This document shows, piece by piece, positions 1 through 37,846 of a DNA stretch of 37,846 nt (positions within the stretch are counted from its first letter, which is position 1; each line of letters begins with the position of its first letter). A program made the position numbers and the translations under genes. Location of the stretch: NCBI GenBank assembly GCA_022566355.1, contig JADFJB010000032.1:1-37846 (forward strand). Direction: 5' to 3'. The stretch comes from a candidate division KSB1 bacterium (GTDB taxonomy: Bacteria > Zhuqueibacterota > JdFR-76 > DREG01). The notes beneath the pieces are model-generated. The model saw only the letters and a list, made by a program, of their open reading frames with translations, had not been told where the DNA came from and made no database searches.

Positions 1-398
1 TAATTGTCATTCAGGATGAATCTATTTCCATAAAAAGGAAATAGTAAAATCGTAAGTATAAATTAGTTGTAAAATAGATCCCTACTGGATGACAGTGATA
101 AGGTTTATGAATAGATCAAGTTAATTATTTTAAATTGTAATCAGGTAAAAAATGGATCGAGAAAAAATTATCAGTAAATTTTTAACGTCTGGCGTAATTT
201 TACATGTATGTTAATTGATATAATGTAAAATGCAACTGTTTTTATGACATGACAATTAAGAATAAATTTACCCCCGATCCCAATCAGAAGCTTCTCCCTG
301 GTCTTTTTTGTACCATTAGAATTTCCTTGTGAGTTGTGGCTAAAATGTTAAATTGACTGCAGCAACGATTCAATCTCACTAAAATCAGGAATCTCCAA
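1..398. other. Intergenic, AT-rich, with one dispersed repeat copy
   Basis: No gene is supported here. The only reading frame over its end lies opposite the amidohydrolase start and shows no family resemblance. The stretch is AT-rich and holds one copy of a dispersed repeat (91-127) that recurs at 3651-3686 and, inverted, near the right end of the window. A probable Shine-Dalgarno (AGGA, about 8 bases before the ATG at 399) closes the region. No convincing promoter could be picked by eye. Confidence 0.5.
91..127 (+). repeat. Dispersed repeat family A, copy 1
   Basis: A 36-37 base segment containing ACAGTGATAAGGTTTATG followed by a TCAAGTTAATTA tail. It matches 3651-3686 with two mismatches over 36 bases and matches the reverse complement of 37571-37604 with about one mismatch. 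All copies are intergenic. Function unknown; most likely part of a longer dispersed element. Confidence 0.75.
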
Positions 399-2024
399 AT
401 GAAAGTTAAACTCTTTTTTTTCGCTCTTTCTTTAACATTCTCAAACCTTCTTTTCGCCCAATCTTCGTTGGACGAATTGCCTGCAAGTGATGGACAAGGC
501 CCGTATGATAGACTCGTCATTCGTGGGGCAACCATGATCGAAGGCTCAGGCGCACCTGCCATTGGCCCTGTCGATATTGTTGTCGAGAATGATAAGATTG
601 TGCAGATCCGGGTGGTTGGCTATCCCGGACTTCCAATAGATGAGAAACGCAGACCGGATGCCGGAGATCGGGAAATTGATGCTCATGGCATGTATGTCCT
701 GCCCGGATTTATTGATATGCATGGTCATCCGCATACCAGCGAATCGGGCCAGGGTGTTCCCCTTGAGTATGTCCTGAAATTGTGGCTCGCCCATGGCATA
801 ACCACTTCACGCGTTGTAGGTGCAAAAGGCGTGGATTGGATCATCGATTTACAAAAGCGCAGCAATAACAACAAAGTTACGGCGCCGCGGATCGTTGCCT
901 ACCCGGTTTTTGGGCAGGATTTCGGGCGGTCGATTTTAACATCCGAGGACGCCCGGGAGTGGGTACAATGGGTTAAAAAAAGGGGAGCAAACGGCATTAA
1001 GTTTTTTGGCGCGCCACCGGAAATTATGAGGGCAGCACTGGATGAAGCCGGCAAGCAGGGACTCGGAACAACCGAGCACCATGCCCAGCTTAATGTTACG
1101 CGGATGAATGTTCTGACCACCGCCGCCCTGGGTCTGACTTCAATGGAGCACTGGTACGGATTACCGGAAGCGCTTTTTGAAGACAAAGTAATTCAGGATT
1201 ATCCCCTTGATTATAATTATCAAAATGAGCAGCATCGTTTTGGCGAAGCCGGTCGATTATGGAAACAGGCTGCCAAACCATTTAGCGATCACTGGAATGC
1301 TGTGATGAATTCTCTTCTGAAATTTAATTTCACCATCGATCCTACCTTCATCGCGTACCTGGCAAGCCGCGATCTCATGCGGCAAAGTCGGAACGAATGG
1401 CACGCAATTTATACGATGCCGTCACTTTGGAATTACTATCGGCCAAGTCGCGCGGCGCACGGATCCTATTGGTTTTATTGGACAACATCCGACGAAATTG
1501 CCTGGAAAGAAAATTTCCGGCTCTGGATGACATTTGTCAACGAGTACAAAAATCGCGGCGGAAAAGTCACGTTGGGGAGTGATTCCGGCTACATTTATAA
1601 TCTCTACGGTTTCGGCTACATCCAGGAAATGGAGCTGATGCAGGAAGCAGGATTCCATCCCCTGGAGGTGATTCGCTCCGCTACCATTTTAGCCGCTGAA
1701 ACGATGAAACTTGATCATGAAATCGGAACCATACAGGTCGGTAAAAAGGCGGATTTCGTCATTGTATCGGAAAATCCGCTGCAGAATTTGAAGGTACTTT
1801 ATGGTACCGGAGCTATTCGTTTAAACGATGAGACCGGCGAAGTTGAGAAAGTAGGTGGCGTGAAATGGACCATTAAAAATGGCATCGTTTTTGATGCGAA
1901 AAAGCTGCTGTCGGATGTTCGCTCTATGGTTGAATCTGCAAAGGAAGAAGCCGGAATACCAGCTGGTCCAATGCCGATGTTCATCGAAACGAAACCTCAA
2001 TTTTTTAATGAACAAAAAGAATAA
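399..2024 (+). CDS. Secreted metal-dependent amidohydrolase
   Basis: A 541-residue amidohydrolase-superfamily protein of the imidazolonepropionase-like/prolidase-like group, which hydrolyses amide or cyclic C-N bonds at a metal centre. Residues 1-20 form a signal peptide ending LLFAQ, so it acts in the periplasm or outside. A small beta-domain precedes the TIM barrel. The barrel shows the strand-1 metal motif HGHPH (H108, H110) after LPGFIDM, a candidate Lys ligand in IKFFG (K201), His candidates H227/H228 and H251, and the late Asp in LGSDSG (D395). The C-terminal IGTIQVGKKADFVIV stretch closes the beta-domain, as in the family. AGGA lies 8 bases before the ATG. The gene stands alone. The substrate cannot be read from sequence; a dipeptidase or a lactamase/imidazolone-type hydrolase is possible. 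Confidence 0.9.
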   Translation: MKVKLFFFALSLTFSNLLFAQSSLDELPASDGQGPYDRLVIRGATMIEGSGAPAIGPVDIVVENDKIVQIRVVGYPGLPIDEKRRPDAGDREIDAHGMYVLPGFIDMHGHPHTSESGQGVPLEYVLKLWLAHGITTSRVVGAKGVDWIIDLQKRSNNNKVTAPRIVAYPVFGQDFGRSILTSEDAREWVQWVKKRGANGIKFFGAPPEIMRAALDEAGKQGLGTTEHHAQLNVTRMNVLTTAALGLTSMEHWYGLPEALFEDKVIQDYPLDYNYQNEQHRFGEAGRLWKQAAKPFSDHWNAVMNSLLKFNFTIDPTFIAYLASRDLMRQSRNEWHAIYTMPSLWNYYRPSRAAHGSYWFYWTTSDEIAWKENFRLWMTFVNEYKNRGGKVTLGSDSGYIYNLYGFGYIQEMELMQEAGFHPLEVIRSATILAAETMKLDHEIGTIQVGKKADFVIVSENPLQNLKVLYGTGAIRLNDETGEVEKVGGVKWTIKNGIVFDAKKLLSDVRSMVESAKEEAGIPAGPMPMFIETKPQFFNEQKE

Positions 2025-2194
2025 TGTGTCTATCAGTGAGGTTTAGGTATGGTATTGCCGGGCTGGATGCCAGATGCCAGATAATAAAACAACAAACTAC
2101 AAATAAATTCCAATATCATAAGTTCAATGATCATAGGGTCTCAAAACTTAAATGTTTGGATGCCTTAATTCCCTCTTTTGAGAGAGGAAGAATA

Positions 2195-2210
2195 TCCCGT
2201 CCAGACGGGA
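2195..2210. repeat. Short palindrome TCCCGTC/GACGGGA
   Basis: Perfect 7-base arms TCCCGTC and GACGGGA around CA. It resembles the REP-like palindromes elsewhere in this window. It lies about 170 bases after the amidohydrolase stop, but no T-tract follows, so it is not called a terminator. Confidence 0.6.
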
Positions 2211-2250
2211 GAAGAATCTCTTGATTTTATTGGGTTTATGACAATTCAGA

Positions 2251-2272
2251 GATTTTCAGGGGTGTGTAAAAT
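2251..2272 (+). repeat. 22-base element, exact inverted copy at 35168-35189
   Basis: The block beginning GATTTTCAGGGGTGTG and ending TAAAAT is found as an exact reverse complement at 35168-35189. The GGGGTGTGTAAAATT part resembles ends of IS256-type insertion sequences, but no transposase is near, so that link is only a suggestion. Confidence 0.75.
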
Positions 2273-2282
2273 TAGTGCGGAG

Positions 2283-2298
2283 CCGACATGAATGTCGG
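2283..2298. repeat. Short palindrome CCGACAT/ATGTCGG
   Basis: Perfect 7-base arms CCGACAT and ATGTCGG around GA. It is followed by more low-complexity DNA. It belongs with the REP-like palindromes at 34945-34964 by general shape, with different arm sequence. Confidence 0.55.
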
Positions 2299-2368
2299 TT
2301 TACAACCCCGCTTTATCCATTCTGCCCTTCTCTGTTCTCGTCTTTTCCTTTTACCTTTTACCTTGTCA

Positions 2369-2386
2369 CTTTGTTACTTTGTTACT
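2369..2386. repeat. CTTTGTTA tandem, exact inverted copy at 34744-34761
   Basis: Two tandem units of CTTTGTTA plus CT (18 bases). The exact reverse complement is at 34744-34761. Both copies sit in larger low-complexity blocks that also share a pyrimidine/purine-rich CTCC or GGAG run, so the similarity extends loosely over more than 100 bases. Confidence 0.6.
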
Positions 2387-2442
2387 CTAGGCTTAATTTT
2401 TTATCTCCCTTTCTCCTTTTCTCCTTTCTCCGTTCTCCTCAG

Positions 2443-3381
2443 TTAGTTGCTCTGGTATTCCTTTGTTCTATCTTTCCTGCGGGCAAGCTCACTGGTGTAG
2501 TGTTTACCAAGTTTATCAGCATGTTTACGAACCCAGCCAGTTAGTTTTGTTTCTCCTGCAGGAGGTGAGTCCACGGCAAGAAGGCCGGCCATCAATCCCT
2601 TGATTTCTTCACGAGTTATCATTACATCACCAACGCACTTGCCGAGAATCCAGCCGGCGATAAACCCAACAGATGGAGGTACAGAAATAATAAGTCTTTT
2701 CTTTCCGATTATCTCACCAATAACTTTGACTAACTTTCTGTAGGTGAAGGTTTCCGGACCGATGGCATCTATAAAAACATTGTCTCGCTTAGCCCCTTGC
2801 TCGACGGCAAGGGAAGCCATATCGTCCACATAGATTGGTTGTAGACGGGACTCACCACTTCCGAACACACCAAACACTGGGAGCCGTCGCAAGGCCCACG
2901 CAATGTTGTTGATAAGTATGTCCTCTTTTCCAAACAGGACTGTTGGGCGAAGTATAGCGTGTGAAACACCTGAATCTATCAACGCTCGTTCGAGTTTCGC
3001 TTTTCCGCTGAAGTACTCTAGCGGTGAATCTTCAGACGGGTTCGTTATGCTAACATGGACAATTCGTTCAACATTAGCAGCTTTAGCTGCATCAAACAAA
3101 ACCATGGTGTTTCTGACTGCATCAGCATGCTGGAACAACTTATGATTGAATCGAACCCAGTATGTGTTATAAAGTACGGATACACCTTGAAGCGATTTTG
3201 CAAGTACTTCTGGCTTGTCAAAGTTGAACGGGTATGGCTTAACTCGACCATTGAACGGATTCGCACGATTAACAGAATTGGTCAAAGTGATGACTTTGTG
3301 ACCTCGATCAAGAAGTCGCTTAGCAATATACTTTCCTGAATATCCGAAAGCGCCCGTTACTGCATGTAGAGTCTTTTTCAT
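2443..3381 (-). CDS. NAD(P)-binding SDR/NmrA-like protein
   Basis: A 312-residue atypical/extended short-chain dehydrogenase of the NAD-dependent epimerase / NmrA-like group. The Rossmann signature GAFGYSG (G10, G13, G16) is at the N-terminus, followed by a typical VSITNPSEDSPLEYFSGKAKLE segment with Tyr and Lys in the place of the SDR YxxxK-like region, ILRPTVLFG, and IYVDDMA in the substrate-binding half. There is no signal peptide, so it is cytoplasmic. Candidate roles are an oxidoreductase/epimerase or a redox-sensing nucleotide-binding protein related to the NDUFA9-like complex I subunit. The substrate is not predictable. It is transcribed alone, convergent with the amidohydrolase. Its last codons run into the pyrimidine-rich repeat block, so the C-terminal residues may be less conserved. 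Confidence 0.85.
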   Translation of the reverse strand: MKKTLHAVTGAFGYSGKYIAKRLLDRGHKVITLTNSVNRANPFNGRVKPYPFNFDKPEVLAKSLQGVSVLYNTYWVRFNHKLFQHADAVRNTMVLFDAAKAANVERIVHVSITNPSEDSPLEYFSGKAKLERALIDSGVSHAILRPTVLFGKEDILINNIAWALRRLPVFGVFGSGESRLQPIYVDDMASLAVEQGAKRDNVFIDAIGPETFTYRKLVKVIGEIIGKKRLIISVPPSVGFIAGWILGKCVGDVMITREEIKGLMAGLLAVDSPPAGETKLTGWVRKHADKLGKHYTSELARRKDRTKEYQSN

Positions 3382-3784
3382 GCTCTCCTGTAACTAACTC
3401 GTTAGAGGCTAGAGATTAAAGACTAGGAAAAGAAACAGAGGCACAAAGAAAAAACTCTGCAGGATTCTCTAATCTCTATCCTCTTGAGGTATAAGGTATA
3501 AACAAATTACAAATTACAATACACAAATAACAAATAAATCACAAAGACGAAATTTCAAATTACCAGACATGGGCGGGATCTATTTCCATACATTTGAAAA
3601 AGCTGCATGATAGGCATAAAAATATATTAAAAAGATCATTTCCTCGATTAACAGTGATAAGGTTTATGGATAGTTCAAGTTAATTACAAATGCTTGATTC
3701 TGATCTTTGCTTGAATTAATTTTTATTCGATTTCGAACAAGAAATTCATCAATAAGTACGATAGATCAGGATTCATCAATAAAC
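3382..3784. other. Low-complexity intergenic region
   Basis: No gene is supported. A TTG-initiated extension of the downstream reading frame covers the right end but does not resemble NadE. The DNA holds a degenerate A-rich text (tandem-like ACAAATTAC, AACAAATAA words at about 3500-3545), a CAGAGGCACAAAG word shared with 34.73 kb, and repeat family A copy 2 at 3651-3686. Confidence 0.6.
3651..3686 (+). repeat. Dispersed repeat family A, copy 2
   Basis: Same segment as 91-127 in the same orientation, with two substitutions in 36 bases. It lies about 100 bases upstream of the nadE start, so it is in the likely promoter or leader region. No function is evident. Confidence 0.75.
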
Positions 3785-5437
3785 ATGAAACTTACCCTTG
3801 CTCAACTAAATCCTATCATCGGAGATATTTCCGGGAATGTTGAACGGCTGAAAGAGGTTGTTGCCGAAAGTTCTTCGCAAGCATCCGATCTGGTTGTTTT
3901 CCCGGAGCTTTACCTGTGTGGTTATCCCCCAAAAGATTTGCTGGAGTATTCATCCTTTTTGGACCGATTGGATGACGCCGTTCAGGAAATTATTGAATTT
4001 TCCAGCTCGTTTCCCGATGCGGGAATTTTAGTTGGCGTGCCGAGAAGGACAAAAGAGAATTATGGTAAAGGATTAACCAATTCGGCTTTACTCATTTGTG
4101 CCGGAAAGGAAATTGCCCGGGTGAATAAATGTTTGTTGCCAACCTATGATGTTTTCGATGAAGCACGATATTTTGATGCTGCCACTGATGTTAAACCCAT
4201 TGAGTTTAAAGGAGAAAGCCTGGGGATTTCCATTTGTGAAGATGCATGGAATGAATCACAATTCTGGCAGCGGCCACTTTATTCTTTTGATCCGGTTGAA
4301 CGGCTAGCCGAAAAGGGCGCAACTCTTTTGATTAACCTTTCGGCCGCGCCTTTCTCCCTTGGCCGGGATGAGATTCGATTTGGGTTGTCCCAGAGTCATG
4401 CTCGCCGGTTCAATCTTCCATTTATAATGGTGAATCAAACAGGGGCGCAAGATGAGTTGATTTATGACGGCACCAGCATCGCCATTGATAAAAATGGTGA
4501 TCTGATTATAGCCTTGGAACCGTTTGAACCTGGGATGAAAACCATCGATTTAAACGGAAATATGCCCACAAAAGAATTCAAACCTTTGGACAAAATAGAT
4601 TCCATCCATAAAGCTCTTGTATTGGGTGTTCGGGATTATGTTAAAAAATGCAAATTCAGTGATGTGTTGATGGGTTTATCCGGTGGCATTGATTCGGCGG
4701 TAACTTGTGTTTTGGCCGTTGCTGCATTGGGAAAAGAGAGAGTAACCGGTGTTACCATGCCATCGGTTTTTTCTTCCGAAGGCAGCATCAAAGATTCGGA
4801 GATATTGGCTGCAAATCTCGGCATCTCCTTCAAAACAATTCCAATCCGCGATATTCACCAGCAATATATAAAAGATTTACAACCCAGTTTTGCCAATAAG
4901 CAGCAAGATGTTACGGAAGAAAATATCCAGGCCCGAATTCGTGGGAATATCTTAATGGCATTATCGAATAAGTTTGGCAGCCTCGTGCTTTCTACCGGCA
5001 ATAAGAGCGAGTTGGCCATGGGGTATTGCACACTCTATGGCGACATGAGTGGGGGACTTGCGGTTCTCTCGGATGTGCCCAAAACCATGGTTTACCAACT
5101 GGCACGCTTTATCAATGGTAAAAAAGAAATCATCCCAGCTGAAATTCTTACAAAAGCGCCTTCTGCCGAATTGCGTCCCGGTCAAAAGGACCAGGATTCA
5201 CTGCCACCCTATGAAATTTTAGACGGAATACTGGAAATGTACCTTGAGCAAAAAAAATCCACGGCAGAGATTGTTGCCGCCGGCTATGATAAAGACACCA
5301 CAATGTTTGTTATCAAGACGGTTAATGCCAATGAATATAAACGCCGCCAGGCAGCGCCGGGATTAAAGCTCACATCCAAGGCTTTTGGTCCCGGCAGGAG
5401 AATGCCTATGGCGGCAAAATATGATTTTAAACAATAG
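3785..5437 (+). CDS. nadE: Glutamine-dependent NAD+ synthetase
   Basis: A 550-residue two-domain enzyme that makes NAD+ from deamido-NAD+, ATP and glutamine, the last step of NAD synthesis. Residues 1-250 are a nitrilase-type glutaminase domain with the Glu-Lys-Cys triad visible: E41 in VFPELYLCGYPP, K115 in VNKCLLPTYDVF, C151 in SICEDAWN. Residues 275-550 are the synthetase domain with the PP-loop SGGIDS (299-304) and the STGNKSELAMGYCTLYGDM segment. Length matches bacterial two-domain NadE. The ATG at 3785 is chosen because the family starts with MKLTLAQLNP. The longer frame begins at a TTG and adds 26 unrelated residues. The UPF0173 gene follows after about 140 bases with its own strong ribosome site. 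Confidence 0.97.
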   Translation: MKLTLAQLNPIIGDISGNVERLKEVVAESSSQASDLVVFPELYLCGYPPKDLLEYSSFLDRLDDAVQEIIEFSSSFPDAGILVGVPRRTKENYGKGLTNSALLICAGKEIARVNKCLLPTYDVFDEARYFDAATDVKPIEFKGESLGISICEDAWNESQFWQRPLYSFDPVERLAEKGATLLINLSAAPFSLGRDEIRFGLSQSHARRFNLPFIMVNQTGAQDELIYDGTSIAIDKNGDLIIALEPFEPGMKTIDLNGNMPTKEFKPLDKIDSIHKALVLGVRDYVKKCKFSDVLMGLSGGIDSAVTCVLAVAALGKERVTGVTMPSVFSSEGSIKDSEILAANLGISFKTIPIRDIHQQYIKDLQPSFANKQQDVTEENIQARIRGNILMALSNKFGSLVLSTGNKSELAMGYCTLYGDMSGGLAVLSDVPKTMVYQLARFINGKKEIIPAEILTKAPSAELRPGQKDQDSLPPYEILDGILEMYLEQKKSTAEIVAAGYDKDTTMFVIKTVNANEYKRRQAAPGLKLTSKAFGPGRRMPMAAKYDFKQ

Positions 5438-5465
5438 CTGATTGAACTGCAAAAAGTGCATAAAC

Positions 5466-5495
5466 AGTGCCCTGAGCGGAAGTCGAAGGGGCGCT
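5466..5495. repeat. REP-like palindrome with TGAGCGGAAGTCGAAG core
   Basis: Arms AGTGCCC and GGGCGCT pair with one G-U wobble around TGAGCGGAAGTCGAAG. This closely resembles the CCTGAGCGnAGTCGAAGG repeat that is scattered in many bacterial genomes. It is nested inside a wider inverted repeat AACTGCAAA (5445-5453) / TTTGCAGTT (5533-5541). It lies between nadE and the UPF0173 gene. Confidence 0.7.
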
Positions 5496-5576
5496 GACGG
5501 GATCAGAAGATAGTAGCGCGATAATACTTCTCTTTGCAGTTTACTCATAATTCATTTTGATGTAAAGGAGGTCTTC

Positions 5577-6266
5577 ATGCCAACATTAACTTATTTAGGA
5601 CATTCAGCTTTTTTATTGGAGGGCGGAGGCACGAAAATGGCGATCGATCCATTTTTAACCGGCAATCCGTTGGCCGCTAAGCAAGCCGATGAAATTGAAG
5701 TAGAATGGATCTACCTGACCCATGGTCATAACGATCATTTTGGCGATGTGTTGACCATAGCAAAAGCCAACAATGCAACCATTATTGCACCCTTCGAATT
5801 AGCAACATATTGTGAATCTAAAGGGTCCCAGATTCATCCCATGCATATCGGCGGCGCCCACGAGTTTCCGTTTGGCCGCCTGAAATTAACCATTGCTCAT
5901 CATGGCTCGGCATTTATAGAAGAAAACGGCACCATCGTTTATTGTGGCAATCCCAGTGGTGGATTAATCACCATGGATGGTAAGACCTTATATCATGCGG
6001 GTGATACGGCTTTGTTTTATGATATGAAATTGATCGGGGAAATGAATACCATAGACTTAGCTGCTCTGCCGATAGGCGATAATTTTACTATGGGCATCGA
6101 TGATGCGGTTACGGCAACGGAATACATCAAACCAGGAAAAGTAATTCCCATCCATTACAACACATTCGATGTCATAAAAGTCAATCCATCTGAATTCGTC
6201 GAAAAAGTCCAGGCAAAAGGATTTGATGGGCAGGTAATGGAGCCGGGGGATGTGATTGAGTATTAG
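5577..6266 (+). CDS. UPF0173-type metal-dependent hydrolase
   Basis: A 229-residue metallo-beta-lactamase-fold protein of the UPF0173 family. It starts MPTLTYLGHSAFLLE and carries the metal motif HGHNDH (H49, H51, D53, H54), then an AHHGSAF segment, YHAGDTALFYDM (Asp ligand), and a late PIHYNTF His. This full ligand set supports an active two-metal hydrolase. The physiological substrate of the family is unknown. No signal peptide, so it is cytoplasmic. The start is fixed by AAAGGAGGT ending 4 bases before the ATG. It follows nadE after about 140 bases that contain a REP-like palindrome, so it may be transcribed with it. Confidence 0.93.
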   Translation: MPTLTYLGHSAFLLEGGGTKMAIDPFLTGNPLAAKQADEIEVEWIYLTHGHNDHFGDVLTIAKANNATIIAPFELATYCESKGSQIHPMHIGGAHEFPFGRLKLTIAHHGSAFIEENGTIVYCGNPSGGLITMDGKTLYHAGDTALFYDMKLIGEMNTIDLAALPIGDNFTMGIDDAVTATEYIKPGKVIPIHYNTFDVIKVNPSEFVEKVQAKGFDGQVMEPGDVIEY

Positions 6267-6671
6267 TGAGGATTGGGTTAATCTTTGAGCCTTTTCTGCA
6301 TAAAGTTTGATTCTAAAATTGTGTGTGTTTTTCTACTGTAGATAATCCAAAGCAAAGAATAACGGTAGGGTATTATCATTTCTGTTTTTAAGTACTGAAG
6401 TAAAATTAGCACTAATTTTTATTGATTCCCCGAGGCACTTCATACCCAAGTGCTAACCATTTTTTTAACTTGACAAAAAAGAACTTTGTGGTTATCTTCG
6501 GTTAATTCCTCAATACAATAATCCATTTGGGAATCCATGGAAACCTTGAACTACAACAACCTCAAATTATCACAATGATGGTTGAACTACGATGATTTAT
6601 ACACATGTTATCAATATAGGGCGTTTAGGGGTTAGGAGCCCTACGAATAACACGATGTAGTTATGAGACGG

Positions 6672-6805
6672 TATTACGCAACATGCAATATTGTGGCATA
6701 ATACACAATGAGGAAACAACTAAATGTATAGATTACTTTTTAAAAACCAACTGGTTATACATCAAACTAATGTTGGTATTATAGAACACAGCCCGTTGCG
6801 TAATA
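6672..6805. repeat. Inverted-repeat-bounded 134-base segment (MITE-like)
   Basis: TATTACGCAAC and its exact reverse complement GTTGCGTAATA bound a 134-base non-coding segment. The shape suits a miniature inverted-repeat element or a relic of one. No clear target-site duplication was seen next to the ends, and no related transposase is in the window. Confidence 0.45.
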
Positions 6806-6811
6806 TCTAAA

Positions 6812-6845
6812 TTATGTGTCACATATTATTATGTTGGACACATAA
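6812..6845. promoter_or_regulatory. 9-base dyad before the CcbP-like gene
   Basis: Perfect arms TTATGTGTC and GACACATAA with a 16-base spacer. The right arm overlaps the start of the purine-rich AAAGGA (6844-6849), the best ribosome-site candidate for the ATG at 6863. As RNA the hairpin could hide this site; as DNA it could be an operator. Both are inferences from position. Confidence 0.4.
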
Positions 6846-6862
6846 AGGATACGGTGCATAGT

Positions 6863-7231
6863 ATGGGCAGAATTCCAGAGGATGCAGATAAAGAATATCG
6901 GATTCATGATGAGGCCGTTGTTAACGCATATGGAGAAGAAGAACGAGCAATGGGTTGGTATTACTACATGGATGACAAGCTTCATTGTCCTTTTAATGCG
7001 AAATGTATTGCAAAACGTAGAATTTCACCTTGACAAGAGGGAGAAGACGTTGAAGTTCAAGGGATGGCTCCAGAAGATGAAAGTATGAAGGAAATCTTTG
7101 TTGAGATTAATTGGCAAGGGAGATCATTCGCAGTACCTTTAGCACAATTAAAAGCGATTGACGTTGATGATGAGACGCAGGAAGCAATTGAAGACTGGCA
7201 TTACTGGGTAGGTAGAGGATACCAATATTGA
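6863..7231 (+). pseudogene. CcbP-like calcium-binding protein, in-frame UGA
   Basis: The frame starting MGRIPEDADKEYRIHDEAVV carries the family text AYGEEERAMGWYYYMDDKL, FNAKCIAKRRISP and, after a stop, VEVQGMAPEDES, FAVPLAQLKAIDVDDETQEA and IEDWHYWVGRGYQY. This is the CcbP family of acidic calcium-binding proteins known from cyanobacteria. Codon 57 (7031-7033) is TGA, and the second half continues in exactly the same frame for 65 codons to TGA at 7229-7231, so this is a nonsense change, not a frameshift. Family members, as I recall them, have Leu there (ISPL), so TTA or TTG to TGA is one substitution. The product would be a 56-residue fragment unless read through. The rest of the gene shows no decay, so the stop is recent, suppressed, or a sequence error. 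A DUF2293 gene starts 3 bases after the stop. Confidence 0.75.
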
Positions 7232-7234
7232 CAA

Positions 7235-7900
7235 ATGAAACAAAGTAATGATTTAAAAGTTTTTATTTCAAATCGGGATTTCACATGTGATGATTGTGGT
7301 GAAAAATTTGGACGCAAATCATGGATTACGTTGCAAGAAGAAAAGGGGGCATTGTGTCTAGTATGTGCTGATCTGGATCACCTAATTTTCCTTCCTTCAG
7401 GAGATACAGCACTCACTAGGCGAGCACGAAAATACTCCACGTTAGTTGCTATCGTCTTAAAGTGGAGTCGTGCACGAAAACGGTATGAAAGGCAAGGCTT
7501 GTTAGTTGAAGAACAAGCATTGGATCAAGCTGAAGAGGAATGTTTAGCAGATAGTGAAGTGAGGGATCGTAGAAAAGAACGTGCTGCACAGAAAAGAGCA
7601 GAAATCGATGAGCAGTATGTACAGGTTTTTGCAGAGAAAGTACGTAAACTTTTTCCTGGTTCTCCTCTTGGTAGGGAAAACATTATTGCTGAGCATGCTT
7701 GCTTTAAATACAGTGGTCGTATTGGTCGTACTGAATCAGCTAAAAAACTAGATGAAGAAGCCATACTACTAGCTGTTGTTGCACACATCCGTCATACCGA
7801 AACGAAATATGACGAATTTCTGTCAAAAGGTTATGAGAGGAGAGAAGCCAGAGGCCAAGTAGAGGAGAAGGTTCACAAAATCTTAAGGGAGTGGAAATAG
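7235..7900 (+). CDS. DUF2293 protein with N-terminal Cys4 knuckle
   Basis: A 221-residue protein of unknown function. Residues 17-45 hold two CxxC pairs (C18/C21 and C41/C44) that look like a small zinc ribbon. Residues 60-135 are a highly charged Arg/Glu/Lys helical region. Residues 130-215 match DUF2293, with FPGSPLGRENIIAEHA, SGRIGRT, AVVAHIRHTETKYDEFL and REARGQVEEKV. The zinc knuckle and the basic helices suggest nucleic-acid binding, but that is inference. It begins 3 bases after the CcbP-like stop and probably shares its mRNA. No good Shine-Dalgarno is seen, so it may depend on translational coupling, which the UGA upstream could disturb. Family members I recall are scattered in distant phyla, which suits horizontal transfer. 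Confidence 0.8.
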   Translation: MKQSNDLKVFISNRDFTCDDCGEKFGRKSWITLQEEKGALCLVCADLDHLIFLPSGDTALTRRARKYSTLVAIVLKWSRARKRYERQGLLVEEQALDQAEEECLADSEVRDRRKERAAQKRAEIDEQYVQVFAEKVRKLFPGSPLGRENIIAEHACFKYSGRIGRTESAKKLDEEAILLAVVAHIRHTETKYDEFLSKGYERREARGQVEEKVHKILREWK

Positions 7901-8238
7901 AATCCTCTTCAAAATCGATCAAGCGGAGCATGTCCAACAAACACATTCACCTGAGCTGGGGATTAGTTAGCACTTTTTCCAACATTATCAACAGATTCAT
8001 AGTTTATCTCTTTTTCCAAGAACATCGTCCCCCAGGCAGGTGATGTAAAGGTTATATGTTGGGAATAAGTCCCGATATATGAACGTAAAAATAGCACATG
8101 CTTTCTCATTCTAGTCTCCGGAATTGTGGCTAAATATGCAGAGGAATTTTGTGAATATGCGTTCTGGGATTAGTACAACTGTGGCCCTTCGGCTGTTCAT
8201 TATAAGCAACAATACAAAGTGGAAATTTGTCTTGCCTC
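7901..8238. other. Intergenic, no gene seen
   Basis: No reading frame or RNA gene is supported. Near its left end TGTCCAACA (7931-7939) is the exact reverse complement of TGTTGGACA (6832-6840) upstream of the CcbP-like gene, so the two-gene cassette is bracketed by a 9-base inverted repeat about 1.1 kb apart. Both flanking genes point into this stretch, so no promoter is expected. Confidence 0.45.
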
Positions 8239-9030
8239 TCACTTCAAAACATAAAACTCTGTGCGTCGGTCATCAAACAGATTGTTGCGGTCAGTGAACC
8301 ATTTGTCCCGGGTTAACTTTGGGTGGATTTTTTCGACATGAAATTCATGCTTCTCTTTTGAGGCTGAATACAGCACGTTTCCTTTACAATCGGAGATCTG
8401 GCTGCCGCCGGTAAAATACAGGGGTTTCTTTCCGCCGCGGGCTTCGAACCCGGTTCGGTTGGCTACAACGGTATACACCTGGTTCTCGATAGAACGCGTC
8501 ACCATAGCATTTTGGCAGTAGGGGGTTAATAAGTTCGCAGGCAGGCAAATGATGTCCGCGCCTTGTAATGCAAGTGTTCGGGTGGCTTCGGGAAAGATCC
8601 AATCGAAACAGATAAGCACGCCGATTTTTGCAGGACCAATGTCCACCACCTGCAAGGGGATATCGCCGGGTGCGAAAAAGTCTTTTTCTTCATAGAATAA
8701 ATGCAACTTGCGATATTTTGCCATTACCCCTTTTGGATTGAGCACTACTGCAGAATTGTAGAAAACGTCGCCGGATCGTTCGGGCAGCCCGGCAACGATC
8801 ACGCAATCTTTGTCCTTTGCAATTTGAGTCAGCCTTTTTATGGAAGGCCCGGAAGGGATCTCTTCAGCAAGTTCTTCGATTTCATGGTGGTTGACGAATT
8901 GATAGCCGGATGTGCAAAGCTCGGGTAAAACCACCAAATCAACCGGAGGCTGTATCTCCGCTTCGATTCTATCGAGGTTATGTTTTGCCGCGCCAAATTT
9001 TGGTTCAAATTGAACAATCCCGACTTTCAT
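8239..9030 (-). CDS. Carbon-nitrogen hydrolase (nitrilase superfamily)
   Basis: A 263-residue single-domain amidase-type enzyme that hydrolyses non-peptide C-N bonds through a Cys nucleophile. The triad is intact: E37 in VVLPELCTSGYQF, K108 in YRKLHLFYEEKDFF, C141 in VLICFDWIFPEATR. Length is typical. The PELCTSGY and FDWIFPE text is close to the omega-amidase / N-carbamoyl hydrolase-like bacterial branch, but substrate is not assignable. There is no signal peptide. The ATG at 9030 is preferred because AGGAGG ends about 5 bases before it. A GTG six bases earlier abuts that ribosome site and is unlikely. Single gene, divergent from the S4-domain gene. Confidence 0.93.
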   Translation of the reverse strand: MKVGIVQFEPKFGAAKHNLDRIEAEIQPPVDLVVLPELCTSGYQFVNHHEIEELAEEIPSGPSIKRLTQIAKDKDCVIVAGLPERSGDVFYNSAVVLNPKGVMAKYRKLHLFYEEKDFFAPGDIPLQVVDIGPAKIGVLICFDWIFPEATRTLALQGADIICLPANLLTPYCQNAMVTRSIENQVYTVVANRTGFEARGGKKPLYFTGGSQISDCKGNVLYSASKEKHEFHVEKIHPKLTRDKWFTDRNNLFDDRRTEFYVLK

Positions 9031-9311
9031 TAACACCTCCTGACTAAATATTGTTTATGTATTTGGAAATAGTTCTAAAAGGAATAATGGAGATTAAAGA
9101 ATTGAATTGCGACTTTATGAGAAAAAAATTGGTTTCATCAATATTTGATAGAAAAATTTTTGTAAGTCCGCTTTAATATAGTTTACCGATTTGATAATTT
9201 CAAATAGGATAAATTATTTTTGGTACACTAAAATGAAAAGATCTGAATTTGATTGCATGAAAAAGAGCAAAAGAATACATTGATTTCAAAGAAAATTGTC
9301 CTCGTCATAAC

Positions 9312-9722
9312 ATGAACAAAGATAAACCAGTCACGGAAAAAATACGATTGGATAAATGGCTGAAAATTGCCAGGTTATTCAAGACCCGGTCACGGTCTGT
9401 GGAAGCTTGCAGTGGTCGGCATGTTAAGGTAAACGGAAAAACAGCCAAACCATCACAGATGATAAAAGTAGGGGATACCATATCCATTCAATTTCCCAGT
9501 CGGAATAGAACATTTGATGTTGAGAAGCTCGCCGAGCGTTCCATTCCTGCTGTTGAAGCCCGGGAATTATACATTGAGCACTTACCAAAAATCACCGAAG
9601 ATTCTGCCGAAAAGTTGGCATTGTTCATGAAATTAGATACAAAAAGACGGCGGGAAAGAAAGGGCAAGGGCAGACCTACCAAACTGGAAAGAAGGCAGCT
9701 GGAGAAAATGAAGGGGAAATAA
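9312..9722 (+). CDS. S4-domain RNA-binding protein, Hsp15-like
   Basis: A 136-residue basic protein. Residues 10-75 are an S4 domain (IRLDKWLKIARLFKTRSRS, then HVKVNGKTAKPSQMIKVGDTI), followed by a linker and a Lys/Arg-rich tail (TKRRRERKGKGRPTKLERR). This order and length match the HslR/Hsp15 family, which in E. coli binds 50S subunits carrying nascent chains after heat shock and helps recycle stalled ribosomes. The same role here is inferred from the family. It is a single gene, divergent from the nitrilase gene across about 280 AT-rich bases that must hold both promoters. A hairpin with a short T-run lies about 100 bases after its stop. Confidence 0.9.
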   Translation: MNKDKPVTEKIRLDKWLKIARLFKTRSRSVEACSGRHVKVNGKTAKPSQMIKVGDTISIQFPSRNRTFDVEKLAERSIPAVEARELYIEHLPKITEDSAEKLALFMKLDTKRRRERKGKGRPTKLERRQLEKMKGK

Positions 9723-9824
9723 TTGGGAATCCATAATTGATTTGATCAGTTCAATCTGATTCGATTCAATGGATTCGTTAGCGCTGGCATGAAAACTCTC
9801 TTCATGATCATTCCTTATGTTTTT

Positions 9825-9847
9825 CAGGCTGCACTACAGCCTGTTTT
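9825..9847 (+). terminator. Hairpin with T4 tail after the S4-domain gene
   Basis: CAGGCTG and CAGCCTG form a perfect 7-base stem around CACTA and are followed by TTTT. This could end plus-strand transcription from the S4-domain gene. The distance of about 100 bases from the stop and the short T-run keep confidence moderate. Confidence 0.5.
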
Positions 9848-9997
9848 GGTACTTGATAAAGTAAAAAGAGCCCCGATATACTTGTACCTGTATGCTTTTA
9901 ACGGGTAAACACTGGTGGTGACATTTTGGATGGCTTTCGGGCAAAACGTGCACTTAATAGAAATCCGGCCTTGCAAAAAACAACAACATTCCCGTTG

Positions 9998-10915
9998 CTA
10001 GTTTGAAAGCTTCAGCTTCTCGATCCAAGCCAGCAATGCTTCGGCATAGGTTAGATAACTAACGCTATCAACAACCCAGGTTGCGGCACTGGATGCATCC
10101 AGGCCATTATTTGGCGCAAGTTGCGTCACTTGTGCCTGGGCCAGATCCAGGTCTTGTTTAACAAAATATCCTTCAGCAAGACCCAACCGAACATCATCAA
10201 CATTGATTTGGGCGTTGTGTGAAAATTCAAAATTGGCATCCAGCTGCAAAACACGATCCAAATCCGCAATAGCATCGCTATATTCTTTTTTAGCGAGATA
10301 TGTAAATCCTCGTCCGGCATAAGGCTCTAAAAAAGTGGGTCTTCTAATAATTGCTCCGTCAAAATTTGCGATTGCTTGATCAAGGGAATCTATCGAATTA
10401 GAAGCATATGACCATCCCAAACCGTTAAAGGCGTCTTCTATTCCAAGCCCGCTTGGGCTTTCATTTATGGCATCATTAAATTTTGTAATGGCGGCGCTGA
10501 AATTCCCGTTAGTGTATTCTAACCAAGCCTCATTAAGAAAGTCTTGCAGTGATTTGAGCGTCATAAACTGCCGTTCAGTTGATGTGATAATCCCTTGCTC
10601 ATTTTCAGATTCGACGATGTAAAAATAATCCGTATTCGAAGTGAGATTAAAAAGCTGAACTTCATGAATGGTTTGGAGAAGCTCTTTTGTCTGTTCAAAA
10701 TCGTATTGGCCTGATGTCGTTCCATATCTCACGGTTGAGGAGCTCTTCACATTGGTTTTCCAGGATATTTGAGCAGCAATAAACTGCACCGATTCTAAAG
10801 GGCCTTCGGTAATTCTTGGCTTTTCAGGTCCTGTGCTGCTGCCACCGCAAGCAAGAGAAAACAGGACCGTTCCCAGGACTAAATATGTAGGTTTAATGCT
10901 CTGTAAGAATTTCAT
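9998..10915 (-). CDS. Lipoprotein with fibronectin-like and TPR domains
   Basis: A 305-residue lipoprotein. The signal ends LFSLAC with the lipidated Cys at residue 23, so it is anchored in a membrane facing the periplasm or surface. Residues about 33-118 form a fibronectin type III / purple-acid-phosphatase-N-like module. Residues 120-235 contain TPR-like helices (AWLEYTNGNFSAAITKFNDAI, AYAGRGFTYLAKKEYSDAIADL), which normally bind other proteins. The start lies 7 bases after the stop of the upstream giant peptidase, and that stop codon TGA is part of the GAGGA ribosome site, so the two are translationally coupled. The beta-sandwich module closely resembles one in that peptidase. Likely an accessory or docking factor for it, by inference. 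Confidence 0.85.
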   Translation of the reverse strand: MKFLQSIKPTYLVLGTVLFSLACGGSSTGPEKPRITEGPLESVQFIAAQISWKTNVKSSSTVRYGTTSGQYDFEQTKELLQTIHEVQLFNLTSNTDYFYIVESENEQGIITSTERQFMTLKSLQDFLNEAWLEYTNGNFSAAITKFNDAINESPSGLGIEDAFNGLGWSYASNSIDSLDQAIANFDGAIIRRPTFLEPYAGRGFTYLAKKEYSDAIADLDRVLQLDANFEFSHNAQINVDDVRLGLAEGYFVKQDLDLAQAQVTQLAPNNGLDASSAATWVVDSVSYLTYAEALLAWIEKLKLSN

Positions 10916-10922
10916 TTTTTCC

Positions 10923-13900
10923 TCACTGCAAAATCAACATTTTTTTATTCAAAATAGTTTTGGATGCTTTTAATTGATAAATGTAAATGCCGCTGGCAAC
11001 CGGGATATTTCTTTCATCCAGGCCGTCCCACAAGATTTTAAAGGAGCCTGCTTCTTTAACCCCGGCAAATAATGTTTTTACTTTTTGTCCCAATAGATTA
11101 AAGATGGAAATTTCAATGGATTCCTGAAAGGGCAAGTCAAATGATAAGACCGTTGAAGAAATTTTGGGTGTAAATGGATTTGGGTAATTTTGCTGCAATG
11201 CGAATTGAATCGGAATAATTGGATCTGCCGTTACAACCCGGAATCTTCCGAGTTTTGCAATCTTAGCAGTCAATCGATCGTTGTTATACGTTGAAGGAAT
11301 TGCTTCCCAGTCCCCGGTTTCGTTTTTTTGCTCTAATTGTAAAGTTTTGCCTTCCGGAGCGATCATTGTAAAACTGAGATCACCCTCTTTCTTTAAAGAC
11401 AATGACGGTGGTCCAATGAGATATGTGGCAAGCCCTAGGCTGCTTTTTGAGATCGACTTACCGGATTCCGGATCAAAAGGCTCATCCAATTCAACTACGG
11501 TGAGATAAGTATCTTCATGCAAACTGCCGGAAGAAATATAAAGATTCATTTCACCGCCAGGGGATGATATGTTGCCACCTTCTCTCGCAATAAGTAACTG
11601 GGCAGAGAAGCTCTTCGTAGCATTACCGGAATTATTACCGTAATCTCTAGCCGTAACCGCCAATTCCAGCACTCCGCTATTTTCCAGCTTTGTATCGCCC
11701 TTATAGATATGAGCGGATTGATTGAGTAAGGATAGTGAAACGGGTGAGTTGTTTAACGTAAGAGTTGGAGATTCCTGTAAATCTTCGGAAGAGACTACGT
11801 ATAAATCCACGTAACGTGTAAGCACAGGATTTTGTAGAACGCTGATAGTCAAATTCGGCGGGACGTTGTCCAACTCTTGTGTATGAAAACTCCAGCTAAA
11901 ATCATCATCCGGAGATCCGTCTACCTGACCATTGCCATTTCCATCTAAAGGTAGTCCCGATGTGTTTGTAACATTGGTCTTGATTGTGACTGTAATATCT
12001 TCATCTGGCGGAAGGTCTACTGAAGGAGAAAAAGTCATACGTCTTTGACTTTCATCATAAACAAGTTCACCAGGGATTACACCAGATGAACTAGAAATAA
12101 TTACATTTTTTTCATTTAAAGAATCTGGATTAATTCGTTGATCATAAACGGCGGAAATATCCAATATTTTTTGAAAATAAGGAACATCTGTTGCTCCGTT
12201 TTCCGGAAAAACCGAAGATATTTTAGGAGGAACTAAAGACGCTCCTTGTTTTGTATTCAGGTGCAAAAATGTGATTTGGTTTCTGGTGGTAGAAAATTCT
12301 CTCATCCACAGTATGTCAAGAACGCCATTACTTACGCGGTTTGGCAATTCGGCAAAATCAGTATTTGGGGTATCGTTGGAGATATTTCCAGCCGGCAGCC
12401 AAACACCATTTCTAAAAATGGTTAAATATGCATCTGCAACGCCTTGTGTAACTTTTGACAATGCTTTATTATTTTCATACTGAATAATATTTTGAACAGG
12501 TTTACCCAGGCTGGATCCGCTGGAAAATGGTTCCTGACCATCCAGGTATAAAAGATATAGGTCTGAGTTTTCATCAACAGAAATATTTGGATAGGTAACC
12601 GAACCTCTATTTGAACCGTCATGAACAATGGATTGTGCTACCGAGGTTGGCGTTGTCCAACCGCTTATTTCCCCGGTCACATTCAATTTTGTATACATTA
12701 CATGAAAAGTGCCGTTGAAATTATCCGTGAACACAGCATGTACATTATTTTTCGGATCGATAGCAAAAGATACCATAGTTGAGAAAAGTACCCCGGAAGA
12801 ACTGATTGCTTCAGGTGTAGTCCATTGTTGATAATCATTGCTAGTGACCGCATAAGCGAACACGTTGCTGTTACCGGGATTTGCAACATCAAAAATGCCG
12901 TCGCTATATAAAACATAGGCTTTCCCATTTGAACTAAAATCAATGGTAGGAACAAATGCAACATGATCGTCAGAGGATGCAATCATCTTATCATCGGGCC
13001 AGGTTTCACCGCCATCACTGGAAAAATTGTGGTACACATCGCCCAGGTTGCGTTCAAGGTTTTGTGGTAATACGGAATTCCATACAATATGGGGGTTTTC
13101 GGTTGGATCAATCGCTATAGCTGCATATAAATTATCATCAATGGTAAATGTTTTGCTTATTAGTTTGGGAGCCGACCAAGTTAGGCCATTATCGTCGGAT
13201 CTACTATAATAGACTTTAAAATTAGAGGTAGAAGTCTCTTGTGCATGCCATGCAACATGCATTCTGTCAGACGAGTCGATTGCTATTGATGGCATTCCGC
13301 CAAAAAATAGCGATATGTCAATTTGCGTTTCTGTAGAAAATGTTTCTCCATTGTCACTGGATTTTACATGATAAACAAATCTTCTATCTCCAACAATTTC
13401 GTGGTAAACAATATGGATATCACCGTTTACACTGACTACGATATTGCGGCCTTCATTTCCATAAGAGTGTGTTTGCTGAACAGTAGTAATTGCTGTGGAA
13501 GTGGTCGAGGGGGTAATAAAGGTAAAATCCGCACTAAAAGTTGGGCCATTTCCTCTTTGATCGGCAGAGCCAACCCGATAGTGATAGATCGTATTGGGCT
13601 GCAAATTGCCAATTCCGATTTGATGTACGACCCTTGGTTCGTCATCAACAAATTCTATCCCATATTGGTCTGTTAACCCAAATTGAATAATACTGCTTGA
13701 GAGCTCATCCGTTTCCCAAAAAATAGTGACAGAGGATCCGGTGGAGAGTGATTCTCGCGGTCCGAGGGTTATTCGTGGAGGCGTCAGATCAACCAGTTCG
13801 GTAGTTACGGAAAAAGAATAAGGATTTGAAGTACTCAAACTCGATGCGATTAAAATCATATCATTGGCGCCATTACCAATTCTAGCTAAACTCGCTTGAC

Positions 13901-15227
13901 CCTGGTTTGAATTATTTAAATTGATTGGAGTAACTGAATTCTGATTTCCCCTTTCCAAAATGCTTGCTGCAATCTCTCTATTCGGTTCACCAATAAATTG
14001 CAACACAGCCGTTGTATCTGTTCCGGTAAAACGATAGTAGGCCGCTGAATACTGTTGTAATGATCTCCTTGGAGCATCAACAGGATAAATCGGATGAGTG
14101 GTAATAAAGTTAGGTAAAATGGGTAAGCGAAATACGTTATAACCATAATATCCATTGTCGCCAATAGTGGGATCATTGGCATAATTAGCAATGGTAAAAT
14201 TAGTGAAGATCTGTTCGATTGAAAGGGAAATACCCACCTGATCCAATGCATTCCGTATACTTGTTACACCGTTATCCGGATCTTGAACGATCGCTTTGAT
14301 TAGAGGATTGCCAAATTTCTCTCCCAGGTAAACATTCCACAAGCCTACTCTTTGGTAATCTTCAAGCTGATCACCCCAACTTGTCATAGATTTATTCGGA
14401 TTACTAAAATAGTTAACCGGTATTGAAACGCCATAACCACATAACTGTTGAGCATATTCCGAAGCGCCTTCATTAATCCACCTTTCTTCATTGGTATCAA
14501 AATGGTTGTGAATTAAATGTTGAAATTCATGTGCAACGACGAGCAAGGAAAATTCATTAGTAGGCCTTCCGGGGTTAGAATCGACATAAATCATGTCTTT
14601 TTGATTACTATTGGCTAAATCGGATTGATCCCTGGGACTGAAAAATCCGGCAATAAATAAATTATTTCCGTTTTCAGGATCAAAATTATCTCGAATATCC
14701 AAAATAAGTATGTAGACGTAACCGTCCCCGGATTTATTTGGTGGTGGACCAAAATACTCTTCGTTTATTTCCCGAATGCCTTTACCGGGATCAACGGAAG
14801 CGCTTGGAAAATGTCCGGGGAGCTGGGAGGAACTGGGCGTTGCAACTTCAAAAGCATTATGGAATGTATCCACATCATTTTGTGTTACACGTTGGCTATC
14901 CCATTGAGGTTTTTCAACGAAAATGTAGGTTTTGTCGGTCTTGTGCCGTAATTCCGCTTCGAGTGAATGGGCTTCTTGCTTTTTAAAGTCATATGAAAAG
15001 AAACTCAGAATATCTCCGACTTCCAAAGTAACTTTAGTTTGTTTTTTGAGTGGATCTTGTGGCAGCTGTTCTTGTTGGTTCAAATTAGCCATAATTTTGA
15101 GAACTTCCTGGTAACCACATTTAATACTTATAGGGTCACTTGAGGAAATATCTTTCAAGGCTTGCTGGAAAGCGAATGTTTGGCTGTTAAGGCAAAACAA
15201 AAGTAAAGCGAAGACTAATCTTTTCAT
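10923..15227 (-). CDS. Giant secreted HExxH peptidase with sorting domain
   Basis: A 1434-residue secreted protein with a signal peptide (1-19, ending QTFA). A zinc-peptidase core has H233-E-F-Q-H237 followed by N-E253-G-A-S-E257-Y, the pattern of gluzincin/M30-like (hyicolysin-type) enzymes. A beta-domain follows, then a fibronectin-like module at about 484-572, and a region with sialidase-type Asp-boxes (SSDNGETF, SDDNGLTW, SSDGGETW), probably a beta-propeller. Next is a Big_5-like Ig domain (VFPENGATDVP), and a C-terminal sorting domain of about 90 residues beginning FALQQNYPNPFTPK and ending KKMLILQ. The protein is thus likely exported by a type IX-like system and displayed or released. 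The start is ambiguous between ATGs at 15233 and 15227 (ATGATTATG); the upstream TTG extension is discarded. Coupled to the lipoprotein downstream. Confidence 0.9.
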   Translation of the reverse strand: MKRLVFALLLFCLNSQTFAFQQALKDISSSDPISIKCGYQEVLKIMANLNQQEQLPQDPLKKQTKVTLEVGDILSFFSYDFKKQEAHSLEAELRHKTDKTYIFVEKPQWDSQRVTQNDVDTFHNAFEVATPSSSQLPGHFPSASVDPGKGIREINEEYFGPPPNKSGDGYVYILILDIRDNFDPENGNNLFIAGFFSPRDQSDLANSNQKDMIYVDSNPGRPTNEFSLLVVAHEFQHLIHNHFDTNEERWINEGASEYAQQLCGYGVSIPVNYFSNPNKSMTSWGDQLEDYQRVGLWNVYLGEKFGNPLIKAIVQDPDNGVTSIRNALDQVGISLSIEQIFTNFTIANYANDPTIGDNGYYGYNVFRLPILPNFITTHPIYPVDAPRRSLQQYSAAYYRFTGTDTTAVLQFIGEPNREIAASILERGNQNSVTPINLNNSNQGQASLARIGNGANDMILIASSLSTSNPYSFSVTTELVDLTPPRITLGPRESLSTGSSVTIFWETDELSSSIIQFGLTDQYGIEFVDDEPRVVHQIGIGNLQPNTIYHYRVGSADQRGNGPTFSADFTFITPSTTSTAITTVQQTHSYGNEGRNIVVSVNGDIHIVYHEIVGDRRFVYHVKSSDNGETFSTETQIDISLFFGGMPSIAIDSSDRMHVAWHAQETSTSNFKVYYSRSDDNGLTWSAPKLISKTFTIDDNLYAAIAIDPTENPHIVWNSVLPQNLERNLGDVYHNFSSDGGETWPDDKMIASSDDHVAFVPTIDFSSNGKAYVLYSDGIFDVANPGNSNVFAYAVTSNDYQQWTTPEAISSSGVLFSTMVSFAIDPKNNVHAVFTDNFNGTFHVMYTKLNVTGEISGWTTPTSVAQSIVHDGSNRGSVTYPNISVDENSDLYLLYLDGQEPFSSGSSLGKPVQNIIQYENNKALSKVTQGVADAYLTIFRNGVWLPAGNISNDTPNTDFAELPNRVSNGVLDILWMREFSTTRNQITFLHLNTKQGASLVPPKISSVFPENGATDVPYFQKILDISAVYDQRINPDSLNEKNVIISSSSGVIPGELVYDESQRRMTFSPSVDLPPDEDITVTIKTNVTNTSGLPLDGNGNGQVDGSPDDDFSWSFHTQELDNVPPNLTISVLQNPVLTRYVDLYVVSSEDLQESPTLTLNNSPVSLSLLNQSAHIYKGDTKLENSGVLELAVTARDYGNNSGNATKSFSAQLLIAREGGNISSPGGEMNLYISSGSLHEDTYLTVVELDEPFDPESGKSISKSSLGLATYLIGPPSLSLKKEGDLSFTMIAPEGKTLQLEQKNETGDWEAIPSTYNNDRLTAKIAKLGRFRVVTADPIIPIQFALQQNYPNPFTPKISSTVLSFDLPFQESIEISIFNLLGQKVKTLFAGVKEAGSFKILWDGLDERNIPVASGIYIYQLKASKTILNKKMLILQ

Positions 15228-15543
15228 AATCATTCTCACTTTTTTGTAAGTGTTTATAGGGTTTGGTGTTTTGTAAAAAATGAGCTCTTTAAATCCGAAA
15301 ATGTTACTTGTAAATTCCAAACAAGTTTCAACTTATAAAAATTTCCAAATAATGTCCATTAGATTTTGTTGGATTACAAAAAGAAAATATTGGTTATTAA
15401 TTTGAAATTTATCTTCCAGGTTTGATGCGGAAAAATCGCTTGATTTTCGGCTGTTGAACAAGCACTTTTAAAAGTGAAGTGAACTTGTGATTGGACTAGC
15501 CAAAATTGAATCATGGGTTTATCAGTTTAGTAAGGAGATTATT
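15228..15543. other. Divergent promoter region with a 14-base palindrome
   Basis: About 310 AT-rich bases between the peptidase gene (minus) and the isomerase-like gene (plus). No gene is seen. A perfect palindrome CACTTTTAAAAGTG (15463-15476) lies about 70 bases before the isomerase-like ATG and could be an operator. A Shine-Dalgarno (AAGGAG, about 15532-15537) precedes that ATG. Confidence 0.55.
15463..15476. promoter_or_regulatory. Perfect 14-base palindrome, possible operator
   Basis: CACTTTTAAAAGTG reads the same on both strands. Its symmetry, length and position between divergent genes suit a dimeric regulator site, but AT-rich palindromes also occur by chance. No second copy was noticed in the window. 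Confidence 0.35.
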
Positions 15544-16392
15544 ATGGTCAATCGACGAGAGTTTATTAAATCAACTGCAGGGGCTTTTTGTGCGCTAAAC
15601 GTATCATCAATAAATCACAACGTATTCGTATCCTCTAAGAAGAAATTGGATCGTGTAGGACTTCAGCTCTATACCATTCGAACTGAAATGAAAAAAGATT
15701 TTGAGGGATCGCTGGCTAAAGTAGCAGAGATCGGTTACAAAGAAGTTGAATTTGCCGGTTACTTTGGACGAAAACCGGGGGGAATTGCTAAACTCCTAAA
15801 ACAACTCGATTTGGATGCGGTTGCCGCACATATTTCATTCAAGGATATCAATGATCAGTTTGAGAAAACAGTCGAAGCTGCTAAAGCCATTGGCCTCCGC
15901 TATGTAATTATTCCCTCGTGGTTTGACAGGCAAAAGTATACCACGAAAGATTCCTTGAAGGGATTTGCAGAGATTTTGAATCAAGCGGGAGAAAAATGCA
16001 AATCTGCTGGAATTCAGTTCGGCTATCATAATCATAATCATGAATTTAAAGATGTTGACGGCGTCATCCCTTATGATGTTTTTGTAAAAGAAACCGATCC
16101 GGAGTTAGTAGTCATGGAGATGGATTTATTCTGGATTATCAAAGGCGGCCAGAATCCCCTGGATTATTTTAAGCGTTATCCCGGGCGATTTCAATTATGC
16201 CATGTCAAAGATTTGGATAAAGATCAGAAAATGGTTGATGTCGGCAAAGGCAATATTGATTTTGGTGAGATTTTCACTAAATCCAAGCAAGCGGGACTAA
16301 AGCACTATTTTGTCGAGCATGACAATCCCGATGATCCGTTTGCAAGCATTATATTGAGTTTCAAACATTTGCAGGGTTTGGAGTTTGGATAA
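15544..16392 (+). CDS. Exported sugar phosphate isomerase/epimerase-like protein
   Basis: A 282-residue xylose-isomerase-like TIM-barrel protein (AP endonuclease 2 family). The N-terminus NRREFIKSTAG is a Tat-type signal (twin Arg at residues 4-5), so it is probably folded and metal-loaded before export. The barrel text includes VGLQLYTIR, KVAEIGYKEVEFAG, FGYHNHNHEF, VVMEMDLFWI, CHVKDLD and HYFVEHD, giving the usual Glu/His/Asp metal ligands. Family members isomerise or epimerise sugars or keto-sugars. The precise substrate is unknown. ATG at 15544 is chosen because AAGGAG precedes it by about 6 bases and the Tat motif starts there. The longer frame begins at a GTG without family similarity. 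It is convergent with the sigma-factor gene. Confidence 0.9.
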   Translation: MVNRREFIKSTAGAFCALNVSSINHNVFVSSKKKLDRVGLQLYTIRTEMKKDFEGSLAKVAEIGYKEVEFAGYFGRKPGGIAKLLKQLDLDAVAAHISFKDINDQFEKTVEAAKAIGLRYVIIPSWFDRQKYTTKDSLKGFAEILNQAGEKCKSAGIQFGYHNHNHEFKDVDGVIPYDVFVKETDPELVVMEMDLFWIIKGGQNPLDYFKRYPGRFQLCHVKDLDKDQKMVDVGKGNIDFGEIFTKSKQAGLKHYFVEHDNPDDPFASIILSFKHLQGLEFG

Positions 16393-16636
16393 GATAATGT
16401 ATTAATTGTAGGGCTAAAAGCATTTTTTGGTAAATCGTAGACAAGTTCGAAAATGGATGAACTGAATACATCGACCGTCTTTGAATGGCGGACATATGTT
16501 TTTGAATACAATTAAACTTGATATGAACTTGACAACGCAGCAGGAGGATCAATTTAAGGGTATTTCCATTAGACCAGCATAACAAGGGTGCTCGGAACAA
16601 AGCTGAATTGAAGATTAAATCGAGAGCAAAATAAAA

Positions 16637-17485
16637 TTACCCCAAATACTTTTGCAAAGTTCTATACCTGCTCTTGTGGCGTAGTTTTCTGAGAGCTTTC
16701 TCTTTAATCTGGCGTACACGTTCTCGCGTGAGTTTAAAAATATCACCGATTTCTTCTAGTGTTAGCGGACGATCTTGGGCAATGCCAAAATAGAGTTTGA
16801 TTATTTTCGCTTCCCTAGTTGATAAAGTCATTAATACGATGTTAATATCGGTAAAAAGCGATTCATCTAACAAATTGATGTCCGGTGACGGTAAATTATC
16901 ATTTTGTAATATATCTAATAAAGTACTACCATCCCATTGTTGAAGTGGGGTATCTAATGAAAGGTGATGATTTGAGTTTTTCATCACATCACTTATTTCA
17001 TTAAAAGAAATGTTCATTTGTCCAGCCAGTTCATCGAGGTTTGGCTCCCTCTCGAATTTTTTTCCGAAAGCATGCATGGCATTGCCAACTTTTTTAATCG
17101 CGCCTATCTGGTTAAGCGGCAATCGTACAACACGAGATTGTTCGGCAATAGCTTGTAAAATAGATTGACGAATCCACCAAACCGCATATGAGATAAATTT
17201 ATAACCCCGGGTTTCATCGAAGCGAGTAGCGGCTTTGATTAATCCCAAATTACCTTCATTAATCAGGTCTTCAATTGGCAGGCTCTGGTTCTGGTACTCT
17301 TTGGCAACGCTGACGACGAATCTCAAATTAGAACGTACCAGGCAGTCTAAGGCTTCTTTGTCATTATTTTTAATGCGTTTGGCAAGCAACACTTCTTTTT
17401 CTGCTGATAGAGGATTATAATTTCGTATTTCCTCTAAATATTTTTCCAGAGATTTTTCTGAGCGAAATTTAGTTGCTGTTTTAAT
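16637..17485 (-). CDS. Sigma-70 family RNA polymerase sigma factor
   Basis: A primary-type sigma factor of about 282 residues, similar in length and layout to the RpoD of Bacteroidota. Region 1.2 reads SLEKYLEEIRNYNPLSAEKEVLLAKRI. Region 2 has RFVVSVAKEYQNQ, IEDLINEGNLGLIKAATRFDE and FISYAVWWIRQSI. Region 3 has RLPLNQIGAIKKV. Region 4 has the helix-turn-helix LTLEEIGDIFKLTRERVRQIKEKALRKLRH. The first standard start codon (GTG at 17392) would remove region 1.2. The conserved frame continues upstream to a stop near 17.51 kb with no ATG, GTG or TTG. An ATT at 17485 lies 8 bases after AGGAG (17494-17498) and is the best start, implying AUU initiation. The region between 2 and 4 is divergent from standard RpoD, so it may be a second group 1/2 factor. 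Confidence 0.88.
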   Translation of the reverse strand: MKTATKFRSEKSLEKYLEEIRNYNPLSAEKEVLLAKRIKNNDKEALDCLVRSNLRFVVSVAKEYQNQSLPIEDLINEGNLGLIKAATRFDETRGYKFISYAVWWIRQSILQAIAEQSRVVRLPLNQIGAIKKVGNAMHAFGKKFEREPNLDELAGQMNISFNEISDVMKNSNHHLSLDTPLQQWDGSTLLDILQNDNLPSPDINLLDESLFTDINIVLMTLSTREAKIIKLYFGIAQDRPLTLEEIGDIFKLTRERVRQIKEKALRKLRHKSRYRTLQKYLG

Positions 17486-17847
17486 TTTTGTATCTCCTGT
17501 CCACTGTCCAAACTAGCCACTTAAAATAAAATTAAAGCCTTTGGAGTTATTGTTTCGCAAAATTAAAATAGTAAAAATTAATTTTGGAAATGTAAAGTCT
17601 TTTGGGCGAATAATCCAAATTTGTTCAATGCATGAATTTCATTTTTATCGCTTCGTTTGTAATTTAATTAATTGTAATTTTTCATAAGATATTGAAAATA
17701 ACTTGACTTAAAAAAATCAAATTCATAAGTTTTTAACTTTAAAAGTTATTAGCTTGGAAATGACTTCATTTTAAAACGTTTATTTTCATATTTCACTACA
17801 GCTATAGTTTCTAACTGTGTTTATTATCGGTTATTTTTAGTATTTGA
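17486..17847. other. Divergent, very AT-rich promoter region
   Basis: About 360 bases of strongly AT-rich DNA between the sigma-factor gene (minus) and the envelope gene cluster (plus). It must contain both promoters. By eye no single -35/-10 pair stands out. AGGAG at 17494-17498 serves the sigma-factor start. No clear Shine-Dalgarno is seen before the plus-strand ATG at 17848. Confidence 0.5.
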
Positions 17848-19986
17848 ATGAGAATCCTAGCAAGAATAATAATACTATTCCTACTTTTTTGCCCGGCGCT
17901 ATTATTTTCCCAGGAAAACCAATCTGATCGAGGGATCAGGAAAATCACAGTGGACGACGATAGTCGGTTTACCAATACCGGCAACATAGGCCTGACTATA
18001 ACTAATTTTGGTACTATTGGCGATGGCTTTGCAACCCAAACTCCAACCGACCAACCCTCTTGCGAATATCCGAAAGGATCGGCCATAGAACATCTTTTTG
18101 TCGGCGGTCTTTGGGTTGGCGGCAAGCGGGACGACGGAACGATCTTCGTTACCACCGGTGCTCGAGACATCCCCTCCCTCAGGGATGTGGCTGCCGGATT
18201 TGAATTCACAAATTCGGACGATCCCAACGACGTCGTCCTGGAACGTTCCAGCATTATCGATAATCCGTTCTTCGATCCCTTTGCTGTAAGCCACCAAGAC
18301 TTCATTGCTGATTTTAGTGACACCAACGTCGTTGTCCCAGGAACTACAATCCGCATTCCACAACATACCCCTGTGGGGATTGCTGTTCATTTGGAAGCCT
18401 ACGCCTGGAATTTTCCCTTTGCCGATGCCTTTGTGCTACTTAATTACACCATCAAGAATGTAAGCGGGCAGCGGTTGAATGAAGTTTATGTTTCACTCTG
18501 GGCGGATTTGGTGGTGCGAAATACGAATATCACACCGCCGCGTGTTGGAGCTCCTTTTTATCAACATGTTGGGAATGGCTATATAGACTCGTTGCGGATG
18601 GCCTATGCATACGATTATGATGGTGACCCAGGATTCACGGACTCAGGCATGTATGTTGGATTTAAACTTTTGGGCGCAACCCCGCAAGCTAATGACCAGT
18701 CATATATTGTTAGAGCCTTGTACAACGCCTGGTTGTTTCGTAACACCAGCGATCCTGTGCTATTTTCCCCTGTTACAGACATTGAAAGCTACCGAAAACA
18801 GCGAGTTCCGCTTGCACCTCTATTGATCGACTCTGTCATAAGAGGAATCCCCGGAAACTACATGACCCTCATCAGTACAGGGCCCTTTCAAAGTCTCGAT
18901 GCCGATTCCGCAATCAACGTGGTGTTTGCCATGATTTGCGGCAGCAAATTTGGCGATGATCCTACGACGGATGACACAGATAATAGCAAAACAAATTTTC
19001 TTACCAATGCCTTTTGGGCGCAAACAGCTTATGACGGCGAGGACCGAAATGGCAACAATGTTCTGGACCCGGGCGAGGACATCGATCGTGATGGAGTCAT
19101 TGATCGCTATGTACTTCCTACTCCGCCAACCACCCCCAGGATGAAGGTTGTGCCGTCAGACCAATCGGTGACTATATATTGGGACCGTTCCGCAGAAGAA
19201 TCGATCGATTTTATCAGTGGTGAAAAAGATTTTGAAGGATATCGAATCTACAGATCGAAATTGGCAGAGGATCTTCCGGGACGAGATTTGTTGACTTCTT
19301 TAAATGAGATCGCAGAATTTGACATAGTAAACAGTATCGGTTATGATACGGGATTTGATTTTGTACTACTAGATGAACCGATAACATTCGGTGAGGTGTT
19401 TGAAAATCCGGTAACGCAGCAGAACGAAACAATATTTTATCACTACAAATTTGTGAATACAAATTTACTCAATGGATGGCAGTATGCTTATTCGATTTCA
19501 GCATTTGATCGCGGCGATCCTGTAATAAACCTTGGTAGCCTGGAAAGCAGTAGATTAGCCAATGTGACTCGTGTATTTCCAGGCACTGAAAGCATGGAAA
19601 AGCAAATAGCGCAGCAGCCGGGTAAAAAGATCAAAGTGGGTGTGTACCCGAATCCGTACCGGGTGGGCGCCGCATGGGATGGTTTTCTTGAGCGCGAGAG
19701 AAAAATCTATTTCTATAATCTACCGGCAAGCAGTGAGGTTAGAATATACACTCTCGCCGGTGATTTGATTGATTCTTTCGAACATAACGGCGAATCTTAT
19801 GCCGGTGAAGGCATTCAGTGGTTCGAGCGCTTTTCTGGTAGCAATCGTGTATTTGCCGGCGGAGAACATGCCTGGGATCTGGTTACCGCCAGCGACCAGG
19901 CCATCGCTTCGGGATTGTATTTTTTCACCGTAGAGGACTTACAAAATGGTGATATTCAAAGAGGTAAATTTATGGTTATTAAATAG
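17848..19986 (+). CDS. Secreted protein with variant sorting-like C-terminus
   Basis: A 712-residue exported protein with a signal peptide (1-21, ending LLFSQ). The N-terminal 400 residues are beta-rich and include GSAIEHLFVGGLWVGGKRDD, a type of text I associate with large secreted proteins of this lineage but cannot name as a domain. A Ca-binding-like acidic loop follows (DGEDRNGNNVLDPGEDIDRDGV, about 391-412). A fibronectin-like segment (VTIYWDRSAEES) comes next, and the tail begins VGVYPNPYRVGAAWDG and ends GKFMVIK. The tail resembles the FlgD-like sorting domain, with NPY in place of NPF. First gene of the six-gene envelope cluster; the next gene starts 68 bases later. The function is unknown; a structural or cargo-binding surface protein is likely. 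Confidence 0.8.
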   Translation: MRILARIIILFLLFCPALLFSQENQSDRGIRKITVDDDSRFTNTGNIGLTITNFGTIGDGFATQTPTDQPSCEYPKGSAIEHLFVGGLWVGGKRDDGTIFVTTGARDIPSLRDVAAGFEFTNSDDPNDVVLERSSIIDNPFFDPFAVSHQDFIADFSDTNVVVPGTTIRIPQHTPVGIAVHLEAYAWNFPFADAFVLLNYTIKNVSGQRLNEVYVSLWADLVVRNTNITPPRVGAPFYQHVGNGYIDSLRMAYAYDYDGDPGFTDSGMYVGFKLLGATPQANDQSYIVRALYNAWLFRNTSDPVLFSPVTDIESYRKQRVPLAPLLIDSVIRGIPGNYMTLISTGPFQSLDADSAINVVFAMICGSKFGDDPTTDDTDNSKTNFLTNAFWAQTAYDGEDRNGNNVLDPGEDIDRDGVIDRYVLPTPPTTPRMKVVPSDQSVTIYWDRSAEESIDFISGEKDFEGYRIYRSKLAEDLPGRDLLTSLNEIAEFDIVNSIGYDTGFDFVLLDEPITFGEVFENPVTQQNETIFYHYKFVNTNLLNGWQYAYSISAFDRGDPVINLGSLESSRLANVTRVFPGTESMEKQIAQQPGKKIKVGVYPNPYRVGAAWDGFLERERKIYFYNLPASSEVRIYTLAGDLIDSFEHNGESYAGEGIQWFERFSGSNRVFAGGEHAWDLVTASDQAIASGLYFFTVEDLQNGDIQRGKFMVIK

Positions 19987-20054
19987 AGAGGAAAGGAGGA
20001 AACAGTATTTTTGTTGGTATTAATTAAATTACTTAACGTTTGGGAGGTAGAAGA

Positions 20055-22952
20055 ATGAAGAAATTTATTGGATTAGTTAGTATAAGCGCTGTTGTTTTTC
20101 TGGGCGCTTCATTGTCGTTTGGACAAGGACATTTGTTAATTACGGAGTTTGCAGTTACACCCACTCCAGGAGAATTCGTTGAGATTTATAATCCAACACC
20201 AGATTCAGTTGATCTGAGCAATTACTACATTACTGACGCTACTTTTGCTGGTGGTGGGACATACTATTATAATATCGTTACCGGCGATGGCGGTGGTGGT
20301 GGGTTTGGTGATTTTAATGCAAGGTTCCCAGCTGGCGCTAAGATTGGACCCGGAGAATACCAAACCATTGCCATTCTTGGAGATTCACTATTCTTTGATC
20401 AATACAACGTTTTACCAACCTACGAATTGTATGAGGATGGTTCTAATTTTGCAAGCGATGTTCCTGACATGTTGGAAGCGACTGCCGGGAGTATCGACGA
20501 TAACCATGCGGGCAATGTTCAATTTGGTGCGTTAAGTACCGGCGAAGTGCTAATCCTTTACTATTGGGACGGAGTCAGTGACCTGGTAAAGGATGTCGAT
20601 TATGTCGTTTGGCAAGATAAAGCTGAAGCAGTTGACAAAACCGGTGTAAGTATTGACGGACCTGATGCAGGTGAAGAGACATCAACTTACGCTGCCGATA
20701 CAGCGATTGCTGATCAAACAACTGTGAACGCAGATAATGATGGCGATGGCAATGCCCACGATTCCGATAAATCTGCCCAACGAGTTTTACCTGTAGAAGA
20801 TTTAGAGAATTGGACAGGTGGCAATGGTATCACCGGACATGACGAAACCAGCGAAAACACTTCCTGGAAGGGTGGTATCTGGAGTATTAACGCCCCCGCA
20901 ACACCTAATGCTGCGGCATTAAGTGAAAGCCCAAGTATTCAGAGCCTTAACTTTATCCGGGCAGACGATATCGGTCCCGATGCGAACGACGATTCACCCC
21001 AACTCGGAGATACTTTATCGGTAACAGGAATCGTGATGCAGGATATGCGCGAGATCTTCCTGGGATCCCGATGGGGCGGTTTTATCATGGAAGAAAGCGG
21101 CGGTCCATGGAGCGGATTTTTTGTCATTCAAAATGATACTTCGACAGCGGGTGTAGCGGGCACACTTCTTACCGCTACAGTACCGGGCGACACAATTAAA
21201 ATAACAGGAATTGTCTCCGAATTCCAGCCCACCCCTAATACACCCAGTATCACACAATTCGTACTGATAACGGACCCGGTTACCCCCATCGAGTTTGTGG
21301 GCCCGGCCTCAGACCCGGCAAATCCGGGGCTTCCTGATTTAATCGTGTTGACACCCGGAGATCTCGGCCTGAACGCCGCTGGAACCTCCGCAGATGTCCA
21401 ACTGTCAGAACGTTGGGAAGGTGTGCTGGCCCGCTTTGAAGACCTCACAATACTTGCAAACGGCCTGCCCGGCAACACCATGACCGCTACGGATGCGTCC
21501 GGTACCATCATTCTGGATGACTATTTTAGCGCCGTAAGTAATGCAGTAACCAATAACGGCAATGTCTGGCCTGATCTTCCGGCCGGGACAAAAATCAATG
21601 TGACCGGTTTTGTGCGCGGTGGAACCTCCAGCGGACTGATTACCATTAATCCGCGAACCCTTGCCGATATCGAGATTGCCTCTTCGCCGCCCGAGATATC
21701 CAATGCCAGCCGAACCCCAACAATTCCGACGGCTGCCGAAGCAGTAACGGTCTCCGCGGTCATTCAAGACGCTCAAGGCGCAGTTGCAACGGCTACGGTT
21801 GACTATCGCGTGGATGGAGGTGCTTTTCAAAAGGTAGACATGGCAACCGGCGGTGGCTCAAGTCAACAAGCAGTCATCAACTTTGCTGACAGCCTTTATT
21901 CTGCAGATATTCCCGCCCAGGCTGACGGCGCTCTAGTTGAATATTTTCTGACAGCGGCAGACGACACCGCTGATAGCACAAGGGCTCCCGCAACCGGAAA
22001 CTTTTTCTATTATGTTCGAGATGCAGGACCCACGATCCGTGATGTTCAATTCACACCGTTTGCAAATGGCAATTCAGGTGCAGTAGGATTGCCGATTACA
22101 GTTACCGGCATCGCAACAACCGACTCAGCGGATTTCTCGTTCTACTGGATTCAAGATGGCACGGATCCCTGGAGCGGAGTTCTGGTCCTTGACAATGTGA
22201 ACAATGTAAACCTCGGCGATGAGGTTGAGGTAACCGGAACCGTGGGAGAATGCTTCGGTCAAACCCAAATCAACAATGTAACCAGCGCGAATGTCTTGTC
22301 AAGCGGGAATACTCTTCCTGATCCACTGATGATGAACACCGGCGATATTAACACCGGTGCTGCAGGCGCCGAAAGTTATGAAGGTATGTTTGTGCGAGTC
22401 GAAAATGCTGAAGTCATCAATGAGCGGCCGGATGGATTCCCCGGTTTCGGAGAATTTACGGTGAACGACGGCAGCGGCGAGCTAAGGATTGATGATTTGT
22501 CTGCAATCTTTCAAGGTCAAACAAGTCCTGATACCGCTTTTCACGCTGGAGAACGCTACGCCATACAAGGTATTTTGGATTGGACGTTTGGAAATTTCAA
22601 AATTCAACCGCGCAATAACGATGACTTGGATAATACCACGGGAGTTGAGGATGATAATTTGCTTGGCGTACCATTTACCTATGAGCTGAAGCAAAATTAC
22701 CCGAACCCATTCAATCCGGAAACTTCCATTCAGTATTCGCTTGCGAATAAGGGAGCGGTTAGTTTGACGGTTTTTAACCTGATGGGCCAGAAAGTCCGGA
22801 CGCTGATCGATAAGGATCAGCCGGCCGGTAATTACGAAGTTCGCTGGAATGGTTTGAATGACCAGCGTCTGAAAGTTGCCAGTGGCATCTATTTCTACCG
22901 GTTCAAATCCGGAGATTTCACTAAGATTCAGAAGATGCTGCTGCTGAAGTAG
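20055..22952 (+). CDS. Lamin-tail/OB-fold surface protein with sorting domain
   Basis: A 965-residue secreted protein. The signal peptide (1-25) ends LSFGQ. Residues about 26-200 contain a lamin-tail-type domain (LLITEFAVTPTPGEFVEIYNPT, SNYYITD). Two OB-fold-like regions follow (LSVTGIVMQDM through INVTGFVRGG, and ITVTGIATTD through YAIQGILDW), split by an Ig-like segment. The C-terminus begins YELKQNYPNPFNPETS and ends KMLLLK, a typical type IX-like sorting domain. Lamin-tail plus OB domains are the non-catalytic half of ExeM-type extracellular nucleases, but no nuclease motif is present here. The ATG at 20055 is chosen because GGGAGGT lies 6 bases upstream and a signal peptide starts there; the ATG or GTG-type frame start 15 bases earlier is unlikely. 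Second gene of the envelope cluster. Confidence 0.88.
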   Translation: MKKFIGLVSISAVVFLGASLSFGQGHLLITEFAVTPTPGEFVEIYNPTPDSVDLSNYYITDATFAGGGTYYYNIVTGDGGGGGFGDFNARFPAGAKIGPGEYQTIAILGDSLFFDQYNVLPTYELYEDGSNFASDVPDMLEATAGSIDDNHAGNVQFGALSTGEVLILYYWDGVSDLVKDVDYVVWQDKAEAVDKTGVSIDGPDAGEETSTYAADTAIADQTTVNADNDGDGNAHDSDKSAQRVLPVEDLENWTGGNGITGHDETSENTSWKGGIWSINAPATPNAAALSESPSIQSLNFIRADDIGPDANDDSPQLGDTLSVTGIVMQDMREIFLGSRWGGFIMEESGGPWSGFFVIQNDTSTAGVAGTLLTATVPGDTIKITGIVSEFQPTPNTPSITQFVLITDPVTPIEFVGPASDPANPGLPDLIVLTPGDLGLNAAGTSADVQLSERWEGVLARFEDLTILANGLPGNTMTATDASGTIILDDYFSAVSNAVTNNGNVWPDLPAGTKINVTGFVRGGTSSGLITINPRTLADIEIASSPPEISNASRTPTIPTAAEAVTVSAVIQDAQGAVATATVDYRVDGGAFQKVDMATGGGSSQQAVINFADSLYSADIPAQADGALVEYFLTAADDTADSTRAPATGNFFYYVRDAGPTIRDVQFTPFANGNSGAVGLPITVTGIATTDSADFSFYWIQDGTDPWSGVLVLDNVNNVNLGDEVEVTGTVGECFGQTQINNVTSANVLSSGNTLPDPLMMNTGDINTGAAGAESYEGMFVRVENAEVINERPDGFPGFGEFTVNDGSGELRIDDLSAIFQGQTSPDTAFHAGERYAIQGILDWTFGNFKIQPRNNDDLDNTTGVEDDNLLGVPFTYELKQNYPNPFNPETSIQYSLANKGAVSLTVFNLMGQKVRTLIDKDQPAGNYEVRWNGLNDQRLKVASGIYFYRFKSGDFTKIQKMLLLK

Positions 22953-23051
22953 TAACATTATTGGAGAGGGAGGGCAGCTTCAGATGCCCTCCCCTTCAAG
23001 TTCAAGTTCATTTTTTAATTGTCTGGGAGTAAAAATAACTTCTTGCTAAGC

Positions 23052-24437
23052 ATGTTTAGTTACAGCACTTACAAAATTTTAATTCTTGTGATTTTAGCTT
23101 CGCTCTTTTTTAGCTGCTCAAAGGATTTTGGTGATAACCCTATACCTAACCAGCCCCCCGAGACTCATATTTCCATTTTTTCAGACAATGCGCTCAACGC
23201 CACAACCAGCCGTCAGACATTTCACTGGTGGGGAGACGATCCAGATGGTATCGTGGTTGGCTTTATCTACACGTTTGAAGCAAGCGCAGAAAATGTTGAA
23301 ACCTGGGACAACGATTCGCCGGCACCTTTTTGGACATTTACAACGGAAAGAACGGAGACGTTTACGCTAAAGCTTTCCGGTGCGGACACTGTTTATACTT
23401 TGCGCGTAAAGGCCATTGACGATGAGGGTGCCGCAGATCCTAGTCCGGCGGAAAAGCAATTCCCGCTTGTTAACTCCATACCCTCCGTTGAATTCCCGCT
23501 TGGAACGGAAGTTCCGGATACAACATTTACAGTTGCAACCTTCGTCTGGTCGGGATCAGACCCGGACGGAGATGGAAATATTTCGAAGTTTCAATACATC
23601 CTGGATGACACGAACGAGGTTTGGATTGACCTCGAACCCAAAATAAATTCCGTTACGCTTGCAGCAAAAGACGGTCTGACAGAAGGTGATCATGTTTTTT
23701 TTCTCCGCGCCATCGACATTGCCGGGGCCAGCAGCAGCATTATCCGGATGCCGCGTGACGAGGACGATATTTGGTATGTGCGGGTTCCCAGGAGCAATTT
23801 TCTCGTCATCGACGATCACAACATCGCAGATAACACCGCCAGTTTTTATAATGCAATTCTTCAGTCACTGATTGGCACGTTTGACGTTTGGGATATCAAA
23901 CGGAATAGCGGAGAATTAAAGCCCCCAGGTGCCAGGGCGTTCACAGAAACACTTCTTCTGTATGATCGAATATATTGGTTCGCTGATTCGGGCCCGAATT
24001 TGGAAAAGGCACAAGTGGCCATTCCGGAATTTCTAGACAACGGTGGCAAATTGATCATGACCACTGTATTCCCACGGAATACCACCAATCTGGGCTCTCC
24101 GCTTGCTTTCTCACCTGTTGACAGCCTGGGTGAGAGAATAAATCGATTGATCAGGAATCAACTGGTTATGACAACTGAGTTTGCCAGGCAATTGGGCCTT
24201 CCGGAGTTGAAACTTACCGCCGCGCTTATTCCGGATATATTTACACTCGCTCCAAAAGTTAGTGCGAACGTACTTTATGTCCTACCCGAAAAACCGGGTT
24301 TCTGGGGTGGTTCCCCAGTCATGGGATTGATCGATGCGAATTCCACATTTGCTTTTTTCGCCCTGCCCCTGGCCGCACTCGATGGCTTTGGCACAGTGGA
24401 TCAGTTGATCGAAAAAATCTTTATCGAAATTTTCTAA
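23052..24437 (+). CDS. Lipoprotein with fibronectin-like repeats
   Basis: A lipoprotein of about 461 residues. The signal LILVILASLFFSC places the lipidated Cys at residue 22. Two beta-sandwich modules follow (THISIFSDNALNATTSRQTF onward, then SVEFPLGTEVPDTTFTVATF), each with a WxGxDPDG motif. The C-terminal half (NFLVIDDHNIADN, LLLYDRIYWFADSG, FLDNGGKLIMTTVFPR) has the alternating strand/helix look of a class I glutamine-amidotransferase-like fold, probably non-catalytic. The start is uncertain: an in-frame TTG at 23043 is nearer to GGGAG (23025-23029), but the ATG at 23052 gives a standard lipoprotein signal. Third gene of the cluster, 13 bases before the TonB-dependent receptor, so its partner role is likely. 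Confidence 0.82.
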   Translation: MFSYSTYKILILVILASLFFSCSKDFGDNPIPNQPPETHISIFSDNALNATTSRQTFHWWGDDPDGIVVGFIYTFEASAENVETWDNDSPAPFWTFTTERTETFTLKLSGADTVYTLRVKAIDDEGAADPSPAEKQFPLVNSIPSVEFPLGTEVPDTTFTVATFVWSGSDPDGDGNISKFQYILDDTNEVWIDLEPKINSVTLAAKDGLTEGDHVFFLRAIDIAGASSSIIRMPRDEDDIWYVRVPRSNFLVIDDHNIADNTASFYNAILQSLIGTFDVWDIKRNSGELKPPGARAFTETLLLYDRIYWFADSGPNLEKAQVAIPEFLDNGGKLIMTTVFPRNTTNLGSPLAFSPVDSLGERINRLIRNQLVMTTEFARQLGLPELKLTAALIPDIFTLAPKVSANVLYVLPEKPGFWGGSPVMGLIDANSTFAFFALPLAALDGFGTVDQLIEKIFIEIF

Positions 24438-24450
24438 TTTAGGTGACGAG

Positions 24451-27321
24451 ATGAAAACATTGCCCAAAATTCTTTTCATTCTGACTTTCCTGTCGTTGAT
24501 TTCAATTCTTGATGTCTATGCACAAACCAAAGGCCAAATAACAGGGAAAATTACGGACGAGGAAACCAAAGAACCTCTACCCGGTGTAAATGTAATGATC
24601 AAAGGAACCTATTATGGTGCAGCAACAGATCTTCAGGGTAATTACACGATAAGGAGCATGAATCCGGGTCAATATACTATGGAAATTTCTATGATTGGCT
24701 ACAAAAAAACTCAGAATACTGGTGTAAGGGTTTTAGCAGATCAAACAACCAAAGTAGATGTTGAGCTTGAGGTTTCTGTTCTTGCCTTTGGTGAAGAGGT
24801 GGTTATTATTGGGGAACGACCCTTATTTGACATCGAAGAAACTGCCAGCCGAAGGAGTATTTCAAGCTCTGAAATTCAAGCGGAAGTTGTGGAAAGTGTA
24901 CAAGATATTGTTTCTAACCAGGTCGGAGTCGTCAGGAGCGACGATGAAATCCATATCCGAGGCGGACGATCTTATGAAAATGCATACCTGATTGATGGCA
25001 TGTCTGTTCAGGACCCCTTGTCCGGAACCGGATTCGGATTGCAATTAAGCATTGAAGCTATCGAGGAAGTTGAAGTGATTACTGGTGGGTTTAAGGCAGA
25101 ATATGGTCAGGCGATGTCCGGGATCATCAATGTAAAAACCAAAGAAGGCGGAGCAAAATATACCGGCGCATTGTCTTATAAAGTAGACCACATTGGCAAC
25201 TTTGATTCAGGAACCCCCATCATTGGCAATCTAAGCGAGCGAAGCAGCAACAGTTTTAATACCGATATTGCCGAATTCACTATTAGCGGCCCTGAACCTT
25301 TTTCCAATGTTATTTTGCCGCAACTGGGTTTAAACATCCCCGGTAAGATTTCCTTATTTAGCAGCCTGTATATGCAGATCAGCGATGGCTATACCCTGAA
25401 AGGAGCTAAGCAGCTTTTTTCATCAATTTATCATGGCACCCGTTATGCACCCCGGCAAACTAACAGTTGGATTGGCTTATTCAAACTCAGCTGGAAACTG
25501 GATCCAACTCACAAATTGATAATTTCTGGGAATCAATCCATCAATATCAACCAAAACTCAAAATCGCTGCAAACCAACCTTGAATTTGTCGAACCCGGAC
25601 CGGGTTATCCATATGATTTTGAGAAAAATTTAGATAATTATAATACGTTTACCCATTTAAACAAACAACTTGCATTAACCTGGACCCACACACTCAATCC
25701 ACAATCTTTCTATGAACTGAAATTGGCTCGGTTTTTCTCTCATTTGCGCACCGATGTCAACGGCAAACACTGGACTGAATATGAAGAGCCGCAGGATATT
25801 GTAACACAACCGATTGACTATTTTTATAGTTCCGACAGCTCGATTGTAAATGTTTTTCCAGGTGATGGTTTTTGGGATTCCGGGGATGGATTTACCTGGC
25901 ATGATCATTACGTTGAAGAATATACTTTCAAAGGAAATTATACACGCAATTCCAAAAATAATGCACACAAGATCAAAACAGGAATCGAAATAAGTTTTTC
26001 AGAAATGCAATTGATCGATATCTTTAAGCCCTGGTTTGGCGATTTAGGGCTAAACAATGATATCTATCGAGTTTCGCCGGCCTTTGGTAGCTTTTATGCT
26101 CAAGACCAGATTAAATTTAAAGGATTAGTTGCCAATGTTGGAATGCGGTTTGATTACTGGTTCCCAGGTAAATATGTCGAGGATGCCATTGATAACCCGG
26201 AGATTGTTACAATAAGTGAAAATACAAGAGAAGTATTTAAAAATGAAACCCATAATTTTTTTGGTCGGCGATGGCGTGGACGAATTAGCCCGAGGTTAGG
26301 AATTTCACACCCTATTTCAGACAACCAGATGCTGTTTTTCTCTTATGGTCATTTCTCCAAGCGGCCAAAGCCTCAATTCGTGTATGCCAAACTAGGTGAG
26401 AACAGTGCGAAATCTACTTTTCAAAAATTTGGTAATCCAAGTCTGGATTTTGAGACCACTGTTGCTTATGAATTTGGAGTAAGGCATAAGTTTAGCCAGA
26501 ATGATGTTTTTACAATTACCGCCTACTACAAGGATATTTTTGATTATGTCACAACTGTAAATTTTCGTGGGACTGGACGTTTATCCGGCAGATCATTTAC
26601 AACTTATTTGAATTTGGATTATTCCAGATCAAGAGGAATTGAAGCTGAATATCGTACACGAGCAGGAAGATATTTAACCGGGTCAATTAGCGGTACGTTT
26701 TCTATTGCAACAGGCAAAAGTTCATCTCCTGACGATGCATTTTTAGTCTCACAAGGTTCGCTGAACGAGAAGCCCATTACTGAAGATTTCTTAATTTGGG
26801 ATAGACCCTGGCAGGTTAGCGGCGTAACTAATTTTCATGTTAGAGAAGGAGAAGATTTAAAATTATTTGGCGTTAAAATTCCCGACAATTGGAATTTAAA
26901 CATCCGTTTATTCGCCCAGGCCGGTAAGCGCTACACCCCGCTATTCGCTACCGGCACTATTTTACAGGATGGAAGGCCTGAATACACCAGCGATCTGGAC
27001 CAAAATGGTGAAAGTGACGATCCATTTGGCGAGCTTTCCGTTCATTGGTTTTGGGTCAACTTAAATTTTGAGAAGTATTTTAAGATTTTTGGTTTGGATT
27101 ACACATTTATGATGGAAGTTATAAATTTGCTGGATAGAGATAATCCTCAGATCATAAATCCTGTAACCGGGCAGGCATATGAATTTGGCGATCCGACGCC
27201 GACAAGTTGGAACGATCCATTATTTCCAGATACCCAGGCGCCTTTAAATCCGTTTCCTTTTAATCCGGCGAGGTATTTAACTCAAAGAAATGTCAGGATT
27301 GGATTTTCAGTTAGGTTTTAA
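24451..27321 (+). CDS. TonB-dependent outer-membrane receptor
   Basis: A 956-residue outer-membrane receptor. Signal peptide 1-25 (ending DVYAQ). Residues 27-113 are a CarboxypepD_reg-like beta-sandwich (GQITGKITDEETKEPLPGVNV, YTMEISMIGYKKT). The plug covers about 130-240 (SSSEIQAEVVESVQDIVSNQVG, IHIRGGRSYENAYLIDGMSV, GGFKAEYGQAMSGIINVKTKEG), and a beta-barrel fills the rest, ending NVRIGFSVRF with the terminal Phe needed for outer-membrane assembly. Such receptors import ligands with energy from TonB-ExbB-ExbD; none of those partners is in the window. The SusD-type partner usual in Bacteroidota glycan loci is absent. Instead a lipoprotein is 13 bases upstream and a PorV-like barrel follows, so it may bind a protein or peptide ligand or act in export. 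Confidence 0.93.
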   Translation: MKTLPKILFILTFLSLISILDVYAQTKGQITGKITDEETKEPLPGVNVMIKGTYYGAATDLQGNYTIRSMNPGQYTMEISMIGYKKTQNTGVRVLADQTTKVDVELEVSVLAFGEEVVIIGERPLFDIEETASRRSISSSEIQAEVVESVQDIVSNQVGVVRSDDEIHIRGGRSYENAYLIDGMSVQDPLSGTGFGLQLSIEAIEEVEVITGGFKAEYGQAMSGIINVKTKEGGAKYTGALSYKVDHIGNFDSGTPIIGNLSERSSNSFNTDIAEFTISGPEPFSNVILPQLGLNIPGKISLFSSLYMQISDGYTLKGAKQLFSSIYHGTRYAPRQTNSWIGLFKLSWKLDPTHKLIISGNQSININQNSKSLQTNLEFVEPGPGYPYDFEKNLDNYNTFTHLNKQLALTWTHTLNPQSFYELKLARFFSHLRTDVNGKHWTEYEEPQDIVTQPIDYFYSSDSSIVNVFPGDGFWDSGDGFTWHDHYVEEYTFKGNYTRNSKNNAHKIKTGIEISFSEMQLIDIFKPWFGDLGLNNDIYRVSPAFGSFYAQDQIKFKGLVANVGMRFDYWFPGKYVEDAIDNPEIVTISENTREVFKNETHNFFGRRWRGRISPRLGISHPISDNQMLFFSYGHFSKRPKPQFVYAKLGENSAKSTFQKFGNPSLDFETTVAYEFGVRHKFSQNDVFTITAYYKDIFDYVTTVNFRGTGRLSGRSFTTYLNLDYSRSRGIEAEYRTRAGRYLTGSISGTFSIATGKSSSPDDAFLVSQGSLNEKPITEDFLIWDRPWQVSGVTNFHVREGEDLKLFGVKIPDNWNLNIRLFAQAGKRYTPLFATGTILQDGRPEYTSDLDQNGESDDPFGELSVHWFWVNLNFEKYFKIFGLDYTFMMEVINLLDRDNPQIINPVTGQAYEFGDPTPTSWNDPLFPDTQAPLNPFPFNPARYLTQRNVRIGFSVRF

Positions 27322-27391
27322 CCAACAGATTCTGTGCTGACATTTTGGTATTACATGTGTTCAATAATAATCTAAACGCGATCAAAATAAT

Positions 27392-28381
27392 ATGTTTCAA
27401 AAAACTAGATTAATCCTATTATGTTTGATCATCAGTGTAAGCGCCTTTGACGCCAAAGCTCAGCTTATTCCTATTCTTGGCGGTCAACGAACCGGCACTG
27501 CCATGTTCCAGTTTTTAAAAATTGGCGTTGGCGGTCGAGCCGTGGGAATGGGCGAATCCTTCGTAGCTGTCGCAAACGATGCCTCAGCATTGTATTGGAA
27601 TCCCGCTGGTATCGTCCAAATTGGGAAGAATGAGCTCATTTTTTCTCATGTGAATTGGCCTGTAGACATTAAGCATGAGTTTATCGGTTATGTTCAAAAG
27701 CTTGGCAATGTTACAGCAATCGGCATCAGCGTCAACACATTGCACACGGATGACTTTGAGGAAACCACAGAGTATCAACCCCGTGGAACGGGGAGGTTTG
27801 TATCCTTTGGCGATATTGCAATCGGGGTAACCATTGCCAGAAAAATGACGGACCGGTTTAGCGCGGGGCTTACTGTAAAATATATTGATGAAACTTTAGA
27901 TGATATCCACCTTCGAAGTGTATTAATCGATTTTGGCACTTACTATTGGACTGGATTCGGCAGCTCCCGTTTTGCTGTATCTGTAGTTAATTTTGGTGCT
28001 AACAGTGAGCCAAAGGGTTCCGTTGTTTTTCGTGATGGTTCTGAAGTAGATCAATTTCAAGATTTTTCACCACCCACTATTTTTCGTATTGGTTTTGCTA
28101 CGGAATTGGTTGATAATGAGGTAAATAAGGTTACTTCATCCATTCAATTAAACCATCCCAACGACAATTCCGAAAACTTGAATTTGGGGTTGGAATATTG
28201 GTGGAACAACACCCTGGCGCTGCGTGGTGGTTATCGAGCTAATGTGGTAGAAGAATCCTTTACATTCGGCGCTGGAATAAATTTGCCTTTGAAGCCGGTA
28301 CATCTCAAAGCCGATATTTCCTACTCGAGTTTTGGGCGATTAGGGAATGCAACACGTTTATCTATGAATTTTCAATTTTAA
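27392..28381 (+). CDS. PorV/PorQ-like outer-membrane protein
   Basis: A 329-residue protein with a signal peptide (1-23, ending DAKAQ). The N-terminal text AMFQFLKIGVGGRAVGMGESFVAVANDASALYWNPAGI is the signature of the PorV/PorQ (UPF0164) branch of FadL-like barrels, and the chain ends in Phe (LSMNFQF) as outer-membrane barrels do. In Bacteroidota, PorV shuttles cargo bearing a C-terminal sorting domain from the type IX translocon to the cell surface. Three proteins in this window carry classic NYPNPF-type sorting tails, which supports this role by context. No Shine-Dalgarno is obvious. It lies 70 bases after the receptor and 1 base before the next gene. Confidence 0.88.
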   Translation: MFQKTRLILLCLIISVSAFDAKAQLIPILGGQRTGTAMFQFLKIGVGGRAVGMGESFVAVANDASALYWNPAGIVQIGKNELIFSHVNWPVDIKHEFIGYVQKLGNVTAIGISVNTLHTDDFEETTEYQPRGTGRFVSFGDIAIGVTIARKMTDRFSAGLTVKYIDETLDDIHLRSVLIDFGTYYWTGFGSSRFAVSVVNFGANSEPKGSVVFRDGSEVDQFQDFSPPTIFRIGFATELVDNEVNKVTSSIQLNHPNDNSENLNLGLEYWWNNTLALRGGYRANVVEESFTFGAGINLPLKPVHLKADISYSSFGRLGNATRLSMNFQF

Positions 28382-28382
28382 T

Positions 28383-29435
28383 ATGAAAACAATAACAAAC
28401 ATTTTTTTCTTTTTTTCTTTTTTCTTTTTTTTAAACTGCGGCGGTGAAAAATTTCCTCTGCCGGCTCAACCTGAGATCGGTGCGTTTAACCTATCGGTGA
28501 GCGATACTACTTATCTGCAATTACGGCCGGTTTGGGATGCCGCAGCAGGTTATACCTTTGATCATCCCCAGGACATCTTGCTTGGCAACGAACCACTGGT
28601 TTATGTTGCAGATACAGGCAATGACCGTATCGTGATGCTGGATTTATCGGGCAATATTCTCGGTGAATCTCAACCGATTGAAAATCCGGTGGCAATTACT
28701 CAAGATACTAAGCTGAACCTGATTATCGTTACCGACAGCAACAAAATTTATCGCATTCAGCTTGTGCAATATGGTCATCAAATTCAGGATGCTCCAGTGG
28801 AGCTTGTTTTTGAAGAAGTGGATAATCCGGATCGAAAAATTACCGGTGTTGCTGCAGTCCTAAGAAGTGTGCTGGGGCAGTCTGTACTTCGATATTTTGT
28901 AACAGCTACAGGATCGAGGAAAAGAGACAACCAGGTCCTGTTTTTTCCGGAGGATTTTAATGTTCGTGTAGCCGACGCTGTTAACTTAGTTCCAAACGGA
29001 CTTGGAATATTGTCTGCATCCAGCCCAAGCGGTATTACAACACTGCGCAATTTTTCGGATGATTTTATTTTTTGTATGATTGGCGACAACTCATTTAAAG
29101 TGCAATGGATGACCGCCGGCGAGTTTGGATTTATTCCCCGTCTTAATCCAGCCCAGGGGAATTTCGATATGCTGGTGCCGGGCAAATTTTCCCAGCCACA
29201 AGATGTTACCATCGATTTAACCGGCAATATTTATGTGATCGATAGTGATTTGGACCGCCTGTTCAAATTTTCTCCTTCGGGTGGAGAGTTGCAATCCTTT
29301 GGTGAAAGCGGCTCCGGCGAAAAACAATTTAACAACCCCAACGGTGTAGCATTCTTCGATAAAACCCTCTATATAGCGGATACCGGCAATAACCGTATCG
29401 TTCGCTTTAAATTATCTACGGATATTGAGCAGTAG
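28383..29435 (+). CDS. NHL-repeat lipoprotein with T-tract signal peptide
   Basis: A 350-residue lipoprotein. The signal is MKTITNIFFFFSFFFFLNC, with lipidated Cys at residue 19. The Phe runs are coded by four T-tracts of 7, 7, 6 and 8 bases (28402-28432), separated by single C. The mature part is a beta-propeller of NHL type (LVYVADTGNDRIVMLDLSG, QDVTIDLTGNIYVIDSDLDR, LYIADTGNNRIVRFKLS), a fold used for protein or ligand binding. It starts 1 base after the PorV-like stop (TAATATG), so it is translationally coupled. Last gene of the six-gene cluster. Slippage in the T-tracts could switch its expression (inference). Confidence 0.88.
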   Translation: MKTITNIFFFFSFFFFLNCGGEKFPLPAQPEIGAFNLSVSDTTYLQLRPVWDAAAGYTFDHPQDILLGNEPLVYVADTGNDRIVMLDLSGNILGESQPIENPVAITQDTKLNLIIVTDSNKIYRIQLVQYGHQIQDAPVELVFEEVDNPDRKITGVAAVLRSVLGQSVLRYFVTATGSRKRDNQVLFFPEDFNVRVADAVNLVPNGLGILSASSPSGITTLRNFSDDFIFCMIGDNSFKVQWMTAGEFGFIPRLNPAQGNFDMLVPGKFSQPQDVTIDLTGNIYVIDSDLDRLFKFSPSGGELQSFGESGSGEKQFNNPNGVAFFDKTLYIADTGNNRIVRFKLSTDIEQ

Positions 29436-29547
29436 GCTTTTTGGGGGTTGGAAAAAATTCCCTTAATTGACCAGTGACTCGCCACCATATTTTTACACAA
29501 AGAAGTTGTGAGGATTCAAGGATAGTATAACGGGAACGTTTCCTCAT

Positions 29548-29829
29548 TTGGGTTGGGAGGGTGGATTGATGCCGCATATCTGGACAGATCAAATTGCATG
29601 TCGAGCCCACTGGTTTAGTTTGAATTCTTTATCAAATCGGATTACATCACAATCGAATTCTAAGGACCGAATTGAAGAAGCCTTGACAGCGATTCAAGAG
29701 GCTCGAACATTATACCGTCGTTGGAGGCACCAGGGTATCAGTTTTGATCCCTTAACTGGTCCAGACCATATAGATGAGTGGAGAAACGAGACCTCTGTAA
29801 GGTGCGGGCTGACAGTGCCAACTTCGTAA
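29548..29829 (+). pseudogene. TPR-like fragment
   Basis: A 93-codon frame whose middle (HWFSLNSLSNRI, then RIEEALTAIQEARTLYRRW) resembles the AxxLNNLSNRL / EALxAIQEAVxLYRRLA repeats of large TPR proteins. Only one such repeat is seen and the flanks do not match anything I recognise, so this is probably debris of a TPR gene fused by deletion to the pentapeptide-repeat remnant that overlaps its end in another frame. No good ribosome site is seen. It could still be a small expressed gene. Confidence 0.4.
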
Positions 29830-30033
29830 TGGCTCAACTTCAGAGAGCCAACCTGAGTGGTGCTCAGCTTCAGGGCGCCTACCCCGGTTATGCTCAGCTT
29901 GACAGTGTCAAGAAATCTAACCATTGAGCAACTATCTAAAGTAAAAACACTTTATGAAGCTGAATTAGACTCAACACTTTTGCAGCAAATTAAGAAAGAG
30001 TATTCCCATCTTTTGGAGAGACCAAAACGATGA
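29778..30033 (+). pseudogene. Pentapeptide-repeat protein fragment, frameshifted
   Basis: In one frame the text ANFVMAQLQRANLSGAQLQG is a run of A(N/Q)LxG pentapeptide repeats, ending at TGA 29925-29927. In the next frame, from 29914, the text NLTIEQLSKVKTLYEAEL and LLQQIKKEYSHLLERPKR, ending at TGA 30031-30033, matches the usual C-terminal tail of pentapeptide-repeat proteins (LSKVKTLYxAxLDxxxxxQIKxxYPHLLE). Removing one A from GAAAT at 29912-29916 joins the two parts exactly. The N-terminal half is missing, since a stop lies just upstream (29775-29777). Intact relatives form a right-handed beta-helix, often with regulatory or effector domains. Confidence 0.7.
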
Positions 30034-30152
30034 GACATTTCAAAATGGCTGCTGCCCAAATAATCCCCAAATTTAAATTGCTTAAAGCGCTTTTATTTGA
30101 TTAATTCTATCGCCAATATTTTAGAAAAAACGAAAATAATACAGGCTGGAAA

Positions 30153-31406
30153 ATGAAACGACTGTTACTCATTCTAATTACTTTTATCTGCGCCGGTTAT
30201 TCCCAGGCCCAGGTTGATACGCTTCGTATAGCAACCTATAACCTTCTCAACTTTCCCGATGCAACCAGTAATTCTCGCATCCCTCATTTCATAACTGTAA
30301 TCGATGCCATCGATCCGGATATTCTGGTTGTGCAGGAATTGACAGAGGCGATTGGTGTTACGACTTTTCTAAACGATGTAATGAACCATAATAGCAATGC
30401 TTACCAGGCCGCCCCTTTTCTAAATGGCTTTGATACGGATAACGGTCTGTTCTATAAAAGTGCAAAGATTTTGTTACTAGGGAGCCAAAACATAACGACT
30501 GCTTTGCGCGCAATAACTGAATATGTGTTATCGTCAAATGAGGTTCAGTTTAGTATTTATTCATTACACTTAAAAGCCAGCCAGGGCGCTGAAAACGAAA
30601 ACAAACGGCTCGCTGAAGCGACTATTCTCAGGACAAAATTAAATTTACTCTTATCTACTTCGAATTTTATTGTGGCAGGAGATTTTAATATTTATACTGC
30701 CTCCGAACCCGCCTACAACCTGTTAACCGCAACCGGATCACAGGCCGATAATAATGGCAGGTTGTATGATCCCATTAATCAATTCGGCAATTGGCACATT
30801 AACAGTTCATTTAGAAGTATACATTCTCAGTCAACCCGTATAACCGCTTTTGGGGATGGGGCAGGAGGTGGTTTGGATGATCGATTCGATATCATGTTGG
30901 TTTCCAATAGTGTACTGAGCGGTGGTGGAATGGATATATTACCAGCTACCTACAGAGCGTTTGGTAATGATGGAAATCATTTTGACCAGGCCATTAGCGC
31001 CGGAAGCAATAGTGCTGTTTCCGCCAACGTAGCAAATGCATTGCATCAAGCTTCAGATCACCTCCCTGTATTTGCCGATTTCAAGGTTGGTACGCCAACA
31101 TCTGTTTCAACGCTTTTTGATGGTCCAGCTGCCTTCGAACTCAGCCAGAATTATCCCAACCCATTCAACGGCGAGACAGTGATTCTTTTTTCCGTCCCGG
31201 TTCAATCGGATATTGTTTTAGCTATTTATGACCTTGCCGGCCGCCTGGTTCGAGAATGGGTTGCCGATAATTTTTCTTCTGGAAACCACCAAATCCAGTG
31301 GGATGGCAGGAATGACACCGGCAAGCTTGTCGGCTCAGGCGTTTATTTCTACAGGTTAGTCGGAACTGATTTTACCCAGACGAAAAAAATGATTCTGGTG
31401 TATTGA
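30153..31406 (+). CDS. Secreted EEP-family nuclease with sorting domain
   Basis: A 417-residue endonuclease/exonuclease/phosphatase-family protein. Signal peptide 1-20 (ending GYSQAQ). Catalytic motifs are all present: N30 in RIATYNLLNF, E62 in LVVQELTEA, H139 in YSLHLKAS, D177 and N179 in IVAGDFNIYT, and D302-H303 in ASDHLPVFADF. These make a Mg-dependent phosphodiesterase or nuclease core. Residues 330-417 are a C-terminal sorting domain (FELSQNYPNPFNGETV ... KKMILVY), so it is probably exported by the type IX-like route and surface-bound. Likely role: extracellular DNA or nucleotide phosphate scavenging. A lamin-tail/OB protein, the usual partner domains in ExeM-type nucleases, is coded 7 kb upstream. 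Weak ribosome site (CTGGAAA). Confidence 0.9.
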   Translation: MKRLLLILITFICAGYSQAQVDTLRIATYNLLNFPDATSNSRIPHFITVIDAIDPDILVVQELTEAIGVTTFLNDVMNHNSNAYQAAPFLNGFDTDNGLFYKSAKILLLGSQNITTALRAITEYVLSSNEVQFSIYSLHLKASQGAENENKRLAEATILRTKLNLLLSTSNFIVAGDFNIYTASEPAYNLLTATGSQADNNGRLYDPINQFGNWHINSSFRSIHSQSTRITAFGDGAGGGLDDRFDIMLVSNSVLSGGGMDILPATYRAFGNDGNHFDQAISAGSNSAVSANVANALHQASDHLPVFADFKVGTPTSVSTLFDGPAAFELSQNYPNPFNGETVILFSVPVQSDIVLAIYDLAGRLVREWVADNFSSGNHQIQWDGRNDTGKLVGSGVYFYRLVGTDFTQTKKMILVY

Positions 31407-31560
31407 TTAAGAATAAAAAATGAATTGACCTGGTAATTCATGAACCGCAAAGACGCGAAGACCGCCAAGAGGAAAAGTAACAATTGCCACAGACTAAAAC
31501 GTAAAATATTATGTCAGGATGAAGAATATTACAAAATGATATGTATCCACCTTTTTATGT

Positions 31561-31578
31561 ATCCGTCAGCCGACGGAT
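31561..31578. repeat. Palindrome ATCCGTC/GACGGAT
   Basis: Perfect 7-base arms around AGCC. It is 36 bases left of the first TAC-loop hairpin and may belong to the same element. Confidence 0.5.
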
Positions 31579-31613
31579 ATGTTCAAATAAGAGAACTTCC
31601 TTCTACAATAATT

Positions 31614-31630
31614 AAACATCTACGATGTTT
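31614..31630. repeat. TAC-loop hairpin AAACATC/GATGTTT
   Basis: Perfect 7-base arms with loop TAC. It has the same geometry as the GTA-loop hairpins at 31719-31733 and 31770-31786 but different arm bases; the arms thus vary while pairing is kept. Confidence 0.55.
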
Positions 31631-31718
31631 TTAGTTATGGGAGATCTTATAAATCCATCGTAAACGAGGTTATTTCAAATCTGTGGATAGCTCATTCCTT
31701 ATGAGTTAAGTTATAAAT

Positions 31719-31733
31719 AACCTCGTAGAGGTT
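31719..31733. repeat. GTA-loop hairpin AACCTC/GAGGTT
   Basis: Perfect 6-base arms with loop GTA, giving CCTCGTAGAGG at the core. The same core recurs at 31770-31786 with an extra pair. Confidence 0.6.
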
Positions 31734-31769
31734 TTGTTTTTGTAGATATGGAGTTGATCAAGGTTTTCA

Positions 31770-31786
31770 AATCCTCGTAGAGGATT
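31770..31786. repeat. GTA-loop hairpin AATCCTC/GAGGATT
   Basis: Perfect 7-base arms with loop GTA. It shares CCTCGTAGAGG with 31719-31733, 51 bases upstream. Confidence 0.6.
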
Positions 31787-31993
31787 AATAATTAATTAAG
31801 GATCATGAATAGTTTATGTACCGTACTTATTCTTCAAAAATAGGCACTAGTTTTAAGACCATCCTTTCCATAAATAAATCTTATTCTTTGGAAAAGTTAT
31901 CATATCCGCTTACATTTACAAATCGAAAAGTATGCATTTTTATGATGAACCATAAATAATTCAAATTAATAATAGTTTTAGAGGAAACCCCAA

Positions 31994-34708
31994 ATGCAAC
32001 GATTGTTTAAAAACAGTTTTTCTGCCCAGGATTCTTTCATGGTCGGTAGTAAAGAGTACCAATTTTTTAGCTTGTCACGTTTGGAAGATGCAAACCTCAC
32101 GCAGCTTTCACGGCTGCCGTTTTCCATAAAAATATTATTGGAGAATGTGTTGCGAAACGAAGACGGAAGATTGGTTACTGAAGACGATGTGAAGAAATTG
32201 GCTGCCTATAACCCGACTAATGTTGTAAAAACGGAAGTTCCGTACATGCCGGCCCGGGTCGTCATGCAGGATTTTACCGGCGTGCCCGCAGTGGTCGACC
32301 TGGCAGCTTTACGGGATGCGATGCAAAAATTTGGCGGCGATCCCGCTAAAATCAATCCGTTGGTCAGAACCGATTTAGTGATTGACCATTCCGTTCAGGT
32401 TGATCGATTTGGCACAGCAGATGCTTTTAAATATAATGTGGAAAGAGAATACGAACGCAATAAGGAACGCTACATACTGCTGCGCTGGGCACAGCAAAGT
32501 TTTAGAGATTTTAGAGTGGTGCCGCCGGGCACCGGTATCGTGCACCAGGTGAATCTTGAATACCTTGCTTCCGTTGTTGCCAGCAAAGAACAGGATGGTG
32601 CGACCATGGCTTTTCCCGACACACTGGTCGGCACAGATTCCCACACGACCATGATCAACGGCTTGAGTGTAATGGGTTGGGGAGTCGGCGGTATAGAAGC
32701 TGAGGCGGTTATGCTGGGCCAACCCTACTACATGCTGACCCCGGAAGTCGTTGGGTTTAAATTCTATGGAGAATTGCCGGATGGTTCCACCGCGACGGAC
32801 CTGGTACTAACGGTTACCCAAATGCTGCGGGAAAGAGGCGTAGTCGGAAAATTCGTCGAGTTTTTTGGCTCCGGGTTGAGCAACCTGAGTCTCGCCGATC
32901 GCGCAACCATCGCCAACATGGCGCCGGAGTATGGCGCAACCATGGGCTTCTTTCCGGTTGATTTTCAAACGCTTGCTTATTTAAGACTTAGCGGGCGAAG
33001 TGAGGAGTTGATCGATTTGGTGGAAACCTACTGCAAGGAACAAACACTTTTTCGAACGGAAGACACGCCTGAGCCGGAATTTGCGGATACTCTGGAATTA
33101 AATCTGGAGTCTGTAGAAGCAACCATAGCCGGACCAAAACGCCCACAGGATAAGGTGTTGCTCAAGGAAATCAAAGCCGATTTTCAAACCAGTTTAAAAG
33201 CGCCTGTCGATGAACGGGGCTTTGCACTCTCGGAAAATGACTTAACCAATTCAGCCTCAGTGCGTAACAATGGCGATCAATTCGAACTTCGCCATGGCTC
33301 GATTGTAATTGCGGCAATTACAAGCTGCACGAATACCTCCAATCCCTTTGTGATGGTCGCGGCTGCTTTGCTGGCGAAAAATGCATTGGCAAAAGGTATT
33401 CGCTCCAAACCGTGGGTAAAGACCAGTCTGGCGCCGGGATCCAAAGTGGTGATGGAATATTTGGAAAAAGCGGATTTGGTAGACGCCCTGGCCGAGCAGC
33501 GCTTTAACCTGGTTGGATTTGGCTGCACGACATGCATCGGTAATAGCGGTCCGCTGCCGCAACCCATTGCGGAAGGGATAAAGAAAGGTAATTTGATCGC
33601 TGCTTCGGTCTTGAGTGGTAATCGTAATTTTGAGGGGCGAATTCATCCACAGACAAGAGCGAATTATCTGGCATCACCACCACTGGTGGTGGCGTATGCC
33701 CTGGCCGGCCGCATCGATTTTGATTTCAGCAATGAACCTCTCGGTGAAGATGATGCCGGGAATCCTGTATTTTTGCGCGATATCTGGCCTGGCCAGCAAC
33801 AGATTTCGGATACGGTCCGGCAGTCTATATCTCCTGAAATGTTCCGGGAGCAGTATGCCGGCGTTTTCGATGGCGATGAAAAATGGCAGGCGTTGTCTTC
33901 GGAGTACAGTGAAATATACCCCTGGGATAGCTCTTCGACTTATATCAAGAATCCGCCATTTTTCGAGAATATGAAATTGGACCTCTCAGATCCTGAAGAT
34001 ATTCGCGATGCCCGGGTTTTGGTTTTTCTGGGTGATTCCACAACCACTGATCACATTTCACCAGCTGGCGCTATTCCGGTTGATGGTCCGGCAGGGAAGT
34101 ACCTGGTTTCCCACGGCGTTGAGCAATTGAGCTTCAACTCTTTCGGATCTCGCCGGGGTAATCATGAAGTCATGATGCGGGGCACATTCGCCAATATTCG
34201 AATCAAGAATAAGCTGGCTCCCGGAACCGAAGGCGGCGTTACGATTTATTTTCCCACCGGGGAACAAACATCAATTTATGAAGCCGCCATGCAATACATA
34301 GAAAAGGCTACGGACTTAATCGTCATTGCCGGCAAAGAGTACGGCACCGGCAGCAGCCGCGACTGGGCGGCGAAAGGGACTGGCCTTTTGGGAGTAAAGG
34401 CCGTCATCGCTGAAAGCTACGAGAGAATCCACCGCAGCAACCTGCTTGGCATGGGCATTCTGCCCCTGCAATTTAAGGCGGGAGAAAGTGCATCCTCGCT
34501 AAACTTATCCGGAAAAGAGAGTTATACAATTACCGGAATTTCCAGTCATTTATCACCTGGAAAGATATTGCTGGTTAAAGCAAGTGATAAAAATAACCCC
34601 GAAAAGACATTTGAAGTTTTGGCACGGCTTGATACCCATGTTGAGGTAGACTACTATCGGAACGGCGGTATTCTGCAAACCGTGTTGAGGAATTTGTTGG
34701 AAGAGTGA
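31994..34708 (+). CDS. acnA: Aconitate hydratase (AcnA/IRP type)
   Basis: A 904-residue aconitase that interconverts citrate and isocitrate in the TCA cycle, with a [4Fe-4S] cluster. The three cluster Cys are visible: C445 in AITSCTNTSNP, and C511 and C514 in GFGCTTCIGNSGP. Other family text includes PDTLVGTDSHTTMINGLSVMGWGVGGIEAEA, LGDSTTTDHISPAGAI, SFGSRRGNHEVMMRGTFANIRI, and the C-terminal swivel-domain SSRDWAAKGTGLLGVKAVIAESYERIHRSNLLGMGILPL. Length and order match the AcnA/IRP1 branch (about 890-905 residues). A ribosome site AGAGGA sits about 7 bases before the ATG. Single gene, cytoplasmic. The upstream region carries a hairpin cluster; no regulator is seen. Confidence 0.97.
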   Translation: MQRLFKNSFSAQDSFMVGSKEYQFFSLSRLEDANLTQLSRLPFSIKILLENVLRNEDGRLVTEDDVKKLAAYNPTNVVKTEVPYMPARVVMQDFTGVPAVVDLAALRDAMQKFGGDPAKINPLVRTDLVIDHSVQVDRFGTADAFKYNVEREYERNKERYILLRWAQQSFRDFRVVPPGTGIVHQVNLEYLASVVASKEQDGATMAFPDTLVGTDSHTTMINGLSVMGWGVGGIEAEAVMLGQPYYMLTPEVVGFKFYGELPDGSTATDLVLTVTQMLRERGVVGKFVEFFGSGLSNLSLADRATIANMAPEYGATMGFFPVDFQTLAYLRLSGRSEELIDLVETYCKEQTLFRTEDTPEPEFADTLELNLESVEATIAGPKRPQDKVLLKEIKADFQTSLKAPVDERGFALSENDLTNSASVRNNGDQFELRHGSIVIAAITSCTNTSNPFVMVAAALLAKNALAKGIRSKPWVKTSLAPGSKVVMEYLEKADLVDALAEQRFNLVGFGCTTCIGNSGPLPQPIAEGIKKGNLIAASVLSGNRNFEGRIHPQTRANYLASPPLVVAYALAGRIDFDFSNEPLGEDDAGNPVFLRDIWPGQQQISDTVRQSISPEMFREQYAGVFDGDEKWQALSSEYSEIYPWDSSSTYIKNPPFFENMKLDLSDPEDIRDARVLVFLGDSTTTDHISPAGAIPVDGPAGKYLVSHGVEQLSFNSFGSRRGNHEVMMRGTFANIRIKNKLAPGTEGGVTIYFPTGEQTSIYEAAMQYIEKATDLIVIAGKEYGTGSSRDWAAKGTGLLGVKAVIAESYERIHRSNLLGMGILPLQFKAGESASSLNLSGKESYTITGISSHLSPGKILLVKASDKNNPEKTFEVLARLDTHVEVDYYRNGGILQTVLRNLLEE

Positions 34709-34743
34709 TAGAGTGACAGAGTAACAAAGGCACAGAGGCACAA

Positions 34744-34761
34744 AGTAACAAAGTAACAAAG
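34744..34761. repeat. AGTAACAA tandem, inverted copy of 2369-2386
   Basis: Exact 18-base reverse complement of the CTTTGTTA tandem near 2.37 kb. Less exact units continue on both sides. Confidence 0.6.
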
Positions 34762-34944
34762 AAAAAGTGCCTAAAAATTAGAGTGGCATATGGGAATCGG
34801 AGAAGGGCGAATGGGAGAATAGGAGACCGGAGAAAAGACAGAATATGTACCGTTTTTTTTGGAGCGCATCAACCGTGTTGATGCGCCGGAGCCTGATCTT
34901 TTCACTAAGTTCATGTCAAAACATCCTATACCTGTCTTTGGTAG

Positions 34945-34964
34945 GACAGACATTCTTGTCTGTC
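34945..34964. repeat. REP-like palindrome GACAGACA/TGTCTGTC
   Basis: Perfect 8-base arms around TTCT. It is preceded by GGTAG, so a GTAG tetranucleotide stands next to the hairpin as in REP elements linked to Y1 (RAYT) transposases. No such transposase is in the window. Confidence 0.6.
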
Positions 34965-35167
34965 TTGTTTGGATATCAACCTCAGGTGTGTTTTGCCTTT
35001 TATTATTTGTTGTTTTTTTCATCAGTATCCAGCATCGGGCAAAAAGATCCCCGATTAATTAAGCTTGTGCCCGTATGTTTACTCACTAAAATCATGTGGG
35101 CACAAGTTTAACGGGTAGCATGCAGGGATTACAATTCATAGGAATTGGGCTATCCACTTGGTCGTCT

Positions 35168-35189
35168 ATTTTACACACCCCTGAAAATC
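35168..35189 (-). repeat. 22-base element, inverted copy of 2251-2272
   Basis: Exact reverse complement of the block at 2251-2272, about 33 kb away. Beyond 35189 it continues into CCCGCTTCACGACGGGATGACA, which the left copy lacks. Confidence 0.75.
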
Positions 35190-35289
35190 CCGCTTCACGA
35201 CGGGATGACATAGTTGGAAATTTTAAGCATGAAAGCATGATTCATGAATTATTCGGGTTAATTAAATTATATTAAATGATCTATGAGTA

Positions 35290-36156
35290 TTATTTCTCAT
35301 TAACGAAACTCTTCAATATTTCCAAATTGCGCTTATGTTCTTCCAAGCCCCCAGGTGTTTCAAGAACTTTGGGAATCTTTTTAAGTCGTGGATCATTCAT
35401 CATCAGACGGAATGTTTCTTCTCCGATGAGTCCTTCGCCAATATTCTCGTGGCGGTCTACCCGGCTATCCATTTCCTTTTTTGAATCATTCGCATGGATG
35501 GCATACAATGTGTCCATTCCAAGGATATTATCAAATGTCTTCCAGGCATCTTCATAATTTTCACGACTCCGAATGTCGTAGCCGGCAGCAAAGATGTGAG
35601 CGGTATCCAGGCAGACGCCTACGCGGTTTTTAGCGTCAACCAAATTTATAATGGTGGCCAACTGTTCAAATTTATATCCTAGGTTTGTTCCCTGGCCTGC
35701 TGTGGTTTCAAGCAGCAGCCGGACGGAATCGTTTGCCGTTTTCTCAATAACTCTATTTAAACTTTCGGCAATTTTCTTTAACCCGGTCTCCTCCCCCATT
35801 TTCAAATGAGATCCCGGGTGAAAAATCAAATACCGAATACCCAGTTGTTCAGCCCGTTCCACCTCATCCAAAAAAGCATTCCTGGATTTTTCCAAAACTA
35901 CCGGATCCGGGCTAGCTAAATTAATTAAATAAGAACCGTGTATAACGATTTCCACAATGGCTGAGTTTTTCCAACTCTCTTTAAATTTCTCCACATCTAT
36001 ATCACTTAACGGTTTTGAAACCCACCTAGTTTGATTTTTGGAAAAAATCTGGATTACAGTCGCTCCAATTTCTTCCCCGTGGTCAATCCCGTTAAAAACA
36101 CCGCCACTTGTAGAGACATGCGCACCAACTAATAACGTTTGTTCTTTTTTATTCAT
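35290..36156 (-). CDS. nfo: Endonuclease IV (deoxyribonuclease IV)
   Basis: A 288-residue AP endonuclease that cuts DNA at abasic sites in base-excision repair, with a three-zinc TIM barrel. Family text is strong: LLVGAHVSTSGGVFNGIDHGEEIGA, VIQIFSKNQTRW, VIHGSYLINLASPD, YLIFHPGSH, RLLLETTAGQGTNLGYKFEQL, VGVCLDTAHIFAAGYDI, IHANDSKKEMDSRVDRHENIGEG and VLETPG. These contain the expected His, Glu and Asp ligands. Length matches Nfo of other bacteria (about 280). ATG at 36156 is preferred over a TTG seven codons earlier, as the extra residues are not family-like. The ribosome site is weak (GAAGG, distant). Single gene. Confidence 0.96.
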   Translation of the reverse strand: MNKKEQTLLVGAHVSTSGGVFNGIDHGEEIGATVIQIFSKNQTRWVSKPLSDIDVEKFKESWKNSAIVEIVIHGSYLINLASPDPVVLEKSRNAFLDEVERAEQLGIRYLIFHPGSHLKMGEETGLKKIAESLNRVIEKTANDSVRLLLETTAGQGTNLGYKFEQLATIINLVDAKNRVGVCLDTAHIFAAGYDIRSRENYEDAWKTFDNILGMDTLYAIHANDSKKEMDSRVDRHENIGEGLIGEETFRLMMNDPRLKKIPKVLETPGGLEEHKRNLEILKSFVNEK

Positions 36157-36177
36157 ATGTTTTTCAGTAACCTTCAA

Positions 36178-36582
36178 GAACTGGTTTGAAATTAAATGAA
36201 TTACTATCCCTTGATTTTCAAATTACTAATTTTCAAAACGTAAATTGTTGGTTTATTTTCCTGATGAAAAGAAAGTTTAAAGATTAGTAAAAAGTTGAGT
36301 TATTTATCATCTTCCTCTTTCTTGTCCTTATTGTCAGATTTGAATTGAAGATGATGCTAGATTTTTTTGCATAAACACAACGATCTGAATGACAGATAGT
36401 TACTTTATTTTAATCCATAAAAATTCGGAATAGTCCATAATTTATTTTCACCTGGACTATGAATTGGTGGGTTTTTAATCTTCTCACAAATGAAGTATAA
36501 AATAATTAGCCCACAACTTCAGTGTGGGCTAAGAATAATCAATTATAACATTTCACTGGTTTTTTATCGTGTATGCATTAAA
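36178..36582. other. Intergenic between nfo and ferritin-like gene
   Basis: AT-rich, no gene seen. It must hold the nfo promoter on the minus strand and the end of the ferritin-like transcript, which is marked by the hairpin at 36506-36532. Confidence 0.5.
36506..36532 (-). terminator. 10-bp hairpin with T-rich tail after ferritin-like gene
   Basis: TTAGCCCACA and TGTGGGCTAA form a perfect 10-base stem around ACTTCAG. Read on the minus strand it lies about 50 bases after the ferritin-like stop and is followed by TTATTTTAT, so it can work as a terminator. The AGCCCACA/TGTGGGCT stem also resembles dispersed REP-like palindromes known from several phyla, so it may be both. Confidence 0.6.
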
Positions 36583-37065
36583 TCAGCCGGCTTCTACCAA
36601 TTTCATCTTATTATAGGAGGGTTTGTTTTTTAACCGCACCCTGTATTCGGTTTCAAGCAAATCGATCTGGCATTTTTCTTCTTCAGCTAATTCTTCCAGC
36701 ATTTGCTTACCCTTTGCGTCGATTGTGCGTTGTGCCGCCTTTTTATAAAAGTTGATACTTTCACGTTCCTGTTCGATGGCGGTTTCAAGAATTTGTAAAA
36801 CAGTGGAATTCGGTTCAATTGGCTTTTTGAAACCGCGTCTTCGCGGTAAATTAATGTACAAAAGCCGTTTTCCCGAAAGATTGGAATATTTCTCCTCCAA
36901 TTTTTTAAGTTGTTTTTTTTCAACATCTGCTAGAGTTGATAGCAAAGCCTGAGAATCTTGATCCTTAAATAATTTTAAGGCTTTTTTGTAAAATTGGTAA
37001 GCATCCATTTCCGATTGGATGGCGATTCGTAAAGCTTGCAGGTCATCAATTTGTTCCCAGGTCAT
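36583..37065 (-). CDS. Ferritin-like/rubrerythrin-type protein with altered ligands
   Basis: A 160-residue four-helix-bundle protein of the ferritin-like/rubrerythrin superfamily with two homologous halves. Half one: AIQSEMDAYQFYKKA (E19) and LADVEKKQLKKLEEKY. Half two: AIEQERESINFYKKA (E100) and LAEEEKCQIDLLETEY. In di-iron relatives each second helix reads ExxH; here both His positions are Gln (Q52, Q133), while the Glu residues remain. The di-iron site is therefore probably altered or lost. No rubredoxin domain is present. GAGGAG lies 6 bases before the ATG. No signal peptide. Family roles are peroxide or iron handling; with these residues a changed metal or a structural role is possible. 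Confidence 0.8.
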   Translation of the reverse strand: MTWEQIDDLQALRIAIQSEMDAYQFYKKALKLFKDQDSQALLSTLADVEKKQLKKLEEKYSNLSGKRLLYINLPRRRGFKKPIEPNSTVLQILETAIEQERESINFYKKAAQRTIDAKGKQMLEELAEEEKCQIDLLETEYRVRLKNKPSYNKMKLVEAG

Positions 37066-37570
37066 TCTGCTCTCCTCAGTTTTTTAATTTCAGCAGTACA
37101 TTTAATTTTATTGCCTGATTAATCCGGGCTGTGAAACTGGAAATACAACTATATATAGATATATAGTTAAACGTCCATACAATATAAGGTCGTGTTTTCA
37201 AGGTTGCAACAAAATGTTTTTCATTTTTTTGAAATTTAGACAAACTTGTTCTTTTAACCTCCGATATCAAGGAAAAGTTCCTGTAGAGAAAACGGAACTA
37301 ACAGTGGTTATTTTAAAAGTCTGATGTGATTAAATGTTGCTAATACCGTTAATTCTATTCGGGATTTAGTTAATGTTAAAATAGACTCCTTCAACGGACT
37401 CAGGACACAACCTACCGAATAATAATTTTTTGTCCTTGGGGGATTAGCGATGATTTTGTATCAAGTCCGTACTAAAACCTTCACATAATCTCATAGAGCA
37501 CCATCAACCAAATTACATAAACCAATCAGCCATTTTAACGGTAAATAAATGGGAAAAGTTATATGGAGTT

Positions 37571-37604
37571 ATTAACCTGATCTATTCATAAACCTTATCA
37601 CTGT
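37571..37604 (-). repeat. Dispersed repeat family A, copy 3 (inverted)
   Basis: Reverse complement of 91-127 with about one mismatch over 33 bases (CTATTCATAAACCTTATC at its core). It is followed directly by CATTCCC, the left arm of an 11-base inverted pair that ends at 37831. Confidence 0.7.
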
Positions 37605-37649
37605 CATTCCCTAATGCTTTCAGGCTATCCGAGAACCCCAAAACTGTCA

Positions 37650-37672
37650 CCCCCGAGCGCTTTAATCGGGGG
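37650..37672. repeat. Hairpin CCCCCGA/TCGGGGG
   Basis: Perfect 7-base arms with loop GCGCTTTAA, followed by TCTATTTTCATTAG. It is GC-rich against AT-rich surroundings. It could end plus-strand transcription, but no plus-strand gene lies upstream nearby, so it is more likely part of a dispersed element. Confidence 0.5.
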
Positions 37673-37846
37673 TCTATTTTCATTAGTTAAGCACAAAATG
37701 AACTTTTGGATTAAAGCTTGCAGGAGAGACAATACCGGTTCTCGGACAACTTGATTTTTTATCGGGGATCTATGTGCGGACTGTGTAACAAGATTCCCGA
37801 TAATCCCGCCCAGCCTGGCCGGGAATGACAGTTTTAGAAATCAGTT

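Follow-up and report, generated by a model that had tools for sequence, protein, structure and literature searches.

What does it mean when a gene is intact in every respect except for one in-frame stop codon? The question is posed by a ccbP-family gene in the 37,846-nucleotide stretch of DNA analysed here (‘the window’), which belongs to a candidate division KSB1 bacterium. The stop might be read as an amino acid, leak, be an error of the assembly, or be what it appears to be, a nonsense mutation. We favour the last, and consider it likely that a recent nonsense mutation struck an accessory ccbP gene carried in an integron-cassette-like unit beside the remains of an integrase. Three features define the interruption:

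6863-7231, plus strand: interrupted open reading frame (ORF) of the ccbP family (PF11535), from ORF reading, profile match and relatives
7031-7033, plus strand: premature TGA, codon 57 of the ccbP ORF; 42 relative loci have Leu or Val here
7064-7231, plus strand: 55-codon ORF from an in-frame ATG 3' of the stop, a weak candidate for a product of reinitiation

The ORF starts at 6863 with MGRIPEDADKEYRIHDEAVV... and, past the TGA, runs in the same frame for 65 more codons to a C-terminal end (IEDWHYWVGRGYQY) and a TGA of its own at 7229-7231. With the stop translated as X, the protein matches the PF11535 profile (Calci_bind_CcbP) at 137 bits (E 4.2e-40; cut-off 21.5 bits), its residues 13-116 aligning with profile positions 2-105 of 105. 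Because the match spans these positions, homology extends to both sides of the stop. Neither reading of the frame nor comparison with the nearest relative, on contig L008, revealed a frameshift, another stop or wider decay. The earlier note had described a CcbP-like gene whose sole break is one in-frame TGA, and the ORF reading and the profile match agree. The gene thus carries the domain of the CcbP family without the uninterrupted frame, owing to the TGA at codon 57; by the standard code it is a broken member of that family. Its protein finds no second match anywhere in its own genome.

The residue that once stood at codon 57 is readily surmised. Among matches from other genomes and contigs, 42 distinct loci span the site once own copies, duplicates and second paralogues are removed; the aligned residue is Leu in 40 of them and Val in the other two, mostly within the motif SP[L]. 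The L008 protein, 80% identical, has the codon TTA there, from which TGA is reached by one T-to-G change, and the two genes differ in length only by one whole codon near codon 99. This family alignment upholds the earlier note's statement that relatives have Leu at the site, one base from a stop. It also disposes of two other candidates, namely that relatives end naturally at codon 57 and that the site is one of conserved readthrough, since none of the 42 loci has a stop there.

The stop also appears to be young, because both parts of ccbP show constraint over decay when compared with L008. The ratio omega is 0.14 before the stop and 0.33 after it (small counts), and both parts seem to have been constrained through most of the period after the window and L008 copies split. 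We considered relaxed constraint past the stop as the reason for the higher downstream value; the numbers of changes are too low to tell. The suggestion that the stop may be very recent has held up: a recent nonsense mutation fits best, given Leu or Val in relatives, constraint, and no decay.

ccbP is followed, 3 nt past its stop and in the same frame, by a second gene:

7235-7900, plus strand: open DUF2293 gene (PF10056), from profile match

The 3-nt gap is kept in L008, with TATTGACAAATG between the genes in both copies. Homology between the window and L008 DNA is confined to one block (6833-7876 versus 2471-3517, 82% identical), and both genes lie inside it. The earlier note missed this pairing of ccbP and DUF2293 in one unit with cassette-like edges. 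No DUF2293 gene was detectable beside other ccbP loci among the loci fetched. L008 is listed under Caldisericaceae; being no more than a short contig from a metagenome bin, it has an uncertain host. Its likely genes are all on one strand, and its DUF2293 gene is ended by a premature TAA (L008:3461-3463), beyond which the frame is still homologous. The ccbP-DUF2293 unit thus appears to have been hit by nonsense changes in two lineages, each time in a different gene. At synonymous sites, divergence from L008 is ~0.3-0.4 in ccbP (6863-7228) versus ~1.2 in DUF2293 (7235-7897), which suggests a mosaic history, or else constraint on the synonymous sites of ccbP. The context TTGACAA surrounds both the premature (7030-7036) and the natural (7228-7234) stop of ccbP, and with DUF2293 starting in the ccbP frame, two readthroughs would yield a CcbP-DUF2293 fusion; the shared context and common frame are probably a coincidence. 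No viral contig matched that would point to a viral origin, and PADLOC gave no match that would point to a defence function for the pair.

The edges of the unit resemble those of integron gene cassettes:

6833-6839, plus strand: GTTGGAC core, putative cassette start (G^TTGGAC), at the exact start of L008 homology
7932-8058, plus strand: attC-like site with GTCCAAC, imperfect inverted arms, and G^TT at 8058-8060
6656-6838, plus strand: segment with 70% identity to contig C35:2257-2437; its end is close to the cassette start

GTTRRRY is the core of integron recombination sites (PMC3053210). GTTGGAC conforms to it, and opens the homologous block in both the window and L008. Its exact complement, GTCCAAC, occurs at 7932, 3' of DUF2293, with arms TCACCTGAGCTGGGGA / TCCCCCAGGCAGGTGA and outer arms TTTCCAACAT / ATGTTGGGAA. 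Folded as the bottom strand, this site pairs its cores and arms around a long loop, modestly better than shuffles do (z -1.9); when 7901-8239 was shuffled 20,000 times with dinucleotides preserved, GTCCAAC together with equally good or better arms arose 8 times. At the 3' end, the final G is followed by TTGGGA, the last position of which, A rather than a pyrimidine, breaks GTTRRRY. In L008, four intergenic regions were folded: two gave attC-like hairpins that beat shuffles by a wide margin (z -3.0 and -5.6), and two did not. From these several signs (the GTTGGAC start, GTCCAAC with its arms, the fold and the L008 hairpins) we infer that the ccbP-DUF2293 unit (~6834-8058) is an integron gene cassette. 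The stretch at 6656-6838 is possibly an attI or attC-like site. The window shows no second recognizable attC-like site and no identified attI, and none of it matched a known RNA element in Rfam. Nor was an empty site seen in relatives: in the flanks fetched, the downstream neighbour gene does not sit beside homologues of the upstream gene. An interspersed intergenic repeat around GGGAATCCATGGAAACCTTG occupies 6491-6556, and copies 80-84% identical occur on contigs C14, C86 and C35.

Upstream of the cassette genes, on the same strand, lies what remains of an integrase:

6586-6660, plus strand: C-terminal remnant of an integron-integrase-type gene, reading TTMIYTHVINIGRLGVRSPTNNTM and then a stop, from frame reading and relatives' ends

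A profile search gives a weak match here (6571-6648 against profile positions 288-313 of 315, E 3e-4, with one TGA), and intact integrases of relatives have C-terminal ends like it (e.g. TTMIYTHVLNRGGLGVRSPLDAVQ). No integron integrase scored above the family cut-off in this genome, which holds only fragments and matches below that cut-off. One such relic is on contig C15 (TTMVYTHVLNQGGRGVRSPVDRIK), where the integron-integrase gene (L075:1300-2510) is frameshifted; genes that by eye resemble a HigB-HigA toxin-antitoxin pair follow on the same strand. Integrases above the cut-off were found in 34 of the 79 genomes searched, including one member of the same family. Because the intI of that member appears to stand alone, the window remnant may likewise derive from a solitary intI rather than from a full integron. 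Elsewhere in the phylum, intact IntI-type integrases at four loci (L132, L137, L140 and L141) have on their 3' side a conserved small gene noticed by eye (reading like AKTIIAGQPGTQKW...GDSLVCVRYKYD); integrase and small gene may together be a distinct mobile element whose recombinase resembles IntI.

Could the TGA be something other than a nonsense mutation? That UGA is read as an amino acid throughout the genome, or as selenocysteine specifically at codon 57, has in its favour the open frame beyond the TGA and nothing else. Release factor RF2 is present and uninterrupted in the genome, and neither SelB nor tRNA-Sec was found there above cut-off; the best SelB-profile match (191 bits, in a 400-codon frame) is, judging by size, probably EF-Tu. 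ARAGORN, applied to 40 tRNA places from the Rfam model, found no UCA anticodon, in a set that is incomplete (expected tRNAs for His and Ile are missing from it); tRNA-Trp has the anticodon CCA, and five tRNA-Leu species are normal. Of 21 window genes drawn from the ORF list, five end in TGA. Those 21 genes (10,188 codons) have no internal TGA, an absence that follows from the definition of an ORF and has its weight in full-length genes being complete without TGA. At codon 57 itself, relatives have Leu rather than Cys, which speaks against selenocysteine. RF2, the SelB and tRNA-Sec searches, the tRNA set and the TGA-ended genes lead us to reject this candidate; UGA recoding here is very unlikely, and we accord it next to no probability. 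Every test of recoding was negative, and the earlier note's case against a genome-wide change, argued from genes that end normally in TGA, is confirmed.

More modest departures from normal termination are also improbable, if less so. A useful amount of full-length CcbP might be made by leaky readthrough, or two half-proteins by reinitiation at the ATG at 7064. The stop is UGA followed by C, a weak termination context, the frame past it is still constrained, and the ATG is only 11 codons beyond. UGA is the leakiest stop in Escherichia coli, where it is read mostly as Trp (PMC11126739), and traces of full-length CcbP might plausibly arise by analogy. However, relatives lack a stop at the site, so there is no conserved recoding, a recent mutation accounts equally well for the intact downstream frame, and by eye no good ribosome-binding site stands at normal spacing before 7064. 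We regard useful readthrough or reinitiation as a long shot. The more elaborate proposal, that leaky UGA-C or half-proteins make the UGA tolerable and give a Ca2+-binding protein that is split or limited in dosage and is translated in coupling with DUF2293, is if anything slightly less credible. The main rival to a recent nonsense mutation is an artefact, in which the organism's own ccbP is intact and the TGA comes from a miscalled consensus base or from a minority strain, the assembly being fragmented. In its favour are the single base at stake, an otherwise intact gene and a genome split into 213 contigs. On the other hand, nothing else in ccbP resembles an error, the L008 copy of the unit has a nonsense change of its own, and the region already has a broken integrase. 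We judge an artefact unlikely on balance, with a chance well above those of readthrough and recoding.

Returning to the recent nonsense mutation, events can be pictured as follows. If the ancestor had TTA, as in L008, a single T-to-G change would have turned a Leu codon into TGA. Translation would now end after 56 residues, with approximately the first 45 of 105 profile positions kept; because this product lacks more than half of the domain, CcbP function is, from the sequence, most likely lost. DUF2293 would stay open, and its translation may drop if it depends on ribosomes reaching the ccbP stop 3 nt upstream. No integrase able to move the unit was found in the genome. We take the TGA to be real in the organism and to inactivate the protein, and the accessory cassette context to be the reason the loss is tolerated. 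ccbP is probably accessory and dispensable here, and the window copy probably an ordinary, young pseudogene. Against loss of function, wider decay of ccbP is missing, and without it nothing independent proves the loss.

The premature TGA alone changes nothing about the organism's genetic code. Its value is as a clear-cut case in which a single point mutation has cost a gene, here within an apparent stranded integron cassette, and the cassette-like context, which would tie calcium-binding proteins of the CcbP type, along with DUF2293, to the pool of cassettes, is more interesting than the pseudogene.

Among characterized proteins, the window ccbP product matches CcbP (Alr1010) of Anabaena sp. 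PCC 7120 over residues 2-122 (E 2.2e-32). Structures of Alr1010 have been solved (PDB 2k2v, 2p0p, 2p0q and 3urg), and it has Thr aligned at codon 57, where the window copy has TGA. Anabaena CcbP binds Ca2+ and has a reported role in heterocyst formation (PMC7065334). An integrase that shares its strand with the cassette genes is a layout known from Treponema (PMC3607928); the window has the same strand order, but its integrase is a C-terminal fragment only, and its layout may be secondary. Unlike integron cassettes in general, the unit comes with a single recognized attC-like site across the window and without an identified attI, and its genome holds no intact integrase. Like integron cassettes with attC, it has a GTTRRRY-type start, common to the window and the L008 array, and a candidate RYYYAAC-type site with a putative hairpin past the last gene.
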